DNA of 64,000 nucleotides from Cyclobacterium sp. SYSU L10401 (GTDB lineage: Bacteria > Bacteroidota > Bacteroidia > Cytophagales > Cyclobacteriaceae). Positions 1-64,000 of this stretch are shown here, in pieces (position 1 is the stretch's first letter; each line of letters starts with the position of its first letter). The notes below the pieces were generated by a model. It was not told where the DNA came from, searched no databases, and saw nothing but the letters and a program-made list of their open reading frames with translations. Where the stretch lies: assembly GCF_010993705.1 (NCBI RefSeq), contig NZ_WOFO01000009.1, forward strand, positions 1 to 64,000. Direction: 5' to 3'. The translations under genes and the position numbers were made by a program.

Positions 1-98
1 GTTACCGCGGATGCATCATAGAAGTGGTTTGGTGAGTTTTCCTAAAAACCCTCACCGAGGGGCCTACCCTCATCTTTATCATAGCTTACACAGCACAC

Positions 99-460
99 AT
101 CGTGTAGACGGCCCCGCCAGATTCCTCTAACGGGGAGCGCCTCACACACCACCGAGCGTACGGATCTCGTAGCTCCCCTGCATCCCGGCCCTTCGCTAAA
201 ATCTTTTACAAAAAGATTTCTTAACGCTCAGTCCTCTCATCCAACCTGTCAGGCCTCAGTATCCAGTTTCCCGCTAGTACGGGACAGGCTCAGTTCGTTG
301 GAACCGGGGTTTGCAGACTCGCTTCCTTCACTCCATGCTTTACAGCAAATGAGCCCCGCTTTGGCGGGACAGGCTTTGCGACTTGCTAGTGTTTCGGGGC
401 AGCCTGCCCTGACCCAGTCAGGGTTACCCCCGCGCTTAAGGGATACCGAAAGATCGGCAC
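99..460 (-). repeat. ORF-less structured intergenic repeat, copy A (possible group II intron-like RNA)
   Basis: On the minus strand the segment starts at GTGCCGATC (460) and ends at CTACACGAT (99), resembling the GUGNG start and AY end of group II introns. Its 3' part holds a strong hairpin with stem CCCCGTTAGA/TCTGGCGGGG and loop GGAA (112–135), a smaller GAGC..GCTC hairpin (154–175) followed by GGTGGTGTGTGAGG, and an AT-rich hairpin (199–219). Copy B (5835–6234) has the same order, and the linking sequence is nearly identical while the hairpin stems differ but still pair. That pattern fits a conserved RNA structure. The domain V-like hairpin is shorter than the usual 34 nt and no reverse transcriptase is present, so the intron reading is tentative. 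Positions 1–98 beyond it hold a small GGTGAG/CTCACC hairpin and no gene. Confidence 0.45.
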
Positions 461-527
461 AGGCTTTTCACCCTCGGGAATAATTTGGTATCTTCGATAC
501 CAGAGGCCCATGCTAGGTACACACATT

Positions 528-636
528 GTATAAGCATAATGCGGGCTGAACGGCTAAAAATGAGCATTTTTGCTCCTAATAAACTTTGCGGTAAGCGGAC
601 AGTGAATTGGTCCGAAATCCCACACTACGCTTATAC
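528..636 (-). repeat. Imperfect palindrome element, copy A (attC-like in layout)
   Basis: The outer arms are at 528–545 (GTATAAGCATAATGCGGG) and 619–636, whose reverse complement is GTATAAGCGTAGTGTGGG. They differ only by transitions, which become G·U pairs if the minus strand is transcribed. Inside are a short hairpin (AAAAATG/CATTTTT, 555–570) and a CGGAC/GTCCG hairpin. The outer end is followed by CCGTTGCGC. A second copy with a different outer stem lies at 6302–6404. Long imperfect palindromes between genes recall integron attC sites, but I do not see clear 7-base core sites, so that label is only a comparison. Confidence 0.5.
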
Positions 637-692
637 TTGACCGTTGCGCACCAGCAAAAATGGACACAAATACCAGAGATTAAATAATTTCG

Positions 693-1277
693 ATGCATAA
701 GACTTTAATTGATAATATTCAAGAAATGGTCCCCCTAAAGGCAGATGATATCTTGCTAATTGAGAATGCTTTCATTCCTGTTCAACTAAATAAAAAACAG
801 TTTTTACTTCAAAAAGGGGAATCATCCAACCACATGCGATTTGTAGCAGAAGGATGCCTCAAGCTATATCGTATTGAGGATACTGGCAAGGAGCATATTC
901 TTCAATTTGGGATTAAAGGTTGGTGGGTAAATGACCTTTATGCCTATTTGACTCAAAAGCCAGCCACATTTTTCATACAAGCCATTACCGATAGCACTGT
1001 TTTACAGGTTCACAGAGATCAACTCGATAAACTTTATGATAAGATTCATATGATGGATCGGTTTTTCAGAATTAAAACTCAGAATGGATATGTTGCACTT
1101 CAAGAACGAACAATTAACTCCATGAGTCAAACTGCTGAAGAGCGCTATTTTGAATTTGTAAAGAGGTACAGGGTTATGGAGCAACAGATTCCCCAATATA
1201 TGATTGCCTCGTACCTTGGAATAACGCCAGAACACCTAAGCGCACTTCGAAAAAATCTTGCCCGAAAGCTTTCTTAA
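693..1277 (+). CDS. Crp/Fnr family transcriptional regulator
   Basis: A 194-residue protein with the two-domain layout of Crp/Fnr regulators. The N-terminal cyclic-nucleotide-binding-type beta barrel spans about residues 20–120 (typical phrases LLQKGESS, VAEGCLKLYR, HILQFG). A C-terminal winged helix follows at about 160–190 (IPQYMIASYLGITPEHLSAL). The length fits the short Bacteroidota subgroup, which usually lacks the cAMP-contacting arginine–serine pair; I do not see a canonical cAMP pocket, so the effector is unknown. It lies 61 bp upstream of the cyclase-family gene on the same strand and is the obvious candidate regulator of the genes that follow to 4859. Family assignment is firm; the target is inferred from position. 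Confidence 0.88.
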   Translation: MHKTLIDNIQEMVPLKADDILLIENAFIPVQLNKKQFLLQKGESSNHMRFVAEGCLKLYRIEDTGKEHILQFGIKGWWVNDLYAYLTQKPATFFIQAITDSTVLQVHRDQLDKLYDKIHMMDRFFRIKTQNGYVALQERTINSMSQTAEERYFEFVKRYRVMEQQIPQYMIASYLGITPEHLSALRKNLARKLS

Positions 1278-1338
1278 GATACCTTAATGGATTTGGCCTA
1301 CATGGTTTGGAAATTTGCTCAAACAAATAATTCAAATC

Positions 1339-2316
1339 ATGAAAAAGACAAATTTGGTACTAGCCTTGCTTTTTGCAGGCCAATTGACCGTATTGGGTCA
1401 ACAAAATGAAACCGTAGGGAAAAGCCCTTGGGGAAAAGATGATGAAATAGGTTCATTGAATCTAATGTCTAATTCCACGCGATTCGAGGTATTATTTCAG
1501 ATCAAATCTGGTAAAACCTATGATTTAAGTGTTGAATATTTCGTGGGCATGCCCAGCTTCCACGCATTGGGTGACCCTCCTTATCAATACTGGTTGACCC
1601 ATACACCACATGGCACTATCGTGGACAACCCTAATGGACTTGGTGAAGCCATGAACCGCAAAGTGAGTTACACCGGAGATGCCATTTCTATGTACACCCA
1701 CATGGGAACACATATTGACGCACTTAACCATTTTGGTCTAAATGGAAAAATCTGGAATGGATTCACTCCTGAAGAACACTTGGGCGACAAAGGCTGGAAG
1801 AAGACCGGTGCTGAGACCATCCCTCCTATCATTGCGCGCGGTGTAATGATTGATGTTAAATCATTGAAAGGGGTACTTCCAAAGAACTATCGGATTACCG
1901 CCAATGATCTTCAGGAGGCGCTTAAAAAACAGCGAGTTGTACTTAAACCTGGTGATGTTGTTGTTATCCGCACAGGTCAAGCTGAGTTTTATGAGGATGC
2001 CGATCACTATCTCGACAACTATCCAGGTATCAGCCTTGCTGCAGTCAAGTGGCTTATCGAAGACAATGGTATCATGCTTCTTGGTGCAGACAACCTCTCA
2101 TTTGAAGCGTTTCCTCCAGAGCGAGAAGATAACTGGGTGCCAGTACATACTTACCTATTGGCAGAAAAAGGGGTGATGTTCATTGAACAGATGTACTTGG
2201 AAGAGCTGGCGAAAGATGAAGTGTATGAGTTTGCCTTCATTGCAGCATCACTGAAGCTGAAAGGTGCAAGTGGCTCACCCATGCGACCAATCGCTATTCC
2301 TATAAATACCAAATAA
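1339..2316 (+). CDS. Cyclase family protein (kynurenine formamidase-like), secreted
   Basis: This is a metal-dependent hydrolase of the cyclase/kynurenine-formamidase family. The signature HMGTHIDALNHFG gives the HxGTHxDxxxH metal-binding motif at about residue 115 of the chosen start, and a second conserved stretch (GDVVVIRTGQ) lies near 210. The N-terminus MKKTNLVLALLFAGQLTVLGQ is a typical signal peptide, so the enzyme probably acts in the periplasm. An in-frame TTG at 1315 would add eight residues ahead of the signal peptide; ATG 1339 is preferred because it begins directly with the lysine-rich signal. About 325 residues is normal for secreted members. It heads a tight run of genes, with 7 bp to the next. 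The substrate is unknown. Confidence 0.85.
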   Translation: MKKTNLVLALLFAGQLTVLGQQNETVGKSPWGKDDEIGSLNLMSNSTRFEVLFQIKSGKTYDLSVEYFVGMPSFHALGDPPYQYWLTHTPHGTIVDNPNGLGEAMNRKVSYTGDAISMYTHMGTHIDALNHFGLNGKIWNGFTPEEHLGDKGWKKTGAETIPPIIARGVMIDVKSLKGVLPKNYRITANDLQEALKKQRVVLKPGDVVVIRTGQAEFYEDADHYLDNYPGISLAAVKWLIEDNGIMLLGADNLSFEAFPPEREDNWVPVHTYLLAEKGVMFIEQMYLEELAKDEVYEFAFIAASLKLKGASGSPMRPIAIPINTK

Positions 2317-2323
2317 GCAGAAG

Positions 2324-2770
2324 ATGAACAACCAAATATTGCTTCTTCTTTCCTTTTTGGTTGGAATTATGGTGGTGATTCAAGGTGGGATAAATTCCCG
2401 ACTTGGTATTCTACTAAACAATTCCTTGCTGGCGACTTCCACAGCATTGACCATGGGTGCGAGTTTCACACTGATTGCGGTACTGATCACTGTTCGACAG
2501 TTTCCAAGTATGCATCAACTCAGAGAGATTCCTATCTATATGTGGGTAACCGGTGGGTTGCTGAGCTTTCTGGCGGTAACGCTTTTCTACTACATCATTC
2601 CGAAAGTGGGTATATCAACAGCTGTGACTTTTGGTTTAGCCGGGCAACTTGTTTTCGCAGCAATTGCCGGGCATTTTGGGTGGTTCAATATGCCGCTAGA
2701 GCCTATCACCATCAAGAAGATCGCAGGGTTGTTGTTGATGATCACAAGTGTTATTCTAATCAAAGCATAA
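2324..2770 (+). CDS. DUF606/YdcZ-family DMT membrane protein
   Basis: A 148-residue, very hydrophobic protein with about five predicted transmembrane helices (roughly 4–22, 35–58, 70–90, 95–113 and 126–146). The conserved start VGIMVVIQGGINSRLG and the motif VTFGLAGQLVFA match the DUF606/YdcZ family, half-size relatives of drug/metabolite transporters that are thought to work as dimers. It sits 7 bp after the cyclase gene and 1 bp before the acetyltransferase gene, so it is almost certainly co-transcribed with them. The exported substrate cannot be told from sequence. Confidence 0.8.
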   Translation: MNNQILLLLSFLVGIMVVIQGGINSRLGILLNNSLLATSTALTMGASFTLIAVLITVRQFPSMHQLREIPIYMWVTGGLLSFLAVTLFYYIIPKVGISTAVTFGLAGQLVFAAIAGHFGWFNMPLEPITIKKIAGLLLMITSVILIKA

Positions 2771-2771
2771 C

Positions 2772-3500
2772 ATGGATTTAATCAAAGCAAATACAAACAA
2801 TCTGGCTGCTCTCTGGAAAACTGGAGGTCGGCTGGCCGGACAATATATTGAAGAGCCAAGCTATCGATTAAGCATTTCAGGTAGCGGTGAATGGCCAAAC
2901 AAACTGTGGTTCACCAAACCAATGGACATGCAGGCAATCATGGATATCCAGCTCCAATGGAACATGGATAAACTATCACTTCCTGTTTGGGGCGATGACC
3001 TTCATAGGCAAGAATTGATGCTTAAAGCCTATGGTTTTGAAGAGAAACTCACGCAAGTAGCCATGTCAATGAACCTGAAAGATGCTCCTGATCATGCGGA
3101 GCGTGTCATCATTCAGAAAGTGACGAGTAAACCTTTAGCTGAAATTTGGTCACAGCTATTTCAGGAAGCATTCGGATATGAGATAAGTGCTGACACTGTG
3201 AGCCGAACTATGAATTCCATTGAGTATTTCATTGGCAAGCATGACGGAGTTCCTGTTGGTACCGCAGTACTCTTTGTGGATCCGAATGGTATTGCTGGAA
3301 TCCACTCCATGGGCATCATTCCGTCGCAGCGCAGAAAAGGTTATGCTGAAGAATTACTTATTCACATGATGAATATCGCCAGAATAAAGGGTGTAACAAA
3401 CGCCACCCTGCAAGCTTCTGATATGGGAAAGGGACTCTATTTCAAAATCGGCTTTCAGCAAGATTTTATTATCAAAACATTTATTAAACACAAAAACTAA
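2772..3500 (+). CDS. GNAT family N-acetyltransferase
   Basis: A 242-residue protein whose C-terminal half carries the GNAT fold. The acetyl-CoA-binding segment is at about residues 175–205 (GIHSMGIIPSQRRKGYAEELL, containing the Q/RxxGxG/A-type motif as QRRKGY), followed by the helix and strand ending in LYFKIGFQ. The first 110 residues are a diverged N-terminal region with tryptophans (WPNKLWFTKP), so this may be a tandem GNAT with one decayed half. It begins 1 bp after the DUF606 stop, which implies translational coupling. The acceptor substrate is unknown; detoxification by acetylation would fit the neighbours but is only inferred. Confidence 0.82.
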   Translation: MDLIKANTNNLAALWKTGGRLAGQYIEEPSYRLSISGSGEWPNKLWFTKPMDMQAIMDIQLQWNMDKLSLPVWGDDLHRQELMLKAYGFEEKLTQVAMSMNLKDAPDHAERVIIQKVTSKPLAEIWSQLFQEAFGYEISADTVSRTMNSIEYFIGKHDGVPVGTAVLFVDPNGIAGIHSMGIIPSQRRKGYAEELLIHMMNIARIKGVTNATLQASDMGKGLYFKIGFQQDFIIKTFIKHKN

Positions 3501-3507
3501 AGAACAA

Positions 3508-4140
3508 ATGAATTTACTAGATAAACTCAATTGGCGCTATGCCACAAAAGTCTTTGACCCTTCCATGAAGGTGTCAGAGGATGATTTAAACTTTCTAAAG
3601 GAAGCGATCCGGCTTTCGGTCTCTTCGTATGGCTTACAGATGTACAAAGTGTTGATTATCGAGAACCCGGAGATTCGAAAGGAACTGCGCAAAGCCTCAT
3701 GGGATCAAGCTCAAATAACGGATTCATCTCATCTGTTTGTTTTCTGCAACTACACTAGAAACCACGATCAACAAGTAGACAATTACATTCAACTCGTCAT
3801 TGATACCCAAAAGACTGAAAATATTCAGGGGCTGAAAAAGTATGGGGAGTCTATTAAATCCAGCATTGCGAATATGACCACCGAAGCGCGACAAAGCTGG
3901 TCAGAAAAACAGACCTATTTGGCTCTTAACAATCTGATTGTTGCATGCGCAGACCAGCAGATTGATGCCTGTCCAATGGAGGGATTTGATAAACAAGAGT
4001 ACAACCGTATTCTCGGTCTGGATGAAATGGGAGTCAATGCTTCGGTGATCGCCCCTGTAGGGTATAGGTCTAATAAAGATGAGACAAAAGGAAGGAGAAA
4101 AGTGCGAAAAACAATTGAAGAACTATTTTTAACTGCTTAA
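3508..4140 (+). CDS. NAD(P)H-dependent nitroreductase family oxidoreductase
   Basis: A 210-residue member of the FMN-dependent nitroreductase family, of the NfsB/YfkO type. Visible features are the N-terminal LNWRYATKVFDP, in which R and K contact FMN phosphate, the SSYGLQMYKVLII strand that follows the FMN site, and the C-terminal GVNASVIAPVGYRSNKDE segment ending in a basic tail. Such enzymes act as soluble homodimers that reduce nitroaromatics, quinones or flavins using NAD(P)H. It lies 7 bp after the GNAT gene in the same direction and 11 bp before the DUF4386 gene. A role in detoxifying electrophiles is plausible from the family and operon, but the substrate is not shown by the sequence. 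Confidence 0.87.
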   Translation: MNLLDKLNWRYATKVFDPSMKVSEDDLNFLKEAIRLSVSSYGLQMYKVLIIENPEIRKELRKASWDQAQITDSSHLFVFCNYTRNHDQQVDNYIQLVIDTQKTENIQGLKKYGESIKSSIANMTTEARQSWSEKQTYLALNNLIVACADQQIDACPMEGFDKQEYNRILGLDEMGVNASVIAPVGYRSNKDETKGRRKVRKTIEELFLTA

Positions 4141-4151
4141 TAAAGAAGAAA

Positions 4152-4859
4152 ATGAACACCAAAGTAAAAAATAAAGCAAGACTAACCGGTATTTTATATC
4201 TGCTGGTAATCATATCGGCTGGTTTTAGCCAAGGTTATGTTCGTGGAATGATTTTTATTCCAGATGATCCACAGGCAACCCTGTCAAACATCAATTCATC
4301 TGAAGGGCTTTTCCGTCTTGGCCTGGTAAGTGATTTATTGGCTTTCTTATTAGATGCTGTCATTTCAATATTACTCTATCAATTATTAAAGTCTGTCAAT
4401 AATACAATGGCTGTAATTGCTGCTGTTTTCCGTCTTTTGGCACACCCAGCCATTGCAAGCTTAAATCTTCTGAATCATTATATGGCTTTACAGGCTGCCA
4501 GTGGAAGTGGATTCATGTCAAGTTTGGGAATTGAGCAACAAGAGGCTTGGACAATACTTTTCATGAATGCACACAATGCGGGATATCTTTTGGCAGGAGC
4601 ATTCTTTGGCATTCATTGTTTGCTTTTGGGAATATTACTCTATCGTTCGGAACTATTTCCGAAAGTGTTTGGCATTTTAATGGTTCTAGCTGCCGGAGGC
4701 TATCTGCTTGAGACCTTTGGTAATTTTATATTTCCGGGTAATCAAATTGTTTTAGCCAATATTGTAGGTGTTTCAGCAGCAATTGGTGAAGTATCTCTTA
4801 CTTTCTTCCTATTGTTTAAAGGAGTAAAAGGAAAGCAAGACAATGCACATTTACTATAA
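4152..4859 (+). CDS. DUF4386 family membrane protein
   Basis: A 235-residue integral membrane protein with about six transmembrane helices (approximately 12–32, 55–80, 84–108, 130–155, 162–185, 195–222). The N-terminal KARLTGILYLLVIISAGFS and the C-terminal GGYLLETFGNFIFPG segment match DUF4386, a family without a known function that is common in soil bacteria next to stress genes. It is 11 bp after the nitroreductase gene and is the last gene of the tight run. A degraded fragment of a second, homologous gene lies at 5731–5812, so this family was once present here in two copies. Confidence 0.78.
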   Translation: MNTKVKNKARLTGILYLLVIISAGFSQGYVRGMIFIPDDPQATLSNINSSEGLFRLGLVSDLLAFLLDAVISILLYQLLKSVNNTMAVIAAVFRLLAHPAIASLNLLNHYMALQAASGSGFMSSLGIEQQEAWTILFMNAHNAGYLLAGAFFGIHCLLLGILLYRSELFPKVFGILMVLAAGGYLLETFGNFIFPGNQIVLANIVGVSAAIGEVSLTFFLLFKGVKGKQDNAHLL

Positions 4860-4866
4860 ATTGGCG

Positions 4867-4911
4867 AATGCGGGCTGAGATACATTCTCACTAAATCCTC
4901 ACTTATACATT
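4867..4911. repeat. Shortened remnant of the imperfect palindrome element
   Basis: The gap between the DUF4386 gene and the next gene contains AATGCGGGCTGA (4867–4878), identical to 12 bases of the left arm of copy A (538–549). It is followed about 20 bases later by CCTCACTTATAC, which resembles the right arm of copy A with a small deletion. The order and orientation are the same as in copy A. This suggests a deleted copy of the element and a break between the upstream operon and the gene at 4961. The match is short, so chance cannot be excluded. Confidence 0.3.
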
Positions 4912-4960
4912 TTAGGCAATCGGAAACGAATTTTTAACTCAAAAATTAGAGAATAATAAT

Positions 4961-5683
4961 ATGACAACTTTAGTAATCGGAGCTTCAGGCTCAACTGGAA
5001 AACATTTAGTTGATCAACTGCTGCAGTCTAATCAACAGGTAAAGGTCATTGTTCGTTCACCTGAAAAATTACCCGAATCCTGGAAAACCAACAAGCAGTT
5101 ATCTATCTTTCAAGCCAATGTTTCAGAAATTACTGTAGATGAAATGGCCAAATATGTAAAAGATTGCAATGCAATTGCTTCTTGTTTGGGCCATAGCCTT
5201 ACATGGCAAGGTATGTATGGGAAACCACGGAAATTAGTTACTGATGCTGTCAGCCTCACCTGTAGGGCAATTTTAAAAAACGCACCCAACAATCCTGTGA
5301 AAGTTGTATTGATGAATACTTCGGGCAACCGTAACAGAGACCTCAATGAACCCAATTCTGTTGGTGAAAGAATAGTAGTATCATTACTTAGATTATTGAT
5401 ACCTCCGCATGTGGATAATGAAAAAGCTGCCGATTACCTAAGAACTAAGATTGGGCAAGAAAATAATCTAATTCAATGGGTAGCTGTTCGTCCCGATGCT
5501 TTAATAAATGAGGACAAAGTCAGCGAATACCAGGTTTTCCCTTCACCAACTAGAAGTGCTTTTTTTAACGCAGGAAAAGTGAGTAGAATAAACGTTGGTC
5601 ATTTTATGGCCAAACTAATTACAGAAAAAGACTTGTGGGCGAAATGGAAAGGACAGATGCCCGTAATCTACAAATCTGCTTAA
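4961..5683 (+). CDS. NAD(P)-binding SDR-like protein
   Basis: A 240-residue protein with a classical Rossmann start, MTTLVIGASGSTGKHLVDQLL, giving the TGxxG-type dinucleotide motif as GASGSTG at residues 7–13, and the VRSP turn after strand 2 as in NADP-dependent atypical short-chain dehydrogenases (NAD(P)H-binding family, PF13460 type). Later blocks VVLMNTSGNRNRD and WVAVRPDALIN are typical of NmrA/flavin-reductase-like members. There is no clear YxxxK catalytic pair, so it may bind a cofactor without classical SDR activity. It is separated from the DUF4386 gene by 101 bp that contain an element remnant, so it may have its own promoter. Confidence 0.8.
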   Translation: MTTLVIGASGSTGKHLVDQLLQSNQQVKVIVRSPEKLPESWKTNKQLSIFQANVSEITVDEMAKYVKDCNAIASCLGHSLTWQGMYGKPRKLVTDAVSLTCRAILKNAPNNPVKVVLMNTSGNRNRDLNEPNSVGERIVVSLLRLLIPPHVDNEKAADYLRTKIGQENNLIQWVAVRPDALINEDKVSEYQVFPSPTRSAFFNAGKVSRINVGHFMAKLITEKDLWAKWKGQMPVIYKSA

Positions 5684-5730
5684 ATAAGTGTTCAACGCAA
5701 AATAAATGAACAACTTGCTTCGCTCCCTAA

Positions 5731-5812
5731 GTTGCAGCTACCTATGGTTATCTGCTTAAGACCATCGATAGGTCAATATATCCAGACAATCAACTTGTCT
5801 TAGCCAATAAGA
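5731..5812 (+). pseudogene. Relic of a second DUF4386 gene (3' part only)
   Basis: Positions 5731–5812 align without gaps to the 3' part of the DUF4386 gene at about 4683–4764. In frame the relic reads VAATYGYLLKTIDRSIYPDN, against VLAAGGYLLETFGNFIFPGN in the intact gene, and then shares NQ-VLAN. Nothing upstream (5684–5730) matches, and there is no start codon in context, so the rest has been lost. A small CAACTT/AAGTTG hairpin (5711–5734) marks its left edge. The relic ends 22 bases before the 3' end of repeat copy B, which points to recombination or insertion at this site. Confidence 0.6.
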
Positions 5813-5834
5813 GAAAATTAAAAGCCAGTGCACA

Positions 5835-6234
5835 ATCGAGTAGCCCAACCTGAGCTAAATAGCTCAGGTTGAGGCTCTCTCACCACCGAGCGTACGGGTC
5901 TCGTAGCTCCCCTGCATCCCGGCCCTTCGCTAAAATGATTCGCCGCGGCGAATCATTTTTTAACGCTCAGTCCCAGTTCACTGGATTATATTTGAGGTAA
6001 TAGGAAAGCATGGATTCATACCCCTTTCTTCTTAAGCGGGACAAAGTGATTGTAGTAATCAGAATTGGACTCTGGGCTACTGCCCATCCACCTTTTCTGG
6101 TTGCAGCCCGCTGCCTGGCCTCCCGATACGCAGTGCTATCGGGACAGGCTTTGCCACTTGCTTGGCTTCGGGACAGCCTGCCCTGACCCAGTCAGGGTTA
6201 CCCCAGCGCTTAAGGGATACCGAAAGATCGGCAC
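5835..6234 (-). repeat. ORF-less structured intergenic repeat, copy B (possible group II intron-like RNA)
   Basis: This is the second copy of the element at 99–460, in the same orientation. On the minus strand it runs from GTGCCGATC (6234) to CTACTCGAT (5835). Shared blocks are the 5' part with GGTATCCCTTAAGCGC and CCCTGAC/GTCAGGG, and the 3' part from CTGAGCGTTAA to GGTGGTG. Three stems differ from copy A yet stay paired: AACCTGAGCT/AGCTCAGGTT (5847–5870), the GAGC..GCTC hairpin with a changed loop (5888–5909), and a perfect 28-base palindrome (5932–5959). Its middle includes a hairpin region at 6057–6120 that recurs at 7738–7810. No protein-coding content is evident; short open frames here follow the repeat and differ between copies. 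Confidence 0.45.
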
Positions 6235-6301
6235 AGGCTTTTCACCCGTTGGAACGGTCAACTTTTTGACCTATATTCACCATTCAAGGCACACACAGCA
6301 C

Positions 6302-6404
6302 CTAAGAAAGCATGGGGCAGCCAGCGGTAAAAGGAAGTTTTTCCTCGAGTAAACTTTTGTTCTAACAAACAAGTAATTGCTCCGAAATGCCCCACACTTC
6401 TTAG
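6302..6404 (-). repeat. Imperfect palindrome element, copy B (attC-like in layout)
   Basis: The left arm is CTAAGAAAGCATGGGGC (6302–6318). The right arm at 6389–6404 has the reverse complement CTAAGAAGTGTGGGGC, so the arms pair over 16–17 bases with two G·U pairs on the minus strand and one bulge. Copy A pairs in the same place with a different sequence (GTATAAGC), which is a covariation. The conserved parts between copies are CACACA before the left arm, CTCCGAAAT or GTCCGAAAT before the right arm, and ACCGTTAGC or ACCGTTGCG just after it. It sits between repeat copy B and the Fic promoter. Confidence 0.5.
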
Positions 6405-6486
6405 CTGCGGACCGTTAGCAGCAAGCAAAAAAACGATAGTGCTACGAATAATATGGTTTTTTGATGCAAAATAAGCAACGATTAAT

Positions 6487-6524
6487 TTTGATTTGCGACG
6501 AATAAAAACTACTTTCGTTGCAAA
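6487..6524 (+). promoter_or_regulatory. Fic gene promoter with operator-like palindrome
   Basis: TTTG (6487–6490) and TACTTTCG (6510–6517) are 19 bases apart, close to the Bacteroidota vegetative consensus TTTG / TAnnTTTG. An inverted repeat, TTTGCGACGAA (6492–6502) and TTCGTTGCAAA (6514–6524), brackets the −7 box with an 11-base spacer and only one mismatch between arms. A further GCAACGA half-site lies a little upstream, at about 6474. A protein bound here would block RNA polymerase. The winged-helix C-terminus of the Fic protein is one candidate ligand; this is inference. Confidence 0.55.
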
Positions 6525-6535
6525 TATTGCATTGA

Positions 6536-7708
6536 ATGGAGGCTTTTATACATCAACAAGACAATTGGCCTGAATTTACATGGAACAGTAATGATTTCAT
6601 AAGCCTGTTAAGTGAAGCACGAAATTTACAGGGCAGACTAATTGGTAAAATGGAGACATTGGGCTTCGAATTAAGAAATGAGGCCATACTTGATACATTG
6701 ACACTTGATGTAATAAAGTCCTCAGAGATTGAGGGAGAATTTCTAAACCCAAACCAGGTGCGTTCTTCAATTGCCCGTAGATTAGGAATGGAAATAGCAG
6801 GAGCAGTTGAATCTGACAGGAATGTAGACGGAGTAGTTGAAATGATGCTTGATGCAACGCAAAATTGTTTTGCACCATTGACTGCCGAGAGACTTTTTGA
6901 TTGGCATGCCGCTTTATTTCCGACAGGTAGAAGTGGAATGTATAAGATTACGGTTGCAGACTGGAGAAAGGACACCACGGGGCCAATGCAAGTTGTATCC
7001 GGAGCAATTGGAAAAGAGAAAGTTCATTTTCAGGCTCCTGATCCTGAATTAGTGGGAAAGGAAATGCACCGGTTTATAGAATGGTTTAATAACGATAAAA
7101 TTGATTTGGTTATAAAGGCTGCAATTGCACATTTGTGGTTTGTAACTATTCACCCTTTTGAAGATGGAAATGGCAGAATAACAAGGGCATTGACAGATAT
7201 GCTTCTTGCCCAGTCTGATAAAAGTAACCAGCGATTCTATAGTATGTCAGCACAGATCAGATTAGAAAGAAATCAGTATTATGAGATGCTGGAAAAAACA
7301 CAAAAAGGTAATTTAGATATAACCAATTGGATTGTTTGGTTTTTAAACTGTTTGATTAATGCTTTGAAATCTACGGATTCAGTTCTAACAAGCGTATTGT
7401 TCAAAGCTGAATTTTGGCAAAAGCACATGGAAACTGTTATAAATGAGCGACAAAGAAAATTGTTAAATAAGTTAATGGACGGATTTGAAGGGAAATTAAC
7501 ATCTTCAAAATGGGCAAAAATTGCAAAATGTTCAAAAGATTCAGCTGTTCGGGACATAAACGATCTGATTGAAAAAGCAATATTGAAAAAAGAAGCAGCA
7601 GGAGGAAGAAGTACAAATTATGAATTGATAGGAATGCCAGCTGGTAATCGAGTATCCCGACCTGAGCTATATAAAATGGTCTCCTCTAGCCGAAAAGAAA
7701 TTCGATGA
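6536..7708 (+). CDS. Fic family protein (class II AMP-transferase) with C-terminal winged helix
   Basis: The core motif HPFEDGNGR (residues 206–214) matches HPFxxGNGR, including the catalytic histidine and the anion-binding loop. The flap lies at about 149–168. The N-terminal region contains SSEIEG (62–67), fitting the inhibitory motif (S/T)xxxE(G/N), so the enzyme is predicted to be self-inhibited by its own N-terminal helix (class II). The first 60 residues resemble the DUF4172-type extension found in many stand-alone Fic proteins. The last 90 residues (about 295–385) look like a winged-helix domain (SKWAKIAKCSKDSAVRDINDL, then GRSTNYEL). Fic enzymes usually transfer AMP to a protein hydroxyl. 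There is no adjacent antitoxin gene, as expected for class II. The target is unknown. Confidence 0.88.
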   Translation: MEAFIHQQDNWPEFTWNSNDFISLLSEARNLQGRLIGKMETLGFELRNEAILDTLTLDVIKSSEIEGEFLNPNQVRSSIARRLGMEIAGAVESDRNVDGVVEMMLDATQNCFAPLTAERLFDWHAALFPTGRSGMYKITVADWRKDTTGPMQVVSGAIGKEKVHFQAPDPELVGKEMHRFIEWFNNDKIDLVIKAAIAHLWFVTIHPFEDGNGRITRALTDMLLAQSDKSNQRFYSMSAQIRLERNQYYEMLEKTQKGNLDITNWIVWFLNCLINALKSTDSVLTSVLFKAEFWQKHMETVINERQRKLLNKLMDGFEGKLTSSKWAKIAKCSKDSAVRDINDLIEKAILKKEAAGGRSTNYELIGMPAGNRVSRPELYKMVSSSRKEIR

Positions 7709-7737
7709 AATTCTAGGGTATTGGACTAACCGAAACA

Positions 7738-7810
7738 AATCAGAATCGGACTCTGATCCTGACGCTGTCAGGACCCTCCCCCTTTTCTGGTTGCATCCCG
7801 CTACCTGGCC
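7738..7810 (-). repeat. Fragment C of the structured intergenic repeat
   Basis: This matches 6057–6120 of copy B: AATCAGAAT(C/T)GGACTCTG, then a hairpin, then CCTTTTCTGGTTGCA(T/G)CCCGCT(A/G)CCTGGCC. The hairpin between the conserved blocks is TCCTGAC/GTCAGGA here and GGGC/GCCC in copy B, so the stem is kept while the sequence changes. The other blocks of the repeat are absent. It begins 29 bases after the Fic stop codon, so the Fic gene is also flanked on both sides by repeat material. Confidence 0.5.
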
Positions 7811-7863
7811 CATAATAAAGAGATTTTTTTTAATTCAGAAATGATCTAATAACCAGAAGAGCT

Positions 7864-8013
7864 ATGGAACGGAATGTTGAAAAGGTTTTGTGGATCTACT
7901 CTTTTCAGGAAGGAAAGGATCAAATTTTTTGCCGCTCAATATCTACTATTGATCTAACATCTGACGGAGAAGGTGGTATTTTTCTGATAAAGAATAAAGT
8001 ATCTTCTATTTAA
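7864..8013 (+). CDS. Possible small protein of 49 residues
   Basis: An ATG at 7864 opens a 49-codon frame, beginning MERNVEKVLWIYSFQEG and ending with KNKVSSI before TAA. AGAAGAG about five bases upstream could serve as a weak ribosome binding site. The composition is ordinary for a soluble protein, but it is too short to assign to a family, and it could be a fragment of a longer lost gene. It lies alone between repeat fragment C and the promoter of the oxidoreductase gene. Translation is not demonstrated. Confidence 0.25.
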   Translation: MERNVEKVLWIYSFQEGKDQIFCRSISTIDLTSDGEGGIFLIKNKVSSI

Positions 8014-8031
8014 AATTTAATAATTCCTTTA

Positions 8032-8058
8032 TTGACCTGAAAAAAACCAGTTACTTTG
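8032..8058 (+). promoter_or_regulatory. Probable promoter of the oxidoreductase cluster
   Basis: TTG (8032–8034) and TACTTTG (8052–8058) are separated by 17 bases. They approximate the Bacteroidota TTTG / TAnnTTTG promoter with one base missing in the −7 box. Transcription would start near 8065, which leaves room for the ATG at 8075 better than the ATG at 8069. Confidence 0.35.
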
Positions 8059-8074
8059 TGAAAAATACATGATT

Positions 8075-9493
8075 ATGGATGAGACTTTTGATGCCGTAGT
8101 CGTTGGATCAGGCCCAAACGGACTTTCAGCGGCAATTGTTTTACAAAAGCATGGATTAAATGTACTCCTAATTGAGGGTAAGGATACCATAGGTGGAGGC
8201 ATGCGAACAATGGAGCTTACCCTTCCTGGTTTTAAACATGACGTTTGTTCAGCCATCCACCCCATGGCAGCTGCAGGTCCTTTTTTTAAGACCTTACCAC
8301 TTGATCAATATGGCCTTGAGTTTATCCACCCTGAAATTCTTGCCGGACATCCGCTACCGGATGGAACCGTAGCTACCTTGCACCGGTCCCTATTCGACAC
8401 CGCAGATCAACTGGGATCTGACAGAAAAGCTTATATTGATTTATTACAACCCCTAATTGAACATTGGGACGCTTTGTCTCCCGACATTTTATCCCCTTTA
8501 AAATTTCCGGATAATCCAATAAAACTGGGTTTATTTGGAATCAATGCGCTCAAACCCTCCACCCTTCTTGCGAAAAAATTTAAAGAAACAGGGACCCGTG
8601 CCCTTTGGGCCGGGATGGCAGCTCATGGCATACAGCCATTAACTAATATAGCTACTTCGGCAATTGCCATGGTATTGATGGCTGCTGGCCATCACGGCGG
8701 TTGGCCGATGATAAAGGGTGGCTCCCAAATACTTGCCGATGCTTTGGCAAATTATTTTCTGGCTCTCGGAGGCAAAATTGAAAAAGGGAAAATGATATCT
8801 CATTTCGGTCAAATTCCTGATGCAAAATTGGTGATGTTTGACGTTAGCCCGAAAAGCCTATTGAAGATTGCCGGGGATAAGTTCTCTAAATTGTATCGTT
8901 GGCAACTGAATAGGTTTAGGTATGGCATGGGTGTTTTTAAAATGGATTTTGCCCTTTCCCAACCTATACCCTGGAAATCCGATACGCTTAGGGGCGCTGG
9001 CACCGTACATTTAGGTGGCAGGTTAGAAGACATTGAAAAATCAGAAAAATTAGTTTGGGAAGGAAAATATAGTCAAGATCCATTTGTCCTTTTATCCCAA
9101 CAAAGCTTATTTGATAAAACACGTTCTCCAGAAGGGTATCATACGGCATGGGCCTATTGCCATGTACCTGCCGGGTCTGAATTTGACATGTCAGCCATTA
9201 TCGAAAATCAGATCGAGAAATACGCTCCGGGTTTTAAGGAAACCATCATTGGCAAGCATACTTTCAATAGCCAGGAGATTGAAAAATATAACCCAAATTA
9301 TATCGGGGGAGATATCAATTCCGGTGTACAGGACTGGTCACAAATATTTACCAGGCCAGCATTGAGGATATCACCCTATAGAACCTCATTCAAAAGCATT
9401 TATATTTGCTCATCATCGACTCCCCCAGGAGGGGGCGTCCATGGAATGGGTGGCTACCACGCGGCAACAAGGGCCATTAAAGATTTATTCTAA
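8075..9493 (+). CDS. Phytoene desaturase-like NAD(P)/FAD-dependent oxidoreductase
   Basis: An FAD-binding Rossmann motif opens the protein: DAVVVGSGPNGLSAAIVLQ, with GSGPNG as GxGxxG, followed by the acidic end of strand 2 (LLIEGKD) and GGGMRT. The C-terminus, SSSTPPGGGVHGMGGYHAA, is the second FAD-contact motif typical of carotenoid desaturase/isomerase relatives (COG1233). About 472 residues is normal for this group. These flavoproteins act on hydrophobic polyene or retinoid-like substrates, but no carotenoid gene (crtB, crtE) is nearby, so the substrate is open. An ATG at 8069 would add two residues; 8075 is preferred because of the promoter position. It heads a three-gene cluster ending at 11190. 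Confidence 0.82.
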   Translation: MDETFDAVVVGSGPNGLSAAIVLQKHGLNVLLIEGKDTIGGGMRTMELTLPGFKHDVCSAIHPMAAAGPFFKTLPLDQYGLEFIHPEILAGHPLPDGTVATLHRSLFDTADQLGSDRKAYIDLLQPLIEHWDALSPDILSPLKFPDNPIKLGLFGINALKPSTLLAKKFKETGTRALWAGMAAHGIQPLTNIATSAIAMVLMAAGHHGGWPMIKGGSQILADALANYFLALGGKIEKGKMISHFGQIPDAKLVMFDVSPKSLLKIAGDKFSKLYRWQLNRFRYGMGVFKMDFALSQPIPWKSDTLRGAGTVHLGGRLEDIEKSEKLVWEGKYSQDPFVLLSQQSLFDKTRSPEGYHTAWAYCHVPAGSEFDMSAIIENQIEKYAPGFKETIIGKHTFNSQEIEKYNPNYIGGDINSGVQDWSQIFTRPALRISPYRTSFKSIYICSSSTPPGGGVHGMGGYHAATRAIKDLF

Positions 9494-9536
9494 GTTTCGA
9501 TAAACGAATATTTAATATTTGAAAAAAGAAAATAAG

Positions 9537-10121
9537 ATGAATAAATTCCTGAAAAAATATAAAATTACTTTGGTTTTTTATTTGACCATCATTTTTCTAT
9601 TGGTATCGATGGTATTCGCAAGATTAGTAAGGGAACCCTATCCAAGTTTAAATATGCCGGCCTTTACAAGAAGTGGAATTGACAATGGCGTTTTACCTGC
9701 CAGTTATTTTGAAATAATCTATTTGAACAATGGCGAAGAAGTATGGAAGGGAGATCTACAGGAGGTTTTGCCTCCAAAAAATCTAATCAGGTATAGAAAT
9801 AACATGCACTTTATTTTTTTCAATCAGGCAGGAACGAATTTGGAAGAATCAAAAAAGCAAAAACGAAGAATAATATCCTTGATACCAGGTGGGGTGAGAA
9901 TCCATGAAACACTACAAAAATGGACAACGAATAACGTGATCGGTGGAGCAGATAAAGAGGTGCCTAAACTAATGTTTAAAAAGAGGCCATTTGAATCCAA
10001 GGAGGTAACTGGCTTTATTGTCAATGAGTACAAAGAATATTACCACCTGGTGGAGGGCTTTCAGTCTAGGGAAATTGTCAAACAACGAAAATTTACATTT
10101 GATGAGGATACTACAAATTAA
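9537..10121 (+). CDS. Uncharacterised membrane-anchored protein
   Basis: I do not recognise this 194-residue protein. One hydrophobic helix (about residues 9–29, ITLVFYLTIIFLLVSMVFA) after a lysine-rich start suggests a single-pass anchor with the rest in the periplasm. The soluble part is mixed alpha/beta, rich in lysine and charged residues, with no cysteine and no motif I can name. ATG 9537 is chosen over the in-frame TTG at 9519. It lies 43 bp after the oxidoreductase gene and its last 20 bases overlap the start of the next gene, so it belongs to the same transcript and probably works with the HTTM-like protein. Confidence 0.6.
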   Translation: MNKFLKKYKITLVFYLTIIFLLVSMVFARLVREPYPSLNMPAFTRSGIDNGVLPASYFEIIYLNNGEEVWKGDLQEVLPPKNLIRYRNNMHFIFFNQAGTNLEESKKQKRRIISLIPGGVRIHETLQKWTTNNVIGGADKEVPKLMFKKRPFESKEVTGFIVNEYKEYYHLVEGFQSREIVKQRKFTFDEDTTN

Positions 10122-11190
10122 CGAGCGCATCACCAATTGGCTTGAAAATACCTGGAAGCCTACTTTTTTCCAATTAGGGCTAACCAGGATTTTATTTTGC
10201 CTCGGTTTTTTTATTTTTGACCTTCCCCAGTTTATAGAGATTGCAAGCTTTGAATTGGTGTTTTTTGACCCACCTCCGGGGATTTCCCGGTTGATTGGTC
10301 CAATCACTTCAGAAGATTTTTGGTGGACGTTTGATCTGATTTTGAGAATAAGTTTCGCCTTGATATTGATAGGTTTTCGAACAAAGGCGTCATCCATTAT
10401 TTTCGGGTTACTTCTGTTATTTGGTTTTACATATGATTACAGTTATGGGAAAATTAATCATAACATTTTTCCGGTGATTTTTCCATTATTAATGGCTTTT
10501 ACCAATTGGGGAGGTGCCTTGTCAATAGACGCATTAAGAAACAGAACCAGAAACAAAATTCCCAAAGGATGGCCACTAACCTTCCTTTCCTTTTTATTGG
10601 GATGGGGTTATTTTACTGCCGGTTTGCCAAAACTGATTGGAGGCTGGTTAGATGTGTCCTATTCTACCACTGCTGGATTCATTTTAAGAAGGTATTATTC
10701 AGGTGCAGACCCCATGTACTTAAATGAAATGTTTGTAAAAATAAACAATCTTTTTATTTATAAAATCTTAGATTACAGCACTTTATTATTCGAATTGGGA
10801 TTCATTCTCACGATATTTTGGTCTGCCCTGTTTTTACGAGCGATCGGAATAGCAGCTATGTTTCATCTTGGTGTTTTATTAACTGTAAATATTCCCTTTT
10901 CATTGCACGTATTGGTATTTCTACCCTATATTATTTATTTTTATTTCGATAATAATTCTCAGTTTTCCGAAAGAGCAAAACATTTTTTTAGCCGAAATAA
11001 AAAAGTTTTTTTAACGATCGGTTTAATTTTATGTGTAGTAATCATTACCGACTATTATCCCAGATTATTTAGCTTTCCACGACATTTGATCTTGTTTCTA
11101 GTATGTATTCCATCATTATTTATGGTTATACCGGAATTTACCCGGCCGCTACTTGATAAGCTGAGCAAAAGAGATTCTCATGAAAAATAA
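10102..11190 (+). CDS. HTTM-like polytopic membrane protein
   Basis: A 362-residue protein with about eight transmembrane helices. The start NWLENTWKPTFFQLGLTRI, the loop YSYGKINHNIFPVIFPLLMAF and the helix GWGYFTAGLPKLIGGWLD resemble the HTTM family, which is related to the membrane part of vitamin K-dependent gamma-carboxylase. The soluble carboxylase half is absent. ATG 10102 overlaps the preceding gene by 20 bases, which is typical of translational coupling; a longer frame from 10018 would overlap by 104 bases and is less likely. Together with the flavoprotein and the anchored unknown protein it may form a membrane-associated redox unit, but that is inferred only from order. Confidence 0.62.
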   Translation: MRILQINERITNWLENTWKPTFFQLGLTRILFCLGFFIFDLPQFIEIASFELVFFDPPPGISRLIGPITSEDFWWTFDLILRISFALILIGFRTKASSIIFGLLLLFGFTYDYSYGKINHNIFPVIFPLLMAFTNWGGALSIDALRNRTRNKIPKGWPLTFLSFLLGWGYFTAGLPKLIGGWLDVSYSTTAGFILRRYYSGADPMYLNEMFVKINNLFIYKILDYSTLLFELGFILTIFWSALFLRAIGIAAMFHLGVLLTVNIPFSLHVLVFLPYIIYFYFDNNSQFSERAKHFFSRNKKVFLTIGLILCVVIITDYYPRLFSFPRHLILFLVCIPSLFMVIPEFTRPLLDKLSKRDSHEK

Positions 11191-11340
11191 TTTAATCGGT
11201 GATCTGGCTTGAATATTCGCAGTTATAATTAATTTTAATATTCCAGTAAAGATGAGAATATATATGAATCAAATAGGGATCCCTTTTTCATCAGAAAAGA
11301 AAACTGGTCATAATTAAAGGATTAAAAAGCAATTTGATGA

Positions 11341-12307
11341 ATTGAATAAGGCACTTATCAAATAAAGGCTTTGTACGGATAAGGTGGCTTCGCCACCATC
11401 CTTTGCATTAGATTTTCAAAAATCCCTTCTTTCATTTTATGGCGATTGTACCGGTAGGTATACTCGTTAATGTAGGGTTGAAGATCCCTCACCGAATGAT
11501 GAGTTCCTCTCAGCCATGCTTTGAACATCATAATTACCCGATGCATCTGCTTGAAATTTTCTCCCTTCTTTCCTGATTTTTCACGGATCAGTCTTGGGAA
11601 ATGGGCCTCCATACCCTTATAGCCACTCCAGCAGTCAGTCTTTACCTGTGCGTCTTTATCTATGTGATCTGTCATAAACCCACCAAGATTGATCTTTGAG
11701 GCGGTTTCAATAACCCTTCCGTACCAACGAGAAACACCACCTAACCCCCTTTCTATGCCCACCACCATGATTTTCTTATTCCCCTCGTTTCTTCCCAATG
11801 CTTTGTCATCCTGCCCGCCCACATAGGTTTCGTCCACTTCTACTTTCCCCATCATGGGGAAGTTCTGGCTGCTTTCCATTGCCTTCATCACTTTCCGCTT
11901 AAAAAACCAGCAAGTCTTTTGCCTAAGCTCAAGTCTACGGCTTAATTCCCCGCTACTGACTCCATTTTTGTCAGTAGAGACATAATAAACGATATAGAAT
12001 GCCTTAAGAAGAGGGAATTTGCAGTTGTGAAAAAGGGTGCCAGCCGTTGGCGATTCCAGACGGCCACATTTGGTACACTGTCTGTCAAATTCATTAATCC
12101 CCTTGCAATGGTGTGAATGGCCGCATTTTTTACAAATATATCCATCCTTCCACTTCATTTCAGCCAAATATTCATAACATGACCTATCATCGGGGAACCG
12201 GTCTTTAAATTCGAATATAGACAGACTCTTATACTTCTTTTCCATAAAATCAGCGTTTAACGGCAATATATCCTTATTCGTGCCATTTAACAAACGCCTT
12301 ATTCAAT
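11341..12307 (-). mobile_element. IS1595-family insertion sequence
   Basis: The element is about 967 bp. Its ends share the inverted repeat ATTGAATAAGGC (11341–11352, and in reverse complement at 12296–12307), with weaker similarity for another dozen bases inward (TTATCAAAT versus TTGTTAAAT). It carries a single transposase gene on the minus strand that nearly fills it. The bases outside the ends (left TTTGATGA, right GGTGTTAT) do not match, so the 8-bp target duplication usual for this family is not visible. Either the flanks have changed or the two sides come from different insertions. Confidence 0.8.
11358..12293 (-). CDS. IS1595 family transposase (ISXO2-like)
   Basis: The N-terminal zinc ribbon has CxxC pairs at residues 54–57 and 73–76 (CKKC, CTKC). 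The DDE-type catalytic core begins with VEVDETYVGGQDDK at about 153 and includes KTDCWSGYKGME at about 220 and the C-terminal block RGTHHSVRDLQPYINEYTYR, as in ISXO2-type transposases. The frame is complete, so the element may be active. A second start at 12245 (MEKKYKSL) is also possible and fits the usual length of about 295. It occupies nearly all of the element at 11341–12307. Confidence 0.9.
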   Translation of the reverse strand: MLNGTNKDILPLNADFMEKKYKSLSIFEFKDRFPDDRSCYEYLAEMKWKDGYICKKCGHSHHCKGINEFDRQCTKCGRLESPTAGTLFHNCKFPLLKAFYIVYYVSTDKNGVSSGELSRRLELRQKTCWFFKRKVMKAMESSQNFPMMGKVEVDETYVGGQDDKALGRNEGNKKIMVVGIERGLGGVSRWYGRVIETASKINLGGFMTDHIDKDAQVKTDCWSGYKGMEAHFPRLIREKSGKKGENFKQMHRVIMMFKAWLRGTHHSVRDLQPYINEYTYRYNRHKMKEGIFENLMQRMVAKPPYPYKAFI

Positions 12308-13163
12308 GGTGTTATTTACGTTAATAATACTTGGAATCAATATTTTAGATCATCATATATTAAATAAAAAATACTCCAACAACAATAAGGAGATTATTAT
12401 TTTAGGAGATTCTCACACTGAAACCGGCATTAATGATAGCCTGGATGTCCAATTAAACAATATATCTCAGGCAAGTGAAACTTACTTTTTTACCTATTTT
12501 AAATTAAAAAATATTTTTTCTATTAAAAAGCCAAAAAAAGTAATCCTAGGTTTTTCACCTCATAACTTGTCATTTTTTCAAGATGAAAAAACTTATGCTA
12601 TCAATGGATCTGAAAGATATAAAGACCTCTACCCGAAATACTTTTTTTGCTTAAACACAAGCGGAATAAAAGATATTATTTCTAATTCAAATGGAAATCT
12701 ACTATCTACATTTATCCCCACCCTGAAAATCAATATTAAATCTATAATAGGTAATGAAAATGCCTACATTGGTCAATACTTGAAATCAGAAAAGTCTATC
12801 CTTGATACAAACTTAATTAATGAAAAGATAAATATACATTTTTACCCTAAGGGCGAAACAGTTTACGATATTAGTCAATTACAAATTGATTACATTAAAA
12901 AGATAAATGATTTATGCCGTAAAAATAATATAGAATTCTACCTGGTTTACATGCCTTTACACAAATTATATAAAGATAAGATTCCATCTGAATTTAATGA
13001 GGCTTACCGTGAAATTGTTAATCAGCTAAAGAAGGAGGGCATTGTGCATTTAGATTATTCCTTAATCGATTTACCAGACAAATGCTTTCTCGATGGGGAT
13101 CATTTGAATTCATTTGGTTCAGAAATTATTACACTACAATTGTTAAATGATTTAGATTTGTAG
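12306..13163 (+). CDS. SGNH/GDSL hydrolase-like protein, start interrupted by the IS
   Basis: IILGDSHTETGIND near residue 30 is block I of SGNH hydrolases (GDS with the catalytic serine), and CFLDGDHLNSFGSE near the C-terminus supplies the block V DxxH. One hydrophobic helix (about 2–16) precedes the domain, so it is probably membrane-anchored and faces the periplasm, as for proteins that modify surface polysaccharides. The first ATG spans the outer end of the IS inverted repeat, with A and T inside the element and G outside. A stop codon lies six codons upstream within the IS, so the original start was removed and the present start is fortuitous. It is noticeably AT-richer than its neighbours. 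Confidence 0.6.
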   Translation: MVLFTLIILGINILDHHILNKKYSNNNKEIIILGDSHTETGINDSLDVQLNNISQASETYFFTYFKLKNIFSIKKPKKVILGFSPHNLSFFQDEKTYAINGSERYKDLYPKYFFCLNTSGIKDIISNSNGNLLSTFIPTLKINIKSIIGNENAYIGQYLKSEKSILDTNLINEKINIHFYPKGETVYDISQLQIDYIKKINDLCRKNNIEFYLVYMPLHKLYKDKIPSEFNEAYREIVNQLKKEGIVHLDYSLIDLPDKCFLDGDHLNSFGSEIITLQLLNDLDL

Positions 13164-13203
13164 GATAAGGCGGGTTTACAATCGGGCCTAATAGCGGTTA
13201 AGG

Positions 13204-13271
13204 TGATAGATTTGCCTGCAATAGACAGGCAAATCTATCAGTTCGGTACTCCCCTACTTAACGGGAGACCG
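13204..13271. other. Two consecutive strong hairpins
   Basis: The first has a perfect 15-bp stem (TGATAGATTTGCCTG, 13204–13218, with 13226–13240) and a 7-base loop. It is followed at once by CGGT-A-CTCCC / GGGAG-ACCG (13244–13271). There is no T-run, so neither is a typical intrinsic terminator. They lie between the SGNH-like gene and the helicase gene. They may be transcript-end structures, or a repeat whose other copies lie outside this window. Confidence 0.45.
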
Positions 13272-13406
13272 TGATTCCAGATTGATCCCAAAACCCTGTA
13301 TCAGGTTAATATTTGAACATTAATGACAATGATTTACCAATAAAAAAATATTTAGCCTAATCAGGACCTGAGCTACTAGCATCATGAAGTATAAAAACCC
13401 TCCCAA

Positions 13407-16391
13407 ATGATGGACAAAAATATCACCACACTTATTGGCAAGGCCATTCGGGAAGGAAAGTACCTGAACATTACCTACAAAAATAAGAGTGGGGAGATTA
13501 CACCATTTTGGATAGGTATTCTGGATATCAATGAAAAGGGTGAACTGTGGGTAAACATGTTTAATGTAACCAAAGAGGACCCCATCAGAGATGCCAAAAT
13601 TTTTATTTCCAGCATTCAGACCGTCGAAATCCTGAAATTTTCACACTATGAGGTGTCCGAAAACCTGATAAAAAAGCTGGACGAAGATGAAAGGTTGCAG
13701 GTATATGAATTTGACCGGTATGACAATAACATATTAAACTACTACCTGGAATGCTACAAAGCCAATAAAGATCCCTTTCTATATAAAGCACATTTAATTC
13801 CGGGAGTGGATTTAGCGGAATTAACTCAGAAAAATCCGTACCAGTTGACTTGTGAACAACAAAAACAGATCATAAAAGAGATTTATCACAATGATTACAA
13901 CAAATATCATGATTACGAGCTGGCTATAAGTGAATTTTCCATTGACTTACATTCGAAGGGTAAATTTGTAATTGCATACAGAAAACTAGCGCTTGACCCC
14001 GTAAACAAAACCTTACATGTAGGTAGCAAAACAAAATTCAATCCCAACTTTTACATCAATGAGGTCAAGCATTCTTTGTCCTATTACACCGATTTGAGCC
14101 CATCGGATTTTGAGGAGATTTACACAAAAGATACATCTAAAGCTCTAGAAATATTGAGAGCCAATTTCAAAACCGGGGAATTGCCAAACACAAGGCCCGA
14201 GGTGGTTGTTTTGGGATACGCACAGATTGATATATCTGGAATTTACGACAACATACATGCAGCCTATGAGCACAAAGAAATGGAAGTTCCGCTAAAAGCA
14301 TTTTTTCAGAACCTATCATTGCTTGACAGACAAAATCGAAAGGAACCTCACATTGCGCTGTATGACCGAAATATAAATATAGATCAGATTCAAACCATTT
14401 ATAATGCGCTGAAATACCCCATCACGTATGTACAGGGCCCGCCGGGAACAGGCAAAACCCAAACCATATTAAATATCATTGTGAATGGCCTTACCAATGG
14501 AAAAACACTATTGGTTTCGTCCAATAACAATGTGCCCATTGATGGAATTAAAGATAAGCTATACCTGGGCAAGTACCGAAACAAAGAAATCCTCCTTCCC
14601 ATTCTCAGACTTGGAAACAACAATCGTGTAGCGCAAGCCCTACATGCAATGAAAAAACGGTATGACTTTGAAACAAAAGATGTGCCTAAGGAACAACTTT
14701 TGGTGAACATCAAAGAAAAGTCGAAGGAGAAAAACAAAAAATTACTGGAGCGAATTAAAAATTACGAAACCAGAATTGAACAGTCACAAAACCTGTCATT
14801 TGTCAGCAGTCTGTTATCAAAAGGAAACAACCATTTGTTGGAAAAAGAAAAAAAGGCCATTGAGGAAAAACTAATGCAGATTCCTGAAACCAACAATGAT
14901 GACCTGGACGACTTATATGAAGTGATTAAGGATAACCAGCAGCTGTTGCAGTTTTTCTACTTCGAATCGTTAAAGTATGTAAAAAGATTGCAAAGCAAGG
15001 ATTATACCCCATTGGTAGAAATACTGCATATAGAGGAAAGCGACAGGCAGGTCAAAGAATTTAATAAATGGGTGGCCGTTGACGAAAACCTGGAGAAGCT
15101 CACAAAAATATTTCCCATTATTATAACGACCAATATATCCAGCCGTAAGTTGGGACAAAAATATAAATTTGATGTACTGGTAATGGATGAAGCCGGGCAA
15201 TGCGATATAGCCACCAGCCTGATACCTATTTCAAAGTGCAAAAACATGGTTTTGATTGGCGACACCAATCAGCTAAAGCCGATTGTTGTTTTTGAAGCAA
15301 GCAGAAACCAACAGTTGATGAGCCAGTTTGGTATAGATAGTACTTATGACTACTACAGTAATTCTATCTTGTCCATTTATAAAAGGATTGATAATATCTC
15401 CAGAGATATTTTACTGAGTTACCATTATCGCTGTGGCAGTAAAATTATCAATTATTCAAACATGCGGTTTTATGAGAACAGATTAAACCTTTCAAAGATC
15501 AAAAGAAATGGGGAGGTGAAGCTGATCGATGTGAATAATGTTAACCAAAAGGACAAAAATGCCAGCATTGAAGAAGCCCAGGAAATAGTAAAATATATCG
15601 CAGAAAATAAATTGACGGATACTTTTATCATCACCCCATTCCGTAACCAGCAGGAGGTTTTGAATCATTACCTGAGAAAAGCAAGCGCAAATGGAGAAAT
15701 CGATTCATCCGTAAGTTGTGGTACCATTCACAAAATCCAGGGCCAAGAGAACAAAACCATCATCCTATCCACTTCCATCTCTAGAAATACGACTTCCAGA
15801 ACATACGATTGGATAAAAAACAACAGCCAGTTAATCAATGTTGGGGTTACAAGGGCACAGGAAAATTTGATTGTGGTGGCCGATAAAACAGCAGTAGGCA
15901 TTTTATCCAGGAAAGATGACGATCTGTACGCCCTGATTGATTATGTACAAAAAAACGGTACCACGCAAATCCAACAGAGCGCAGCAAACAGGTTTACCAT
16001 CGGGTTTTCGAATGATTCAAAATTTGAAGACGAATTTTATAAAACGATGAGCCATTATTGCACCATACAGGGCACCCGTTTTGAAAGGAATGTCAAAGTA
16101 ACGGATGTCTTTCCGGGAGAAATAAACAATCCTGATGTAAACAAAAAAGAATTTGATGGGGTAATTTATCAGGGTAAGACGCCAAAGGTGGTCTTTGAAA
16201 TAAATGGTGCTGAACATTATAAAAATAAAAAACGGATCAACTCAGATAGGATCAAATTTCAATTACTAAGTGCAAAAAATATCGCTAGAATGGCCATACC
16301 CAATCAGTATGTGAAGCATTATGAATTTATAAGGGAATTAATGAATAAAATCAAAGGAGGTGTCTATCAAAAAACGTTGTTTGACGGCTAG
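13407..16391 (+). CDS. Superfamily 1 helicase fused to a PD-(D/E)XK-type nuclease domain
   Basis: A 994-residue protein. The N-terminus (about 8–75: IREGKYLNITYKNKSGEITP, WIGILDI, GELWVNMFN) resembles a WYL/SH3-like fold. The SF1 (Upf1/DNA2-like) helicase has Walker A GPPGTGKT at 344–351, Walker B VMDEAGQ with D594–E595, then GDTNQLKPIV, LLSYHYRCG, GTIHKIQGQE (772–781) and INVGVTRAQENLIVV. A charged helical insertion lies at about 420–560. The last 120 residues (DEFYKTMSHY.., KKEFDGVIY, VVFEINGAEHYKNK, SDRIKFQ) look like a DUF2726/Vsr-like nuclease with an acidic residue, a strand with E and H, and a downstream D. It stands alone, next to an IS. Helicase–nuclease proteins of this sort serve in phage defence or DNA repair; which applies here is not shown. 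Confidence 0.75.
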   Translation: MMDKNITTLIGKAIREGKYLNITYKNKSGEITPFWIGILDINEKGELWVNMFNVTKEDPIRDAKIFISSIQTVEILKFSHYEVSENLIKKLDEDERLQVYEFDRYDNNILNYYLECYKANKDPFLYKAHLIPGVDLAELTQKNPYQLTCEQQKQIIKEIYHNDYNKYHDYELAISEFSIDLHSKGKFVIAYRKLALDPVNKTLHVGSKTKFNPNFYINEVKHSLSYYTDLSPSDFEEIYTKDTSKALEILRANFKTGELPNTRPEVVVLGYAQIDISGIYDNIHAAYEHKEMEVPLKAFFQNLSLLDRQNRKEPHIALYDRNINIDQIQTIYNALKYPITYVQGPPGTGKTQTILNIIVNGLTNGKTLLVSSNNNVPIDGIKDKLYLGKYRNKEILLPILRLGNNNRVAQALHAMKKRYDFETKDVPKEQLLVNIKEKSKEKNKKLLERIKNYETRIEQSQNLSFVSSLLSKGNNHLLEKEKKAIEEKLMQIPETNNDDLDDLYEVIKDNQQLLQFFYFESLKYVKRLQSKDYTPLVEILHIEESDRQVKEFNKWVAVDENLEKLTKIFPIIITTNISSRKLGQKYKFDVLVMDEAGQCDIATSLIPISKCKNMVLIGDTNQLKPIVVFEASRNQQLMSQFGIDSTYDYYSNSILSIYKRIDNISRDILLSYHYRCGSKIINYSNMRFYENRLNLSKIKRNGEVKLIDVNNVNQKDKNASIEEAQEIVKYIAENKLTDTFIITPFRNQQEVLNHYLRKASANGEIDSSVSCGTIHKIQGQENKTIILSTSISRNTTSRTYDWIKNNSQLINVGVTRAQENLIVVADKTAVGILSRKDDDLYALIDYVQKNGTTQIQQSAANRFTIGFSNDSKFEDEFYKTMSHYCTIQGTRFERNVKVTDVFPGEINNPDVNKKEFDGVIYQGKTPKVVFEINGAEHYKNKKRINSDRIKFQLLSAKNIARMAIPNQYVKHYEFIRELMNKIKGGVYQKTLFDG

Positions 16392-16839
16392 GATTCCGTC
16401 CTCTGATAACGACCGAACCATTGAAACAATAAACTCAGCGCACAGTCATAAACCTGTTTATTAACAGCGCCGGCTATTTGGAAAGACAGGTGCGTTTGTA
16501 GTTCAGGCGGGTTGACAGGAAGGGCAAACAATAGGGTGGGGCTGTCCCCATAAATTGCACCTGAATGCGTGGCACCAGTCAGCAAAACCGGATACCCACA
16601 GGCCTACACCATTCAGAAGGATCCTCCTGATGGTCAATCCCGTTCTGCCGGAGGACAACTTGAAAAATAGAAATCGGATTAACTTCAAATCTCCGTAAAG
16701 CCTGAAAAAAGATTTCAGTAATTGGAGCTGTCAACTTTTTAAACTATATTCAATTTGCATAATCAGGCTGAAAAGTATAACAGAATGAAGCGCAAGATTC
16801 CCCAGATAATTTTGTAGTTTAGACAAACCCTGTAATATA
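16392..16839. other. Long intergenic stretch, possibly decayed coding sequence
   Basis: No intact gene is visible in these 448 bases. On the minus strand two short overlapping frames (16503–16688 and 16388–16585) have protein-like composition and could be one frameshifted relic, but I cannot name a family. Positions 16730–16752 (GTCAACTTTTTAAACTATATTCA) share 20 of 23 bases with 6257–6279 beside repeat copy B. The right end holds the promoter of the next gene. Confidence 0.3.
16807..16814 (+). promoter_or_regulatory. Possible −7 promoter box
   Basis: TAATTTTG is an exact match to TAnnTTTG, 26 bases before the ATG at 16840. No TTTG is present at the expected distance upstream, so only half of the promoter is supported. 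Confidence 0.35.
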
Positions 16840-17289
16840 ATGGAAAATATCGAAAAAAATGAAACTGAAAACGCCTTACCCCTTGGTAATGAGATCAGGA
16901 ATTATCTGTTGGAAACGAGCAAATGGGGGAAATTTCTGGCCATTGTAGGTTATATAGGCATAGGCTTATTTGTTCTTTTAGCTTTGGTGATGCTGGTAGG
17001 GGTTTCTTATTTTAATCCCGGAATAAACAATGGCCTTGATATGAGAGGAGTAGGACTGATTTATATAGCGATCGCAGTGGTTTATTATTTTCCGATTAAT
17101 TATCTGCACAGGTTTTCAAAAGAAATGAAACTGGGGGTCATCGGAAATGATCAACAAAGCGTTGCTTCAGGTTTTGAAAACCTGAAATCACTCTTTAAGT
17201 TTATGGGAATATTTACCATAATTACCCTATCCATCTATGCCCTCCTTTTGTTCGTTTTATTGCCTGTATCCATGCTATTCATGAAATAA
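16840..17289 (+). CDS. DUF5362-like small membrane protein
   Basis: A 149-residue protein with an acidic N-terminal tail (about 1–30) and three or four hydrophobic helices (about 34–60, 68–90 and 118–146), joined by a basic loop (LHRFSKEMKLG). The pattern SKWGKFLAIVGYIGIGLFV matches DUF5362-type proteins of Bacteroidota, whose function is unknown. It lies 72 bp before the large PAS kinase and may share a transcript with it. The family call rests on overall pattern, so it is moderate. Confidence 0.55.
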   Translation: MENIEKNETENALPLGNEIRNYLLETSKWGKFLAIVGYIGIGLFVLLALVMLVGVSYFNPGINNGLDMRGVGLIYIAIAVVYYFPINYLHRFSKEMKLGVIGNDQQSVASGFENLKSLFKFMGIFTIITLSIYALLLFVLLPVSMLFMK

Positions 17290-17361
17290 TTTAATCTTTT
17301 TGAGCAAAACCATCATTTCTGCCCTTATTGAGCAATAAGATTGTCCGGAAATCAATGAAGA

Positions 17362-20300
17362 ATGAATAAGCAAAATCCCGATTACAGTACCTTTTTTTAC
17401 TTCAACCCACTACCTTCATGGGTTTATGAATTGGAGACCTTTCAAATCAAAGATGTAAACCAGGCGGCCATACACCACTACGGGTATACCGAAAAGGAAT
17501 TTTTAAAGCTTACGTTAAAAGATCTCCGTCCCAGCCAGGACATCCCTAAGCTTGTATCTGCTCATGTGGATATAGAAAAGCATGAAGGCAATATATATTT
17601 CGGAGTTTACACCCATCAAAAAAAGAGTGGTGAATTTATCCGAATGAAAATCAATGGTCATAAGGTGGATTACCTGGGCAGAGCCTGCATGATGGTGGTC
17701 TGCCAGGACGTAACCCTGGAGGAAAAGCAGCTAAGTCAGCTTAAAGCCTCAGAAGAGCGACTGAAAGCGGCCACCAGCATTGCCAAACTGGGATACTGGC
17801 GATTAGAGCTGGATGCCAATACGCTTTCCTGGACGGATGAGGTTTACAGGATTTGGAATCGGAATAGGCCTGATTTTGACCTGAGCTATGCGCATTTTTT
17901 CGAAACCATCCATCCGGATGATCAGGAAAGCTTCGAGAAAGCGCAGCACAGCGCTTTTGCAGGAGAAAAAGAGCTTAACTTTGTACATCGCATTATTATG
18001 CCTGATCAGCGCGTCAAATGGGTGCATGAGCTCGGTAGATTGGTTAGGGATAAGCAGGGAAAACCCATCGCTTTTGAGGGCACGGTACAAGACATTACCG
18101 AGCAAAAAGAGGTCGAGCTGCGTTTGATCCGTACCAGTGAACAGCTCAGCGAAAGCGAGAAACGTTTCAGAATTACCCAGGAAATTTCTCCGGATGGGTT
18201 TACCATATTCCATCCTTTGCGAGACAATAAAGGTGAGGTAATAGATTTTATATGGGTTTTTGAAAATCAGGCAATCGCAGGTATCAACGGTACAGACCCG
18301 AATGCGGTAGTGGGCAAACGGCTTCTAGACCTATTTCCTTCCCACCAGGAAACAGCACTTTTTAGTTCCTATATCCATGTAGCCAATACCGGTGAATCCA
18401 GGATATTAGAAGAGGTATATGTGGGGGAAATCATATCAGTACCTACCTGGCTCCGCCTCGTAATTGTAGCTATGGGAGAGGATATTGCCATACTTACCCA
18501 AAACATCACAGAGCGTAAAATGGCCGAAGTAGCGGTGCGGGAAAGTGAGGCCAAGTTCAGGACCATTTTTGAGATTGCCTCTCTGGGAATTGCCCAGGTA
18601 AATCCAGCCAATGGCCAGATAATTTTGGTCAATTCCTATTATGAATCCATTACAGGTTACCAAACGAAGGAACTCCTTCAGATGAATTTTTTAGAACTCA
18701 CCCACCCCGAAGACAGGGAGAAAGATTGGAAAGCATTCAGCAGGGCTGCCCGGGGTGAAGAAGAATACAGGAATGAAAAACGCTATGTAAAAAAAGACGG
18801 AAGGATAATTTGGGTACGCATTCACCTTGCCTTTATCAGGAACGAGCAGGGAAAGGCTATCAGTACTGTTGCCATTTGCGAAGATATTACCCTACGAAAG
18901 GAAGAAGAACAGCGACTGAAAATGCTGGAAAACGATTTAAGCCATTTGTACCAGGCCATTCCGGATGTACTCTGCCTGTCTGATCTACAGGGGAGATTTT
19001 TAAGAATAAACAAAGCAGGTTGCAGGTTATTGGGTTATTTGGAGGAAGAGATTCTTAACCAGTCTTTTGATGCGTTTGTACACCCGGAAGACAAGGATTT
19101 TTCTACCCTGGAGATGCTGAAACTGGGCAAAGGAGAACAGACCCTGAATTTTGAAAATCGCTGCCTTACCAAAGCTGGAAACATCATCTGGTTAAGCTGG
19201 ACCTGTAATTCAGCTTTAGAAGAAGGTTTGATCTATGCTACTGCCAAGGATATTACAGAACAAAAAAAACTCAGGGAGTTGAACCAACAGGCATCTAAGC
19301 TGGCTAGAATTGGAAGTTGGGAAATTGACCTGATCCGAGACAGGTTGTTTTGGTCGGACACAGTCTACGAAATACACGAAGCGGAGCCGGAAAAGTTTGA
19401 CCCGAACATGAAAACCGCCATCAACTTTTATCGGGAAGATTATCGGTCATCGGTAAGTGAAAAAGTAGAAAATTGCATGACAGCGGGAATTCCCTTTGAT
19501 TTTGAAGCTGTTTTGGTGACCCCCAAACAGAAAGAAAGGTGGGTCCGGGTCATAGGAAATCCCGAAATGATCGAGGGAAAGTGTCAGCGCATTTATGGTA
19601 GTTTCCAGGATATCCATGACCGCAAGGAAGCCGAAGTACGTCTCCAATCCCTGGCAGATAATTTACCAGGAGTAGTATTTCAGTACCATTTGTACCCTGA
19701 TGGCAAGGATGCCTTAAAATACGTTACCAAAGGAGCTTTACAGGTTTGGGGTTTCGCAGCTGATGCTGTGATTGAAAACAACGAGCTGGTATGGAATCAA
19801 ATCAAGGCAGGAGGAGAATTTGAAGCGGTGAGGGAAAGCATTATGGCCTCTATCCAGACAAAAAGTAAATGGACTGCAAGGTGGAAATATGTTTTGCCCA
19901 ACTCTGAGGTCAGAACACACCTGGGTACCGGCACACCCCATTTTCTGGCTGATGGCTCGGTGATTTACAATTCGGTAATCCTGGATATCACCCAGGAAGC
20001 CAAAAACGAAGAACTTCTGGAACAGGCCACCCATATGGCACAGATAGGCAGCTGGGAACTGGATTTGGTCAATGAGAGTAGCGATGCCATGTATTGGTCA
20101 CCCATGACCATGAAAATCCTTGAAGTAGACGAGCAATACAATCCTTCCCTTACCGGAGGCTATGAATTTTATACCGAAAAAAGCAAACAGCGCATACAAA
20201 AAGCCGTGGATCAACTGATTCAGGGAGGAGAAGCCTTCGACGAGGAACTGCTCATCATTACAGCTAGAGGAAAAGAAAAATGGGTGCGATGCATCGGAAA

Positions 20301-22185
20301 GAGCGAATGTGTTCAAGGTAAATGTGTCAAAATTTACGGCAGTTATCAGGACATTCATGTCTCCAAGTCACTGGAAATCCGGATACAGGAGATTTTGGGA
20401 AGTATTTCGGATGCCTTTTATGCTGTAAATGGAGAATGGAACTTCACCTACTTCAACCGCGAAGCCGAAAACCTTCTGAAAAAACGAAATTCGGATGTGG
20501 TTGGGAAAAATATATGGCAGGTATTTCCTGCAGCTGTGAACACTTCCCTGGATGAGATCTATCGCCGGGTAAAAGCAACGCAAAAACCTGAATCCTTTGA
20601 ATACCTTTTCCCGGGAGACGGAAAATGGTATGAGGTGAACGCCTACCCTTCCGGGGATGGCCTATCCGCCTATTTCAAAAATATAAATGAGCGAAAACAG
20701 TCGGAAGTACTACTTGAAAAAGCCTACCAGGAAAAAACCAACATACTCGAAAGCATTGGAGATGCTTTTTTTAGTGTCAATAAAGATTGGTCGGTAACCT
20801 ATTGGAACAAAGAAGCAGAAAAATTTCTTGGTCGCAAGAGAGAGGAGATGATAGGTAAAAATTTATGGGAGGAATATGCCGATGCCATAGACTCAGATTT
20901 TTACCGGCAATATCACAAAGCCATGGAAACTGGGGAAACAGTCAATTTTGAAGAATCTTACCCCACATTAAAGAAATGGTTTGAAGTATCTGCTTATCCC
21001 TCCAAAGAGGGTTTATCCGTATATTTCAAAGATATAACGCTTCGAAAGGAAGCGGATATCCGCCTTCAGCGAGCTAAGGAGCGTTTTGAAAAGGTAGCCG
21101 AGGCAACCAACGATGCCATATGGGATTGGAATATCTCCGATAATGCGCTGTATTGGGGAGGTGGCTATGAAAAATTATTTGGCTATCAAATACACAAAAC
21201 CACCCCCAGCGTGGAGTCCTGGACCAAGCAAATCCATCCGGATGACCGGGACCGCATTAATAACAGTATAGAAGTAATACTCCATAATCCAAATCAATCC
21301 AACTGGAAGGCCGAATATCGCTATCAAAAAAGTAATGGCACTTTTGCAGAAATCATCGACAGAGGTAAGGTAATCAGAGATGAGAAGGGAAAAGCTATCC
21401 GGATGGTAGGAGCCATGACAGATATCAGCGAAAGGAAACATTTTGAACAGCAACTGCTCGAGTTAAATAAATCCTTGAAACAATACGCCCTCGAGCTCGA
21501 ACTTACCAATGAACAATTGGAGCAATTTGCCTTTATTGCCTCCCATGATTTACAGGAGCCATTAAGGATGATATCCAGTTTTATGGACCAGCTGAAACGA
21601 AAATATGGGGATCGCCTGGATGAAAAAGGGCACCAATACATTCACTATGCCACAGATGGGGCCAAACGGATGAGGCAGATTATCCTGGATCTTCTGGAAT
21701 ACTCCAGAGCTGGTAAATTAACAGAATCCAAAGAAGAAATAGACCTGAATGAAGTATTGGCCGATTACCAGCTTTTAAGGAGGACAGTTATCACTGAAAA
21801 ATCCGTTCAATTAACCATCGCTAAACTTCCGGTGATTCATTCTTATAAAGCCCCCCTTACCCAGACCCTGCATTGCCTGCTGGACAATGCCATCAAATAT
21901 TCCAAAGCGGACCCTCCTCCCCATATTGAGCTTTCCGCAGAAGAATCGGATGGCTTCTGGAAGGTTCGGATCGAGGACAATGGCATCGGCATTGACCCGA
22001 TATTCTTTGATAAAATTTTTATTATCTTCCAGCGATTGCATAACAGGGACCATTATCCGGGTACAGGCATTGGGCTATCCATCGCCAAAAAGCAAGTAGA
22101 ATCCTGGGGAGGAGAAATTTGGCTGGAATCTATGCCTGGCAAGGGTTCCGTTTTCTATTTTACCATCCCAAAAAACAAACCCTGA
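17362..22185 (+). CDS. Multi-PAS sensor histidine kinase (about eleven PAS domains)
   Basis: This 1607-residue kinase has no transmembrane helix or signal peptide and should be cytoplasmic. About eleven PAS/PAC units can be counted, near residues 11, 140, 265, 395, 525, 645, 765, 890, 1010, 1120 and 1241, most ending in D-I-T/H-x-R-K-type PAC signatures. Units 6 and 8 (IGSWEIDL.., IGSWELDL..) and units 9 and 10 (SDAFYAVN.., GDAFFSVN..) are clearly duplicated. The HisKA dimerisation domain has the phosphorylated histidine at H1395 (ASHDLQEPLRMI). The ATPase domain follows, with the N box near 1506 (LLDNAIKYSK), DNGIGID and GTGIGLSIAKK. No receiver domain or response regulator gene adjoins it. 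The ligand may be a small molecule, light or redox state; the sequence does not say. Confidence 0.9.
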   Translation: MNKQNPDYSTFFYFNPLPSWVYELETFQIKDVNQAAIHHYGYTEKEFLKLTLKDLRPSQDIPKLVSAHVDIEKHEGNIYFGVYTHQKKSGEFIRMKINGHKVDYLGRACMMVVCQDVTLEEKQLSQLKASEERLKAATSIAKLGYWRLELDANTLSWTDEVYRIWNRNRPDFDLSYAHFFETIHPDDQESFEKAQHSAFAGEKELNFVHRIIMPDQRVKWVHELGRLVRDKQGKPIAFEGTVQDITEQKEVELRLIRTSEQLSESEKRFRITQEISPDGFTIFHPLRDNKGEVIDFIWVFENQAIAGINGTDPNAVVGKRLLDLFPSHQETALFSSYIHVANTGESRILEEVYVGEIISVPTWLRLVIVAMGEDIAILTQNITERKMAEVAVRESEAKFRTIFEIASLGIAQVNPANGQIILVNSYYESITGYQTKELLQMNFLELTHPEDREKDWKAFSRAARGEEEYRNEKRYVKKDGRIIWVRIHLAFIRNEQGKAISTVAICEDITLRKEEEQRLKMLENDLSHLYQAIPDVLCLSDLQGRFLRINKAGCRLLGYLEEEILNQSFDAFVHPEDKDFSTLEMLKLGKGEQTLNFENRCLTKAGNIIWLSWTCNSALEEGLIYATAKDITEQKKLRELNQQASKLARIGSWEIDLIRDRLFWSDTVYEIHEAEPEKFDPNMKTAINFYREDYRSSVSEKVENCMTAGIPFDFEAVLVTPKQKERWVRVIGNPEMIEGKCQRIYGSFQDIHDRKEAEVRLQSLADNLPGVVFQYHLYPDGKDALKYVTKGALQVWGFAADAVIENNELVWNQIKAGGEFEAVRESIMASIQTKSKWTARWKYVLPNSEVRTHLGTGTPHFLADGSVIYNSVILDITQEAKNEELLEQATHMAQIGSWELDLVNESSDAMYWSPMTMKILEVDEQYNPSLTGGYEFYTEKSKQRIQKAVDQLIQGGEAFDEELLIITARGKEKWVRCIGKSECVQGKCVKIYGSYQDIHVSKSLEIRIQEILGSISDAFYAVNGEWNFTYFNREAENLLKKRNSDVVGKNIWQVFPAAVNTSLDEIYRRVKATQKPESFEYLFPGDGKWYEVNAYPSGDGLSAYFKNINERKQSEVLLEKAYQEKTNILESIGDAFFSVNKDWSVTYWNKEAEKFLGRKREEMIGKNLWEEYADAIDSDFYRQYHKAMETGETVNFEESYPTLKKWFEVSAYPSKEGLSVYFKDITLRKEADIRLQRAKERFEKVAEATNDAIWDWNISDNALYWGGGYEKLFGYQIHKTTPSVESWTKQIHPDDRDRINNSIEVILHNPNQSNWKAEYRYQKSNGTFAEIIDRGKVIRDEKGKAIRMVGAMTDISERKHFEQQLLELNKSLKQYALELELTNEQLEQFAFIASHDLQEPLRMISSFMDQLKRKYGDRLDEKGHQYIHYATDGAKRMRQIILDLLEYSRAGKLTESKEEIDLNEVLADYQLLRRTVITEKSVQLTIAKLPVIHSYKAPLTQTLHCLLDNAIKYSKADPPPHIELSAEESDGFWKVRIEDNGIGIDPIFFDKIFIIFQRLHNRDHYPGTGIGLSIAKKQVESWGGEIWLESMPGKGSVFYFTIPKNKP

Positions 22186-22323
22186 TCAATCAGTACCAGG
22201 GCTCCTTACTCAAAAAGGAAAGAAGGGAAAAGGCATTCTTAGAGAAGTCATATAATTATGTAACTTTAACAAAAATCCCCAGCTCCAAAATAAATCAATT
22301 ACCAGAAAATTTTCAGGATAAAA

Positions 22324-25300
22324 ATGCAAGTAGATTTTCCCATTGTTGCGATCGGAGCTTCAGCAGGAGGTTTAGAGCCCCTTGAGGTGTTTTTTGAACA
22401 GGCTAAACCAGATTCCGGCTTTGCCTATGTATTGATTCAGCACCTGGCACCCAATCACAAGAGCTTAATGGACGAACTACTTTCCCGGCATACGGAACTG
22501 CCCATTAAAATCATAGCCCACCTTATGCCTGTGGAAAAGGGGACCATCTACCTCAATCCCCCTAAAAAGTTTATCAGCCTGTTGGATGGGAAATTCTACC
22601 TGAGTGAAAAAGAGGACCGCAGGTTGAGTTTTCCCATCAGTAGTTTTTTTAGCTCTTTGGCCGATCATCAGCAGGAACAGTCCTGTGCCATTGTGCTATC
22701 AGGTACAGGCAGTGACGGGTCAGAGGGAGTCAAGCATGTCAAGGAAAAGGGGGGATTGGTTTTGGCCCAGGATCCCGGAACTTCCAAATTTGACGGCATG
22801 CCCAAAAATGCCATTAACACAGGAGCGGTGGATAAAGTCTGCCGGGTGGAGCACATGCAGCAGGAATTAGAGAAATATTTTCTCCACAAGGAAGCTTTGA
22901 CCGGAAAGCAACTGGAATCGGACAATACCAGGACTACTATTTCAGCCATATTGACCAGTATCATGAATCAAATCCATGTGGATTTTACAGGATACAAATA
23001 TACTACAGTGACCAGAAGAATTGGTCGGAGAATGAGTCTGTTGGGATATTCAGCCATGGTAGATTACCTTTCCTATCTGGAAAGTAACCCTGCAGAGGCG
23101 CATTTATTATCCAGGGAGCTATTGATCGGGGTAACCCGGTTTTTTAGAGATGAGGAGGCTTTTGAAGCATTAAAAAACAAGGTTATTCCCCAGCTGGTGG
23201 AAGCCAATCAGGATTCCAAAACCATTCGGGTTTGGGTTACAGCCTGCTCCACGGGGGAGGAAGCCTATTCGATTGCCATTCTGATCAAGGATTATTTACG
23301 CATACAGCGAATGCAATATGATGTCAGTATTTTTGCAACGGATTTGGACAAAGAGGCCATTAAACTCGCTGCCAACAGGGTTTTTCCAGAAAATATCAGT
23401 TCAGAAATCCCTCCGGAATACCTCAGTACCTATTTCATTCCCCACCGTTCAGGCTATACCATTGCCAAGGAAATCCGGGAAATGATCGTCTTTTCAGCAC
23501 ACAATCTCATTCAGGACCCTCCTTTCAATAAAATTGATCTGATCGCATGCAGGAATTTCCTGATTTACCTCAACGATACGGTTCAACAACAGCTGTTTTC
23601 CCTCTTCCAATATGCCCTGAAGAGTGAGGGTTTTTTGTTTTTGGGATCCAGTGAATCATTGGGCAAATCCACTGAGGATTTCATCGAATTTGATAAAAGG
23701 AACAAGATTTTTATCAACCGGGAGAATAAGAAATTTATCCAGCAAATCCGCTCTCCCAAAGCAAAGTTGGCCGCTGCCAATGAGTATATTCAACAGGCAA
23801 AAGAGCAGGGATCTGCTCCTCCGGCTCCGGGGAGAAATAAATTGGTGAGTGAGATCCAACATGCGCTCCTTCAGGCATATGTACCGGATTCCATTGTGAC
23901 TGATGAATATTTTAACTTATTGCACACCACAGGAAATGCCAATCGTTGGTTGCGCCTGCCCTCAGGTGAAATCAGCTCCAACGTCATGAAGATGCTGCCC
24001 GAATCATTGGCAGTTCCTCTGGAAGTGGTGGCCAATAAAGTGATTCAATCCGGCAAGCCCATCACCCTGAACAATGTAGCCGTAAACAATGAGCTTTCAG
24101 CATACTTTAAGGATCAGAAATCATTAACCGTCACGGTTCATAAAACGGAACTTATAGAAAACTCGGTTCACCTTTTCATCACATTTGAACCGGAAAATAC
24201 CAGGAAAGAACAAAGCGATACCGTGAAAATAGACATGGGTACCGCTTCCATGGAGAAAATCAATATCCTGGAGCGGGAACTCCGGATCAATAAGGAAACG
24301 CTGCAAACCACGATTGAGGAGCTGGAATCCAGCAATGAGGAACTGCAAGCTGCAAATGAAGAGCTTCAAAGCTCCAATGAAGAACTGGAATCCGTCAATG
24401 AAGAACTCTATACCGTTAATGCAGAATATCAGCAAAAAAACCTGGAACTTTCAGAGGCCAATAATGACCTCAACAACCTGATTCAAAGCACCGAGATTGC
24501 CCTGCTTTTCCTGGATGCTCAGTTAAATATTCGCAAATTCACCCCCGAGATCAAAAAAATCTTGAACCTGATTCCCCACGATGTTGGGCGGAACATCAGT
24601 CACTTTAGGGGTAAAATCCAGTTGGAAGACTTTTTAGATCGCATTGAAGAGGTATATACCAGTTTGGTCCCTTTTCAGGTTCAGGTGAAAGACATCAAGG
24701 AAAAAGAATATTTGTTGAAAATCTCACCGTTTAAAACACCAAAAAACAATATCCAGGGTGTAGTACTGGTATTTGTGGATATTTCCCAAAGCAGCACCAT
24801 GCAAAAGGCCCTGGAAATCTCCGACCAAAGCCTGGCAGCATTAAAACAAAAACATGACAACCAAAATGAAATTTTCGAACTCGTCACCCATAACCTGAGA
24901 GACCTGGTTACTATTATTTCTTCTGTAGGGAAAGTGGAATATTGTTCACCATCAGGCTTTGATATTACCGGGTATAGCTTGGAGAAAATGTATGAGCTGA
25001 ACTTTCTGCAACAGGTGATAGCACCCATCCATCAGGAACGCTGGCAAAAAGCCATTGCTGACCTGAGCAAGCAGCAGGATCCCGGCTTGATTCATTTCAA
25101 ACTCAAAACGGCAAAGGGGAATTTCAGGTGGATGGAATCCAACCTGAAGCAACTGTATCATTCAAATTCTGAAGAACCCAGAATTCTGGTGACCACCCGG
25201 GATATCCATCAAAGGATGCTGGATGACATAGAAAAATACAAGCTGGCACTCATTGCCGAACAAACCAGCAATGCCGTACTGATCACCGATCCAGCTGGCA

Positions 25301-26322
25301 GGATTACATTTGCCAACCGGGCTTTTGAGAAAATGACAGGCTACGAAGCCTCAGAAACCATGGGGATGATCCCTGGCCGATTACTTCAGGGCGAAGAAAG
25401 CGACCCCGGCATTGTTAACATCATGTCGAATGCCATCAGAAAAACTCAGCCTTTCGATGTGGAGTTGATCAATTACTCCAAATTCGGAAATAAATATTTT
25501 GTCAGGATCCAGGCGGAGCCCATGTATGATTACGAAAAACAATTCATCGGTTTCTTTTCCATTCAGACAGATGTCACCCATCAAAAGGATCAATTTGAGG
25601 AAATCCATAAGCTCAATTTAAAAATTAAGGAACAAAACTTTAAGTTGGAAGAGGTCAATACCGCCCTGGAGGAATTTGCCTATGTGGCCTCTCACGACCT
25701 GAAGACTCCTGTGCGCAACATCCGGGGTCTTTTGGATGTCATCAGGAAAAAAGGAGAAAAATTAGACCTGAAAAAAAGAGACCATTACTTTGATATCATT
25801 GTCAAATCTGCCACAGAACTGAACCGGATGATTGACAACCTGTTGGAATATTCCAGAACCGGAAGATCTCAGGAAGAAATAGAAGTGATGAATCTTCCCC
25901 AACTGATGAAGGGAATTACCCGGCAGTTTGACAGAGATTTGGAGGAATTGGGTGGTAAAATACTTGTGGATTTACAGGTGGGAGAGATTCAAGTGTACCC
26001 CATTCTTTTTAAGCGATTGGTCACCAACCTGATCAGTAATGCCATCAAATACCGGGCTGACTCTCCTCCGGAAATAAAAATCTCCTGCCGGGAAAACCTG
26101 CCAGAGAAAGTCACTTTCGAGATCCGTGACAATGGCATGGGAATCCCGGAGGATCAATATGAAAATATTTTCAAAATTTTCACCTCCCTAATCCCCAATA
26201 ATGACAGCAATGGAATTGGACTTTCTATTAGCCGTAAAATCGTAGAACTCCATGGAGGCAACATGTGGGTGGCTTCCAAAGTCGGTGAAGGAACGTCCTT
26301 CTTCTTTGAAATAAAATCCTGA
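22324..26322 (+). CDS. CheB–CheR–PAS–histidine kinase fusion protein
   Basis: A 1332-residue multidomain protein. CheB-type methylesterase: residues 5–190, with the triad S13 (GASAGG), H40 (QHLAP) and D131 (GTGSDG) all present. CheR-type methyltransferase: about 205–475 (RRIGRRMSLLGY, VTACSTGEEAYS, FSAHNLIQDPPF, CRNFLIYL). A coiled coil of repeated ELESSNEELQ-type heptads spans about 655–720. Two or three PAS domains follow, to about 1100. The kinase has H1124 (ASHDLKTPVRN), NLISNAIKY, DNGMGIP and NGIGLSISRK. The CheB part lacks a receiver domain. Such fusions are thought to link methylation chemistry with kinase output outside classical chemotaxis. It lies 138 bp after the multi-PAS kinase, in the same direction, with no chemoreceptor or response regulator beside it. 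Confidence 0.92.
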   Translation: MQVDFPIVAIGASAGGLEPLEVFFEQAKPDSGFAYVLIQHLAPNHKSLMDELLSRHTELPIKIIAHLMPVEKGTIYLNPPKKFISLLDGKFYLSEKEDRRLSFPISSFFSSLADHQQEQSCAIVLSGTGSDGSEGVKHVKEKGGLVLAQDPGTSKFDGMPKNAINTGAVDKVCRVEHMQQELEKYFLHKEALTGKQLESDNTRTTISAILTSIMNQIHVDFTGYKYTTVTRRIGRRMSLLGYSAMVDYLSYLESNPAEAHLLSRELLIGVTRFFRDEEAFEALKNKVIPQLVEANQDSKTIRVWVTACSTGEEAYSIAILIKDYLRIQRMQYDVSIFATDLDKEAIKLAANRVFPENISSEIPPEYLSTYFIPHRSGYTIAKEIREMIVFSAHNLIQDPPFNKIDLIACRNFLIYLNDTVQQQLFSLFQYALKSEGFLFLGSSESLGKSTEDFIEFDKRNKIFINRENKKFIQQIRSPKAKLAAANEYIQQAKEQGSAPPAPGRNKLVSEIQHALLQAYVPDSIVTDEYFNLLHTTGNANRWLRLPSGEISSNVMKMLPESLAVPLEVVANKVIQSGKPITLNNVAVNNELSAYFKDQKSLTVTVHKTELIENSVHLFITFEPENTRKEQSDTVKIDMGTASMEKINILERELRINKETLQTTIEELESSNEELQAANEELQSSNEELESVNEELYTVNAEYQQKNLELSEANNDLNNLIQSTEIALLFLDAQLNIRKFTPEIKKILNLIPHDVGRNISHFRGKIQLEDFLDRIEEVYTSLVPFQVQVKDIKEKEYLLKISPFKTPKNNIQGVVLVFVDISQSSTMQKALEISDQSLAALKQKHDNQNEIFELVTHNLRDLVTIISSVGKVEYCSPSGFDITGYSLEKMYELNFLQQVIAPIHQERWQKAIADLSKQQDPGLIHFKLKTAKGNFRWMESNLKQLYHSNSEEPRILVTTRDIHQRMLDDIEKYKLALIAEQTSNAVLITDPAGRITFANRAFEKMTGYEASETMGMIPGRLLQGEESDPGIVNIMSNAIRKTQPFDVELINYSKFGNKYFVRIQAEPMYDYEKQFIGFFSIQTDVTHQKDQFEEIHKLNLKIKEQNFKLEEVNTALEEFAYVASHDLKTPVRNIRGLLDVIRKKGEKLDLKKRDHYFDIIVKSATELNRMIDNLLEYSRTGRSQEEIEVMNLPQLMKGITRQFDRDLEELGGKILVDLQVGEIQVYPILFKRLVTNLISNAIKYRADSPPEIKISCRENLPEKVTFEIRDNGMGIPEDQYENIFKIFTSLIPNNDSNGIGLSISRKIVELHGGNMWVASKVGEGTSFFFEIKS

Positions 26323-26531
26323 GTAGATGGCTTGATGGAACAGAAAAGGTGCTTGAAGGGGAAAAATCAATGCCTGCTTTATCCATCGGGTTAGTGCCAA
26401 TGGCAAATAAATGAAAGCTGAGCGATTAAATAGAGGAGCAGGCTGGCATTCCCAATCCACTGAACAACAAAACCTTGCGATTCCATGCTTTTCTGGCTAT
26501 TTTGGCATTGATATTTGCAAATGAATCACCC

Positions 26532-29267
26532 ATGAATAAATCAGGTATTATTATCGGATTGTCCTGTATGCTGCTGGCAGGGCTCATTTTCTTTGCCTTG
26601 TCCAGGGAAAAGCAGGTGGACTTCAGCACCCAGGTCAAACCTATTCTGAACCGGCACTGCATTTCCTGTCATGGAGGGGTGAAAAAAAATGCGGGATTCA
26701 GCCTGCTTTTTGAAGAAGAAGCCCTGGCTCCCACCGAATCCGGCCATCCTGCCATTATTCCCGGAGATGCGGGCAGCAGTGAATTTATCAGCCGGCTAAA
26801 ACATAAGGATCCGGAACTGCGAATGCCCTATGACAAACCTCCCCTAAGCCAGGAGGAAATCAAATTACTTACAGACTGGGTAGATCAGGGAGCAGCCTGG
26901 GGCAAACACTGGGCTTATGAACCACCTCAAACTCCCGAGGTTCCAGAAAGCATCCTAAAAGCTGGATTTTCTTCCGAGTCAGCGGATAAATTTGTCCGGA
27001 ATGAAATTGACCATTTTATAGCGGCTACTTTGAAGCAAAAGGAACTTTTGCCGGCAAGGGAAGCTGACCAAATGACACTTCTCAGAAGACTAAGCCTTGA
27101 TTTGACTGGCCTACCTCCAAGTGAAGAACTGGTCGGAAGGTGGGAATCAGGCAGCATCAGCTACCAGGTATTGGTGGATGAACTTCTGAATGATCCAGGC
27201 TTTGGTGAAAAATGGGCTTCCTGGTGGCTGGACCTTGCCCGCTATGCGGATACCAAAGGATATGAACGGGATGTGGGCAGGGAAATCTGGGCTTACCGGG
27301 ACTGGGTGATCAAGGCACTGAACCAGGACATGCCCTTTGACCAGTTTACCATCGAACAGCTGGCCGGCGACCTGCTACCCGAGCCCGATTTAGATCAGCT
27401 TACCGCCACAGCCTTCCACCGCAACACCATGAACAATGATGAAGGGGGTACAGAAGATGAGGAGTTCCGGGTAGCGGCAGTCATCGACCGCACCAATACC
27501 ACCTTTGAAGTCTGGCAAAGCACCACCCTGGCCTGTGTGCAATGTCATAGCCACCCCTATGATCCCTTTAAATTTGAAGATTATTACAAGGCCATGGCAT
27601 TTTTTAACAACAGCCGGGATGAAGACACCCATGGAGAGGAACCCAGGTTAAAGTTTTATCAGGGGGAAGATAGCCTGAAGCTGGCCAATATCAAATCCTG
27701 GATGGGACAACATGGAGCTAAAGACTTGCAGGAAAAAGTGGAAGATTTCCTGTTGTATCAGGAGCCAAAATACCATGCCCACCTGGCGGAAGATTTCCAG
27801 AATGGAGAATTGATCGATACCAAATGGCTGGGTTTGTGGGATGATGGATCCTGCTACCTCCGGGACATCTATACTGAGGGCTCACCCTATATTTACCTCA
27901 ACTATTGGACAGGAAATGAAGGCAGCCTTTTGACCATCAGAAATGGGGGGCCGGAAGGAGAGATCCTGTCCCGCTTTACCTTGGAAAAAACCAATGGCAG
28001 GGTGATCCGGCGGTATCCTTTCAAAAAAATAAACGAAAAGGTGGATCTCTACCTGCACATGGAAAACAAAAACCTGGAAAAGCAGCAGACCAGCTCCGCC
28101 ATCAACTGGTTTGCCTTTTTCCCTGCCCTGCCCGGAGGAAAGCAGGCAGGACATCAGGAAGCAGAGGAAAGCTTCATGACCTTGCTCAATACGAATACCC
28201 CTACCCTGCCGATCATGGTCGAAAATCCCGATTACATGAAAAGGCAAACCAGAATTTTTGAAAGGGGCAACTGGCTCATGAAGGGTGATGAAGTGACACC
28301 GGATGTACCGGAAATCCTCAATGCCTGGAATCCGGAATGGCCCAGGAACCGACTGGGACTTGCCTATTGGCTTACCAGTAAAGACAACCCATTGACCGCA
28401 AGGACCATGGTCAACAGGATCTGGGCCCAGCTATTTGGCAGGGGACTGGTAGCCAGTCTGGAAGACATGGGAACGCAATCTGACCCCCCCAGCCACAGGA
28501 AATTGCTGGACTGGCTGGCCATGAGATTCATGCAGGAACATGACTGGCAAATAAAACCCCTTATCCGGGATATGGTACTTTCCGGTACCTACCGCCAATC
28601 CTCCATTTCCTCCGCCGAATTGCATGAAAAAGATCCAGACAATAAATGGTATGCCAGAGGCCCGAGATTCAGGCTAAGCGCAGAGCAAATCCGGGATCAG
28701 GCCCTTGCGGTATCCGGTCTGCTGAGTGAAAAAATGTACGGCAAAAGTGTGATGCCTCCACAACCGGATAATGTATGGCAAACCGTTTACAACGGGGAAT
28801 CCTGGAAAACCAGCGAAGGAGAGGACCGCTACCGGAGATCGGTATACACCTACTTGAAAAGAACCAGTCCCTATCCATCCTTTATTACCTTCGATGCCGT
28901 CAGCAGGGAAGTCTGCACCATCGACCGTACCCTGACCAATACCCCATTGCAGGCTTTGGTAACCATGAACGATCCGGTATATCAGGAAGCTGCTTTTCAC
29001 CTGGCCCTTCAAATGAAAAAAATACCGGAAGATAAACCCATTGCCTGGGCATATAAAAAGCTGCTGCTCCAACCCATCAGCCCAACCAAACAACAACAAC
29101 TGGAGCAGCTGTACCAATATGCCCTGGATGACTTTATCCGCGAGCCTGAAGCCATGGCCGATTGGTTGCAATTTGCGGATGAGGAAAACCAAACACCTGA
29201 GCTCGCTGCCCTAGCGGTAGTGGCCAATGCGCTGATGAATCTGGACGAATATTTAAACAAATCCTGA
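26532..29267 (+). CDS. PSCyt1–DUF1549–DUF1553 (planctomycete-type cytochrome) protein
   Basis: After an N-terminal membrane helix (about 4–22) comes a cytochrome-like PSCyt1 domain with the haem motif CISCH (C43–H47). Next is DUF1549/PSCyt2 (about 130–350), including a second CVQCH near 334–338. A lectin-like insertion lies at about 405–540, and the C-terminal DUF1553/PSD1 domain at about 610–880 (NPLTARTMVNRIWAQLFGRGLV, NTPLQALVTMND). ATG 26532 is used; a TTG at 26475 would add 19 residues ahead of the membrane anchor. The protein should face the periplasm. The family is abundant in Planctomycetes and in polysaccharide-degrading Bacteroidota and nearly always pairs with a DUF1501 gene, as here. 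Its biochemical role is unproven; electron transfer during sugar oxidation is a common proposal. Confidence 0.9.
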   Translation: MNKSGIIIGLSCMLLAGLIFFALSREKQVDFSTQVKPILNRHCISCHGGVKKNAGFSLLFEEEALAPTESGHPAIIPGDAGSSEFISRLKHKDPELRMPYDKPPLSQEEIKLLTDWVDQGAAWGKHWAYEPPQTPEVPESILKAGFSSESADKFVRNEIDHFIAATLKQKELLPAREADQMTLLRRLSLDLTGLPPSEELVGRWESGSISYQVLVDELLNDPGFGEKWASWWLDLARYADTKGYERDVGREIWAYRDWVIKALNQDMPFDQFTIEQLAGDLLPEPDLDQLTATAFHRNTMNNDEGGTEDEEFRVAAVIDRTNTTFEVWQSTTLACVQCHSHPYDPFKFEDYYKAMAFFNNSRDEDTHGEEPRLKFYQGEDSLKLANIKSWMGQHGAKDLQEKVEDFLLYQEPKYHAHLAEDFQNGELIDTKWLGLWDDGSCYLRDIYTEGSPYIYLNYWTGNEGSLLTIRNGGPEGEILSRFTLEKTNGRVIRRYPFKKINEKVDLYLHMENKNLEKQQTSSAINWFAFFPALPGGKQAGHQEAEESFMTLLNTNTPTLPIMVENPDYMKRQTRIFERGNWLMKGDEVTPDVPEILNAWNPEWPRNRLGLAYWLTSKDNPLTARTMVNRIWAQLFGRGLVASLEDMGTQSDPPSHRKLLDWLAMRFMQEHDWQIKPLIRDMVLSGTYRQSSISSAELHEKDPDNKWYARGPRFRLSAEQIRDQALAVSGLLSEKMYGKSVMPPQPDNVWQTVYNGESWKTSEGEDRYRRSVYTYLKRTSPYPSFITFDAVSREVCTIDRTLTNTPLQALVTMNDPVYQEAAFHLALQMKKIPEDKPIAWAYKKLLLQPISPTKQQQLEQLYQYALDDFIREPEAMADWLQFADEENQTPELAALAVVANALMNLDEYLNKS

Positions 29268-29268
29268 T

Positions 29269-30771
29269 ATGGATGAGCTGAAAAAACTAATGGCCGAACG
29301 GCTGAGAAGTGAATTACAAGCCAATACCCGGCGGCATTTCATCAAAAGCTGCGTGAGCGGAATGGGAGGCCTGGCCCTGGGTTCCCTCTTTTTGGGTTGC
29401 GATGGACCAAAGAAAACGAGTGGTGGCATACAACTTTCTGAAAGGGATTTGAATCCCCTGGCTCCCATGGCTCCTCCCCTTTCGCCAAAAATACAGTCCG
29501 TCATCTACCTGCACATGGCCGGAGCACCCTCCCAGCTGGAAATGTTTGATTATAAGCCGGAGCTCCTGAAACTCCACAATCAGGAATGTCCGGAATCTTT
29601 ACTGGAAGGCCGGAAATTTGCCTTCATCAGGGGTAGACCCAAACTGCTGGGGCCCCAGGCAAAATTTGAACAATCCGGAGATTCGGGCAATTGGGTATCC
29701 GATTACATGCCTCATTTCAAACAAGTAGTGGATGAGGTCGCCTTTCTGAAAGCCGTCCATACGGACCAGTTTAATCATGGTCCTGCCCAGCTCTTTATGC
29801 AAACCGGAAGTCCAAGGTTAGGCAGGCCCAGTATTGGCTCCTGGGTAACGTACGGGTTGGGGTCTGAAAACCAAAACCTGCCTGGTTTTGTGGTGCTGAC
29901 TTCCGGTGGCAAAACTCCTGATGCCGGAAAAAGTGTATGGGGAAGCGGTTTCCTGCCCTCCGTATACCAGGGCGTACAATGCCGCTCCAAAGGAGATCCG
30001 GTATTGTACATTGAAGATCCAAAAGGCATGTCCAGAAATGTGAAAAGGAAAATGCTGGACGCCATCAATCATATCAACGAAGAAGAATTTCAGACCTATG
30101 CAGATCCGGAAATACTGGCCAGAATCAATCAGTATGAAATGGCCTACCGCATGCAGATAGAAGTCCCACAGGTAATGGATATCAATGAGGAGCCGGATTA
30201 CATCCAGCAAATGTACGGCACCGAACCAGGGGAAGAATCCTTTGCAAACAACTGCTTACTGGCCCGGAAAATGGTAGAAAAGGGGGTACGTTTTGTCCAA
30301 CTTTACGACTGGGGTTGGGATGCGCACGGAACCGGTGAGAGCACTGCCATTGACCTGGGCATGAAAGACAAATGCCGGGAAATTGACCGTCCCATTACAG
30401 CCCTGCTAACCGATCTCAAACAAAGAGGCCTGCTGGATCAAACCCTGGTGGTCTGGGGTGGGGAATTTGGCAGAACCCCCATGCAGGAAAACAGGGAAGG
30501 AAAAACCCAACGTTTCCTGGGCAGGGACCATCATGTGGACGCCTTTACCATGTGGATGGCCGGAGGTGGCATCAAAAAAGGTGCCTCCCATGGTCAAACG
30601 GATGATATCGGCTTTTCAGGGGTGGAAGACAAAGTGTCTGTCCATGATGTACACGCCACCATCCTGCATCTCCTGGGATTTGACCACGAAAAGTTTACCT
30701 TTGATTTTCAGGGACGCCCCTTTCGACTCACAGATGTAGAAGGGGAAATTATCCGGGAAATTCTGGCTTAA
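29269..30771 (+). CDS. DUF1501 family protein (Tat-exported, sulfatase/phosphatase-like fold)
   Basis: This 500-residue DUF1501 protein begins one base after the stop of the DUF1553 gene, so the two are translationally coupled. The N-terminus has RRHFIKS (R21–R22), a twin-arginine signal, followed by a glycine-rich helix and a possible lipobox ending at C44 (SLFLGC). Export in folded form and anchoring in the membrane are therefore likely. Recognisable blocks are IYLHMAGAPSQLEMFDYKP, FNHGPAQLFMQTG, GWDAHG, VVWGGEFGRTPM and GRDHHVDAFTMWMAGGG, whose histidines and aspartates resemble the alkaline-phosphatase/sulfatase metal site. Catalysis has not been shown for the family as far as I know. It acts with the preceding protein. 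Confidence 0.9.
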   Translation: MDELKKLMAERLRSELQANTRRHFIKSCVSGMGGLALGSLFLGCDGPKKTSGGIQLSERDLNPLAPMAPPLSPKIQSVIYLHMAGAPSQLEMFDYKPELLKLHNQECPESLLEGRKFAFIRGRPKLLGPQAKFEQSGDSGNWVSDYMPHFKQVVDEVAFLKAVHTDQFNHGPAQLFMQTGSPRLGRPSIGSWVTYGLGSENQNLPGFVVLTSGGKTPDAGKSVWGSGFLPSVYQGVQCRSKGDPVLYIEDPKGMSRNVKRKMLDAINHINEEEFQTYADPEILARINQYEMAYRMQIEVPQVMDINEEPDYIQQMYGTEPGEESFANNCLLARKMVEKGVRFVQLYDWGWDAHGTGESTAIDLGMKDKCREIDRPITALLTDLKQRGLLDQTLVVWGGEFGRTPMQENREGKTQRFLGRDHHVDAFTMWMAGGGIKKGASHGQTDDIGFSGVEDKVSVHDVHATILHLLGFDHEKFTFDFQGRPFRLTDVEGEIIREILA

Positions 30772-30821
30772 TAAAAAATCTCCCATAAACAAACCTATTT
30801 CACAACGCTACCAGCTACCCC

Positions 30822-31769
30822 ATGAAGAGAAGAAAATTTATCCAAAACAGCAGTTTGCTTTCTATGGCCCTGGCTACAGGCCCAGCCTGGTCCATCAGTC
30901 CTGAAATGCCCGGAAAGAGAAAATTCAGACTAAGCCTGAATCCCTATGCCATTGGGGTAGACATCAATCAGGAAGAAATGATCGATAAAGCCCTGGAGTT
31001 TAATTTCGAAGCCATATTGCCGGTACCCGGACAACTGATGGAGATGTCTTCCGGAAAATTAAATGAATTTCTGGAAAAAAAGGAAGCGCATGAACTGACC
31101 TGGGATGCTGCCGGCCTGCCCGTTGATTTCAGGAAAGACAAAGCCACTTTTGAGCAGGGGCTGAAAGCACTGCCCAAAGCTGCCGCTACCCTTAGCAACT
31201 GTGGGGTGAGCAGGGTCAGTACCTGGATCATGCCTACGCACGATGAATTATCGTACCTGGAAAATTTCAGGCAACATAGCGAAAGGCTGGGTAAGGTGGC
31301 AGCAATACTTGAAGCAGAAGGTTTAAAACTCGGGTTTGAATATGTGGGCACCAAAAACCTAAAAATTCGTTCCCGATACCCGTTTGTAGGTACCATGAAA
31401 GAGATGCTGGAACTCATTGCCGATATAGGCCGACCCAATGTGGGGATTCAACTCGACAGTTTCCATTGGTATACCTCCAACGAAACCACGGCCGATCTGG
31501 AAAAATTGACGAATGACCAGATCATTACCTGCGATCTCAATGATGCTACTGCCGGAAGGAGCCTGGCCGAACAAATCGACGGAGAAAGGCAACTTCCAGG
31601 GGACAGTGGACTCATCGACCTGAAGGGATTTATGCAGGCCCTTGTAAATATTGGCTATGATGGTCCTGTCCGGGCAGAACCATTTAATGCAAAATTAAAC
31701 GCCATGGAAAATGACCAGGCCTTGGCCGCCACCTCAAAAGCCATGTGGCGGACCATCAACCTCGTTTAA
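30822..31769 (+). CDS. Sugar phosphate isomerase/epimerase-like TIM-barrel protein, Tat-exported
   Basis: A 315-residue protein with a twin-arginine start (MKRRKFIQNSSLLSMALATG) and an AP-endonuclease-2/xylose-isomerase-like barrel. Visible elements are the strand-end glutamate block LGFEYVGTKN (about 169–178), VGIQLDSFHWY (about 206–216), ITCDLNDA and VRAEPFNAKLN near the end, giving the E–D–H/D–E metal pattern of this fold. It follows the DUF1501 gene by 50 bp and completes a three-gene exported cluster. A role in converting a sugar or cyclitol released by the preceding proteins is plausible but inferred. Its last codons overlap the convergent glutaminase gene by four bases. Confidence 0.85.
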   Translation: MKRRKFIQNSSLLSMALATGPAWSISPEMPGKRKFRLSLNPYAIGVDINQEEMIDKALEFNFEAILPVPGQLMEMSSGKLNEFLEKKEAHELTWDAAGLPVDFRKDKATFEQGLKALPKAAATLSNCGVSRVSTWIMPTHDELSYLENFRQHSERLGKVAAILEAEGLKLGFEYVGTKNLKIRSRYPFVGTMKEMLELIADIGRPNVGIQLDSFHWYTSNETTADLEKLTNDQIITCDLNDATAGRSLAEQIDGERQLPGDSGLIDLKGFMQALVNIGYDGPVRAEPFNAKLNAMENDQALAATSKAMWRTINLV

Positions 31770-32680
31770 AACAAGGAAAACTTCAACTTATTGGTCAAAA
31801 TTTCCAGGGCCTTGATGGCCTTTACGGAATTCCCTTTTTCATTCAGTTCAGGAGACCATACCGCGATGCTGAACTTACCGGGCATGAGGGCTACCACTCC
31901 CCCACCTACACCACTCTTGCCAGGTAAACCTACCCTAAAGGCGAATTCCCCGGATTCATCATAAAACCCACAGGTGAGCATCAGGGCATTGATCCGCCTC
32001 GTATGGCTCTCGCTCAGCACCTCCCTGTTGGCAAAAATGGAATAACCATCATTGGCCAGGAAAGAAATGGACTTGGCCAACTCCTCGCAGCACATTTCTA
32101 TGGAACAATGGGAAACATAGGTTTTCACTACCTCCTGAATATCATTGTCAAAATTTTTGTATGCTTTTAGGAAATAAGCCATAGCTGTGTTCCTTTCGGC
32201 ATGCCTGAGCTCTGATTGCATCACCTCCTCATTGATCCGTACACAATGCTGCCCTGCCAATTCATCAATATATTCGCGGATACATCGTATAGGGTCTTCA
32301 AACTTGCTGGTCAGTGCATCGGTGATGACCAAAGCACCGGCATTCAAAAAAGGATTTCGGGGTATGCCCTGTTCGTATTCCAGCTGAGCGATCGAATTGA
32401 AAGGATTACCGCTGGGTTCCACATTTACCCTGGACCAGAGTTTACTGCGAAAAACATGAAACACCATGGTAAGGGTAAATACCTTGGAGACACTTTGAAT
32501 GGAAAAAGGCTCCTGATAATCTCCCACTCCATATACATTTCCCTTCAGGTCCACCAAAGCCATTCCGAAACGATTGCCCGGTACTTTCGCCAATTCAGGA
32601 ATATAATCCGCCACCTTGCCGGAAAGGCCCAGTGCGTTTACCTCATCGTATACTTCTGAAATCAATTCCTGATAATCCAT
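31766..32680 (-). CDS. glsA: Glutaminase A
   Basis: A 304-residue serine-dependent glutaminase that hydrolyses L-glutamine to glutamate and ammonia in the cytoplasm. The catalytic Ser–x–x–Lys is S63–K66 (PFSIQSVSKVF). The family blocks VEPSGNPFNSIAQLEYEQG, PRNPFLNAGALVITD, the N/Y-bearing ALMLTCGFYDESGEFAFRVG and the glycine loop KSGVGGGVVALMPG are all intact. Length and order match the bacterial glutaminase A family exactly. It is a single gene convergent with the isomerase-like gene, overlapping it by four bases, and ends upstream of the clpB terminator region. Confidence 0.96.
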   Translation of the reverse strand: MDYQELISEVYDEVNALGLSGKVADYIPELAKVPGNRFGMALVDLKGNVYGVGDYQEPFSIQSVSKVFTLTMVFHVFRSKLWSRVNVEPSGNPFNSIAQLEYEQGIPRNPFLNAGALVITDALTSKFEDPIRCIREYIDELAGQHCVRINEEVMQSELRHAERNTAMAYFLKAYKNFDNDIQEVVKTYVSHCSIEMCCEELAKSISFLANDGYSIFANREVLSESHTRRINALMLTCGFYDESGEFAFRVGLPGKSGVGGGVVALMPGKFSIAVWSPELNEKGNSVKAIKALEILTNKLKFSLF

Positions 32681-32783
32681 AGCTTACTGATTAAAATTTA
32701 ATGCCTGCCTTACTCAAAACCAAAAATAGCTGATTAATTGTCCTGCTCCTTGGCATTCCTGCATCATTTTAAAAAAAACACAA

Positions 32784-32825
32784 GCAAAAAAAAGCAGTCA
32801 ACCGGAATTTCGGCCAACTGCTTTC
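32784..32825 (-). terminator. Intrinsic terminator of clpB
   Basis: Read on the minus strand, AAAGCAGTTGGCCG pairs with CGGTTGACTGCTTT over 14 positions including three G·U pairs, with a 6-base loop, and is followed by a T-run (the A-run at about 32784–32793 of the plus strand). It begins about 22 bases after the clpB stop codon. Confidence 0.8.
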
Positions 32826-32847
32826 TATTTTAACCCACCAAGCCAAA

Positions 32848-35463
32848 TTACTCCACTGCTATGGGATCTACATTTTTAAAGTAAACCTGCTTGTCTGCAT
32901 CCAGGTCTACCAAAACAGCACTGTCGCTTTTGATATACCCACTCAGGATCTGCTTGGACAATTCATTCAATACCAGGCGTTGCATGGTTCTTTTCAAGGG
33001 TCTGGCCCCAAACTGAGGGTCAAAGCCTATCTCACCCAAATGATCCAATACCTCCCGGGTAGCATCAATTTCGATATTCGATTCTGCCAAACGCTGCTGG
33101 ATCTCTTTCCACTGAATATCCACAATTTTTCGCAGGATATCCTTGTTTAAAGGCTCAAACATGATGGTCTCGTCAATACGGTTCAGAAATTCCGGACGAA
33201 CGGACTTTTTCAGGAGTGCAAAAACCTCTTCTTTGGTACTTTCCATTACCTGTTCCTTGTTCCATTCATCCATGGTATCAAACCTTTCCTGTATCAAGGT
33301 AGAGCCAATATTGGTCGTCATGATAATGATGGTATTTTTGAAATTGGCTATCCTACCCTTATTGTCTGTCAAACGGCCATCATCCAACACCTGCAGCAGG
33401 ATGTTGAAAACGTCCGGATGTGCCTTTTCGATTTCATCCAGTAAAACCACGGAATAGGGCTTTCTGCGTACCGCTTCGGTCAATTGGCCGCCTTCATCAT
33501 ATCCCACATAACCGGGAGGCGCACCTACCAGGCGGCTGACAGCATGACGCTCCTGATATTCAGACATGTCTATCCTCACCATGGCATTTTCATCACTGAA
33601 GAGGTATTCTGCCAGGGCCTTGGCCAATTCCGTCTTTCCCACCCCTGTGGTTCCCAGAAATATAAATGAACCGATGGGTCGTTTGGGGTCTTGCAATCCG
33701 GCCCTGCTTCTTCGCACGGCATCAGATATGGCGGCTATAGCCTCTCGCTGACCTGCTACCCTTTTACCCAATTCATCCTCCAGATAAAGTAGTTTTTCCC
33801 GCTCACTCTGGATCATTTTGGCAAGCGGTATACCGGTCCATTTGCTGACCACCGCTGCTATATCCTCGTTGTCCACTTCTTCCTTCAGCAAGGGAGATCC
33901 TTCCTGCATTTCCTTCAACTGCTCCTGAAAAGACTGCAATTTTTTCTCACTTTCCACAATCTTCCCATAGCGTATCTCAGCGACTTTTCCGAAATCTCCA
34001 GACCTTTCGGCTTGTTCGGCTTCAAGCTTGAATTTATCTATGTTTTCCTTTTCACGCTGAATGCCCTGTATGACCGCTTTTTCACTCTCCCATTTGGCTT
34101 TGATTCCCTGTCTTTTTTCGGTAAGCTCAGCCAATTCCTTACTGAGAACAGTTTCCTTGTCTATATTCTTCTCCCGTCGGATCGCCTCACGTTCAATTTC
34201 TAACTGCATGATCCGCCTGTTAAGCTCATCCAGTTCTTGTGGTAATGAATCTATTTCCATTCTAAGCTTGGCGGCTGCTTCATCCATCAGGTCAATGGCT
34301 TTGTCCGGCAGGTACCGGTCTGAAATATACCTTTGGGACAACTCTACCGCAGCTATGACGGCATCATCCTTGACACGCACCCCATGGTGCAATTCATATT
34401 TGTCCTTGATACCGCGCAAAATAGATATGGCATCTGCTGCATCTGGTTCATCTACAATCACCTGCTGGAATCTCCGCTCCAGTGCTTTGTCTTTTTCTAT
34501 ATACTTCTGGTATTCCTTAAGTGTAGTAGCTCCAATGGCATGCAACTCTCCCCTTGCCAGGGCAGGTTTCAGCAGGTTGGCCGCATCCATGGCCCCTTCT
34601 CCCCCTCCGCCTGCACCGATCAGGGTATGGATCTCATCTATAAAGAGGATTATCTCTCCCTCTGAATCGGTTACTTCCTTGATAACTGCTTTCAGCCGTT
34701 CCTCAAATTCCCCCTTATACTTGGCACCCGCCACCAGGAGGCCCATGTCCAAGGAAATCAAAATTTTACTTTTGAGGTTTTCTGGTACATCTCCACTGAC
34801 TATTCTTTGGGCCAGGCCCTCCACTATGGCTGTTTTACCCACCCCTGGCTCTCCCAGTAAAATGGGATTGTTTTTGGTCCTCCTGGCCAGGATTTGCAAA
34901 ACCCGCCTGATCTCTTCATCCCTGCCGATTACAGGATCAATTTTACCCTTCTTGGCGAGTTCATTCAGGTTTTTGGAATACCTTTCCAAGGACCTGTATT
35001 TTGATTCTGCGTTCTGATCTGTCACTTTATTTCCTTTTCTTAGTTCCTTTATCGCTTCTATTAATTTCTTTTCATTAAGGCCCTGGTCTTTCAAAAGCTG
35101 TGCAGCCTTATCGGAACCGGCCAAAATTCCCAATACCAGGTGTTCCACTGCAACAAATTCATCACCAAAATTCTTCAGGTAATCCTTCGCCTTTTGCAAT
35201 ACCTGGTTGGTGGCATTGGAAAGATAGGGCTGCTGCCCGCTCACCTTGGGCAATTGTTGGATGATCTCATCCAATTTCTGGGTAAGCAATTGGCTATTGA
35301 CACCCAATTTTTTAAACAAAAATTCGGTGACATTGCTATCTTCCTGAATAATGCCTTTGAGTAAATGGGCTGGTTCTATCAGCTGTTGCTGCCCTGCTGT
35401 ACACAGCTCCAGGGCCTTCTGTATGGCCTCCTGAGATTTGATGGTAAATTGTTTGAAATCCAT
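32848..35463 (-). CDS. clpB: ATP-dependent chaperone ClpB
   Basis: The 871-residue hexameric AAA+ disaggregase that extracts and refolds aggregated proteins together with DnaK. Both ATPase domains are complete: Walker A GEPGVGKT near 205 with the IDEIHTLIGAGG block, and GTTGVGKT near 610 with LLDEIEKAHPDV. The N-terminal Clp-N repeats (AHLLKGII, EHLVLGIL) and the long coiled-coil middle domain (about 400–530, many LE/KE heptads) are present, which separates ClpB from ClpA/ClpC. The C-terminus lacks a ClpP-binding loop, as expected. It is a single-gene unit with its own terminator, and a 235-bp divergent gap precedes the sulfatase gene. No clear CIRCE-type operator was seen in that gap. Confidence 0.97.
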   Translation of the reverse strand: MDFKQFTIKSQEAIQKALELCTAGQQQLIEPAHLLKGIIQEDSNVTEFLFKKLGVNSQLLTQKLDEIIQQLPKVSGQQPYLSNATNQVLQKAKDYLKNFGDEFVAVEHLVLGILAGSDKAAQLLKDQGLNEKKLIEAIKELRKGNKVTDQNAESKYRSLERYSKNLNELAKKGKIDPVIGRDEEIRRVLQILARRTKNNPILLGEPGVGKTAIVEGLAQRIVSGDVPENLKSKILISLDMGLLVAGAKYKGEFEERLKAVIKEVTDSEGEIILFIDEIHTLIGAGGGGEGAMDAANLLKPALARGELHAIGATTLKEYQKYIEKDKALERRFQQVIVDEPDAADAISILRGIKDKYELHHGVRVKDDAVIAAVELSQRYISDRYLPDKAIDLMDEAAAKLRMEIDSLPQELDELNRRIMQLEIEREAIRREKNIDKETVLSKELAELTEKRQGIKAKWESEKAVIQGIQREKENIDKFKLEAEQAERSGDFGKVAEIRYGKIVESEKKLQSFQEQLKEMQEGSPLLKEEVDNEDIAAVVSKWTGIPLAKMIQSEREKLLYLEDELGKRVAGQREAIAAISDAVRRSRAGLQDPKRPIGSFIFLGTTGVGKTELAKALAEYLFSDENAMVRIDMSEYQERHAVSRLVGAPPGYVGYDEGGQLTEAVRRKPYSVVLLDEIEKAHPDVFNILLQVLDDGRLTDNKGRIANFKNTIIIMTTNIGSTLIQERFDTMDEWNKEQVMESTKEEVFALLKKSVRPEFLNRIDETIMFEPLNKDILRKIVDIQWKEIQQRLAESNIEIDATREVLDHLGEIGFDPQFGARPLKRTMQRLVLNELSKQILSGYIKSDSAVLVDLDADKQVYFKNVDPIAVE

Positions 35464-35698
35464 GATGTTATGGGTTAAGTGCTGTTTGGTGACAATCTCT
35501 TTGGTTCATTTTATCAAATATGCAACCAAACCCATTTTAGCTCCAAAAACCTGTAATTATGTCCGTTTTCGAACAGTTATAAAGGATTTTTCAGACTTTT
35601 TGGCAGGAAAATACAGGCTGATCGGCCCGATAGAAAATCAAAAGAGAATACCGGCATAATGGTCCGATTTATTTAACTTTAGGATCAAATTACCTTCT

Positions 35699-37138
35699 AT
35701 GAAAAAATGGACCTTGGCTTTTTTGGTAGCTTCCCTGTTTTTTGCCTGTCAGGATAAACCAGAAAAAAAACCAAATTTTGTATTTATCCTGGTAGATGAC
35801 CTGGGCTGGGCGGATATACAGGCCAACTATGCGGATACCTTTTACGAAACGCCCCACCTGGACGATATGGCGGCCATGGGGATGCGTTTCACACAAGCAT
35901 ATGCTGCCCATCCGGTATGCAGCCCTACTAGGGCCGCCCTGATGACGGGAAAGCACCCCAACCGGGTCAATATCACCGATTGGATTCCGGGCTTCAGCCG
36001 GGACAGAAACAATTGGCTATTGGAAACTCCCGCCATTAATCATGAACTGGCATTGGGAGAAACTACCCTGGCCGAAAAATTCAAGGAAGGAGGATACCAG
36101 ACTTTCTTTATTGGAAAGTGGCATTTGGGAGAAGAAGACCAATACTGGCCGGAACATCAGGGTTTCGATATCAATATTGGTGGATGGAGTGTAGGGGCTC
36201 CCCAGCTGAAAAAAGGGGAGGCCAATGGCTATTATGCTCCCTATGGCAATCCCAGGCTCGAAGACGGTCCTGAAGGGGAATACCTGACCAACAGGTTGAC
36301 TGCCGAGAGTATTCAGTTGATTCGGGAAAACCAGGACAATCCCTTTTTGTTGTATCTTTCCTTTTATACGGTGCATACCCCCATTCAGGCCGCGCCCGAG
36401 CGACACGATTATTTTCTGGAGAAAAAAGAAACGCTTCAACCTCCAGCCGATCAGGCTACATACAGGTCAGAAGGCGTTGGGAAAACCAAATTGATCCAGG
36501 ACAATGCAGCTTATGCCTCTATGGTTTCAGCCATGGATGATAATGTCGGTAAAATCCTGCAGGCCTTGAAGGATACTGGACTGGAGGATAATACATGGGT
36601 CATTTTGACCAGTGATAATGGCGGGCTTTCCACCCTATTTACAGAAGGGGCGCCAACGGCCAACGGACCCCTTAGGGCGGGAAAGGGCTGGTGCTATGAA
36701 GGTGGTATCCGGGTGCCATTAATCATCAAGGGGCCTGGAATTAAGCAAGGCGGGACTGTTTCCCATACTCCGGTGATCAGCATGGACATGTTTCCCACCC
36801 TACTCAGCCTGGCTGGTATCCCCCATGAAAACAACGATGGAAAGAACCTGACACCCTTGCTGGAGGGGGAAGCCCAATTGGACCGGGAAAGTTTAATCTG
36901 GCATTATCCACAGTACCACGGCAGTGCCTGGAAGCCGGGTTCGGCCATCAGAGAGGGTAAATGGAAACTGATCCATTTCTACGAAAATCAGGTCAGCGAA
37001 CTTTTTGACCTGGAAAAGGATCCGGGAGAAAATGAAAACCTGAGTAAGGTATTCCCGGAAAAAGCGGAGGAATTGCAGCATAGATTGATGCAGCAACTGG
37101 AAGCCACAGGAGCCAGGTTTCCTCGGCACAAACAGTGA
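35699..37138 (+). CDS. Arylsulfatase-family lipoprotein
   Basis: A 479-residue type I sulfatase. The formylglycine motif is C74–S–P–T–R (HPVCSPTRAALMTGKHP), the metal-binding aspartates are D33–D34 (LVDDLGW), and the later blocks GKWHLG, SFYTVHTPI, ILTSDNGG and HYPQYHG carry the remaining active-site residues. The signal ends in a lipobox (SLFFAC, C17), so the enzyme should be a membrane lipoprotein acting in the periplasm or at the surface. An anaerobic or FGE-type maturase is needed but is not in this window. It hydrolyses sulfate esters, probably on marine polysaccharides or glycosaminoglycan-like sugars. It is a single gene, without a polysaccharide-utilisation susC/susD pair nearby. Confidence 0.92.
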   Translation: MKKWTLAFLVASLFFACQDKPEKKPNFVFILVDDLGWADIQANYADTFYETPHLDDMAAMGMRFTQAYAAHPVCSPTRAALMTGKHPNRVNITDWIPGFSRDRNNWLLETPAINHELALGETTLAEKFKEGGYQTFFIGKWHLGEEDQYWPEHQGFDINIGGWSVGAPQLKKGEANGYYAPYGNPRLEDGPEGEYLTNRLTAESIQLIRENQDNPFLLYLSFYTVHTPIQAAPERHDYFLEKKETLQPPADQATYRSEGVGKTKLIQDNAAYASMVSAMDDNVGKILQALKDTGLEDNTWVILTSDNGGLSTLFTEGAPTANGPLRAGKGWCYEGGIRVPLIIKGPGIKQGGTVSHTPVISMDMFPTLLSLAGIPHENNDGKNLTPLLEGEAQLDRESLIWHYPQYHGSAWKPGSAIREGKWKLIHFYENQVSELFDLEKDPGENENLSKVFPEKAEELQHRLMQQLEATGARFPRHKQ

Positions 37139-37208
37139 TTTAGCAACTGAGAAAATAGATTTTTGAACCATTTGATAGCTGGTTATTGTTTTCACTGGCC
37201 CGGAAAAA

Positions 37209-38267
37209 ATGAAAGTCATGCAACAGGATAAAAAACAAGACATCAGAAAACTGGATTTGGCGCAATTGGAGGATTACTTTGTTTCCATAGGAGAAAAGAA
37301 ATTCAGGGCCAGGCAGGTGTATGAATGGTTATGGAACAAGTCAGTCAAAAATTTTGATGACATGAGTAATATTTCCAAACCCACCCGGGAGCATTTAAAG
37401 GAGCATTTCACCATCAACCACATTCAGGTAGACCAATTTCAGCGAAGCACAGATGGCACCATCAAAAATGCAGTCAAACTCTTTGACAACAACATTGTAG
37501 AATCTGTACTTATCCCTACTTCCAAGCGGATAACCGCCTGTGTATCCTCACAGGTGGGTTGCAGTCTGGATTGTAATTTCTGTGCAACCGCCAGGCTGAA
37601 AAGAATGCGTAACCTGCATCCGGATGAAATTTATGACCAGGTAGTGGCCATACAGCAGGAGGCCAGCATCTACTATGACCGCCCTTTGACCAATATAGTA
37701 TTCATGGGAATGGGTGAGCCACTACTTAACTACCAAAACGTGCTGGCCGCCATTGAAAAAATCTGTTCCCCGGAGGGGCTGGGTATTTCGCCAAAACGCA
37801 TTACCTTATCTACTGTAGGTATAGCCAAAATGATCCGCAAACTGGCTGATGAGGAGGTCAAATTCAATTTAGCCCTTTCCCTGCACTCCGCTATCAACGA
37901 AACCAGAAGCCGGCTAATGCCCATCAATGAAACCAATACGGTGGAAGAACTGGCCGATGCGCTCAAATATTGGTATGCCAAAACAAAAAGAAGGGTCACT
38001 TATGAATACGTGATTTGGGACGGTATCAACGATGATGAAGCCCATGCCCGGGCACTGGTAAAATTCTGCAAACACATTCCCTCAAAAGTCAATATTATCC
38101 AATACAATCCCATAGACGATGGGGAGTTCAGGCAAGCGTCGGCGGATAAAGTAGCTTTATATATCCAAATTTTAAGTGCAGCTGGAATTGTAGCCAAAGT
38201 TAGAAAATCCCGTGGCCAGGACATCGATGCAGCCTGCGGACAGCTGGCCAATAAAAATGAGTTGTAA
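37209..38267 (+). CDS. rlmN: Dual-specificity RNA methyltransferase RlmN
   Basis: A 352-residue radical SAM enzyme that methylates C2 of an adenine in 23S rRNA (and in some tRNAs) through a methyl-cysteine intermediate. The iron–sulfur cysteines are C118, C122 and C125 (CSLDCNFC). The N-terminal RNA-binding part (FRARQVYEWLWNKSVKNFDDMSN) and the motif MGMGEPLLN are standard, and the C-terminal DIDAACGQL supplies the methyl-carrying cysteine. An internal start at 37218 (MQQDKK) would shorten it by three residues. It lies 70 bp after the sulfatase gene, with no functional link to it. Confidence 0.97.
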   Translation: MKVMQQDKKQDIRKLDLAQLEDYFVSIGEKKFRARQVYEWLWNKSVKNFDDMSNISKPTREHLKEHFTINHIQVDQFQRSTDGTIKNAVKLFDNNIVESVLIPTSKRITACVSSQVGCSLDCNFCATARLKRMRNLHPDEIYDQVVAIQQEASIYYDRPLTNIVFMGMGEPLLNYQNVLAAIEKICSPEGLGISPKRITLSTVGIAKMIRKLADEEVKFNLALSLHSAINETRSRLMPINETNTVEELADALKYWYAKTKRRVTYEYVIWDGINDDEAHARALVKFCKHIPSKVNIIQYNPIDDGEFRQASADKVALYIQILSAAGIVAKVRKSRGQDIDAACGQLANKNEL

Positions 38268-38337
38268 TAAATTACGCAAGTTTTATCGGATATGAACACC
38301 TTTTTTATAAATTTGAAATACACTTTCAATAATTAAG

Positions 38338-38964
38338 ATGGAACTCCAAACCCTCATTGACAAATCACTTTCCGTATTTAATGAGCATGGGTACCATCAT
38401 ATGGACATGGACTTGCTGATGGACAGCCTGCAGATCAGGCCTTCTGACTTTAAAAGGGAGTTTACTGATTTTGAGGACCTGATCGTAAAAATTTTCTACA
38501 GTTTGTGTTCTGAATCGGATGCTGCCACGGCTGAAATTGACAAAAACAGCACCTCCCTGGAGCTACTGTATGCCAGCACCATTACTTCCTATCGCATACA
38601 GGTCAAATACCGCTTTTTTTTCATGGACCTTGGTTCTATCATCAACAATCATGAACCTGTCAAGGACCGTTATTTTGAGCTGATTTCCCTGAGAAAGGCC
38701 CAATTGATACATCTCTTTAGTTTGCTTCGCCAGGAAGAAATTTTTGTCAATGAAAACTTTGCCGGAAGCTATGAGAACCTGGCCAATCAAATGACCATGT
38801 TATCCGACTACTGGCCCACCCATAACCAGATCATTTTCGGCAACGAAATTTTTCATTACCAGTATTACAGCAAATTGGTATTTTCAATGGTCTTGCCATT
38901 TCTAACAGAAAATGGCCTGAAATCCTACAAAAAGATATTGGGGTACGACAAATCAGGGGTTTGA
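38338..38964 (+). CDS. TetR/AcrR-like transcriptional regulator
   Basis: A 208-residue all-helical protein. The first 50 residues (LIDKSLSVFNEHGYHHMDMDLLMDSLQIRPSDFKREFTDFEDLIVKIFY) follow the TetR helix-turn-helix layout: an FNEHGY helix end, then a recognition-helix region where the usual SKGTLYHYFPSK reads PSDFKREFTDFE. The sequence is diverged, so DNA binding is probable but not certain. The C-terminal ligand domain contains LANQMTMLSDYW, common in a Bacteroidota TetR subgroup. It is transcribed alone, 70 bp after rlmN, and converges on the rhomboid gene with 7 bp between their ends. Its targets are unknown. Confidence 0.68.
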   Translation: MELQTLIDKSLSVFNEHGYHHMDMDLLMDSLQIRPSDFKREFTDFEDLIVKIFYSLCSESDAATAEIDKNSTSLELLYASTITSYRIQVKYRFFFMDLGSIINNHEPVKDRYFELISLRKAQLIHLFSLLRQEEIFVNENFAGSYENLANQMTMLSDYWPTHNQIIFGNEIFHYQYYSKLVFSMVLPFLTENGLKSYKKILGYDKSGV

Positions 38965-38971
38965 TTTCAAC

Positions 38972-39898
38972 TTATACATCCTTATTGCTAAAATCAAAAA
39001 GTTTTCGTTTTTCTTCCTTACTCAGGTTATCGTATCCTTTTTCGGCAATCTTATCCAGGATTCGGTCGATTTCTTCCTGTGTGCTACTACTTCCACCTGA
39101 AGTTGTATTGCTCCTGCTTTTGGATGAAGTACCTTTACCGGAATCCGCCCCCCTTCTATAGGTCACTTTGACTTTTGGCTTTGAAGTAAACAATTTTTCA
39201 AAAAACTGGCCTACAGCCTGAATGGGTTTACCCATGTCTACACCCTTATTGAGCTGAAGGATATAAAAATATCCCAGTGCGGCACCACCTAAATGGGCCA
39301 GTTCTCCACCGGCATTCGAGCCTGCTGAATTGGCAAATGCAATAAGCACATAAAATATGGCAATGTATTTTATTTTGACCGGACCGAGAAGCAGGAGGTG
39401 AAATTGAGTATCTGGCCTGAGGGTAGCGGCTGCAACAACGATCGCATAAACCCCGGCACTGGCTCCCAGCATCAAAGCCCCATCTACCCGGTCACTGAAA
39501 TATGGAGCAATGTTATACAGCACCATATACAGCAACCCACCGGCAATTCCTCCCAGGAAATAAAGGTTGACCAACTTACGGCTACCCAAATACTCCTGAA
39601 CCAAAATCCCAAACCAATATAAAAAAAGCAGGTTAAAGATGATATGCAGAAAACCTTCATGCAAAAACATGTAACTGATCAATGTCCAGGGCTGCATCAA
39701 AAACCTGGAAATAGATGCAGGCATCATAAAAAACGAAACGATGGACCGATAGGCTTCTTCCGCACCTCCTATGGTCAGAAATACCCTCAACACCATCAGT
39801 ACCAAAAACGCCAATAAATTAATCGCTATAATCTTATACAGACCATTATCTTTATGGTCAAAGGCATGCCTGATATGATACCAAAATCCTCCGTACAT
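38972..39898 (-). CDS. Rhomboid family intramembrane serine protease (second of a pair)
   Basis: A 308-residue polytopic protein with about six transmembrane helices (between about 20 and 215). The catalytic serine is S147 in GASAG, and the catalytic histidine is H202 in GGELAHLGGAALG. The HEGFLHIIFNLLFLYWFG helix carries the conserved H-x-x-x-N of loop 1 and helix 2. After helix 6 comes a soluble tail of about 90 residues rich in serine, threonine and basic residues, ending in SKEEKRKLFDFSNKDV, with no domain I can name. It is the last gene of a four-gene minus-strand operon and starts 6 bp after the other rhomboid gene. Confidence 0.9.
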   Translation of the reverse strand: MYGGFWYHIRHAFDHKDNGLYKIIAINLLAFLVLMVLRVFLTIGGAEEAYRSIVSFFMMPASISRFLMQPWTLISYMFLHEGFLHIIFNLLFLYWFGILVQEYLGSRKLVNLYFLGGIAGGLLYMVLYNIAPYFSDRVDGALMLGASAGVYAIVVAAATLRPDTQFHLLLLGPVKIKYIAIFYVLIAFANSAGSNAGGELAHLGGAALGYFYILQLNKGVDMGKPIQAVGQFFEKLFTSKPKVKVTYRRGADSGKGTSSKSRSNTTSGGSSSTQEEIDRILDKIAEKGYDNLSKEEKRKLFDFSNKDV

Positions 39899-39904
39899 TT
39901 TTCC

Positions 39905-40696
39905 TTAATAAAAATTTCTTCTGTCTTTTTTCCAATATACGACCAACACCGCACCGATCATCAGCCCGGACAAGTGCGCAAAATGAGCTACATTATCTGT
40001 GGGATTAGATACAAATATATTATAAACTGTGTATAGTCCATAGAACAATACAAGGTATTTTGCCTTTACCGGCATTGGGGGAAAGAGCAAAAACAGCTGG
40101 GTGTTCGGAAACAGCATGCCAAAAGCAATTAGAATCCCGAAAAGTGCCCCTGAAGCACCTACCATGGGAATGTTTGCCTGACTTTCCCTGATATCTAGCA
40201 TGGCTCTTTTAGCCTGCTCCTGAATTTCAAAGTCATCCGGATTTCTGCTGTAATTATCTATAAAATCATATATAGCAGGGTTAAACATGTGTCGGTTATT
40301 TGAAACAAAACGGTTGAATGCCTCAGGGTCCGGATCTGCAGTAAAGGCCTCTATGCTATTGTTCAGCTTCCCCATCTTGTAAGCATTGTAGCCGGAATAC
40401 ATGACCCCAGAACCAATGCCACACACCATCCAAAGGATCAGTATTTTCTTTGGTCCAAGAAATTGTTCCAAAAGTGGGCCAAATATAAATAGCCCAAACA
40501 TATTGCTAAACAGATGCCAGAAGTCTGCATGCATAAACATGTAGGTCACGAACTGAAAAGGCATGAAAAATCTACTCTCTACATAATAGAGTGCGAAAAG
40601 ATTTTTAAGCTGTGGCAGAAAAAAGGAGGCGATTACATGCATCCCCACGGTGATTAGCAGTAGGTTCTTCACAATGGGGGTAAGGGCTCTGAACAT
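39905..40696 (-). CDS. Rhomboid family intramembrane serine protease (first of a pair)
   Basis: A 263-residue rhomboid protease with six predicted helices. The dyad is S182 (VGASGALFG) and H238 (NVAHFAHLSG), and the loop motif HADFWHLFSNMFGLFIFG carries the oxyanion-supporting residues. A cytoplasmic insertion of about 75 residues (roughly 105–178, acidic and charged) separates the third helix from the GxSG helix; such insertions are frequent in Bacteroidota members. It lies 16 bp downstream of mutL and 6 bp before the second rhomboid gene. The two are related but differ in their soluble parts, so they may cleave different substrates. Confidence 0.92.
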   Translation of the reverse strand: MFRALTPIVKNLLLITVGMHVIASFFLPQLKNLFALYYVESRFFMPFQFVTYMFMHADFWHLFSNMFGLFIFGPLLEQFLGPKKILILWMVCGIGSGVMYSGYNAYKMGKLNNSIEAFTADPDPEAFNRFVSNNRHMFNPAIYDFIDNYSRNPDDFEIQEQAKRAMLDIRESQANIPMVGASGALFGILIAFGMLFPNTQLFLLFPPMPVKAKYLVLFYGLYTVYNIFVSNPTDNVAHFAHLSGLMIGAVLVVYWKKDRRNFY

Positions 40697-40712
40697 AGGT
40701 TTTTGTTTAGTA

Positions 40713-42554
40713 TCAGGAATAGAAAAATCTTTCTATTTTATTTAAGTCCAATTTAATAAAGGTTTTATTCCCTTCCGGGCTATAATTGGGATTCTGACAA
40801 GCAAATAATTGACCTGCAAGGTTTTCCATTTCCTGGCTTTTCAATTGATCTCCTTTTTTTATCGAAGTCTTTTTTGCCAATGACCTTGCCAGATTCTCTT
40901 TCCTGCCAAGGGAAAGTTCATGCTTAAAATGCTTGAATTGTTCCAGCATTTCTTCAAACAGCACCTTTTCGCTGGCAATATGAATATCTGTAGGCACTCC
41001 GTTAATCAGAATAGCATTTTGACCAAAAACCGTCAACTGAAAGCCCAGGTTGTTAAGCTCTTCCTTTAAGTCTATTACCAGGGCAAAATCTGCCGGGCTT
41101 AACTTGATATTCTGCGGAAAAAGGCACTGCTGGGAGGCCCCAGCCGATTGATCCAGCTGCCTGATATACCGTTCGTATAAAATTCGCTGGTGGGTAGCCT
41201 GCTGATCAAATATAAGCAGGCCGGAAGATGTTTGGGTGACAAAATAGGCCTGCCCTATCTGAAATGTTTTGCCGGGAACTTTAGAAAGGTCTTCAGTAGC
41301 GATATCCCTACCATTTACTTTGCTTGGAAAGGTTTTCAGATGCCTTGCCTCCTGGTTTTCCTTTTCGGGGTCAAAATGGATGGCCCTTTCCTCATGATCT
41401 TGTTGGAACATTTGTTCCCATCCCCTGGCATCTTTATTCAAGGAACTGGGTCCCCTGAATGTCCGGTAGTTGTTTTCAGTGCTTACTTCCTGACCTTTGT
41501 CGTGGTCATTGTTCCAGTTGTCTGTAAAATTTACATCCAGACTAAAGTCAATAGTAGGTACCACATGATGTGCCCCTAAAGCCTGTTTTACAGCGGAACG
41601 CACGATCCCGTAAATGGTTCTTTCATCATCAAACTTGATTTCGGTTTTGGTAGGATGTACATTGATATCAATGTGCTTGGGGTCAATGTCTAAAAAAAGC
41701 ACATAAAAGGGATGCTGGTCTGTGCCTATCAATGCTTCAAAGGCATTTAAAAGGGCATGGTGCAGGTAATTACTTTTGATGTAACGCTTATTAACGAAAA
41801 AAAACTGTTCCCCCCGGGTTCTTTTTGCCTGCTCAGGGCTTCCTACATACCCCTTAATATCGATGTGAGGCGAGGATTCCTGACACACAATCAGGTGATT
41901 TCTATACTGTTTTCCAAAAATACCAACGATCCTTTTACTGAGTTTACCTGAAGTCAATTTAAAAAGCTCCATGTCGTTTTGGTAAAAGGAAAATGCCACT
42001 TCCGGGTACGCCAGGGCTACACGCTGGAATTCCTCCACCAGGTGTTTGGTCTCCACCGCATTGGATTTCAGGAAATTTCTGCGGGCGGGCACATTAAAAA
42101 ACAGGTTTTTTACAGCAATGGAAGTACCATCCTGAAAAACCACCGGCTCCTGCTTTTTTACCATGGAACCTTCAATTTGTATCAGACTGCCCAATTCATC
42201 ACCTGTTCGTTTGGTCTTCAACTCGACCTGGGCGACTGCCGCTATGGAGGCCATGGCCTCTCCCCGGAACCCATGCGTCCGGATATTGAATAAATCTTCG
42301 GATTTTCTAATTTTTGAAGTCGCATGTCTTTCGAAGCACATCCGCGCATCGGTAAGGGACATGCCCCATCCATCATCAATTACCTGGATCAGTGTTTTAC
42401 CTCCATCCCGTACCACCACCTGAATGTTTTTTGCCCCGGCATCGATGGCATTTTCCAAAAGCTCCTTCAATGCTGATGATGGCCTTTGCACCACCTCTCC
42501 GGCAGCAATTTGATTGGCAATGGCATCCGGCAACAACTGAATCAGATCATCCAT
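40713..42554 (-). CDS. mutL: DNA mismatch repair protein MutL (endonuclease residues not conserved)
   Basis: A 613-residue GHKL ATPase that couples MutS mismatch recognition to strand removal. The N-terminal ATPase is complete: IAAGEVVQRP, KELLENAIDAGA, DDGWGM, HATSKI and GFRGEAM. In the C-terminal dimerisation domain the site corresponding to the metal-binding DQHA(x)2E(x)4E reads DQQATHQRILYE (about residue 449), so the His and the first Glu are Gln. The final CPHGR-type motif reads SPEGN. Endonuclease activity is therefore unlikely, as in MutL of MutH-type systems, although no mutH is seen here. Its start overlaps the preceding small membrane protein gene by 8 bases. Confidence 0.96.
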   Translation of the reverse strand: MDDLIQLLPDAIANQIAAGEVVQRPSSALKELLENAIDAGAKNIQVVVRDGGKTLIQVIDDGWGMSLTDARMCFERHATSKIRKSEDLFNIRTHGFRGEAMASIAAVAQVELKTKRTGDELGSLIQIEGSMVKKQEPVVFQDGTSIAVKNLFFNVPARRNFLKSNAVETKHLVEEFQRVALAYPEVAFSFYQNDMELFKLTSGKLSKRIVGIFGKQYRNHLIVCQESSPHIDIKGYVGSPEQAKRTRGEQFFFVNKRYIKSNYLHHALLNAFEALIGTDQHPFYVLFLDIDPKHIDINVHPTKTEIKFDDERTIYGIVRSAVKQALGAHHVVPTIDFSLDVNFTDNWNNDHDKGQEVSTENNYRTFRGPSSLNKDARGWEQMFQQDHEERAIHFDPEKENQEARHLKTFPSKVNGRDIATEDLSKVPGKTFQIGQAYFVTQTSSGLLIFDQQATHQRILYERYIRQLDQSAGASQQCLFPQNIKLSPADFALVIDLKEELNNLGFQLTVFGQNAILINGVPTDIHIASEKVLFEEMLEQFKHFKHELSLGRKENLARSLAKKTSIKKGDQLKSQEMENLAGQLFACQNPNYSPEGNKTFIKLDLNKIERFFYS

Positions 42555-42963
42555 TTTTCTTCCGGGGTTTTAGCCTAAACAAGCCGATCAATAAAGCCAC
42601 CGCTGCCCCCAAATAAAGCAGGTAATAGATGATGTCAGGCCCGATGTAAAGGTATCCTCCAAAGCCTCCCACAAGCAGGACAAAGATTACTGTACGCATC
42701 AGGCCCGCACTTTGCAGTAAACCTGAAGGTTGCTTTTTTATGGGACTCCCGCTGGTAAAAGCCCCTCTGATGGCAGAACCGTGCCTGTATCCCAACTGCT
42801 GATTCAATTCGTTTTCATCTGGAGAAAGCACTCCTTTGGCTTCCAATTCTCTCTTGATATCTTCGGTCCTGCTATGAATTTCTTCCTTGACAGGATCATA
42901 ATGCCTGGGGTTGATCTGGAACCTTCTTGGTTGATTTACACGGAATATAGATGGAAATTTCAT
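42547..42963 (-). CDS. Small membrane protein upstream of mutL
   Basis: I do not recognise a named family for this 138-residue protein. The first 85 residues are soluble and charged (RRFQINPRHYDPVKEEIHSRTEDIKRELE), followed by two hydrophobic helices (about 90–108 and 112–130) and a lysine/arginine-rich end. The stop overlaps the mutL start by 8 bases, so translation is coupled. The N-terminal part should lie in the cytoplasm if the basic C-terminus does too. It is the first gene of the operon that continues with mutL and two rhomboid proteases. Confidence 0.65.
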   Translation of the reverse strand: MKFPSIFRVNQPRRFQINPRHYDPVKEEIHSRTEDIKRELEAKGVLSPDENELNQQLGYRHGSAIRGAFTSGSPIKKQPSGLLQSAGLMRTVIFVLLVGGFGGYLYIGPDIIYYLLYLGAAVALLIGLFRLKPRKKNG

Positions 42964-43212
42964 GGTGTCCGTTTTCTGCGTCTCAAGGATCGGTGAATCG
43001 ATCTGATTGTTTTAATATTAGGCTCTCCTATAGGAAAAAACCCTGTGCCACCGAAACCGAAATTAAATAACTATTGTTTTTTGAATAAATTTATTCCTGT
43101 TCATCACTTTTACATAGGTAGAAGTTTGGAATTTATGTATGTTTGAATAAATCCGGATTTGTAGGACACAAAGTTATCCTTAAATTATTACCAATAAAAT
43201 TTTAACACGCCC

Positions 43213-46182
43213 ATGTGTCAAAAAGTTTATGCTTTTGCCTTTTGTTCCATCCTGTTGTTGGGCTTGATTTCCAGCCATTCCTTTGCACCTGACAAGGACC
43301 TGTTTTTGAGCCAGGATGCTAGTGCCCAGCAAATTTGGGTAGACAGCGTATTCAATAGCCTGACATTTGAAGAACGTCTCGGGCAATTGTTTATGGTAGC
43401 TGCTTATTCCAATAAAGGAAAAGCACACCAGGATGAAATTTCTGAGTTGATTCAAAATGAAAATCTGGGCGGCCTGATTTTTTTCCAGGGAGGGCCGGTG
43501 CGCCAGGCCCAATTGACCAATGAATACCAGCAGCTGGCAAAAACCCCGCTTTTCATTGCCATGGATGCCGAATGGGGACTGGGAATGAGACTGGACAGTG
43601 TACTCCGGTTTCCGAAACAAATGACCCTCGGAGCAGCGTCAGACGATGTATTGGTCTATCAGATGGGCCGGGAGATTGCCCGCCAATTCAAGGAAATGGG
43701 CATGCATATCAATTTTGCCCCTGTGGTAGATGTCAATTCTGATCCGGAGAACCCGGTCATTGGGTACCGGTCATTTGGAGAGGAAAAACAATTGGTCAGC
43801 AGAAAGTCTCTGGCTTACATGCAGGGCCTTCAGGATCATGGTATCATTGCCAATGCCAAGCATTTTCCAGGACATGGAAATACAAACTCAGACTCCCATT
43901 TTACCACACCGGTCATCCTAAGCAGCAAAGAAAGGATTGTTGACATTGATCTCTATCCCTACCGCGAACTGATTGATAAGGGACTGATGAGTGTCATGGT
44001 GGCCCATTTGCATATACCAAGCCTGGGAAGTGAAGCCAGGCTCCCGACGACTTTGTCTCCTAAAGTGGTTACCGGCCTTTTGAGGGAAGAAATGAATTTT
44101 CAGGGGCTTATTTTTACCGATGCCCTCAATATGAAAGGGGTGAGTAACCTGTACAAACCCGGAGAAGTAGATTTATTGGCCCTGTTGGCGGGAAATGATA
44201 TACTCTTATATGCTGAGGATGTTCCAAAATCCAAAAAACTAATCCTGGAAGCCGTAGAACAAGGAAAAATCAGCAAAGAAGAAGTTGATCGTAGGGTCCG
44301 CAAGGTGTTGAATGCCAAATATTGGTCAGGTCTGCACCATCCCCAGCAAGTTAACTCCCAAAGGTTGGTGGAGCGTTTAAGTAATTTTGGCACCAAGGCG
44401 CTGATCGAGCAGCTTTATGCCTCTTCTATTACGGTCCTGAACAATAACAACGAAGCCATACCGGTCAGGCACCTGGACATGGAGCGCATGGCATCCCTTA
44501 CCCTGGGTGATAAAGGGGAGACTTTTAAAACCTATCTGGACAAATATACCGGATTCACCCATTATACCCTCAGGTCCAATAGCAACCGGGAAAATTTTGC
44601 GGCCATGGAGGAAAACCTCAAAGACTACAGTACCATTGTGGTTGGGGTAATGGGAATGACCAATAACAGCAGGAGGAATTATGGGTTGAATGAAGAAGAA
44701 ATCGCATTCATCAACCGGCTGCAGGAAAATCATAAAGTCATCACCGTTGTTTTTGGCAATGCTTATGCTGCGGAAAAATTCAAAAATCAGGAAAACCTGG
44801 TATTGGTTTATGAGGAAAATGAATTTACCCAAAGTCTGGCGCCGCAGGTAATTTTCGGCGGCAGGCCGGGAACAGGAAAATTACCGATAAGTCTGGATCA
44901 AAATTGGTCTCTGGGGCATGGAATTCAGACGTCTTCTTTGGATAGGCTGGCTTACAGCACACCTGAGGCCAAGAATATGGATAGCCGGGAATTAATGAAA
45001 ATTGATGCGCTCATGGAAAAGGCCATCGCAAACAAGGCTACTCCCGGGGGTACAGTCCTGGTGGCAAAGAACGGATCGGTGGTGTTTGAAAAATCCTATG
45101 GGCACCATGATTACAGCAAAAGTTTGGCGGTAAATGAGAAAACCATGTATGACCTGGCCTCTCTCACCAAGGTAATGGCCACCACACAGGCCATCATGTT
45201 TTTGGAGAGCCGGGGCTTTATTGATTTGGATGAAACATTGGAGACTTACCTTCCGGAATTGTCCGGTAGCAATAAAGCTAAGCTCCGCATCAGAGATATA
45301 CTAACCCACGAGGCCGGCTTATTACCTTATATTCCCCATTTTACCAATACCCTGGAAGGCAATGAGTGGAAGACCGAGTACTACAGCAGAAAAAATCAGC
45401 CTCCCTATACCTTACCGCTGGCCGATGGGGTGTACGCCCACCAGAATTTACCCGACAGTGTCTGGAAATGGACGGTGGCGTCCAACCTGAGGTATACAGG
45501 CACCAAGAGTGGACGCTACAGTTACCGCTATTCGGATGTAGGCATGTATTTGCTGCATCGCTTAATTGAAACCATGGTCAATCAACCTATGAATGATTTT
45601 TTGGAGCAACATTTCTACAGCCCCCTGGGCATGAACCGTTTTGGCTTTTTACCCCTTCAAAGGTTTAGTCCCAACCAAATCGCACCAACAGAGGACGACA
45701 GGTTGTTCAGGAAAACCCTGGTACATGGCTATGTGCACGATCCCGGAGCAGCCATATACGGGGGGGTAGCCGGACATGCAGGCCTTTTTGGGACGGCGAA
45801 CGATTTGGCCAAATTGATGCAAATGATGCTGCAGGGAGGGAAATACGGCTCTTTAGAGATCTTGAACCAGGAAACCGTTGAAAAATTTACCAGTAAACAA
45901 TCTTTCCGCAGCAGGAGGGCCCTGGGTTGGGATAAACCTGACCCGGAGAAGGATAAAGGCCCTACCGGAAACCTGGCTCCATTAAGTACATTTGGCCATA
46001 CCGGATTCACGGGAACGGCCGCCTGGGCAGACCCTGAAAACCAGTTGATCTATATATTCCTCTCCAACCGGGTGCATCCAGATGCCGGAAACAACCGGCT
46101 GTTGAGAGATAATGTGCGCTCAGACATCCAGGATATTATTTACAAATCCATAAAAACACATATACTTTTGGCCAATAAATGA
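43213..46182 (+). CDS. GH3 beta-N-acetylglucosaminidase fused to a beta-lactamase-fold serine hydrolase
   Basis: A signal peptide (about 1–24) is followed by a GH3 domain (about 35–390), with KHFPGHGNTNSDSH carrying the His–Asp pair of NagZ-like enzymes and the nucleophile D303 in FTDALNMKGV. A short GH3 C-terminal alpha/beta domain follows to about 570. The last 390 residues are a class C beta-lactamase/esterase fold with S650–L–T–K653 as the catalytic SxxK. The usual YxN reads Y773–S–D. Such fusions are known in Bacteroidota and are thought to act on peptidoglycan fragments in the periplasm: the GH3 half on GlcNAc–anhydroMurNAc, the second half possibly on peptide or ester bonds. It is transcribed alone after a 249-bp divergent gap. 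Confidence 0.9.
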   Translation: MCQKVYAFAFCSILLLGLISSHSFAPDKDLFLSQDASAQQIWVDSVFNSLTFEERLGQLFMVAAYSNKGKAHQDEISELIQNENLGGLIFFQGGPVRQAQLTNEYQQLAKTPLFIAMDAEWGLGMRLDSVLRFPKQMTLGAASDDVLVYQMGREIARQFKEMGMHINFAPVVDVNSDPENPVIGYRSFGEEKQLVSRKSLAYMQGLQDHGIIANAKHFPGHGNTNSDSHFTTPVILSSKERIVDIDLYPYRELIDKGLMSVMVAHLHIPSLGSEARLPTTLSPKVVTGLLREEMNFQGLIFTDALNMKGVSNLYKPGEVDLLALLAGNDILLYAEDVPKSKKLILEAVEQGKISKEEVDRRVRKVLNAKYWSGLHHPQQVNSQRLVERLSNFGTKALIEQLYASSITVLNNNNEAIPVRHLDMERMASLTLGDKGETFKTYLDKYTGFTHYTLRSNSNRENFAAMEENLKDYSTIVVGVMGMTNNSRRNYGLNEEEIAFINRLQENHKVITVVFGNAYAAEKFKNQENLVLVYEENEFTQSLAPQVIFGGRPGTGKLPISLDQNWSLGHGIQTSSLDRLAYSTPEAKNMDSRELMKIDALMEKAIANKATPGGTVLVAKNGSVVFEKSYGHHDYSKSLAVNEKTMYDLASLTKVMATTQAIMFLESRGFIDLDETLETYLPELSGSNKAKLRIRDILTHEAGLLPYIPHFTNTLEGNEWKTEYYSRKNQPPYTLPLADGVYAHQNLPDSVWKWTVASNLRYTGTKSGRYSYRYSDVGMYLLHRLIETMVNQPMNDFLEQHFYSPLGMNRFGFLPLQRFSPNQIAPTEDDRLFRKTLVHGYVHDPGAAIYGGVAGHAGLFGTANDLAKLMQMMLQGGKYGSLEILNQETVEKFTSKQSFRSRRALGWDKPDPEKDKGPTGNLAPLSTFGHTGFTGTAAWADPENQLIYIFLSNRVHPDAGNNRLLRDNVRSDIQDIIYKSIKTHILLANK

Positions 46183-46249
46183 ACAATTTTACATGAATAC
46201 CGTGTTAAAGTTTGAAGTATAAACCTGGCCTTTAACAAAACTTTAAATA

Positions 46250-47392
46250 ATGAAAATCGGGATAGTCTGTTACCCGACATTTGGCGGTAGCGGTGTAGTC
46301 GCTACAGAATTGGGTAAAGCCCTTGCTGCCAAAGGTCATGAGATTCATTTCATCACTTACAGCCAGCCAACCCGGCTGGATTTTTTTAGTGAAAACTTGT
46401 TCTACCATGAGGTAGATATCAAAAGTTACCCCTTGTTTGAACACGCTCCATATGAGCTCGCATTAGCGAGTAAAATGGTCAATGTGGTAAAGTACGAAAA
46501 GCTAGATTTACTTCATGTTCACTATGCAATCCCACACGCTTCTGCCGCTTATATGGCCAAGCAAATTTTAAAGAAACAAGGTATCCACATTCCGGTGGTC
46601 ACCACCTTGCATGGTACGGACATCACTCTGGTCGGAAAAGACCCCAGCTACGAGCCGGTGGTTACTTTCAGTATCAATGAATCCGATGGGGTGACTGCCG
46701 TCTCAGAGGATCTGAAGAAAGACACTTTCCTGCATTTTGACATACACACCCACATTGAGGTCATCCCAAATTTCATTGACCTCAACAGGTTTAAAAAACA
46801 AAAAAAGGAGCATTTTAAAAAGGCCATTTGCCCCATGAATGAAAAACTCCTTGTTCACACTTCCAATTTCCGCAAAGTAAAAAGGGTGGAGGATGTGATC
46901 AGGGTATTTTTCGAGGTGCGAAAAGCCATTCCAGCCAAGCTTTTACTCGTTGGAGATGGCCCTGAAAGGGATAAAATGGAACGGTTGTGCCGGCAGCTGG
47001 GCACCTGCGAAGACATCCGGTTTTTGGGCAAACTAGAAGCAGTCGAAGAAGTGCTTTCTGTTGCGGATCTTTTTCTCATGCCCTCAGAAAAAGAAAGTTT
47101 TGGATTGGCAGCTTTGGAAGCCATGGCTTGCGAAGTACCCCTGTTGACAAGTAATGTTGGAGGAATCCCGGAATTAAACATCAATGGGGAAACAGGATTT
47201 CTTTGCGAAGTTGGCAATATCAGCGAAATGACGGAAAAAGCATTGTTCATTCTGGACGACAAAAATTTACCCGGGTTTAAAAAGAATGCCCTTGCCAGGG
47301 CTAAAATGTTTGATGTAACGGAAATATTACCCAAGTATGAGGCATTCTATTCGAAAACGATAGAAAACTCTTTACTTACCCCTAATCTCTGA
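46250..47392 (+). CDS. bshA: N-acetyl-alpha-D-glucosaminyl L-malate synthase BshA
   Basis: A 380-residue GT4-family glycosyltransferase that joins GlcNAc from UDP-GlcNAc to L-malate, the first step of bacillithiol synthesis. The N-terminus KIGIVCYPTFGGSGVVATELG and the phrases LDLLHVHYAIPHA and VTTLHGTDITLVG are diagnostic for BshA. The C-terminal nucleotide-sugar site has MPSEKESFGLAALEAMACEVP with the E-x7-E pattern. bshB and bshC are not in this window, which is usual because they are commonly unlinked. It lies 67 bp after the GH3 fusion gene and may be transcribed from its own promoter. Confidence 0.95.
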   Translation: MKIGIVCYPTFGGSGVVATELGKALAAKGHEIHFITYSQPTRLDFFSENLFYHEVDIKSYPLFEHAPYELALASKMVNVVKYEKLDLLHVHYAIPHASAAYMAKQILKKQGIHIPVVTTLHGTDITLVGKDPSYEPVVTFSINESDGVTAVSEDLKKDTFLHFDIHTHIEVIPNFIDLNRFKKQKKEHFKKAICPMNEKLLVHTSNFRKVKRVEDVIRVFFEVRKAIPAKLLLVGDGPERDKMERLCRQLGTCEDIRFLGKLEAVEEVLSVADLFLMPSEKESFGLAALEAMACEVPLLTSNVGGIPELNINGETGFLCEVGNISEMTEKALFILDDKNLPGFKKNALARAKMFDVTEILPKYEAFYSKTIENSLLTPNL

Positions 47393-47540
47393 TTAAAATC
47401 ATCAATTATTTTTATCAATTTTGAAACCAGGTATAACAAGCTTTTCGTTTAAGTGACAAATGACCTTCATTTAAGCATTATTATGCTTAACTTAGGCATC
47501 AAAATTGAAGGAGATACACTGATAAAAAATTACATAAAGA

Positions 47541-48170
47541 ATGAAAAAAATTGGAAGATTGGAACGACCGGACAATAGCGGGAGTGCTAAAATGTTTGCC
47601 AATCCAGTTTTGGAAAAACTAAGCAGAACCCACATCAGCATCCCGATAGCGATGTTTTTGGGTGTTGGTGCTTACTCACTTTATATAGGCATATCCACTA
47701 CCGATATTTCTTTGCTAAAGGCATCTTTGTTATTGTCAGGAGGCTTTCTCATGTTCACTTTTGTGGAATATCTGCTGCACCGCTATGTTTATCATATGGT
47801 TCCTGACACCAAATTCAAAGACAAACTTCAATATTCCATGCATGGTGTACACCATGATTACCCAAAAGACAAGGACAGGTTGGCCCTTCCGCCGTTCATC
47901 ACGGGCTTATATGCAGCTATCCTTTATTTTCTATTTGAATTTGTGATGGGTGAGATGGCCCTTTATTTTCTTCCGGGATTTTTAATAGGCTATTCCTTGT
48001 ACCTTGGGGTACATTTTCTGGTGCATGCTTTCCAACCTCCCAAAAATTTTCTGAAAACGCTTTGGATCAATCACGCCATCCACCACTACAAGGATCCGGA
48101 TGTGGCTTTCGGTGTGAGTACCCCGCTTTGGGACTTCGTATTTGGTACAGTACCCAAAAAGCAGCGATAG
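47541..48170 (+). CDS. Fatty acid hydroxylase superfamily membrane protein
   Basis: A 209-residue di-iron membrane enzyme of the sterol desaturase/fatty acid hydroxylase superfamily, similar in pattern to fatty acid 2-hydroxylase. The histidine motifs are in order: EYLLHRYVYH (about 76–85), MHGVHHDYPKD (about 99–109), HFLVHAF (about 161–167) and NHAIHHYKDPD (about 177–187). Four hydrophobic helices surround them. In Bacteroidota such proteins may hydroxylate fatty acids of sphingolipids, but no sphingolipid gene is nearby, so the lipid substrate is inferred from the family. It is followed by an intrinsic terminator at 48230. Confidence 0.85.
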   Translation: MKKIGRLERPDNSGSAKMFANPVLEKLSRTHISIPIAMFLGVGAYSLYIGISTTDISLLKASLLLSGGFLMFTFVEYLLHRYVYHMVPDTKFKDKLQYSMHGVHHDYPKDKDRLALPPFITGLYAAILYFLFEFVMGEMALYFLPGFLIGYSLYLGVHFLVHAFQPPKNFLKTLWINHAIHHYKDPDVAFGVSTPLWDFVFGTVPKKQR

Positions 48171-48229
48171 CTGGCATAAACCTGGTGCTATCATTATCAG
48201 GTAATCCCTGAAGGCATCCTATAGATTTA

Positions 48230-48262
48230 AAAGCGGCAATTGAGCAAATTGACCGCTTTTTT
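48230..48262 (+). terminator. Intrinsic terminator after the fatty acid hydroxylase gene
   Basis: AAAGCGG and CCGCTTT form the base of a hairpin, with AATT/AATT pairing above an internal bulge and GAGCA as the loop, followed by a T-run (TTTTTT). It starts 60 bases after the stop codon. Confidence 0.75.
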
Positions 48263-48327
48263 AATGAGCACTGCTTTAAATTTCAAGTTTGATTCGATAA
48301 AGCAGCTTTAAGTAAATATTTAGAAAA

Positions 48328-49143
48328 ATGACCATAAGTATTATTGGACTGGGATGGCTGGGAACTCCATTGGCAAGCGAGTTGATCCATCAGGGATACC
48401 GCATAAAAGGAAGTACCACCCGGCAAGATAAAAGAGAACTGTTGCTGGCAAAAGGCATACAGACCTTTCTGTTCGAACTGGATCCAGAAGTGAAAGGGGT
48501 ACTGCCAGAACCATTATTTGAAACCGATATCCTGCTGATTAACATTCCTCCTTCCACAAGGAGGAAGCCTGCAGATTTTCATCCGAAACAAATCCGGCAA
48601 CTCAGGAACTTCATCATCAAATACCAGATAAAAAAAGTCATATATGTCAGTGCCACCTCTGTATATCCCAGTGAAAATCAATTGGCCACCGAAACAGCGG
48701 CACTGACACCTGCCATTACGGGGAATCCTACCCTTCTGACTGCCGAAAACCTATTGTGGGAAAACAAAAGCTATGACCTTACTGTAATTCGCTTTGGTGG
48801 ACTATTGGGGGATGACAGAATCCCCGGTAGGTATTTCTCTGGCAGAGAAAATGTGGCCGGTCATCCACCCGTCAATTACATTCATAGAAAGGATGCTGTC
48901 AGGGCTATTTCCTGGATTTTAACAAAAAACCTTTGGAACGAAACTTACAATATTGTATGTCCCGAACACCCTGCAAAAAAAGAGTTGTTTGAAAAGAATG
49001 CAGCAGATTTTGGTTTTGATCCTCCTTCAAGCTATGAAAATCCTCCAAAGCAAAAATGGAAAAAGATTTCCGCAGACAAATGGATACAAACAGGGTTTAC
49101 TTTTGAATTTAATAATCCATTGGAATTTAGCTATACCCCATAA
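48328..49143 (+). CDS. NAD(P)-dependent epimerase-like (SDR) protein
   Basis: A 271-residue Rossmann protein with SIIGLGWLGTPLASELIHQG at the start, where GLGWLG fits the GxGxxG dinucleotide motif. A YeeZ-like pattern follows: STTRQDK, DILLINIPPSTR, VIYVSATSVYPS with the catalytic-type S and Y, RFGGLLGDDRIPGRYF and VNYIHRKDAVRAI. The GWLG motif and short length place it with YeeZ-type NAD(P)-binding proteins rather than classical sugar-nucleotide epimerases. It is transcribed alone between two transcript-end structures. The substrate is unknown. Confidence 0.8.
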   Translation: MTISIIGLGWLGTPLASELIHQGYRIKGSTTRQDKRELLLAKGIQTFLFELDPEVKGVLPEPLFETDILLINIPPSTRRKPADFHPKQIRQLRNFIIKYQIKKVIYVSATSVYPSENQLATETAALTPAITGNPTLLTAENLLWENKSYDLTVIRFGGLLGDDRIPGRYFSGRENVAGHPPVNYIHRKDAVRAISWILTKNLWNETYNIVCPEHPAKKELFEKNAADFGFDPPSSYENPPKQKWKKISADKWIQTGFTFEFNNPLEFSYTP

Positions 49144-49337
49144 TCCATCCCTTTATTTGCCTTGAGGAAACGCTATCCTGCTCAAAAAACCAATTAATTG
49201 AAAGAAATAATCGGTCCATTAAGAGCTAAATCAGAATCTACTTTTATAAAAATGGTTAGATAACAATTATATTCTATCAAACTCCATTAAACCAGTTTTT
49301 ATTTTGAATGCGTAAATTTAAAAACCTGATATTCAAC

Positions 49338-49345
49338 TATATTTG
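49338..49345 (+). promoter_or_regulatory. Possible −7 box for the sucAB–lpdA operon
   Basis: TATATTTG matches TAnnTTTG and lies 70 bases before the sucA start in the 272-base gap that follows 49143. The nearest TTTG (49303–49306) is 31 bases upstream, longer than the usual spacing, so the assignment is weak. Confidence 0.3.
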
Positions 49346-49415
49346 TAAAACCGCATAAGCGGTTTTTAAAAAATAACTTAATAAGCTAATTTTGTCAACA
49401 GAACATAAATAACCC

Positions 49416-52211
49416 ATGGATAAATATTCTTATATCGCCAATGCCCATGTAGCCTATATAGATGAGCTATATGATGATTACAAAAATAATCCTGAGGCCA
49501 TCGATAGCAGCTGGAAAGCATTTTTTGATGGTTTTGAATTTGCCATCAGCAAATATGGCGAGGATGAAAATGGTGGGGCAGCAGCATCAGATGTGCAGGG
49601 TCCCGTAAACGGCAATCTAGCCACCAAAGGCAGCATCATGGACATGGAAAGATTGCCCAAGGAAATCAAAGTCCGTGCCCTGATTCATGCTTACCGCTCC
49701 AGGGGCCACCTCAGGTCCAAAACCAATCCTGTCAGAGAAAGAAGAGACCGAAGAGCATTATTGGACCTGGAAGATTTTGGCCTTGACAAAAACGATTTGG
49801 ACACCGTTTATCAGGCAGGCAATGAAATAGGTATAGGAGATGCCAAACTGTCCAAAATCATTGAATCCCTGAAAATTATATATGAGGGATCCATGGGTTT
49901 TGAATACCTGTATATCCGGGATCCGGAAATGCTGGATTGGTTCAGAATCAAAGTAGAAAAGGATGCCCTGGCATTCAATCCTCCCTTAGAGGATAAAAAA
50001 AGAATTCTATCCAAGCTCAATGAGGCAGTGGTTTTTGAAAACTTTCTGCACACCAAGTATTTGGGGCAGAAAAGATTTTCCCTGGAGGGGGGAGAGAGCA
50101 CCATCCCCTTTTTGGATGCCCTGATCAACCAGGCCTCTGACATGGGTGTGGAAGAAGTTATGATCGGTATGGCTCATAGAGGCAGGTTGAATGTGCTGGC
50201 CAATATCATGGGAAAAACCTATGAGCAGATTTTCTCCGAATTTGAGGGTACCGCCAAGCCCGATCTTACCATGGGGGATGGGGATGTGAAATATCACCTG
50301 GGTTTTTCTTCAGAAGTTCCGGCAAAAAACGGGAAATTGATGATCCTGAAACTGGCGCCCAATCCTTCTCACCTGGAGGCAGTCAATCCCGTAGTGGAGG
50401 GATTTGTAAGAGCCAAGATAGATGACCATTACGCTGGTGATGAAGACAAAATGATTCCGATTCTAATCCATGGAGATTCAGCCGTGGCAGGGCAGGGAGT
50501 CGTCTATGAAGTCACCCAAATGGCAAATCTGAAAGGATATTATACAGGTGGTACCATTCACTTTGTGATCAACAACCAGGTAGGCTTTACCACCGATTTT
50601 GATGATGCCAGAAGCTCCATTTACTGCACCGACGTGGCTAAAATCATTGATGCTCCCGTAATTCATGTGAACGGAGATGATCCGGAGGCGGTAGTCTATG
50701 CTGCTAAATTGGCCGTTGATTTCAGGCAAAAATTCAATAAGGACATATTTATTGACATGGTCTGTTATCGCCGGCATGGGCACAATGAATCAGATGAACC
50801 GAAATTTACCCAGCCCGAACTGTATAACCTCATCTCCAAACACCCCAACCCCAGGGAAATTTATAACAAAACATTGTTGGAAAGAGGGCAGGTAGATGCC
50901 AAGCTGGCCAAGCAAATGGACAAGGAGTTTCGTCAGCTGCTGCAGGACCGTTTGAATCTGGTCAAGGAAAAACCACTTCCCTATTCCTTCAGCCCCTTTG
51001 AAAAAGGCTGGAAAGCACTAAATAGGGCCAAGCCGGAGGATTTTGAAAAATCTCCGGACACGGGTATCAGTACGGATTCCATAGAAAAGATCGCCGAAGC
51101 GCTTACAGTATTGCCCAAGGGCTTTAAACCCATCAAGCAGATTGAAGCGCAGCTAAAACAGCGTAAAGAAATGTTTTTCCAGTCCAAATCACTGAATTGG
51201 GCTGCCGGAGAGCTGCTGGCCTATGGCTCCCTGCTTTTAGAGGGCAAGACAGTCAGGATCACCGGTCAGGATTGCCAACGGGGCACCTTTTCTCACAGAC
51301 ATGCAGTGGTCCACGATGCAAACACCAACAAACCGTACAATTCCCTGAAAGAACTGAGGGACAGTAAAGGTAAATTTTACATTTACAATTCCCTTCTTTC
51401 GGAATATGCGGTCCTGGGATTTGAATACGGATACGCCATGGCCAATCCCAATGCCCTAACGGTATGGGAGGCACAGTTTGGTGATTTTGCCAATGGCGCC
51501 CAAACCATGATTGACCAGTTTATTACTTCCGGAGAATCCAAATGGCAAAAAATGAATGGCCTGGTCATGTTGCTCCCCCATGGTTACGAGGGACAGGGCC
51601 CCGAACACTCCAATGCCAGACCGGAAAGGTTCCTGCAACTGGCAGCAGAGTACAATGTGGTCGTAGCCAATGTGACCGAACCCGCCAATTTCTTTCATTT
51701 ACTGCGCAGGCAGCTCGCATGGAACTTCAGAAAACCATGCATCGTCATGTCTCCCAAGTCGCTACTTCGCCACCCCAAGGTGGTATCACCCCTGGAGGAC
51801 TTTACCAAAGGAGGCTTCAGAGAAGTAATGACAGACGAACATGTGGACCCTAAAAAGGTAAAACGCGCCGTTCTTTGTTCTGGTAAAATTTACTATGAAC
51901 TCGTGGAAATGAGGGAAAAAGAAAAAGTCGAAGACGTGGCCATCATCAGGGTAGAACAACTTCATCCGTTACCGAAGACCCAGATTTTAAAAGCCATCAA
52001 TGCTTATGGTAAGGAGGTAGAAACACTTTGGGTACAGGAAGAGCCAGAGAATATGGGGTATTGGGCCTTTATGGTAAGAAATCTATTCAAAGACCTGAAC
52101 ATGGATGTGATTGCCAGAAAAGCCAGTGCATCGCCGGCCACTGGTTACCACAAGGTACACGTAGCAGAACAAACGCAAATTTTGGAAAAGGCATTAAAAA
52201 TAAATTCCTAA
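49416..52211 (+). CDS. sucA: 2-oxoglutarate dehydrogenase E1 component
   Basis: A 931-residue thiamine-diphosphate enzyme that decarboxylates 2-oxoglutarate and passes the succinyl group to the lipoyl arm of E2 in the TCA cycle. Conserved blocks include the N-terminal E2-contacting peptide YIANAHVAYIDELYDDYK, HRGRLNVLANIMGK, the ThDP/Mg region GDSAVAGQGVVYE with INNQVGFTT, CYRRHGHNESDEPKFTQP, TGQDCQRGTFSHRHAVVHD and LLPHGYEGQGPEHSNARPERFL. The length is typical of SucA, and the order E1–E2–E3 is complete downstream, with a gap of 89 bp to sucB. Confidence 0.97.
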   Translation: MDKYSYIANAHVAYIDELYDDYKNNPEAIDSSWKAFFDGFEFAISKYGEDENGGAAASDVQGPVNGNLATKGSIMDMERLPKEIKVRALIHAYRSRGHLRSKTNPVRERRDRRALLDLEDFGLDKNDLDTVYQAGNEIGIGDAKLSKIIESLKIIYEGSMGFEYLYIRDPEMLDWFRIKVEKDALAFNPPLEDKKRILSKLNEAVVFENFLHTKYLGQKRFSLEGGESTIPFLDALINQASDMGVEEVMIGMAHRGRLNVLANIMGKTYEQIFSEFEGTAKPDLTMGDGDVKYHLGFSSEVPAKNGKLMILKLAPNPSHLEAVNPVVEGFVRAKIDDHYAGDEDKMIPILIHGDSAVAGQGVVYEVTQMANLKGYYTGGTIHFVINNQVGFTTDFDDARSSIYCTDVAKIIDAPVIHVNGDDPEAVVYAAKLAVDFRQKFNKDIFIDMVCYRRHGHNESDEPKFTQPELYNLISKHPNPREIYNKTLLERGQVDAKLAKQMDKEFRQLLQDRLNLVKEKPLPYSFSPFEKGWKALNRAKPEDFEKSPDTGISTDSIEKIAEALTVLPKGFKPIKQIEAQLKQRKEMFFQSKSLNWAAGELLAYGSLLLEGKTVRITGQDCQRGTFSHRHAVVHDANTNKPYNSLKELRDSKGKFYIYNSLLSEYAVLGFEYGYAMANPNALTVWEAQFGDFANGAQTMIDQFITSGESKWQKMNGLVMLLPHGYEGQGPEHSNARPERFLQLAAEYNVVVANVTEPANFFHLLRRQLAWNFRKPCIVMSPKSLLRHPKVVSPLEDFTKGGFREVMTDEHVDPKKVKRAVLCSGKIYYELVEMREKEKVEDVAIIRVEQLHPLPKTQILKAINAYGKEVETLWVQEEPENMGYWAFMVRNLFKDLNMDVIARKASASPATGYHKVHVAEQTQILEKALKINS

Positions 52212-52300
52212 TTTTCCATTTCATAACCTATTATTATAAAACTAACATTGAAATTTTCAAGCCGGCACCTTTCCAGCGTCCGGAAAAAATCAAATAACCA

Positions 52301-53878
52301 ATGAGTATAGCAATCAAAGTCCCCGCCGTAGGCGAATCCATCACCGAAGTCACCGTAGGACAGTGGTTTAAAACCGATGGAGAATTTGTAGAAATGGACG
52401 AGGTCCTTTGTGAACTGGAATCCGACAAAGCCACTTTTGAACTTACGGCTGAAGCGGCAGGCGTGCTTCACACCAAAGCTGAAGAAGGAGCAACCCTGGA
52501 AATTGGTGCAGTCATTTGCGAGATCGATACTGAGGCCAAGGAAGGGTCCAAACCGGAAAAACCTGCCAACAAAAAGGAATCGGATGCTGTCGAAAAGAAA
52601 CCGGATAATGCTGAAAAGGGTGCCAAATCCAAAAGCACGGGAGAAATCAAAGAAATGCATGTACCCACTGTCGGGGAATCCATTACTGAGGTTACCCTGG
52701 CCTCCTGGCTGAAGGAAGATGGGGATTTTGTGGAATTGGATGACATCATAGCTGAAGTTGATTCGGATAAGGCCACCTTTGAACTGCCTGCTGAAGCATC
52801 GGGAATATTAAGGCAGGTAGCTGCTGAAGGAGAAACCCTGGAAATTGGCGGGTTAATTTGCAAAATAGAGGTGACAGATGGGCCTCCTGCTGAAGAAACA
52901 TCCGCCACAAGTGAAAGTAAATCCACGGAAGAAAGCAAGCAGGAAAGTTCTGGAAAAGAAAGTTACGCTACCGGGCATGCTTCACCGGCTGCTGCAAAGA
53001 TTCTTTCTGAAAAAGGGATTGACCCTCAATCAGTAAATGGAACCGGCAAGGATGGCCGCATCACCAAAGAAGATGCGGAAAAGGCGGAAAAGCCATCTAC
53101 TTCTTCTCCGTCAAAAACCGAGGCTCCTTCCAAAGAAAAAACAGAGGGAACCAAACCCGCAGCAGAAGCCAGGGGCGATCGGCCAAGCCGCAGGGAAAAA
53201 ATGAGTTCCCTGAGAAAAACCATTTCCAGACGCCTGGTATCCGTAAAAAACGAAACCGCCATGTTGACCACCTTTAACGAGGTGAACATGAAACCCATCA
53301 TGGATTTGCGAAAACAATACAAGGATAAGTTTAAGGAGCGGTACGAGGTAAACCTGGGATTCATGTCCTTTTTTACCAAAGCCGCCTGCATCGCCTTGGA
53401 AGAATGGCCGGCAGTCAATGCACAAATAGATGGCAATGAAATCGTCTACCATGATTTTTGCGACATTTCTATAGCCGTATCCTCACCCAAAGGATTGGTG
53501 GTACCGGTAATCCGGAATGCAGAACAACTTTCTTTTGCCGAAATCGAAAAGGAAGTGGTCCGCCTGGCAGTTAAAGCAAGAGATGGCAAACTGACCATAG
53601 ACGAAATGACCGGAGGCACCTTTACCCTTACCAATGGAGGGATATTCGGTTCCATGATGTCCACTCCTATTATCAATGCTCCCCAGGCAGCCATTTTGGG
53701 TATGCACAATATTGTAGAAAGACCCATGGCCGTGAATGGAGAAGTAAAAATCCTTCCCATGATGTACCTGGCACTTTCTTATGACCACCGGATCATCGAT
53801 GGCAGGGAATCTGTCAGCTTCCTGGTCCGCATGAAACAGCTGCTGGAGGATCCTGCCAGGCTGTTGCTGGGCATCTAA
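52301..53878 (+). CDS. sucB: 2-oxoglutarate dehydrogenase E2 (dihydrolipoyl succinyltransferase) with two lipoyl domains
   Basis: This 525-residue protein has two lipoyl domains: residues 3–76 with lipoyl lysine K43 (ESDKATFEL), and 117–190 with K157 (DSDKATFEL). They are joined by a flexible Lys/Glu/Ala-rich linker. The E3/E1-binding domain follows at about 225–262 ([30 protein letters not shown]). The catalytic acyltransferase domain spans about 295–525, with H496 and D500 in DHRIIDG. Most 2-oxoglutarate E2 proteins have one lipoyl domain, so this is a longer form. It sits 89 bp after sucA and 66 bp before lpdA and forms the core of the complex. Confidence 0.93.
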
Positions 53879-53944
53879 AGCTTTTTTCAACCTATTCTTC
53901 GCGCTTGTACCAGGTACGGGCAAAAATTTAAAAAATGATTAACT

Positions 53945-55342
53945 ATGTATGATTTAATCGTAATCGGTTCCGGACCGGGTGGTTATGTTGCCGCTATCAG
54001 GGCAGCCCAGCTTGGCCTTAAAACTGCCATTATAGAAAAATACCCCACTTTGGGTGGTACTTGTTTGAATGTAGGTTGCATCCCCTCCAAGGCCTTGCTG
54101 GATTCCTCCGAGCATTTCCACAATGCAGCACACACTTTCAAGAACCACGGTATAGATCTCAAGGACCTGAAAGTTAATTTCAAACAGATGATCAGCAGGA
54201 AACGGGAAGTGGTCAAGCAAAATGTTGACGGCATCGCTTACCTGATGAAAAAAAATAAAATTGATGTACACCAGGGTTTAGGTGTTTTCAAGGATAAAAA
54301 CACGGTAATCATCCAAAAGGAAGGAAGCAAAAAGGAAGAAATCAGTGGAAAAAACATCATCATTGCCACCGGGTCAAAGCCTGCCAACCTCCCATTTATC
54401 AATCTGGATAAAGAGCGGATCATTACCTCTACAGAAGCACTTGAGCTCAAAGAAGTCCCCAAACACCTTGTCATCATTGGAGGCGGAGTAATCGGACTTG
54501 AATTGGGATCTGTATATGCGAGATTGGGAGCCAAAGTATCGGTGGTGGAGTATTTGGACGGGATCATCCCTACCATGGATAAAACCATGGGCAAGGAACT
54601 TCAGAAGTCCTTAAAAAAACTGGGCATGGAATTTTACCTCAAACACAAGGTGACCGGCGTAGAAAGAAAAGGCAAAGAAGTAACGGTAACCGCACAGAAT
54701 AGCAAAGACGAGGAGGTCGCCATCAAGGGAGATTATGTATTGGTATCCATAGGCAGACGTCCGTATACAGATGGATTAAATACCGAAGCAGCGGGGATAA
54801 ATGTCAATGACAAGGGGCAGGTAGAGGTAGATAAACACCTGAGAACCAATGTGGAGCACATTTATGCCATTGGGGATGTAGTTAAAGGGGCCATGTTGGC
54901 CCATAAAGCAGAAGAAGAGGGCGTATTTGTAGCCGAACTATTGGCCGGCCAAAAACCACACGTAAACTACCTCCTTATTCCGGGAGTCGTCTATACCTGG
55001 CCTGAAGTGGCCTCCGTGGGATATACCGAAGAGCAGCTTAAAGAGAAGGGTAAAAAATACAAAACAGGTAAATTCCCCTTTATGGCTTCAGGTAGAGCCA
55101 GGGCAAGCGGAGATACAGACGGACTGGTAAAAGTTTTGGCAGATGCTGAAACGGATGAAATTCTGGGCGTACACATGATCGGCCCAAGGACGGCAGACAT
55201 GATCGCAGAAGCCGTTGTAGCCATGGAATACCGGGCTTCCGCTGAGGATATTGCAAGAATGTCCCACGCTCATCCTACCTATACAGAGGTATTTAGGGAA
55301 GCTTGTCTGGCAGCAACTGACAACCGCGCCCTGCACCTTTAA
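53945..55342 (+). CDS. lpdA: Dihydrolipoyl dehydrogenase (E3)
   Basis: A 465-residue FAD- and NAD-dependent enzyme that reoxidises the lipoyl arms of the E2 component. The FAD motif GSGPGGYVAAIRAAQLG opens the protein, the redox-active disulfide is C40–C45 (GGTCLNVGCIPSK), the NAD-binding motif is GGGVIGLELGSVY, and YAIGDV precedes the central domain. The C-terminal HAHPTYTEVF supplies the His–Glu pair of the active site. It is the third gene of the sucA–sucB–lpdA operon and ends just before the terminator at 55368. It may also serve other lipoyl-containing complexes. Confidence 0.97.
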   Translation: MYDLIVIGSGPGGYVAAIRAAQLGLKTAIIEKYPTLGGTCLNVGCIPSKALLDSSEHFHNAAHTFKNHGIDLKDLKVNFKQMISRKREVVKQNVDGIAYLMKKNKIDVHQGLGVFKDKNTVIIQKEGSKKEEISGKNIIIATGSKPANLPFINLDKERIITSTEALELKEVPKHLVIIGGGVIGLELGSVYARLGAKVSVVEYLDGIIPTMDKTMGKELQKSLKKLGMEFYLKHKVTGVERKGKEVTVTAQNSKDEEVAIKGDYVLVSIGRRPYTDGLNTEAAGINVNDKGQVEVDKHLRTNVEHIYAIGDVVKGAMLAHKAEEEGVFVAELLAGQKPHVNYLLIPGVVYTWPEVASVGYTEEQLKEKGKKYKTGKFPFMASGRARASGDTDGLVKVLADAETDEILGVHMIGPRTADMIAEAVVAMEYRASAEDIARMSHAHPTYTEVFREACLAATDNRALHL

Positions 55343-55367
55343 TACCAATAAATTGATACATAAAAAA

Positions 55368-55400
55368 ACAAGGACCACTGGAAATCCAGCGGTCCTTGTT
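55368..55400. terminator. Bidirectional terminator between lpdA and murF
   Basis: AACAAGGACC-A-CTGG and CCAG-C-GGTCCTTGTT form a 14-bp hairpin with one mismatch and loop AAAT. It ends 3 bases before the stop codon of the convergent murF gene, and A-runs to its left could serve as the T-tract for the minus strand. It therefore can end both transcripts. Confidence 0.75.
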
Positions 55401-55403
55401 GAT

Positions 55404-56696
55404 TTAAATATAATCAAGTAATGCCTCTAATTTCATCCCCCTGCTGCCTTTTATTAAAATCTGATAATCCTCCAAAGCAGAATCTTTCAGCCAGTTTCTG
55501 AATGAAAGTGGATCTGGGAAATACAATGCTTTAGGCACCTTCGGCAGGGCATGCCTGATCAGTTTACCCGTGAGACAGATTTTGTCTAATTTCATCCCCT
55601 GCAATTGTTCTCCGAGCTTTTCGTGGGCGGCCACCTCATGCTCTCCCAGTTCAAACATGTCCCCAACAATCACCATCTTATGCTTCCTCTTATCCAGTCT
55701 GCCAAAAGCCTTTAATGCCTCCTCCATACTGGAGGGATTGGCATTGTAAGCATCCATGACGATCAAATTACTGCGTTTCTCCAGGATTTGGGAACGCATA
55801 TTTGATGGGGAATATCCTGCAGCTGCCTTAGCCGCTTCCTCCAAAGGCACTCCAAAAAACTTACCCAAACAAATGGAAGAAGCAATATTGTCAAAATTAT
55901 ATTCCCCAATTAGTCCAGAGGTGAAACTGACATCACTATCTGCGGTACTAAAAGCCACAAAAGGATCGGCACCAAGAAATTTTACCGGACAAAAGCTCCC
56001 TGACTCAGGATACAAGACCGGATCCTTAAACCTGTGTTTCATATTGGCAAATACCTGTTGCCTGGTGTTCAAAAAAACTCGTCCGCCGGTTTCCAGTAGG
56101 AATTGAAAAAGTTCGGTTTTAGTTTTCAGCACGCCTTCCGGACCACCCATTCCTTCCAGGTGGGCCTGCCCAATGTTGGTGATCAGTCCATGGGTTGGCA
56201 GGGCGATATGGCAAAGCTCGGCAATATCTCCCTGCTTATTCGCCCCCATTTCTATGATGGCTATTTCCGTTTCATTAGTTATGCCCAATAAGGTAAGGGG
56301 AACGCCAATATGATTGTTGAGGTTACCCTCCGTGGCATGAACCCTGAATTTCCCGGACAATACCAGCTGCATCAGTTCCTTCGTAGTGGTTTTTCCATTA
56401 GAGCCGGTAAGCCCAATCACCGGTATTTTAAATTGCTTCCTATGAAAAGTGGCCAGGTCCTGTAAAGCCTTCAGTCCGTCTGCAACCAGAACAAACTGAT
56501 CTCCGGCTACTACCTTAGGATCGTCTACCACGGCCATAGATGCTCCTTGTTCCAAAGCCTTTGCCGCATATTCATTCCCATCAAAATTGGGTCCCTTGAG
56601 GGCAAAAAACATGTCCCCTTTTTGAAGTTTTCTGGTATCCGTACACACCCTCCTGCATGACAAAAAATGCTCATGCAGCCAATTCATCCTATCCAT
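55404..56696 (-). CDS. murF: UDP-N-acetylmuramoyl-tripeptide–D-alanyl-D-alanine ligase
   Basis: A cytoplasmic Mur ligase that adds D-Ala-D-Ala to the UDP-MurNAc-tripeptide, the last cytoplasmic step of muropeptide assembly. The P-loop is GLTGSNGKTTTKEL. The other blocks TDTRKLQKGDMFFALKG (uracil-binding side), GVPLTLLG, IEMGANKQGDIAEL, YNFDNIASSICLG and MDAYNANPSSMEEALKAF fit MurF. Start 56696 (MDRMNWLHEHFL) gives 430 residues, the usual length. A frame open to 56777 would add 27 residues unlike MurF, and 56687 is a further alternative. It is transcribed alone, facing lpdA. Confidence 0.94.
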   Translation of the reverse strand: MDRMNWLHEHFLSCRRVCTDTRKLQKGDMFFALKGPNFDGNEYAAKALEQGASMAVVDDPKVVAGDQFVLVADGLKALQDLATFHRKQFKIPVIGLTGSNGKTTTKELMQLVLSGKFRVHATEGNLNNHIGVPLTLLGITNETEIAIIEMGANKQGDIAELCHIALPTHGLITNIGQAHLEGMGGPEGVLKTKTELFQFLLETGGRVFLNTRQQVFANMKHRFKDPVLYPESGSFCPVKFLGADPFVAFSTADSDVSFTSGLIGEYNFDNIASSICLGKFFGVPLEEAAKAAAGYSPSNMRSQILEKRSNLIVMDAYNANPSSMEEALKAFGRLDKRKHKMVIVGDMFELGEHEVAAHEKLGEQLQGMKLDKICLTGKLIRHALPKVPKALYFPDPLSFRNWLKDSALEDYQILIKGSRGMKLEALLDYI

Positions 56697-57158
56697 GCTC
56701 AAATTTCTATGTTTACAATTGTAAGAAAAATGGGAATATTGACTTCCATCCAACAAAAGTAACATATCTGCATGCAATTTAAATTGCTCAGGGTCAAAAA
56801 TTACTTCAAATATAGAAAGGGTAAAAATTTTCTATCCAAAGAAATTGGCGGTCCATCTTCCCACTTATCGAGGCAACTGTCTTGGTTTCTTCCTATACTT
56901 GTAATTGTTTCAGGGAAAAAGAATCCAATCAAATGGCCCCTTTCTTAACAATATTTTCAGTTTAAAAAAGTTAACACAAAGGAATGCTTTTGAACGCAAT
57001 ATTTACACCGGAACCAGGCAGGTCCTTCTTTTTGCCCTTCACAATCGCATCATTAAATGGAACCAATATTTAAAGAAGGAGTTTTATTTAAAACCAGCCA
57101 ATCAAAAGGTATATTTCAAACCCAGCATCCAAGATCCATAGATAAACAGCATACTCCT
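56697..57158. other. Divergent intergenic region with no supported gene
   Basis: These 462 bases separate the divergent murF and FG-GAP genes. A 78-codon plus-strand frame (56905–57141) has no recognisable similarity and an unusual basic, aromatic-rich composition, so I do not support it as a gene. TTTTG near 56986 could belong to a promoter, but I cannot pair it with a −7 box. I see no hairpin of note. Confidence 0.4.
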
Positions 57159-59288
57159 ATGAACCATTGCCTCAGTATCCTATTGATGTTCATTACCCTG
57201 CTGCAAGTTCATGCACAGGAAAAATACCAGTTCGAAACCGGTATTTCCAAGGTGATGTTTAGAGACGGACAGGAACTTTCCATGCCCTTTGCCGGTGGGA
57301 TCAATGCGGCCCAGATACAAGAAATTGACCTGGATGGGGATGGAGTGGAGGAATTAGTGATCTGGGATATCAATGCTGGCATGATCCGGGCTTTCAGAAA
57401 AACAAACGGGGAGTACGTACCTATTCCCGAGGCTCCTTTCTATTTTCCGGATGATGTCAACGCTTTCATGATACTTAAAGATTTTGATGGCGATGGCAGA
57501 AAAGACTTGTTTACAGGTTCTCCCTTTGGTATCAAAGCCTACAAAAACCTGGCAGGTGCCGATATTCCGCGCTGGGAAGTAGCTCAGGATTTTCTCCGTT
57601 TAGATAATGGGGCCAACCTGACCAGCAATATTTTGGATATCCCCTTGATCGAAGACCTGGACGGGGACGGGGACCTGGATGTACTCACCTTTAATTTTGC
57701 CTCTGGTGATTACCTGGAATTTTACCAAAACACCAGTATGGAGAGAAAAAACCAAACCGACATCGATGGCTTTGCCCCAGCATTAAGCAGATGGGGTAAT
57801 TTTGAGTTTTGCGGATGTGGCAACATCAGTTTTGGTATCACCTGTAATGGTCAACCCATCTCTACGAGCCAAAGCACAAACGAACAGTTGAGGACCAAGC
57901 ATTCCGGGGGGCACACCCTGCTATACCGGGATTTTAACGAAGATGGCACAAAAGATTTACTGATCGGGCAGGATCTGTGTAAAACCTTGTATTACTTACC
58001 CAATCAGGGAACGGATCTGGTACCCTCCTTTGATAATTTTTCCACTACTTTACCTGGATATGGTCCTTTGCCAGAATTCCCTATTTTCCATGCGGCATTT
58101 CCCCTCGATGAAAACCTGGTGATTTCCAGTCATTCTTCAGAGGTGGCAAGCAATTTCGGGATAGATTTTGCACAAAGCTTGTACCTATTACCACCCAACC
58201 AGGGAGGAGTACCAGAAACAAAAGCCTTTTTGCAGGAAAACATGCTCGATTTCGGTGAAAACTCCCGGCCATTTTTTAAAGGAAATCAATTTGGGGGAAG
58301 CCTTTTTGTTGCAGCTAATATTACCAGCCAAAAAGAGAGTAAAAGCAAAATTTTTGAATTTCAGTTGGAAAATGAGCAACTCCAATTGGTAAATGAAGAT
58401 TTTCTCGACCTTGAAGCAGCCGGACTCCGTGAGCTGAGCTACCAGGAATACATGTCAGCTTCCAACCGGGCCTTCCATGTAATTACAGGGGAGCAGGTAA
58501 GCAATAATATTCCTGAAAAAATAATATGGATTAGCCCCGTTTCATCGCCGTTAGATCAAACAAACATCAGCATTCCTTCCTTTAACCTCAGGGGCTTGGA
58601 TCAGATTTTTTTATTCCATGATGGTACCACAGATTTCTTACTCCTGGCCAGGCAAACCGGTGAACTGGTTTTGTTTTCCATAGACCTATCCGCTGGTCCC
58701 ATTCTGGAATTACTGGAAAGAGATTTTTTGGGTTTTGCAGACAATCCTGTAAACAGAAATCTGTCTATCGCAGCGAGCTCCGGTGAACAAGTGTCTTTGA
58801 TGGCTATTGACCAGCGGGGAGCCATTTTCCTGGTAAAAGATGTTTTGGGAGAACCTGTTATGAGCAGGGTTTCTATACAAACAAGCGTGGGAGATTTCGA
58901 TCAAACCAGGTTTGGAAGAAATACATGGATTACCTTTGTTCCGGGTCTTGTGGAAGATGGTCCTGACCTGATCATAGGAAACAGGGCAGGTGGATTAGAG
59001 TATTTGAGCCGGATTTCTGGTGATGAAGGTGGACCTGATGAAAACCTGAATGCCATTGTTTTTCCAAACCCAAGTAAGGGCGAAGATTTAAAAGTGATCG
59101 TTAATCAAGAAGAAGTAACCCTGAATATCTATGGGGCGAGCGGCAAACAAATCAGGGAAGGCTTATCTCTCAGGCAACAGGAAATAACTGAAATCAGTCT
59201 TTTTGGTTTCGCTCCCGGTTTGTATCTATTGGAGATGATTGGTAAAAACAGAGAAAGGCAATACAAGAAAATCTGGGTTAGCCCCTGA
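57159..59288 (+). CDS. FG-GAP repeat protein with type IX secretion sorting domain
   Basis: ATG 57159 begins a clean signal peptide (MNHCLSILLMFITLLQVHAQ); a frame open from 57057 would put 34 residues before it and is unlikely. At least four FG-GAP/VCBS-type calcium loops are visible: DLDGDGVEELVIWD, DFDGDGRKDLFTG, DLDGDGDLDVLTF and DFNEDGTKDLLIG, as in beta-propeller adhesins. The last 75 residues (AIVFPNPSKGEDLKVIV, then YGASGKQI, LAPGLYLLEM-type end) form a T9SS type A sorting domain, so the protein should be exported across the outer membrane and attached to or released from the surface. A cysteine-bearing insertion (CGCGNISFGITCNG) lies near 230. The ligand is unknown. Confidence 0.83.
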   Translation: MNHCLSILLMFITLLQVHAQEKYQFETGISKVMFRDGQELSMPFAGGINAAQIQEIDLDGDGVEELVIWDINAGMIRAFRKTNGEYVPIPEAPFYFPDDVNAFMILKDFDGDGRKDLFTGSPFGIKAYKNLAGADIPRWEVAQDFLRLDNGANLTSNILDIPLIEDLDGDGDLDVLTFNFASGDYLEFYQNTSMERKNQTDIDGFAPALSRWGNFEFCGCGNISFGITCNGQPISTSQSTNEQLRTKHSGGHTLLYRDFNEDGTKDLLIGQDLCKTLYYLPNQGTDLVPSFDNFSTTLPGYGPLPEFPIFHAAFPLDENLVISSHSSEVASNFGIDFAQSLYLLPPNQGGVPETKAFLQENMLDFGENSRPFFKGNQFGGSLFVAANITSQKESKSKIFEFQLENEQLQLVNEDFLDLEAAGLRELSYQEYMSASNRAFHVITGEQVSNNIPEKIIWISPVSSPLDQTNISIPSFNLRGLDQIFLFHDGTTDFLLLARQTGELVLFSIDLSAGPILELLERDFLGFADNPVNRNLSIAASSGEQVSLMAIDQRGAIFLVKDVLGEPVMSRVSIQTSVGDFDQTRFGRNTWITFVPGLVEDGPDLIIGNRAGGLEYLSRISGDEGGPDENLNAIVFPNPSKGEDLKVIVNQEEVTLNIYGASGKQIREGLSLRQQEITEISLFGFAPGLYLLEMIGKNRERQYKKIWVSP

Positions 59289-59291
59289 AAT

Positions 59292-60116
59292 CTATTTCAA
59301 ACTAAACTGGTCTGCATCTTTCCATGCTGGAAACTTTTCCCTATAGGCTAGGAGAGCTGTTTTATCCAAATCTACCCTGATGATGCCTTCATTTTCACCG
59401 CCGGATGCCAGGCAGTTTCCCTTGAAATCAAAAGCGGCAGAATGCCCTGAATAGGGCACCTCGTTACCATCCATTCCTACCCTGTTTACACCTATGCAAT
59501 AAGCCAGGTTTTCAACAGCCCTGGCTTTCAGCAAGATGTCCCATGCCTGCACTCTTGGTGCCGGCCAGGAGGCTACATAAAATATCAGGTCGTAATCCAT
59601 TTCTCCATTTCCGGAAGCCCCATTGCGAGACCAGACCGGAAATCTAAGATCATAACAGACCTGGGGCCTGATTTTCCAGCCTTTATAGGTAAAGATTTGG
59701 TTTTCTTTGCCCATGGAGTAATGATGGTCTTCTTTTGCCATTCTAAAAAGGTGTCGTTTGTCATAATGAGCCAATTGACCATCAGGTGTCGCCCAAAGCA
59801 ATCGGTTAAAATAATTGCCTCCTTCCTGGATGATCACACTCCCTGTAATTACTGCATCCATCTGCGCGGCCATCTGCTTCATCCATTTGGTACTGTGCAG
59901 GTTCATGGGCTCTGCCTGGCTCAGGGTATTCATGGTAAATCCTGTGGTAAACATTTCCGGCAGGACCATTATATCCACTTTACCTTTCATATTCCACATT
60001 TTTTCTTCAAACATGGCCAGGTTTGCGGAAGCATTTTCCCAATACAGGTCCATCTGAAACAATGCTAAAGAGAGGTTTTCCACAATGAAATGACTTTTAA
60101 TGAAAAATTGACACAC
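59292..60116 (-). CDS. Nitrilase-superfamily omega-amidase-like hydrolase
   Basis: A 274-residue carbon–nitrogen hydrolase with the Glu–Lys–Cys triad E54 (LPEMFTTGF), K120 (HYDKRHLF) and C154 (PQVCYDLRFPVW). The wording of these motifs fits the YafV/omega-amidase subgroup, which hydrolyses alpha-ketoglutaramate or related amides for metabolite repair. The first eleven residues are unusual; a GTG at 60083 gives a start (VENLSLALFQMD) that matches the family better and is a real alternative. It is the last gene of a four-gene minus-strand operon, 9 bp after def, and converges with the FG-GAP gene with only 3 bp between their ends. Confidence 0.88.
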   Translation of the reverse strand: MCQFFIKSHFIVENLSLALFQMDLYWENASANLAMFEEKMWNMKGKVDIMVLPEMFTTGFTMNTLSQAEPMNLHSTKWMKQMAAQMDAVITGSVIIQEGGNYFNRLLWATPDGQLAHYDKRHLFRMAKEDHHYSMGKENQIFTYKGWKIRPQVCYDLRFPVWSRNGASGNGEMDYDLIFYVASWPAPRVQAWDILLKARAVENLAYCIGVNRVGMDGNEVPYSGHSAAFDFKGNCLASGGENEGIIRVDLDKTALLAYREKFPAWKDADQFSLK

Positions 60117-60125
60117 ACCGGCTGA

Positions 60126-60674
60126 TCAGGGATAAACCATCCTGTAGTCTGTCGGAACCTTTCCCTTGCTTATATCCAGCAGTTTTCCCTTCACCATCCG
60201 CCTTTTTAGTCCTTTAAGGTAATCAATAAAAAGAATCCCCTCCAGGTGATCATATTCATGCTGAATAACCCTGGCAGTCATGCCAGAAAACTCTTCTTCT
60301 TTGAGGTTCCAGTTTTCGTCAAAATATTCGATGGTCAGCTTTTCTGGTCTGGTGATCTCAGCCCTGACCTCGGGGATGCTCAGGCAGCCTTCCTCAAAAA
60401 CGTATTTGTCCCCGTACTCATCAAGAATAATCGGGTTGATAAAGGCCTTTCTTACGCCTTTTTCTTCATCTTCCTCCTCCAGCATCAAACTGCTGTCGAT
60501 AACAAATAAACGGATACCCTTATTGATCTGTGGCGCAGCAAGTCCTACGCCATTTGCATTTCCCATGGTATCAAACATATCGGTGATCAAACCTTTCATA
60601 TCTTCACCTTCCTGAATCTCTGCTGCCTCTTTCTTTAAAATGTTATTTCCGTATGCAACTATGGGGTATATCAT
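60126..60674 (-). CDS. def: Peptide deformylase
   Basis: A 182-residue iron metalloprotease that removes the formyl group from nascent proteins at the ribosome exit. All three motifs are present: GVGLAAPQI (42–50), EGCLSIP (95–101) with the metal-binding Cys97, and QHEYDHLEG (138–146) with H139, E140 and H143. The insertion LEEEDEEKG near 65–73 is an acidic loop seen in some Bacteroidota enzymes. The start overlaps the ruvX stop by four bases, so translation is coupled. No fmt gene is adjacent. Confidence 0.97.
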   Translation of the reverse strand: MIYPIVAYGNNILKKEAAEIQEGEDMKGLITDMFDTMGNANGVGLAAPQINKGIRLFVIDSSLMLEEEDEEKGVRKAFINPIILDEYGDKYVFEEGCLSIPEVRAEITRPEKLTIEYFDENWNLKEEEFSGMTARVIQHEYDHLEGILFIDYLKGLKRRMVKGKLLDISKGKVPTDYRMVYP

Positions 60675-61087
60675 TTCCTTTCTAAATAAGTTTGTAAGAT
60701 AATGGCCGCACTGATTTTATCCAGGTTGCCGGCCTTTTCTTTTCTGTCCTTTTTTTTACTTCCCATACTGATCATGGACTGCATGGCCATTTTGGAAGTA
60801 AAGCGCTCATCCACCAATGAAATGGTTTTTCCTGGAAAAAGCCGCTTCAACTTTTTCTCCAAAGCCAAAACGGGTGCTGTCATATGGGTATTTTTGCCAT
60901 CCAGCGATTTTGGGAAACCAATGATTATCTCCGTGACATTCTCTCGGCGCTGATAATTTTCAAGATATGTTAACAAATTATGGGTAGGGATAGTTTCCAG
61001 GGGATTTGCCAGTATGCCCAATGGGTCCGTCACGGCCAAACCTGTTCGCTTGGTGCCCAAATCTATGGCCATAATCCTGCCCATCAA
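60671..61087 (-). CDS. ruvX: Putative pre-16S rRNA nuclease / Holliday junction resolvase RuvX (YqgF)
   Basis: A 138-residue RNase H-fold protein. The first acidic residue is in MAIDLGTKRTGLAV, the second acidic site is in IIIGFPKSLDGKN, and VDERFTSKMA and the C-terminal KISAAIILQTYLE carry the remaining conserved positions. The family (YqgF) processes the 5' end of 16S rRNA precursor in E. coli; a role as a Holliday junction resolvase is also proposed. It overlaps both neighbours by four bases: the di-iron protein gene upstream and def downstream. A start one codon later (61084) is equally possible. Confidence 0.93.
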   Translation of the reverse strand: MMGRIMAIDLGTKRTGLAVTDPLGILANPLETIPTHNLLTYLENYQRRENVTEIIIGFPKSLDGKNTHMTAPVLALEKKLKRLFPGKTISLVDERFTSKMAMQSMISMGSKKKDRKEKAGNLDKISAAIILQTYLERK

Positions 61088-61842
61088 TTGTTTTTGATTT
61101 GAAGGAGAATTTTACGCTTCACCTCTTTTTCCAACTCCAATGCTTTTGGAAACAGCAGGTCATTTTCAATTTTGGCATGTAGGATAAGTTCCCTCTCAAG
61201 TTGCTGGAGTTCGTGAAAAAGTATTTTCATGGACACCGGAGCATCTTCAGGGATTTGATAATCATTGGTAAGCTTTCTGATACCCTCCATTTCATCATCA
61301 TGAGCTTCATGCTCTTCTGCCATTTTGCTGACAGGGGGCAATGAAAACACTTTGATGGATTCGAATAGGGGCAAAACGCCTCGGTCAAAATCCTGCAGCA
61401 TGCTTACCCGATTAAAAAGGGTATTTTCCTCCTCGTGAATATGGTGGATAAAATCATCCACAAAAAGGGGGAACATCAATCTCAAATCTGTCATCAAACC
61501 CTTATATGCGGCACCTAATTCAATGCCTTCCACCATACTTGATAAAAATGGTAAGGCTTGTCGGACAAAGTACCGGTGCTTCTTTTTCAGGTAGCTCACC
61601 ATAACTTCAATGGGATGCAGGTAAAGTTCTTCTTTGGTTGGTTCTATCCTGTTTGCCCATTGTTCCAGCTCTGTGATCACTTGGTTGAGGTTAACCTTGT
61701 GTTGCTGGCAAACTTCCTCCAGAGAATACTTCTCATGCCGAAAAAAACTTATCCCAAAATAATGCAGCACTTCAGCCAGGATGTAGTTTTCACTGACAAG
61801 TTCTGCAATGGATTTTTTATGGTTATTTTCTGAAGAAAGCAT
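61084..61842 (-). CDS. Hemerythrin-domain protein related to ScdA/RIC iron–sulfur cluster repair
   Basis: From ATG 61842 (MLSSENNHKKSIAELV) the protein has about 252 residues. The N-terminal part follows the DUF542 pattern of RIC/YtfE proteins (SENYILAEVLHYFGI, SLEEVCQQHKVNLNQVITEL), but the conserved CC pair is replaced by FF (GISFFRHEKY), so that subdomain is altered. The C-terminal hemerythrin-like bundle has the iron-binding histidines and acids in HRYFVRQALP, FVDDFIHHIHEEENTLF, EEHEAHDDEMEGIRKL and LILHAKIENDLLFPKALELE. RIC proteins repair iron–sulfur clusters after nitric oxide or oxidative damage. A frame open to 61881 adds 13 hydrophobic residues that I think are untranslated. It is the first gene of the operon with ruvX, def and the amidase-like gene. 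Confidence 0.78.
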   Translation of the reverse strand: MLSSENNHKKSIAELVSENYILAEVLHYFGISFFRHEKYSLEEVCQQHKVNLNQVITELEQWANRIEPTKEELYLHPIEVMVSYLKKKHRYFVRQALPFLSSMVEGIELGAAYKGLMTDLRLMFPLFVDDFIHHIHEEENTLFNRVSMLQDFDRGVLPLFESIKVFSLPPVSKMAEEHEAHDDEMEGIRKLTNDYQIPEDAPVSMKILFHELQQLERELILHAKIENDLLFPKALELEKEVKRKILLQIKNN

Positions 61843-61908
61843 GAATACAAAAATAAAATAAAATACTTTAAAAAAGGGCACCTTTCAGCACCGATTTTAA
61901 TTTTAATA

Positions 61909-61922
61909 CGTTTATTTAAACG
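61909..61922. promoter_or_regulatory. Short perfect palindrome in a divergent promoter region
   Basis: CGTTTA-TT-TAAACG lies between the divergent di-iron protein gene and the protease gene. It could be an operator for either side. It is AT-rich and short, so chance occurrence is possible. Confidence 0.25.
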
Positions 61923-62018
61923 AAACGCCTTTAATAAGTGTTTAATTGTAAATCTGATATAAATCCATTAAATTGGATGTCAGCATTTTGATGCCTAATA
62001 AATTTAAACAGGAATAAC

Positions 62019-63650
62019 GTGAGTATAGAGAAAAATACCAAAGCACAGATCAAACTCCCCTTATTTCTCGCCTTGGGAATATCTGCGGGAATTTGGATTG
62101 GTGCCACTTTCGCAGAACCCAAAACGGACAGAAACGACTTAAAATCTGCCATTTACAAGCTACAAGAGATCATTACCTATATTAACAGGGATTATGTAGA
62201 TAGTGTGGATACCAATGAATTGGTGGAGTTTGGCATAGAAAAAATGTTGGGAAAACTGGACCCGCACTCCAGCTATATCCCTGCTGAAGATGCTGCCCTG
62301 GCAAAATCACAGCTGGAAGGAGAATTTGATGGCATTGGTATCGAATTCGGTATACTTAGAGACACCATTTATGTGGTTTCTCCCCTGACTGGGGGGCCAT
62401 CAGAAAAAATCGGTTTGCTGCCCGGTGATCAAATCATTAAGGTGGACGGTGAGACAGTGGCCGGTACCGGTGTAACAAACCGGGATGTTTTTGATCTATT
62501 AAGGGGTCCAAAAGGAAGTGAGGTAAAGATCGGTATACAAAGAAAAAATGAGGATGATCTTCTGGATTATAATATTACCAGAGACAAAATCCCTCAATAC
62601 AGTGTCAATGCTTCCTACATGATAGACAATGAAACTGGTTATATAAAAATCACCAGATTTGCTGCCAACACCCATGAGGAATTCAGAACAGCCTTGCAGA
62701 GCCTTAAAGAACAAGGAATGGATCGATTGATTCTGGACCTGCAGGGCAACCCTGGAGGTTACATGGGTGCGGCCATCAATATTGCCGATGAAATCTTGAA
62801 AGACAATGCTGTGATCGTCTCTCAGGAGGGCAAATTGAAAAGATATAGTCAAAAAGCCAGAGCTGTGCGTCCTGGTTCGTTTGAAGATGGTTCGGTGGTG
62901 ATCTTGGTCAATGAAGGCAGTGCTTCCGCTTCAGAAATTGTAGCTGGAGCTGTACAGGACAATGACAGGGGACTGATTGTAGGCCGGAGATCATTTGGCA
63001 AAGGGCTGGTTCAAATGCCCATCGACCTTTCCGATGGAGCAGAATTGAGACTAACCATTGCCCGGTATTTCACACCCTCCGGCAGGTCAATTCAAAAGCC
63101 TTATGGAGATGATGAAGAGGATTATGCCATGGATTACTTTAACCGTATGGAACATGGCGAATTCTTCAGTGCAGATAGTGTGGACTTCAACGACAGCCTG
63201 AAATATGAAACTGTAAAAGGAAGAACCGTATACGGCGGAGGCGGTATCATGCCTGATTATTTCGTACCTTTGGATACAAGCATGACCAGTTCTTATGTCA
63301 ATAGACTATTTAGTTCAGAGTCTTGGAGAGAGTTCATTCTGGACTATGTCGACCAGAACAAGAAGAAATTTGCAGACATGTCATTTGAGGACTTTTATAA
63401 TAACTATGAAATCTCCGACAGTATGCTTGATGAACTGGTTAAAACAGGAGAAAAGTATGAGGTTAAATTTAACGAAAAGGAGTTCAATAAGTCTAAGACC
63501 TATTTGAAAACCCTACTCAAGGCACATATTGCCAGAAACCTATTCGACGATAATGCCTTTTATAAGGTAATCAACAATATCAATGAGATCTACCAACAAG
63601 CACTTAAACTCCTGGAAAGTGCCGATGCGCTGGCTTTTTTTGAAGAGTAA
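62019..63650 (+). CDS. S41 family C-terminal processing peptidase
   Basis: A 543-residue tail-specific protease. An N-terminal membrane anchor/signal (about 11–31: IKLPLFLALGISAGIWIGATFA) leads to the periplasm. A PDZ domain follows at about 95–180 (GIGIEFGILRDTIYVVSPLTGGPSEKIGLLPGDQIIKVDG). The S41 catalytic dyad is S303 (GSASASE) and K328 (RRSFGKGLVQ), and DLQGNPGG is the usual strand before it. The C-terminal helical extension of about 150 residues is typical of Bacteroidota CtpA-like proteins. The start codon is GTG at 62019. These enzymes trim C-termini of envelope proteins and regulate murein hydrolases. The gene is followed by a strong terminator. Confidence 0.93.
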   Translation: MSIEKNTKAQIKLPLFLALGISAGIWIGATFAEPKTDRNDLKSAIYKLQEIITYINRDYVDSVDTNELVEFGIEKMLGKLDPHSSYIPAEDAALAKSQLEGEFDGIGIEFGILRDTIYVVSPLTGGPSEKIGLLPGDQIIKVDGETVAGTGVTNRDVFDLLRGPKGSEVKIGIQRKNEDDLLDYNITRDKIPQYSVNASYMIDNETGYIKITRFAANTHEEFRTALQSLKEQGMDRLILDLQGNPGGYMGAAINIADEILKDNAVIVSQEGKLKRYSQKARAVRPGSFEDGSVVILVNEGSASASEIVAGAVQDNDRGLIVGRRSFGKGLVQMPIDLSDGAELRLTIARYFTPSGRSIQKPYGDDEEDYAMDYFNRMEHGEFFSADSVDFNDSLKYETVKGRTVYGGGGIMPDYFVPLDTSMTSSYVNRLFSSESWREFILDYVDQNKKKFADMSFEDFYNNYEISDSMLDELVKTGEKYEVKFNEKEFNKSKTYLKTLLKAHIARNLFDDNAFYKVINNINEIYQQALKLLESADALAFFEE

Positions 63651-63665
63651 GTAAGCTATTAAAAT

Positions 63666-63702
63666 AAAAAAAGGACAGAAAATTATTTTCTGTCCTTTTT
63701 TT
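63666..63702. terminator. Strong intrinsic terminator after the S41 peptidase gene
   Basis: AAAAAAGGACAGAAAA and TTTTCTGTCCTTTTTT form a perfect stem of about 16 bp with a loop of a few bases, with T-runs on both strands. It lies 16 bases after the stop codon. Confidence 0.9.
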
Positions 63703-63732
63703 ATTGATTAAATTCCCCAAAACAATTAAATA

Positions 63733-64000
63733 ATGCGACAAAAACCCATGGCCCAAAAAATCTACCTTTCAACATGGATCACTTTACTTGTTTTAATTTC
63801 TATGAATGGATACAGCCAAACTAAAATCAATCATTTTGCGGTATATGCCAAAGATTTAAAAGAGAGCAGCCGATTTTATGAAGACATTGTAGGACTTAAG
63901 ACCATAGAAGAACCCTTTAAAGATGGACTGCATGCCTGGTATGACATAGGACTTGGACTTTCCATGCACCTCATTGAACGGGAAAAGCCCTGGAAGGAAC
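63733..64000 (+). CDS. VOC family (glyoxalase/bleomycin resistance-like) protein, cut by the window end
   Basis: The visible 89 residues begin with a signal peptide (alternative start MAQKIYLSTW at 63748, then ITLLVLISMNGYSQ). A vicinal-oxygen-chelate fold follows: KINHFAVYAKDLKESSRFYEDIVGL has the first metal-ligand position (H) and the typical beta-alpha opening, and the next strands are WYDIGLGLSMHLIE, with a second histidine in MHL. The remainder lies beyond the window. A secreted VOC protein is less common than the cytoplasmic form but is frequent in Bacteroidota. The function is unknown. Confidence 0.75.
   Translation, partial: MRQKPMAQKIYLSTWITLLVLISMNGYSQTKINHFAVYAKDLKESSRFYEDIVGLKTIEEPFKDGLHAWYDIGLGLSMHLIEREKPWKE

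Follow-up and report, generated by a model that had tools for sequence, protein, structure and literature searches.

Group II introns of the IIC-attC kind are described as inserting at stem-loops and lying antisense to cassettes (PMC7923331, PMC4424553), and the former account gives CGC as the group IIC form of the triad in domain V (D5). A report on RmInt1 deals with the inactivation and fragmentation of group II introns in bacteria (PMC4496777). Palindromic elements are described for the REP/REPIN sequences with their RAYTs (PMC3733652, PMC6006769) and for Rickettsia (PMC10969869).

The window, that is, the whole stretch of DNA that was analysed, comprised the first 64 kb of a 244,690-base contig from a Cyclobacterium genome of 5.9 Mb in 22 contigs. 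An earlier reading of the letters alone (the sequence-only reading) had placed two structured repeats without an open frame, copies A and B, at 99–460 and 5835–6234. Their shared minus-strand blocks were confirmed (88 nt at 94% and 62 nt at 95%), with the order conserved. The extents were wrong: by comparison with intact relatives, copy A runs from 524 to 99 (426 nt; 5' GTGTGTACC..., 3' ...CTACACGAT) and copy B from 6296 to 5835 (462 nt; 5' GTGTGTGCC..., 3' ...CTACTCGAT), both on the minus strand, the 5' end of copy A being set by its match to these relatives. GTGCC (around 460 and 6234), formerly taken for the end of the element, lies inside a palindromic insert that splits GGGTGAAA|GTCCCTTAAG of the intact introns. 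A complete intron with a short D5 at 99–460 was ruled out, as the intact relatives put the 5' end at 524 and have an 8-bp lower D5 helix, the 5' arm of which is missing in A and B. Compared with its own genome, copy B gave 20 match places, with about ten loci outside the window, every one partial; the other copies in this genome are truncated and differ from each other by large deletions.

The intact form was found through a locus of the same genome (L022) that holds the 5' half of an intact intron at a contig end, with an Rfam group-II-D1D4-3 match of 122.9 bits followed by a reverse transcriptase (RT) frame. A search with this RT gave matches at E ≤ 1e-30 in 50 of 148 genomes of the family. 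The closest matches included complete introns, which begin with GTGTGTGCC..., carry D1, a D4 with a frame of 427–440 aa, D5 (CCGCCGTATACGAGACCCGTACGTACGGTGG) and D6, and end in ...CTACTCGAT|T. The RT-bearing relatives have D1 (group-II-D1D4-3), D6 and the intron ends in common with copies A and B, and in addition a full D5 with CGC. Group-II-D1D4-3 was matched at 52.6–122.9 bits (gathering threshold 32) in L022 and in 11 of the 12 RT-bearing loci tested, the exception being L066. The one frame tested against TIGR04416 (group II RT/maturase), the 426-aa frame of L058, scored 367.9 bits (cut-off 300), and this length, with the position of the match (9–358), suggests that the RT of these relatives may have no En domain. 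The 5' arm of D5 is CGCC in all nine copies with a long RT frame and an intact D5; in our own reading, which is not that of a IIC-specific model, it would hold the catalytic triad. Judged by these shared parts, copies A and B are what is left, after loss of the ORF, of a group II intron that shows group IIC features. The sequence-only reading had offered a 'degenerate intron family' among its options, and this holds insofar as the ends, D1, the 3' half of D5 and D6 belong to a group II intron that survives with its RT in related genomes.

Insertion sites were compared with 1498 random positions by scoring inverted repeats in the 150 nt upstream of 39 intron 5' ends. The median score was 13 at intron ends and 7 at random positions, and 31 of the 39 ends (30 of 38 if L001 and L015, which are one locus, are counted once) reached the 99th percentile of 11, the other eight falling below this threshold. 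The 5' exon of copy A carries a putative attC-like imperfect inverted repeat at 525–650 on the minus strand (score 12), and that of copy B one at 6297–6425, also on the minus strand (score 13). Folded as DNA, 526–650 formed an 18-bp outer stem (z -1.88, with 8 of 200 shuffles at least as good), and 6289–6425, which includes 8 intron bases, gave z -2.00 (7 of 200 shuffles at least as good), a long hairpin being obtained for either exon. Within the window, where orientation was counted, copies A and B are antisense to the plus-strand genes at 693–7708. These small genes are Crp/Fnr-like, cyclase/arylformamidase-like, acetyltransferase-like, nitroreductase-like, NAD(P)-binding and Fic-like, or encode membrane proteins, and together with the attC-like repeats by A and B the run resembles an integrase-free cassette array. 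Positions 5731–5809 repeat 4683–4761 directly at 73%, so that part of the gene at 4152–4859 is present a second time in degenerate form.

Since none of the 12 genus genomes contained an integron integrase over the cut-off, the intron sites are termed attC-like only, and an integron with IntI was dropped as an explanation (0 of 12 genomes with such a match). The RT-bearing relatives resemble the group IIC-attC introns in the CGC of D5, the RT/maturase frame in D4 and the position at the foot of inverted repeats, as do the introns of the window in lying antisense to cassette-like genes. They are unlike them in that A and B have neither RT nor the CGC of D5, the hosts have no integrase over the cut-off, and the 5' exons, which end in ...T, do not clearly show TTGT|T.

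What interrupts the relics is a second element. The perfect palindrome of 28 nt in copy B and the AAATCTTTT hairpin in copy A turned out to represent one and the same element of about 65 nt, here called P2, with the layout RGGACYGAGCGTNAARAAA - variable hairpin - TTTTAGCGARGGGCCRGGNNGNGGG. It was searched for with a covariance model (R1) built from seven copies, copy A among them; its E-values are rough. In copy A, P2 lies at 235 to 172 on the minus strand (R1 match of 87.7 bits, copy A being one of the model-building sequences) and by the site map connects intron position about 198, in D1, with position about 1778, in D5, so that about 1.58 kb is gone, including the RT frame. Only the 3' half of domain V remains behind it (TACGAGATCCGTACGCTCGGTGG; 149–171, minus strand), the CGC-bearing 5' arm being absent, followed by the domain VI hairpin CCCCGTTAGA/TCTGGCGGGG and the intron 3' end (99–148, minus strand). 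Subthreshold Rfam matches inside the copies were to D1D4-3 and D1D4-4 (23.6 and 16.4 bits), with the D1D4-3 match of copy A at 249–349.

Copy B carries P2 in domain V at 5974 to 5906 on the minus strand (R1 match of 66.1 bits), where it takes the place of the CGCCNNN of an intact D5 and includes the 28-nt palindrome. The 3' half of domain V, the domain VI hairpin AACCTGAGCT/AGCTCAGGTT and the intron 3' end follow at 5835–5905 (minus strand). The 3' tail of a second P2 was recognised at 6102–6120 (minus strand) by an eye match to the tails that P2 has in L032 and L026; it corresponds to a site in the RT frame (intron position about 1629) and forms a deletion junction. Next to it, a piece of the RT frame from its 3' end survives at 5976–6101 (minus strand), aligning at 82–86% with the corresponding part of the RT in five relatives. 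The earlier statement that no reverse transcriptase is present therefore holds for copy A, which has no RT frame, and has to be amended for copy B, which keeps these roughly 126 nt. In neither copy did we find the features of a functional group II intron: domain V is broken by the replacement of CGCCNNN with P2, and there is no RT of their own.

Of three hairpin pairs previously said to change together, two are real paired stems, namely the D6 hairpin and the P2 hairpin; the third, 6065–6075 against fragment C, falls within the RT-frame remnant. The D6 difference between the copies is not a fresh compensation either, as it matches two D6 subtypes present in intact relatives, copy A being of the L055 type and copy B of the L057 type.

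A third intron relic, fragment C, lies at 7647–7810 (minus strand) and was recognised by direct repeats, with a genome match at 7774–7810 and the remainder assigned by eye. It consists of the 3' tail of a P2, an RT-frame remnant with another palindrome, and the 3' end of D6. The C-terminal codons (7647–7708) of the Fic-like frame at 6536–7708 overlap the antisense of its D6 remnant. A further group II intron, of another type, is represented by its 5' end at 1–98 (minus strand), with an Rfam group-II-D1D4-2 match at 71 to 1 (38.1 bits, gathering threshold 36). It begins with GTGTGC immediately past the final base of copy A, with zero exon between them, and is cut off by the contig end. In Rhodonellum psychrophilum (L135, about 764–873) the same zero-gap D1D4-2 junction was found, 96% alike over 110 nt; the upstream relic and the site differ.

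P2 is widespread within the family. R1 matches were obtained in 12 of 12 genus genomes (E ≤ 1e-3), in 66 of 148 family genomes from 45 of 84 genera (E ≤ 1e-5), and in only 8 of 296 phylum genomes (E ≤ 1e-6), five of these eight belonging to the same family; the family and phylum searches were run with stricter filters, by which weak matches are lost. A pattern scan of named genomes gave 82 stretches, mainly in Cyclobacteriaceae, together with Maribacter, Croceivirga and some MAGs. A regular-expression search over 235 loci yielded 128 distinct P2 copies, of which 53 are flanked, on one side or both, by intron sequence on the same strand, two on the opposite strand only (both in L142) and 73 by no intron sequence. 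Hosts other than introns include RHS/YD-repeat genes, a tyrosine recombinase gene, CRISPR arrays, tRNA remnants, purine-rich simple repeats and a probable TPP-riboswitch leader; for RHS, the orientation of CRISPR repeats, tRNA and the TPP riboswitch these names are our assumption from sequence motifs. The leader copies are those of L122, L125 and L154 (Croceivirga, Maribacter), in what we take, again from a motif, to be a TPP-riboswitch leader. Tandem P2 arrays have periods of 69, 195 and about 247. Apparent CRISPR repeats contain P2 in L103, L105, L236 and L237, and in the last two the P2-carrying repeat-spacer units are amplified (periods of about 247 and 195).

In Rfam, no match up to E 10 overlapped 172–235 or 5906–5974, and in the open-licence literature on palindromes nothing was recognised as P2. 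From its distribution and empty sites P2 looks mobile and dispersed, and it is apparently undescribed. The introns themselves are ordinary and belong to a known kind; what makes the locus interesting is P2. The earlier suggestion of an undescribed structured element stands for this nested palindrome and falls for the repeat as a whole. Another palindrome, P1 (GCCTGTCCCGN{3,14}CGGGA), was rejected as an intron-specific insert, with only 4 of its 24 own-genome copies near intron sequence. Of the own-genome matches to GCCTGTCCCG...CGGGA, 20 of 24 lie away from introns, mostly inside another dispersed repeat (e.g. GCGAGATTCTCCCGATTAAGGATCGGGACAGGCTATGTGGCC).

A palindromic and dispersed element in a genus in which all 12 genomes carry Y1_Tnp genes invites comparison with REP/REPIN palindromes moved by a Y1 (RAYT) transposase, and P2 shares with these small size, dispersal and occasional location inside ORFs (PMC3733652, PMC6006769). 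In contrast to them, P2 is about 65 nt long with conserved asymmetric flanks, substitutes target bases at intron sites, mostly has no GTAG/CGTC tag and has no link to a RAYT at the four loci examined (PMC3733652, PMC6006769). Of the 128 copies, 3 have the tag or its complement close to the 5' end and 23 close to the 3' end, which leaves 125 and 105 copies, respectively, without it; no P2 was found in the surroundings of the four Y1 loci examined, among 52 matches listed, and at intron sites P2 mostly substitutes 7–10 bp. An ordinary palindrome of this type is therefore unsupported, and we regard it as unlikely. The Rickettsia elements are likewise palindromes inserted within genes; P2 differs in being shorter, in carrying stop codons, in causing frameshifts or stops in the few genic cases read by eye, and in being present as well in introns, in CRISPR repeats and in what is probably a riboswitch leader (PMC10969869). 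Keeping of the reading frame after the Rickettsia fashion was rejected for P2, as the few RHS and recombinase cases read by eye were frameshifted or stopped; in the RHS pairs L128 and L142 the net gain is 56.

The claim that the stems change and yet keep pairing was borne out strongly for P2. The covariation set comprised 135 R1 matches (128 distinct, from 85 sources; L194 and L195 not included). Over the 128 distinct copies, 96.9% of the stem cells were paired, against 81.4% in shuffled data, in an alignment that was itself fitted to the model, and double-sided changes numbered 317 cells against 85 in the shuffles. Selection on RNA as a rule leaves G-U pairs. The variable stem, however, contained 1116 Watson-Crick pairs, 11 G-U pairs and 21 unpaired among 1148 cells (1.0% G-U), whereas the outer and middle pairs had 66 G-U among 768 (8.6%). 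In L135 (about 1150–1215), one P2 consists of its 3' half and a nearly perfect inverted copy of that half, the outcome to be expected of snap-back (template-switch) copying. Because the variable stem is almost without G-U pairs and because of this inverted duplication, DNA-level copying is favoured, and the variable stem would fit copying of one arm from the other better than RNA selection. The 'mark of selection on RNA structure' was accordingly not established. Folding of the outer and middle part of P2 as RNA or single-stranded DNA may be compatible with the G-U use of these pairs. A regulatory or structural RNA under selection that arose from intron ends would account for the covarying stems and for the mainly sense orientation of P2 in host genes; the nearly exclusive Watson-Crick pairing of the variable stem and the large deletions among the own-genome copies argue against it, and we consider it extremely improbable.

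Filled and empty sites were compared in 61 unfiltered pairs, which include false ones (P2 against P2 in L007, L036, L116 and L180). The modal insert was 64–65 nt (19 of 61 pairs) and the modal loss 7–8 nt (18 of 61); the net gain was 55–58 in 33 of 61 pairs, with +57 as the mode (16 of 61), and the replaced length ranged from 1 to 44 in the unfiltered set. At intron sites P2 mostly takes the place of 7–10 bp, and in CRISPR repeats of L236 it was inserted with almost no loss. The site map was made from the 53 same-strand copies on the plus strand only, and is silent on orientation; 37 of them mapped on both sides, 14 on one side and two on neither. Seven intron sites were observed, starting after about 118, 296, 465, 1333, 1629, 1632 and 1772 in the coordinates of L058, the last being D5, with lost bases such as GCATGCAGTG, GGAGATC, GGACAGGG, AAATACCA, GGAGTCGT, GTAGAACA and CGCCAAG.

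With respect to strand, P2 has the same orientation as the intron in 53 of the 55 copies flanked by intron sequence, both exceptions being in L142; these copies share descent and are not independent, and it is the seven observed sites that count. Outside introns, 75 copies were judged and 20 passed the rule of an abutting open frame of at least 150 aa on one strand. Nineteen of the 20 were in sense orientation and one antisense (L142); after similar flanks were collapsed, 15 were sense and one antisense (binomial p 0.0005). Among the 148 family genomes, P2 and the intron RT occurred together in 35, RT only in 15, P2 only in 31 and neither in 67 (odds ratio 5.0, uncorrected for phylogeny), so that P2 was present in 35 of 50 genomes with RT and in 31 of 98 others, these 31 having no RT detected at E ≤ 1e-30. 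Movement through RNA is suggested by the intron-strand copies (53 of 55), the sense genic sites (15 of 16) and the co-occurrence of P2 with RT. P2 would then enter transcripts (intron RNA, mRNA, CRISPR precursor, riboswitch leader) in the sense direction, substituting a short stretch, and be fixed in DNA by the RT of the very group II introns that it parasitises, which would make it a hyperparasite of introns. Against this stand the 31 P2 genomes without detected RT and the shared descent of the copies, and a purine-rich target could produce the same strand bias; we hold RNA-borne movement to be quite unlikely.

The D5 site bears directly on the fate of the introns. Here P2 replaces CGCCNNN, seven bases that include CGC, so that the lower 5' arm is gone and the 3' arm is left partnerless, as in A and B. 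Among 52 D5-site pattern matches, 12 have P2 in D5, and none of these 12 has an RT frame of at least 380 aa; in nine of the ten copies that do have one, D5 is uninterrupted, and the tenth (L073) has an assembly gap there. The class 'other' among the 52 contains chance matches as well as L034 and L042, two further copies in which P2 evidently lies in D5, both with short frames. Since the frame also falls below this length in 12 further copies whose D5 is intact, the association of D5 with RT may at least in part reflect general decay, the copies moreover being non-independent.

The sequence-only reading had also proposed a trans-mobilised family. In such a family, live introns without a frame would spread by the RTs of related introns, with P2 serving as a ribozyme part in an altered domain V. 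P2-in-D5 copies do occur in Cyclobacterium, Pleomorphovibrio, Lunatimonas and Belliella, the same genome carries, at a contig end, the 5' part of one of the family's RT genes, and the stems keep pairing. However, the CGC and the entire lower 5' arm of D5 are lost in both A and B, which leaves the 3' arm without a partner, copies are truncated with deletions that differ between them, and no P2-in-D5 copy has a long RT frame (0 of 12). For this last reason P2 as part of the ribozyme was dropped as the main reading, and spread in trans is in our view very improbable.

We return to deletion as the origin of copy A. Five of the 37 copies mapped on both sides join two different sites (118|206, 118|1636, 198|1778 for copy A, 296|1640 and 1334|1637), and a site at 198–206 was inferred from two of these five junctions. 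Because the five junctions, that of copy A among them, end on P2 sites, the missing 1.58 kb of copy A would be best explained by a deletion between two P2 copies.

Taken together, it is highly probable that A, B and C are dead IIC-type introns at attC-like stem-loops that were invaded by P2 and lost their RT by deletion. Intron identity, the loss of D5, the dispersal of P2 with empty sites and the deletions ending at P2 sites are legible in the DNA itself, while the loss of splicing in A and B and the order of events are what we infer from them. At the outset a retromobile group IIC intron would have inserted at the foot of attC-like stem-loops, antisense to cassette-like genes, and small palindromic elements would then have invaded it. 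With seven bases of domain V replaced by P2, among them the CGC (catalytic triad), splicing and retrohoming should no longer be possible, unless D5 can work without its triad. Copy A would have lost its RT frame through recombination or deletion between copies of P2 lying at two sites, and copy B has a similar junction. The variable stem of P2 would stay paired mainly through arm-to-arm copying at the DNA level and not through selection on RNA. Like the RmInt1 fragments, the copies are inactivated and fragmented; they differ from what is described there in that a mobile palindrome would here have caused the inactivation, by inserting into the intron and through deletion between the palindrome's copies (PMC4496777).

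The locus would thus illustrate one route to an ORF-less bacterial group II intron, in which mobile palindromes break the core and deletion between them removes the RT. Covarying stems between repeat copies need not signal selection on RNA. P2 itself appears to be a small mobile element with an unusual signature: 7–10 bp mostly substituted at intron sites, a strong sense bias, and a perfect but variable stem.
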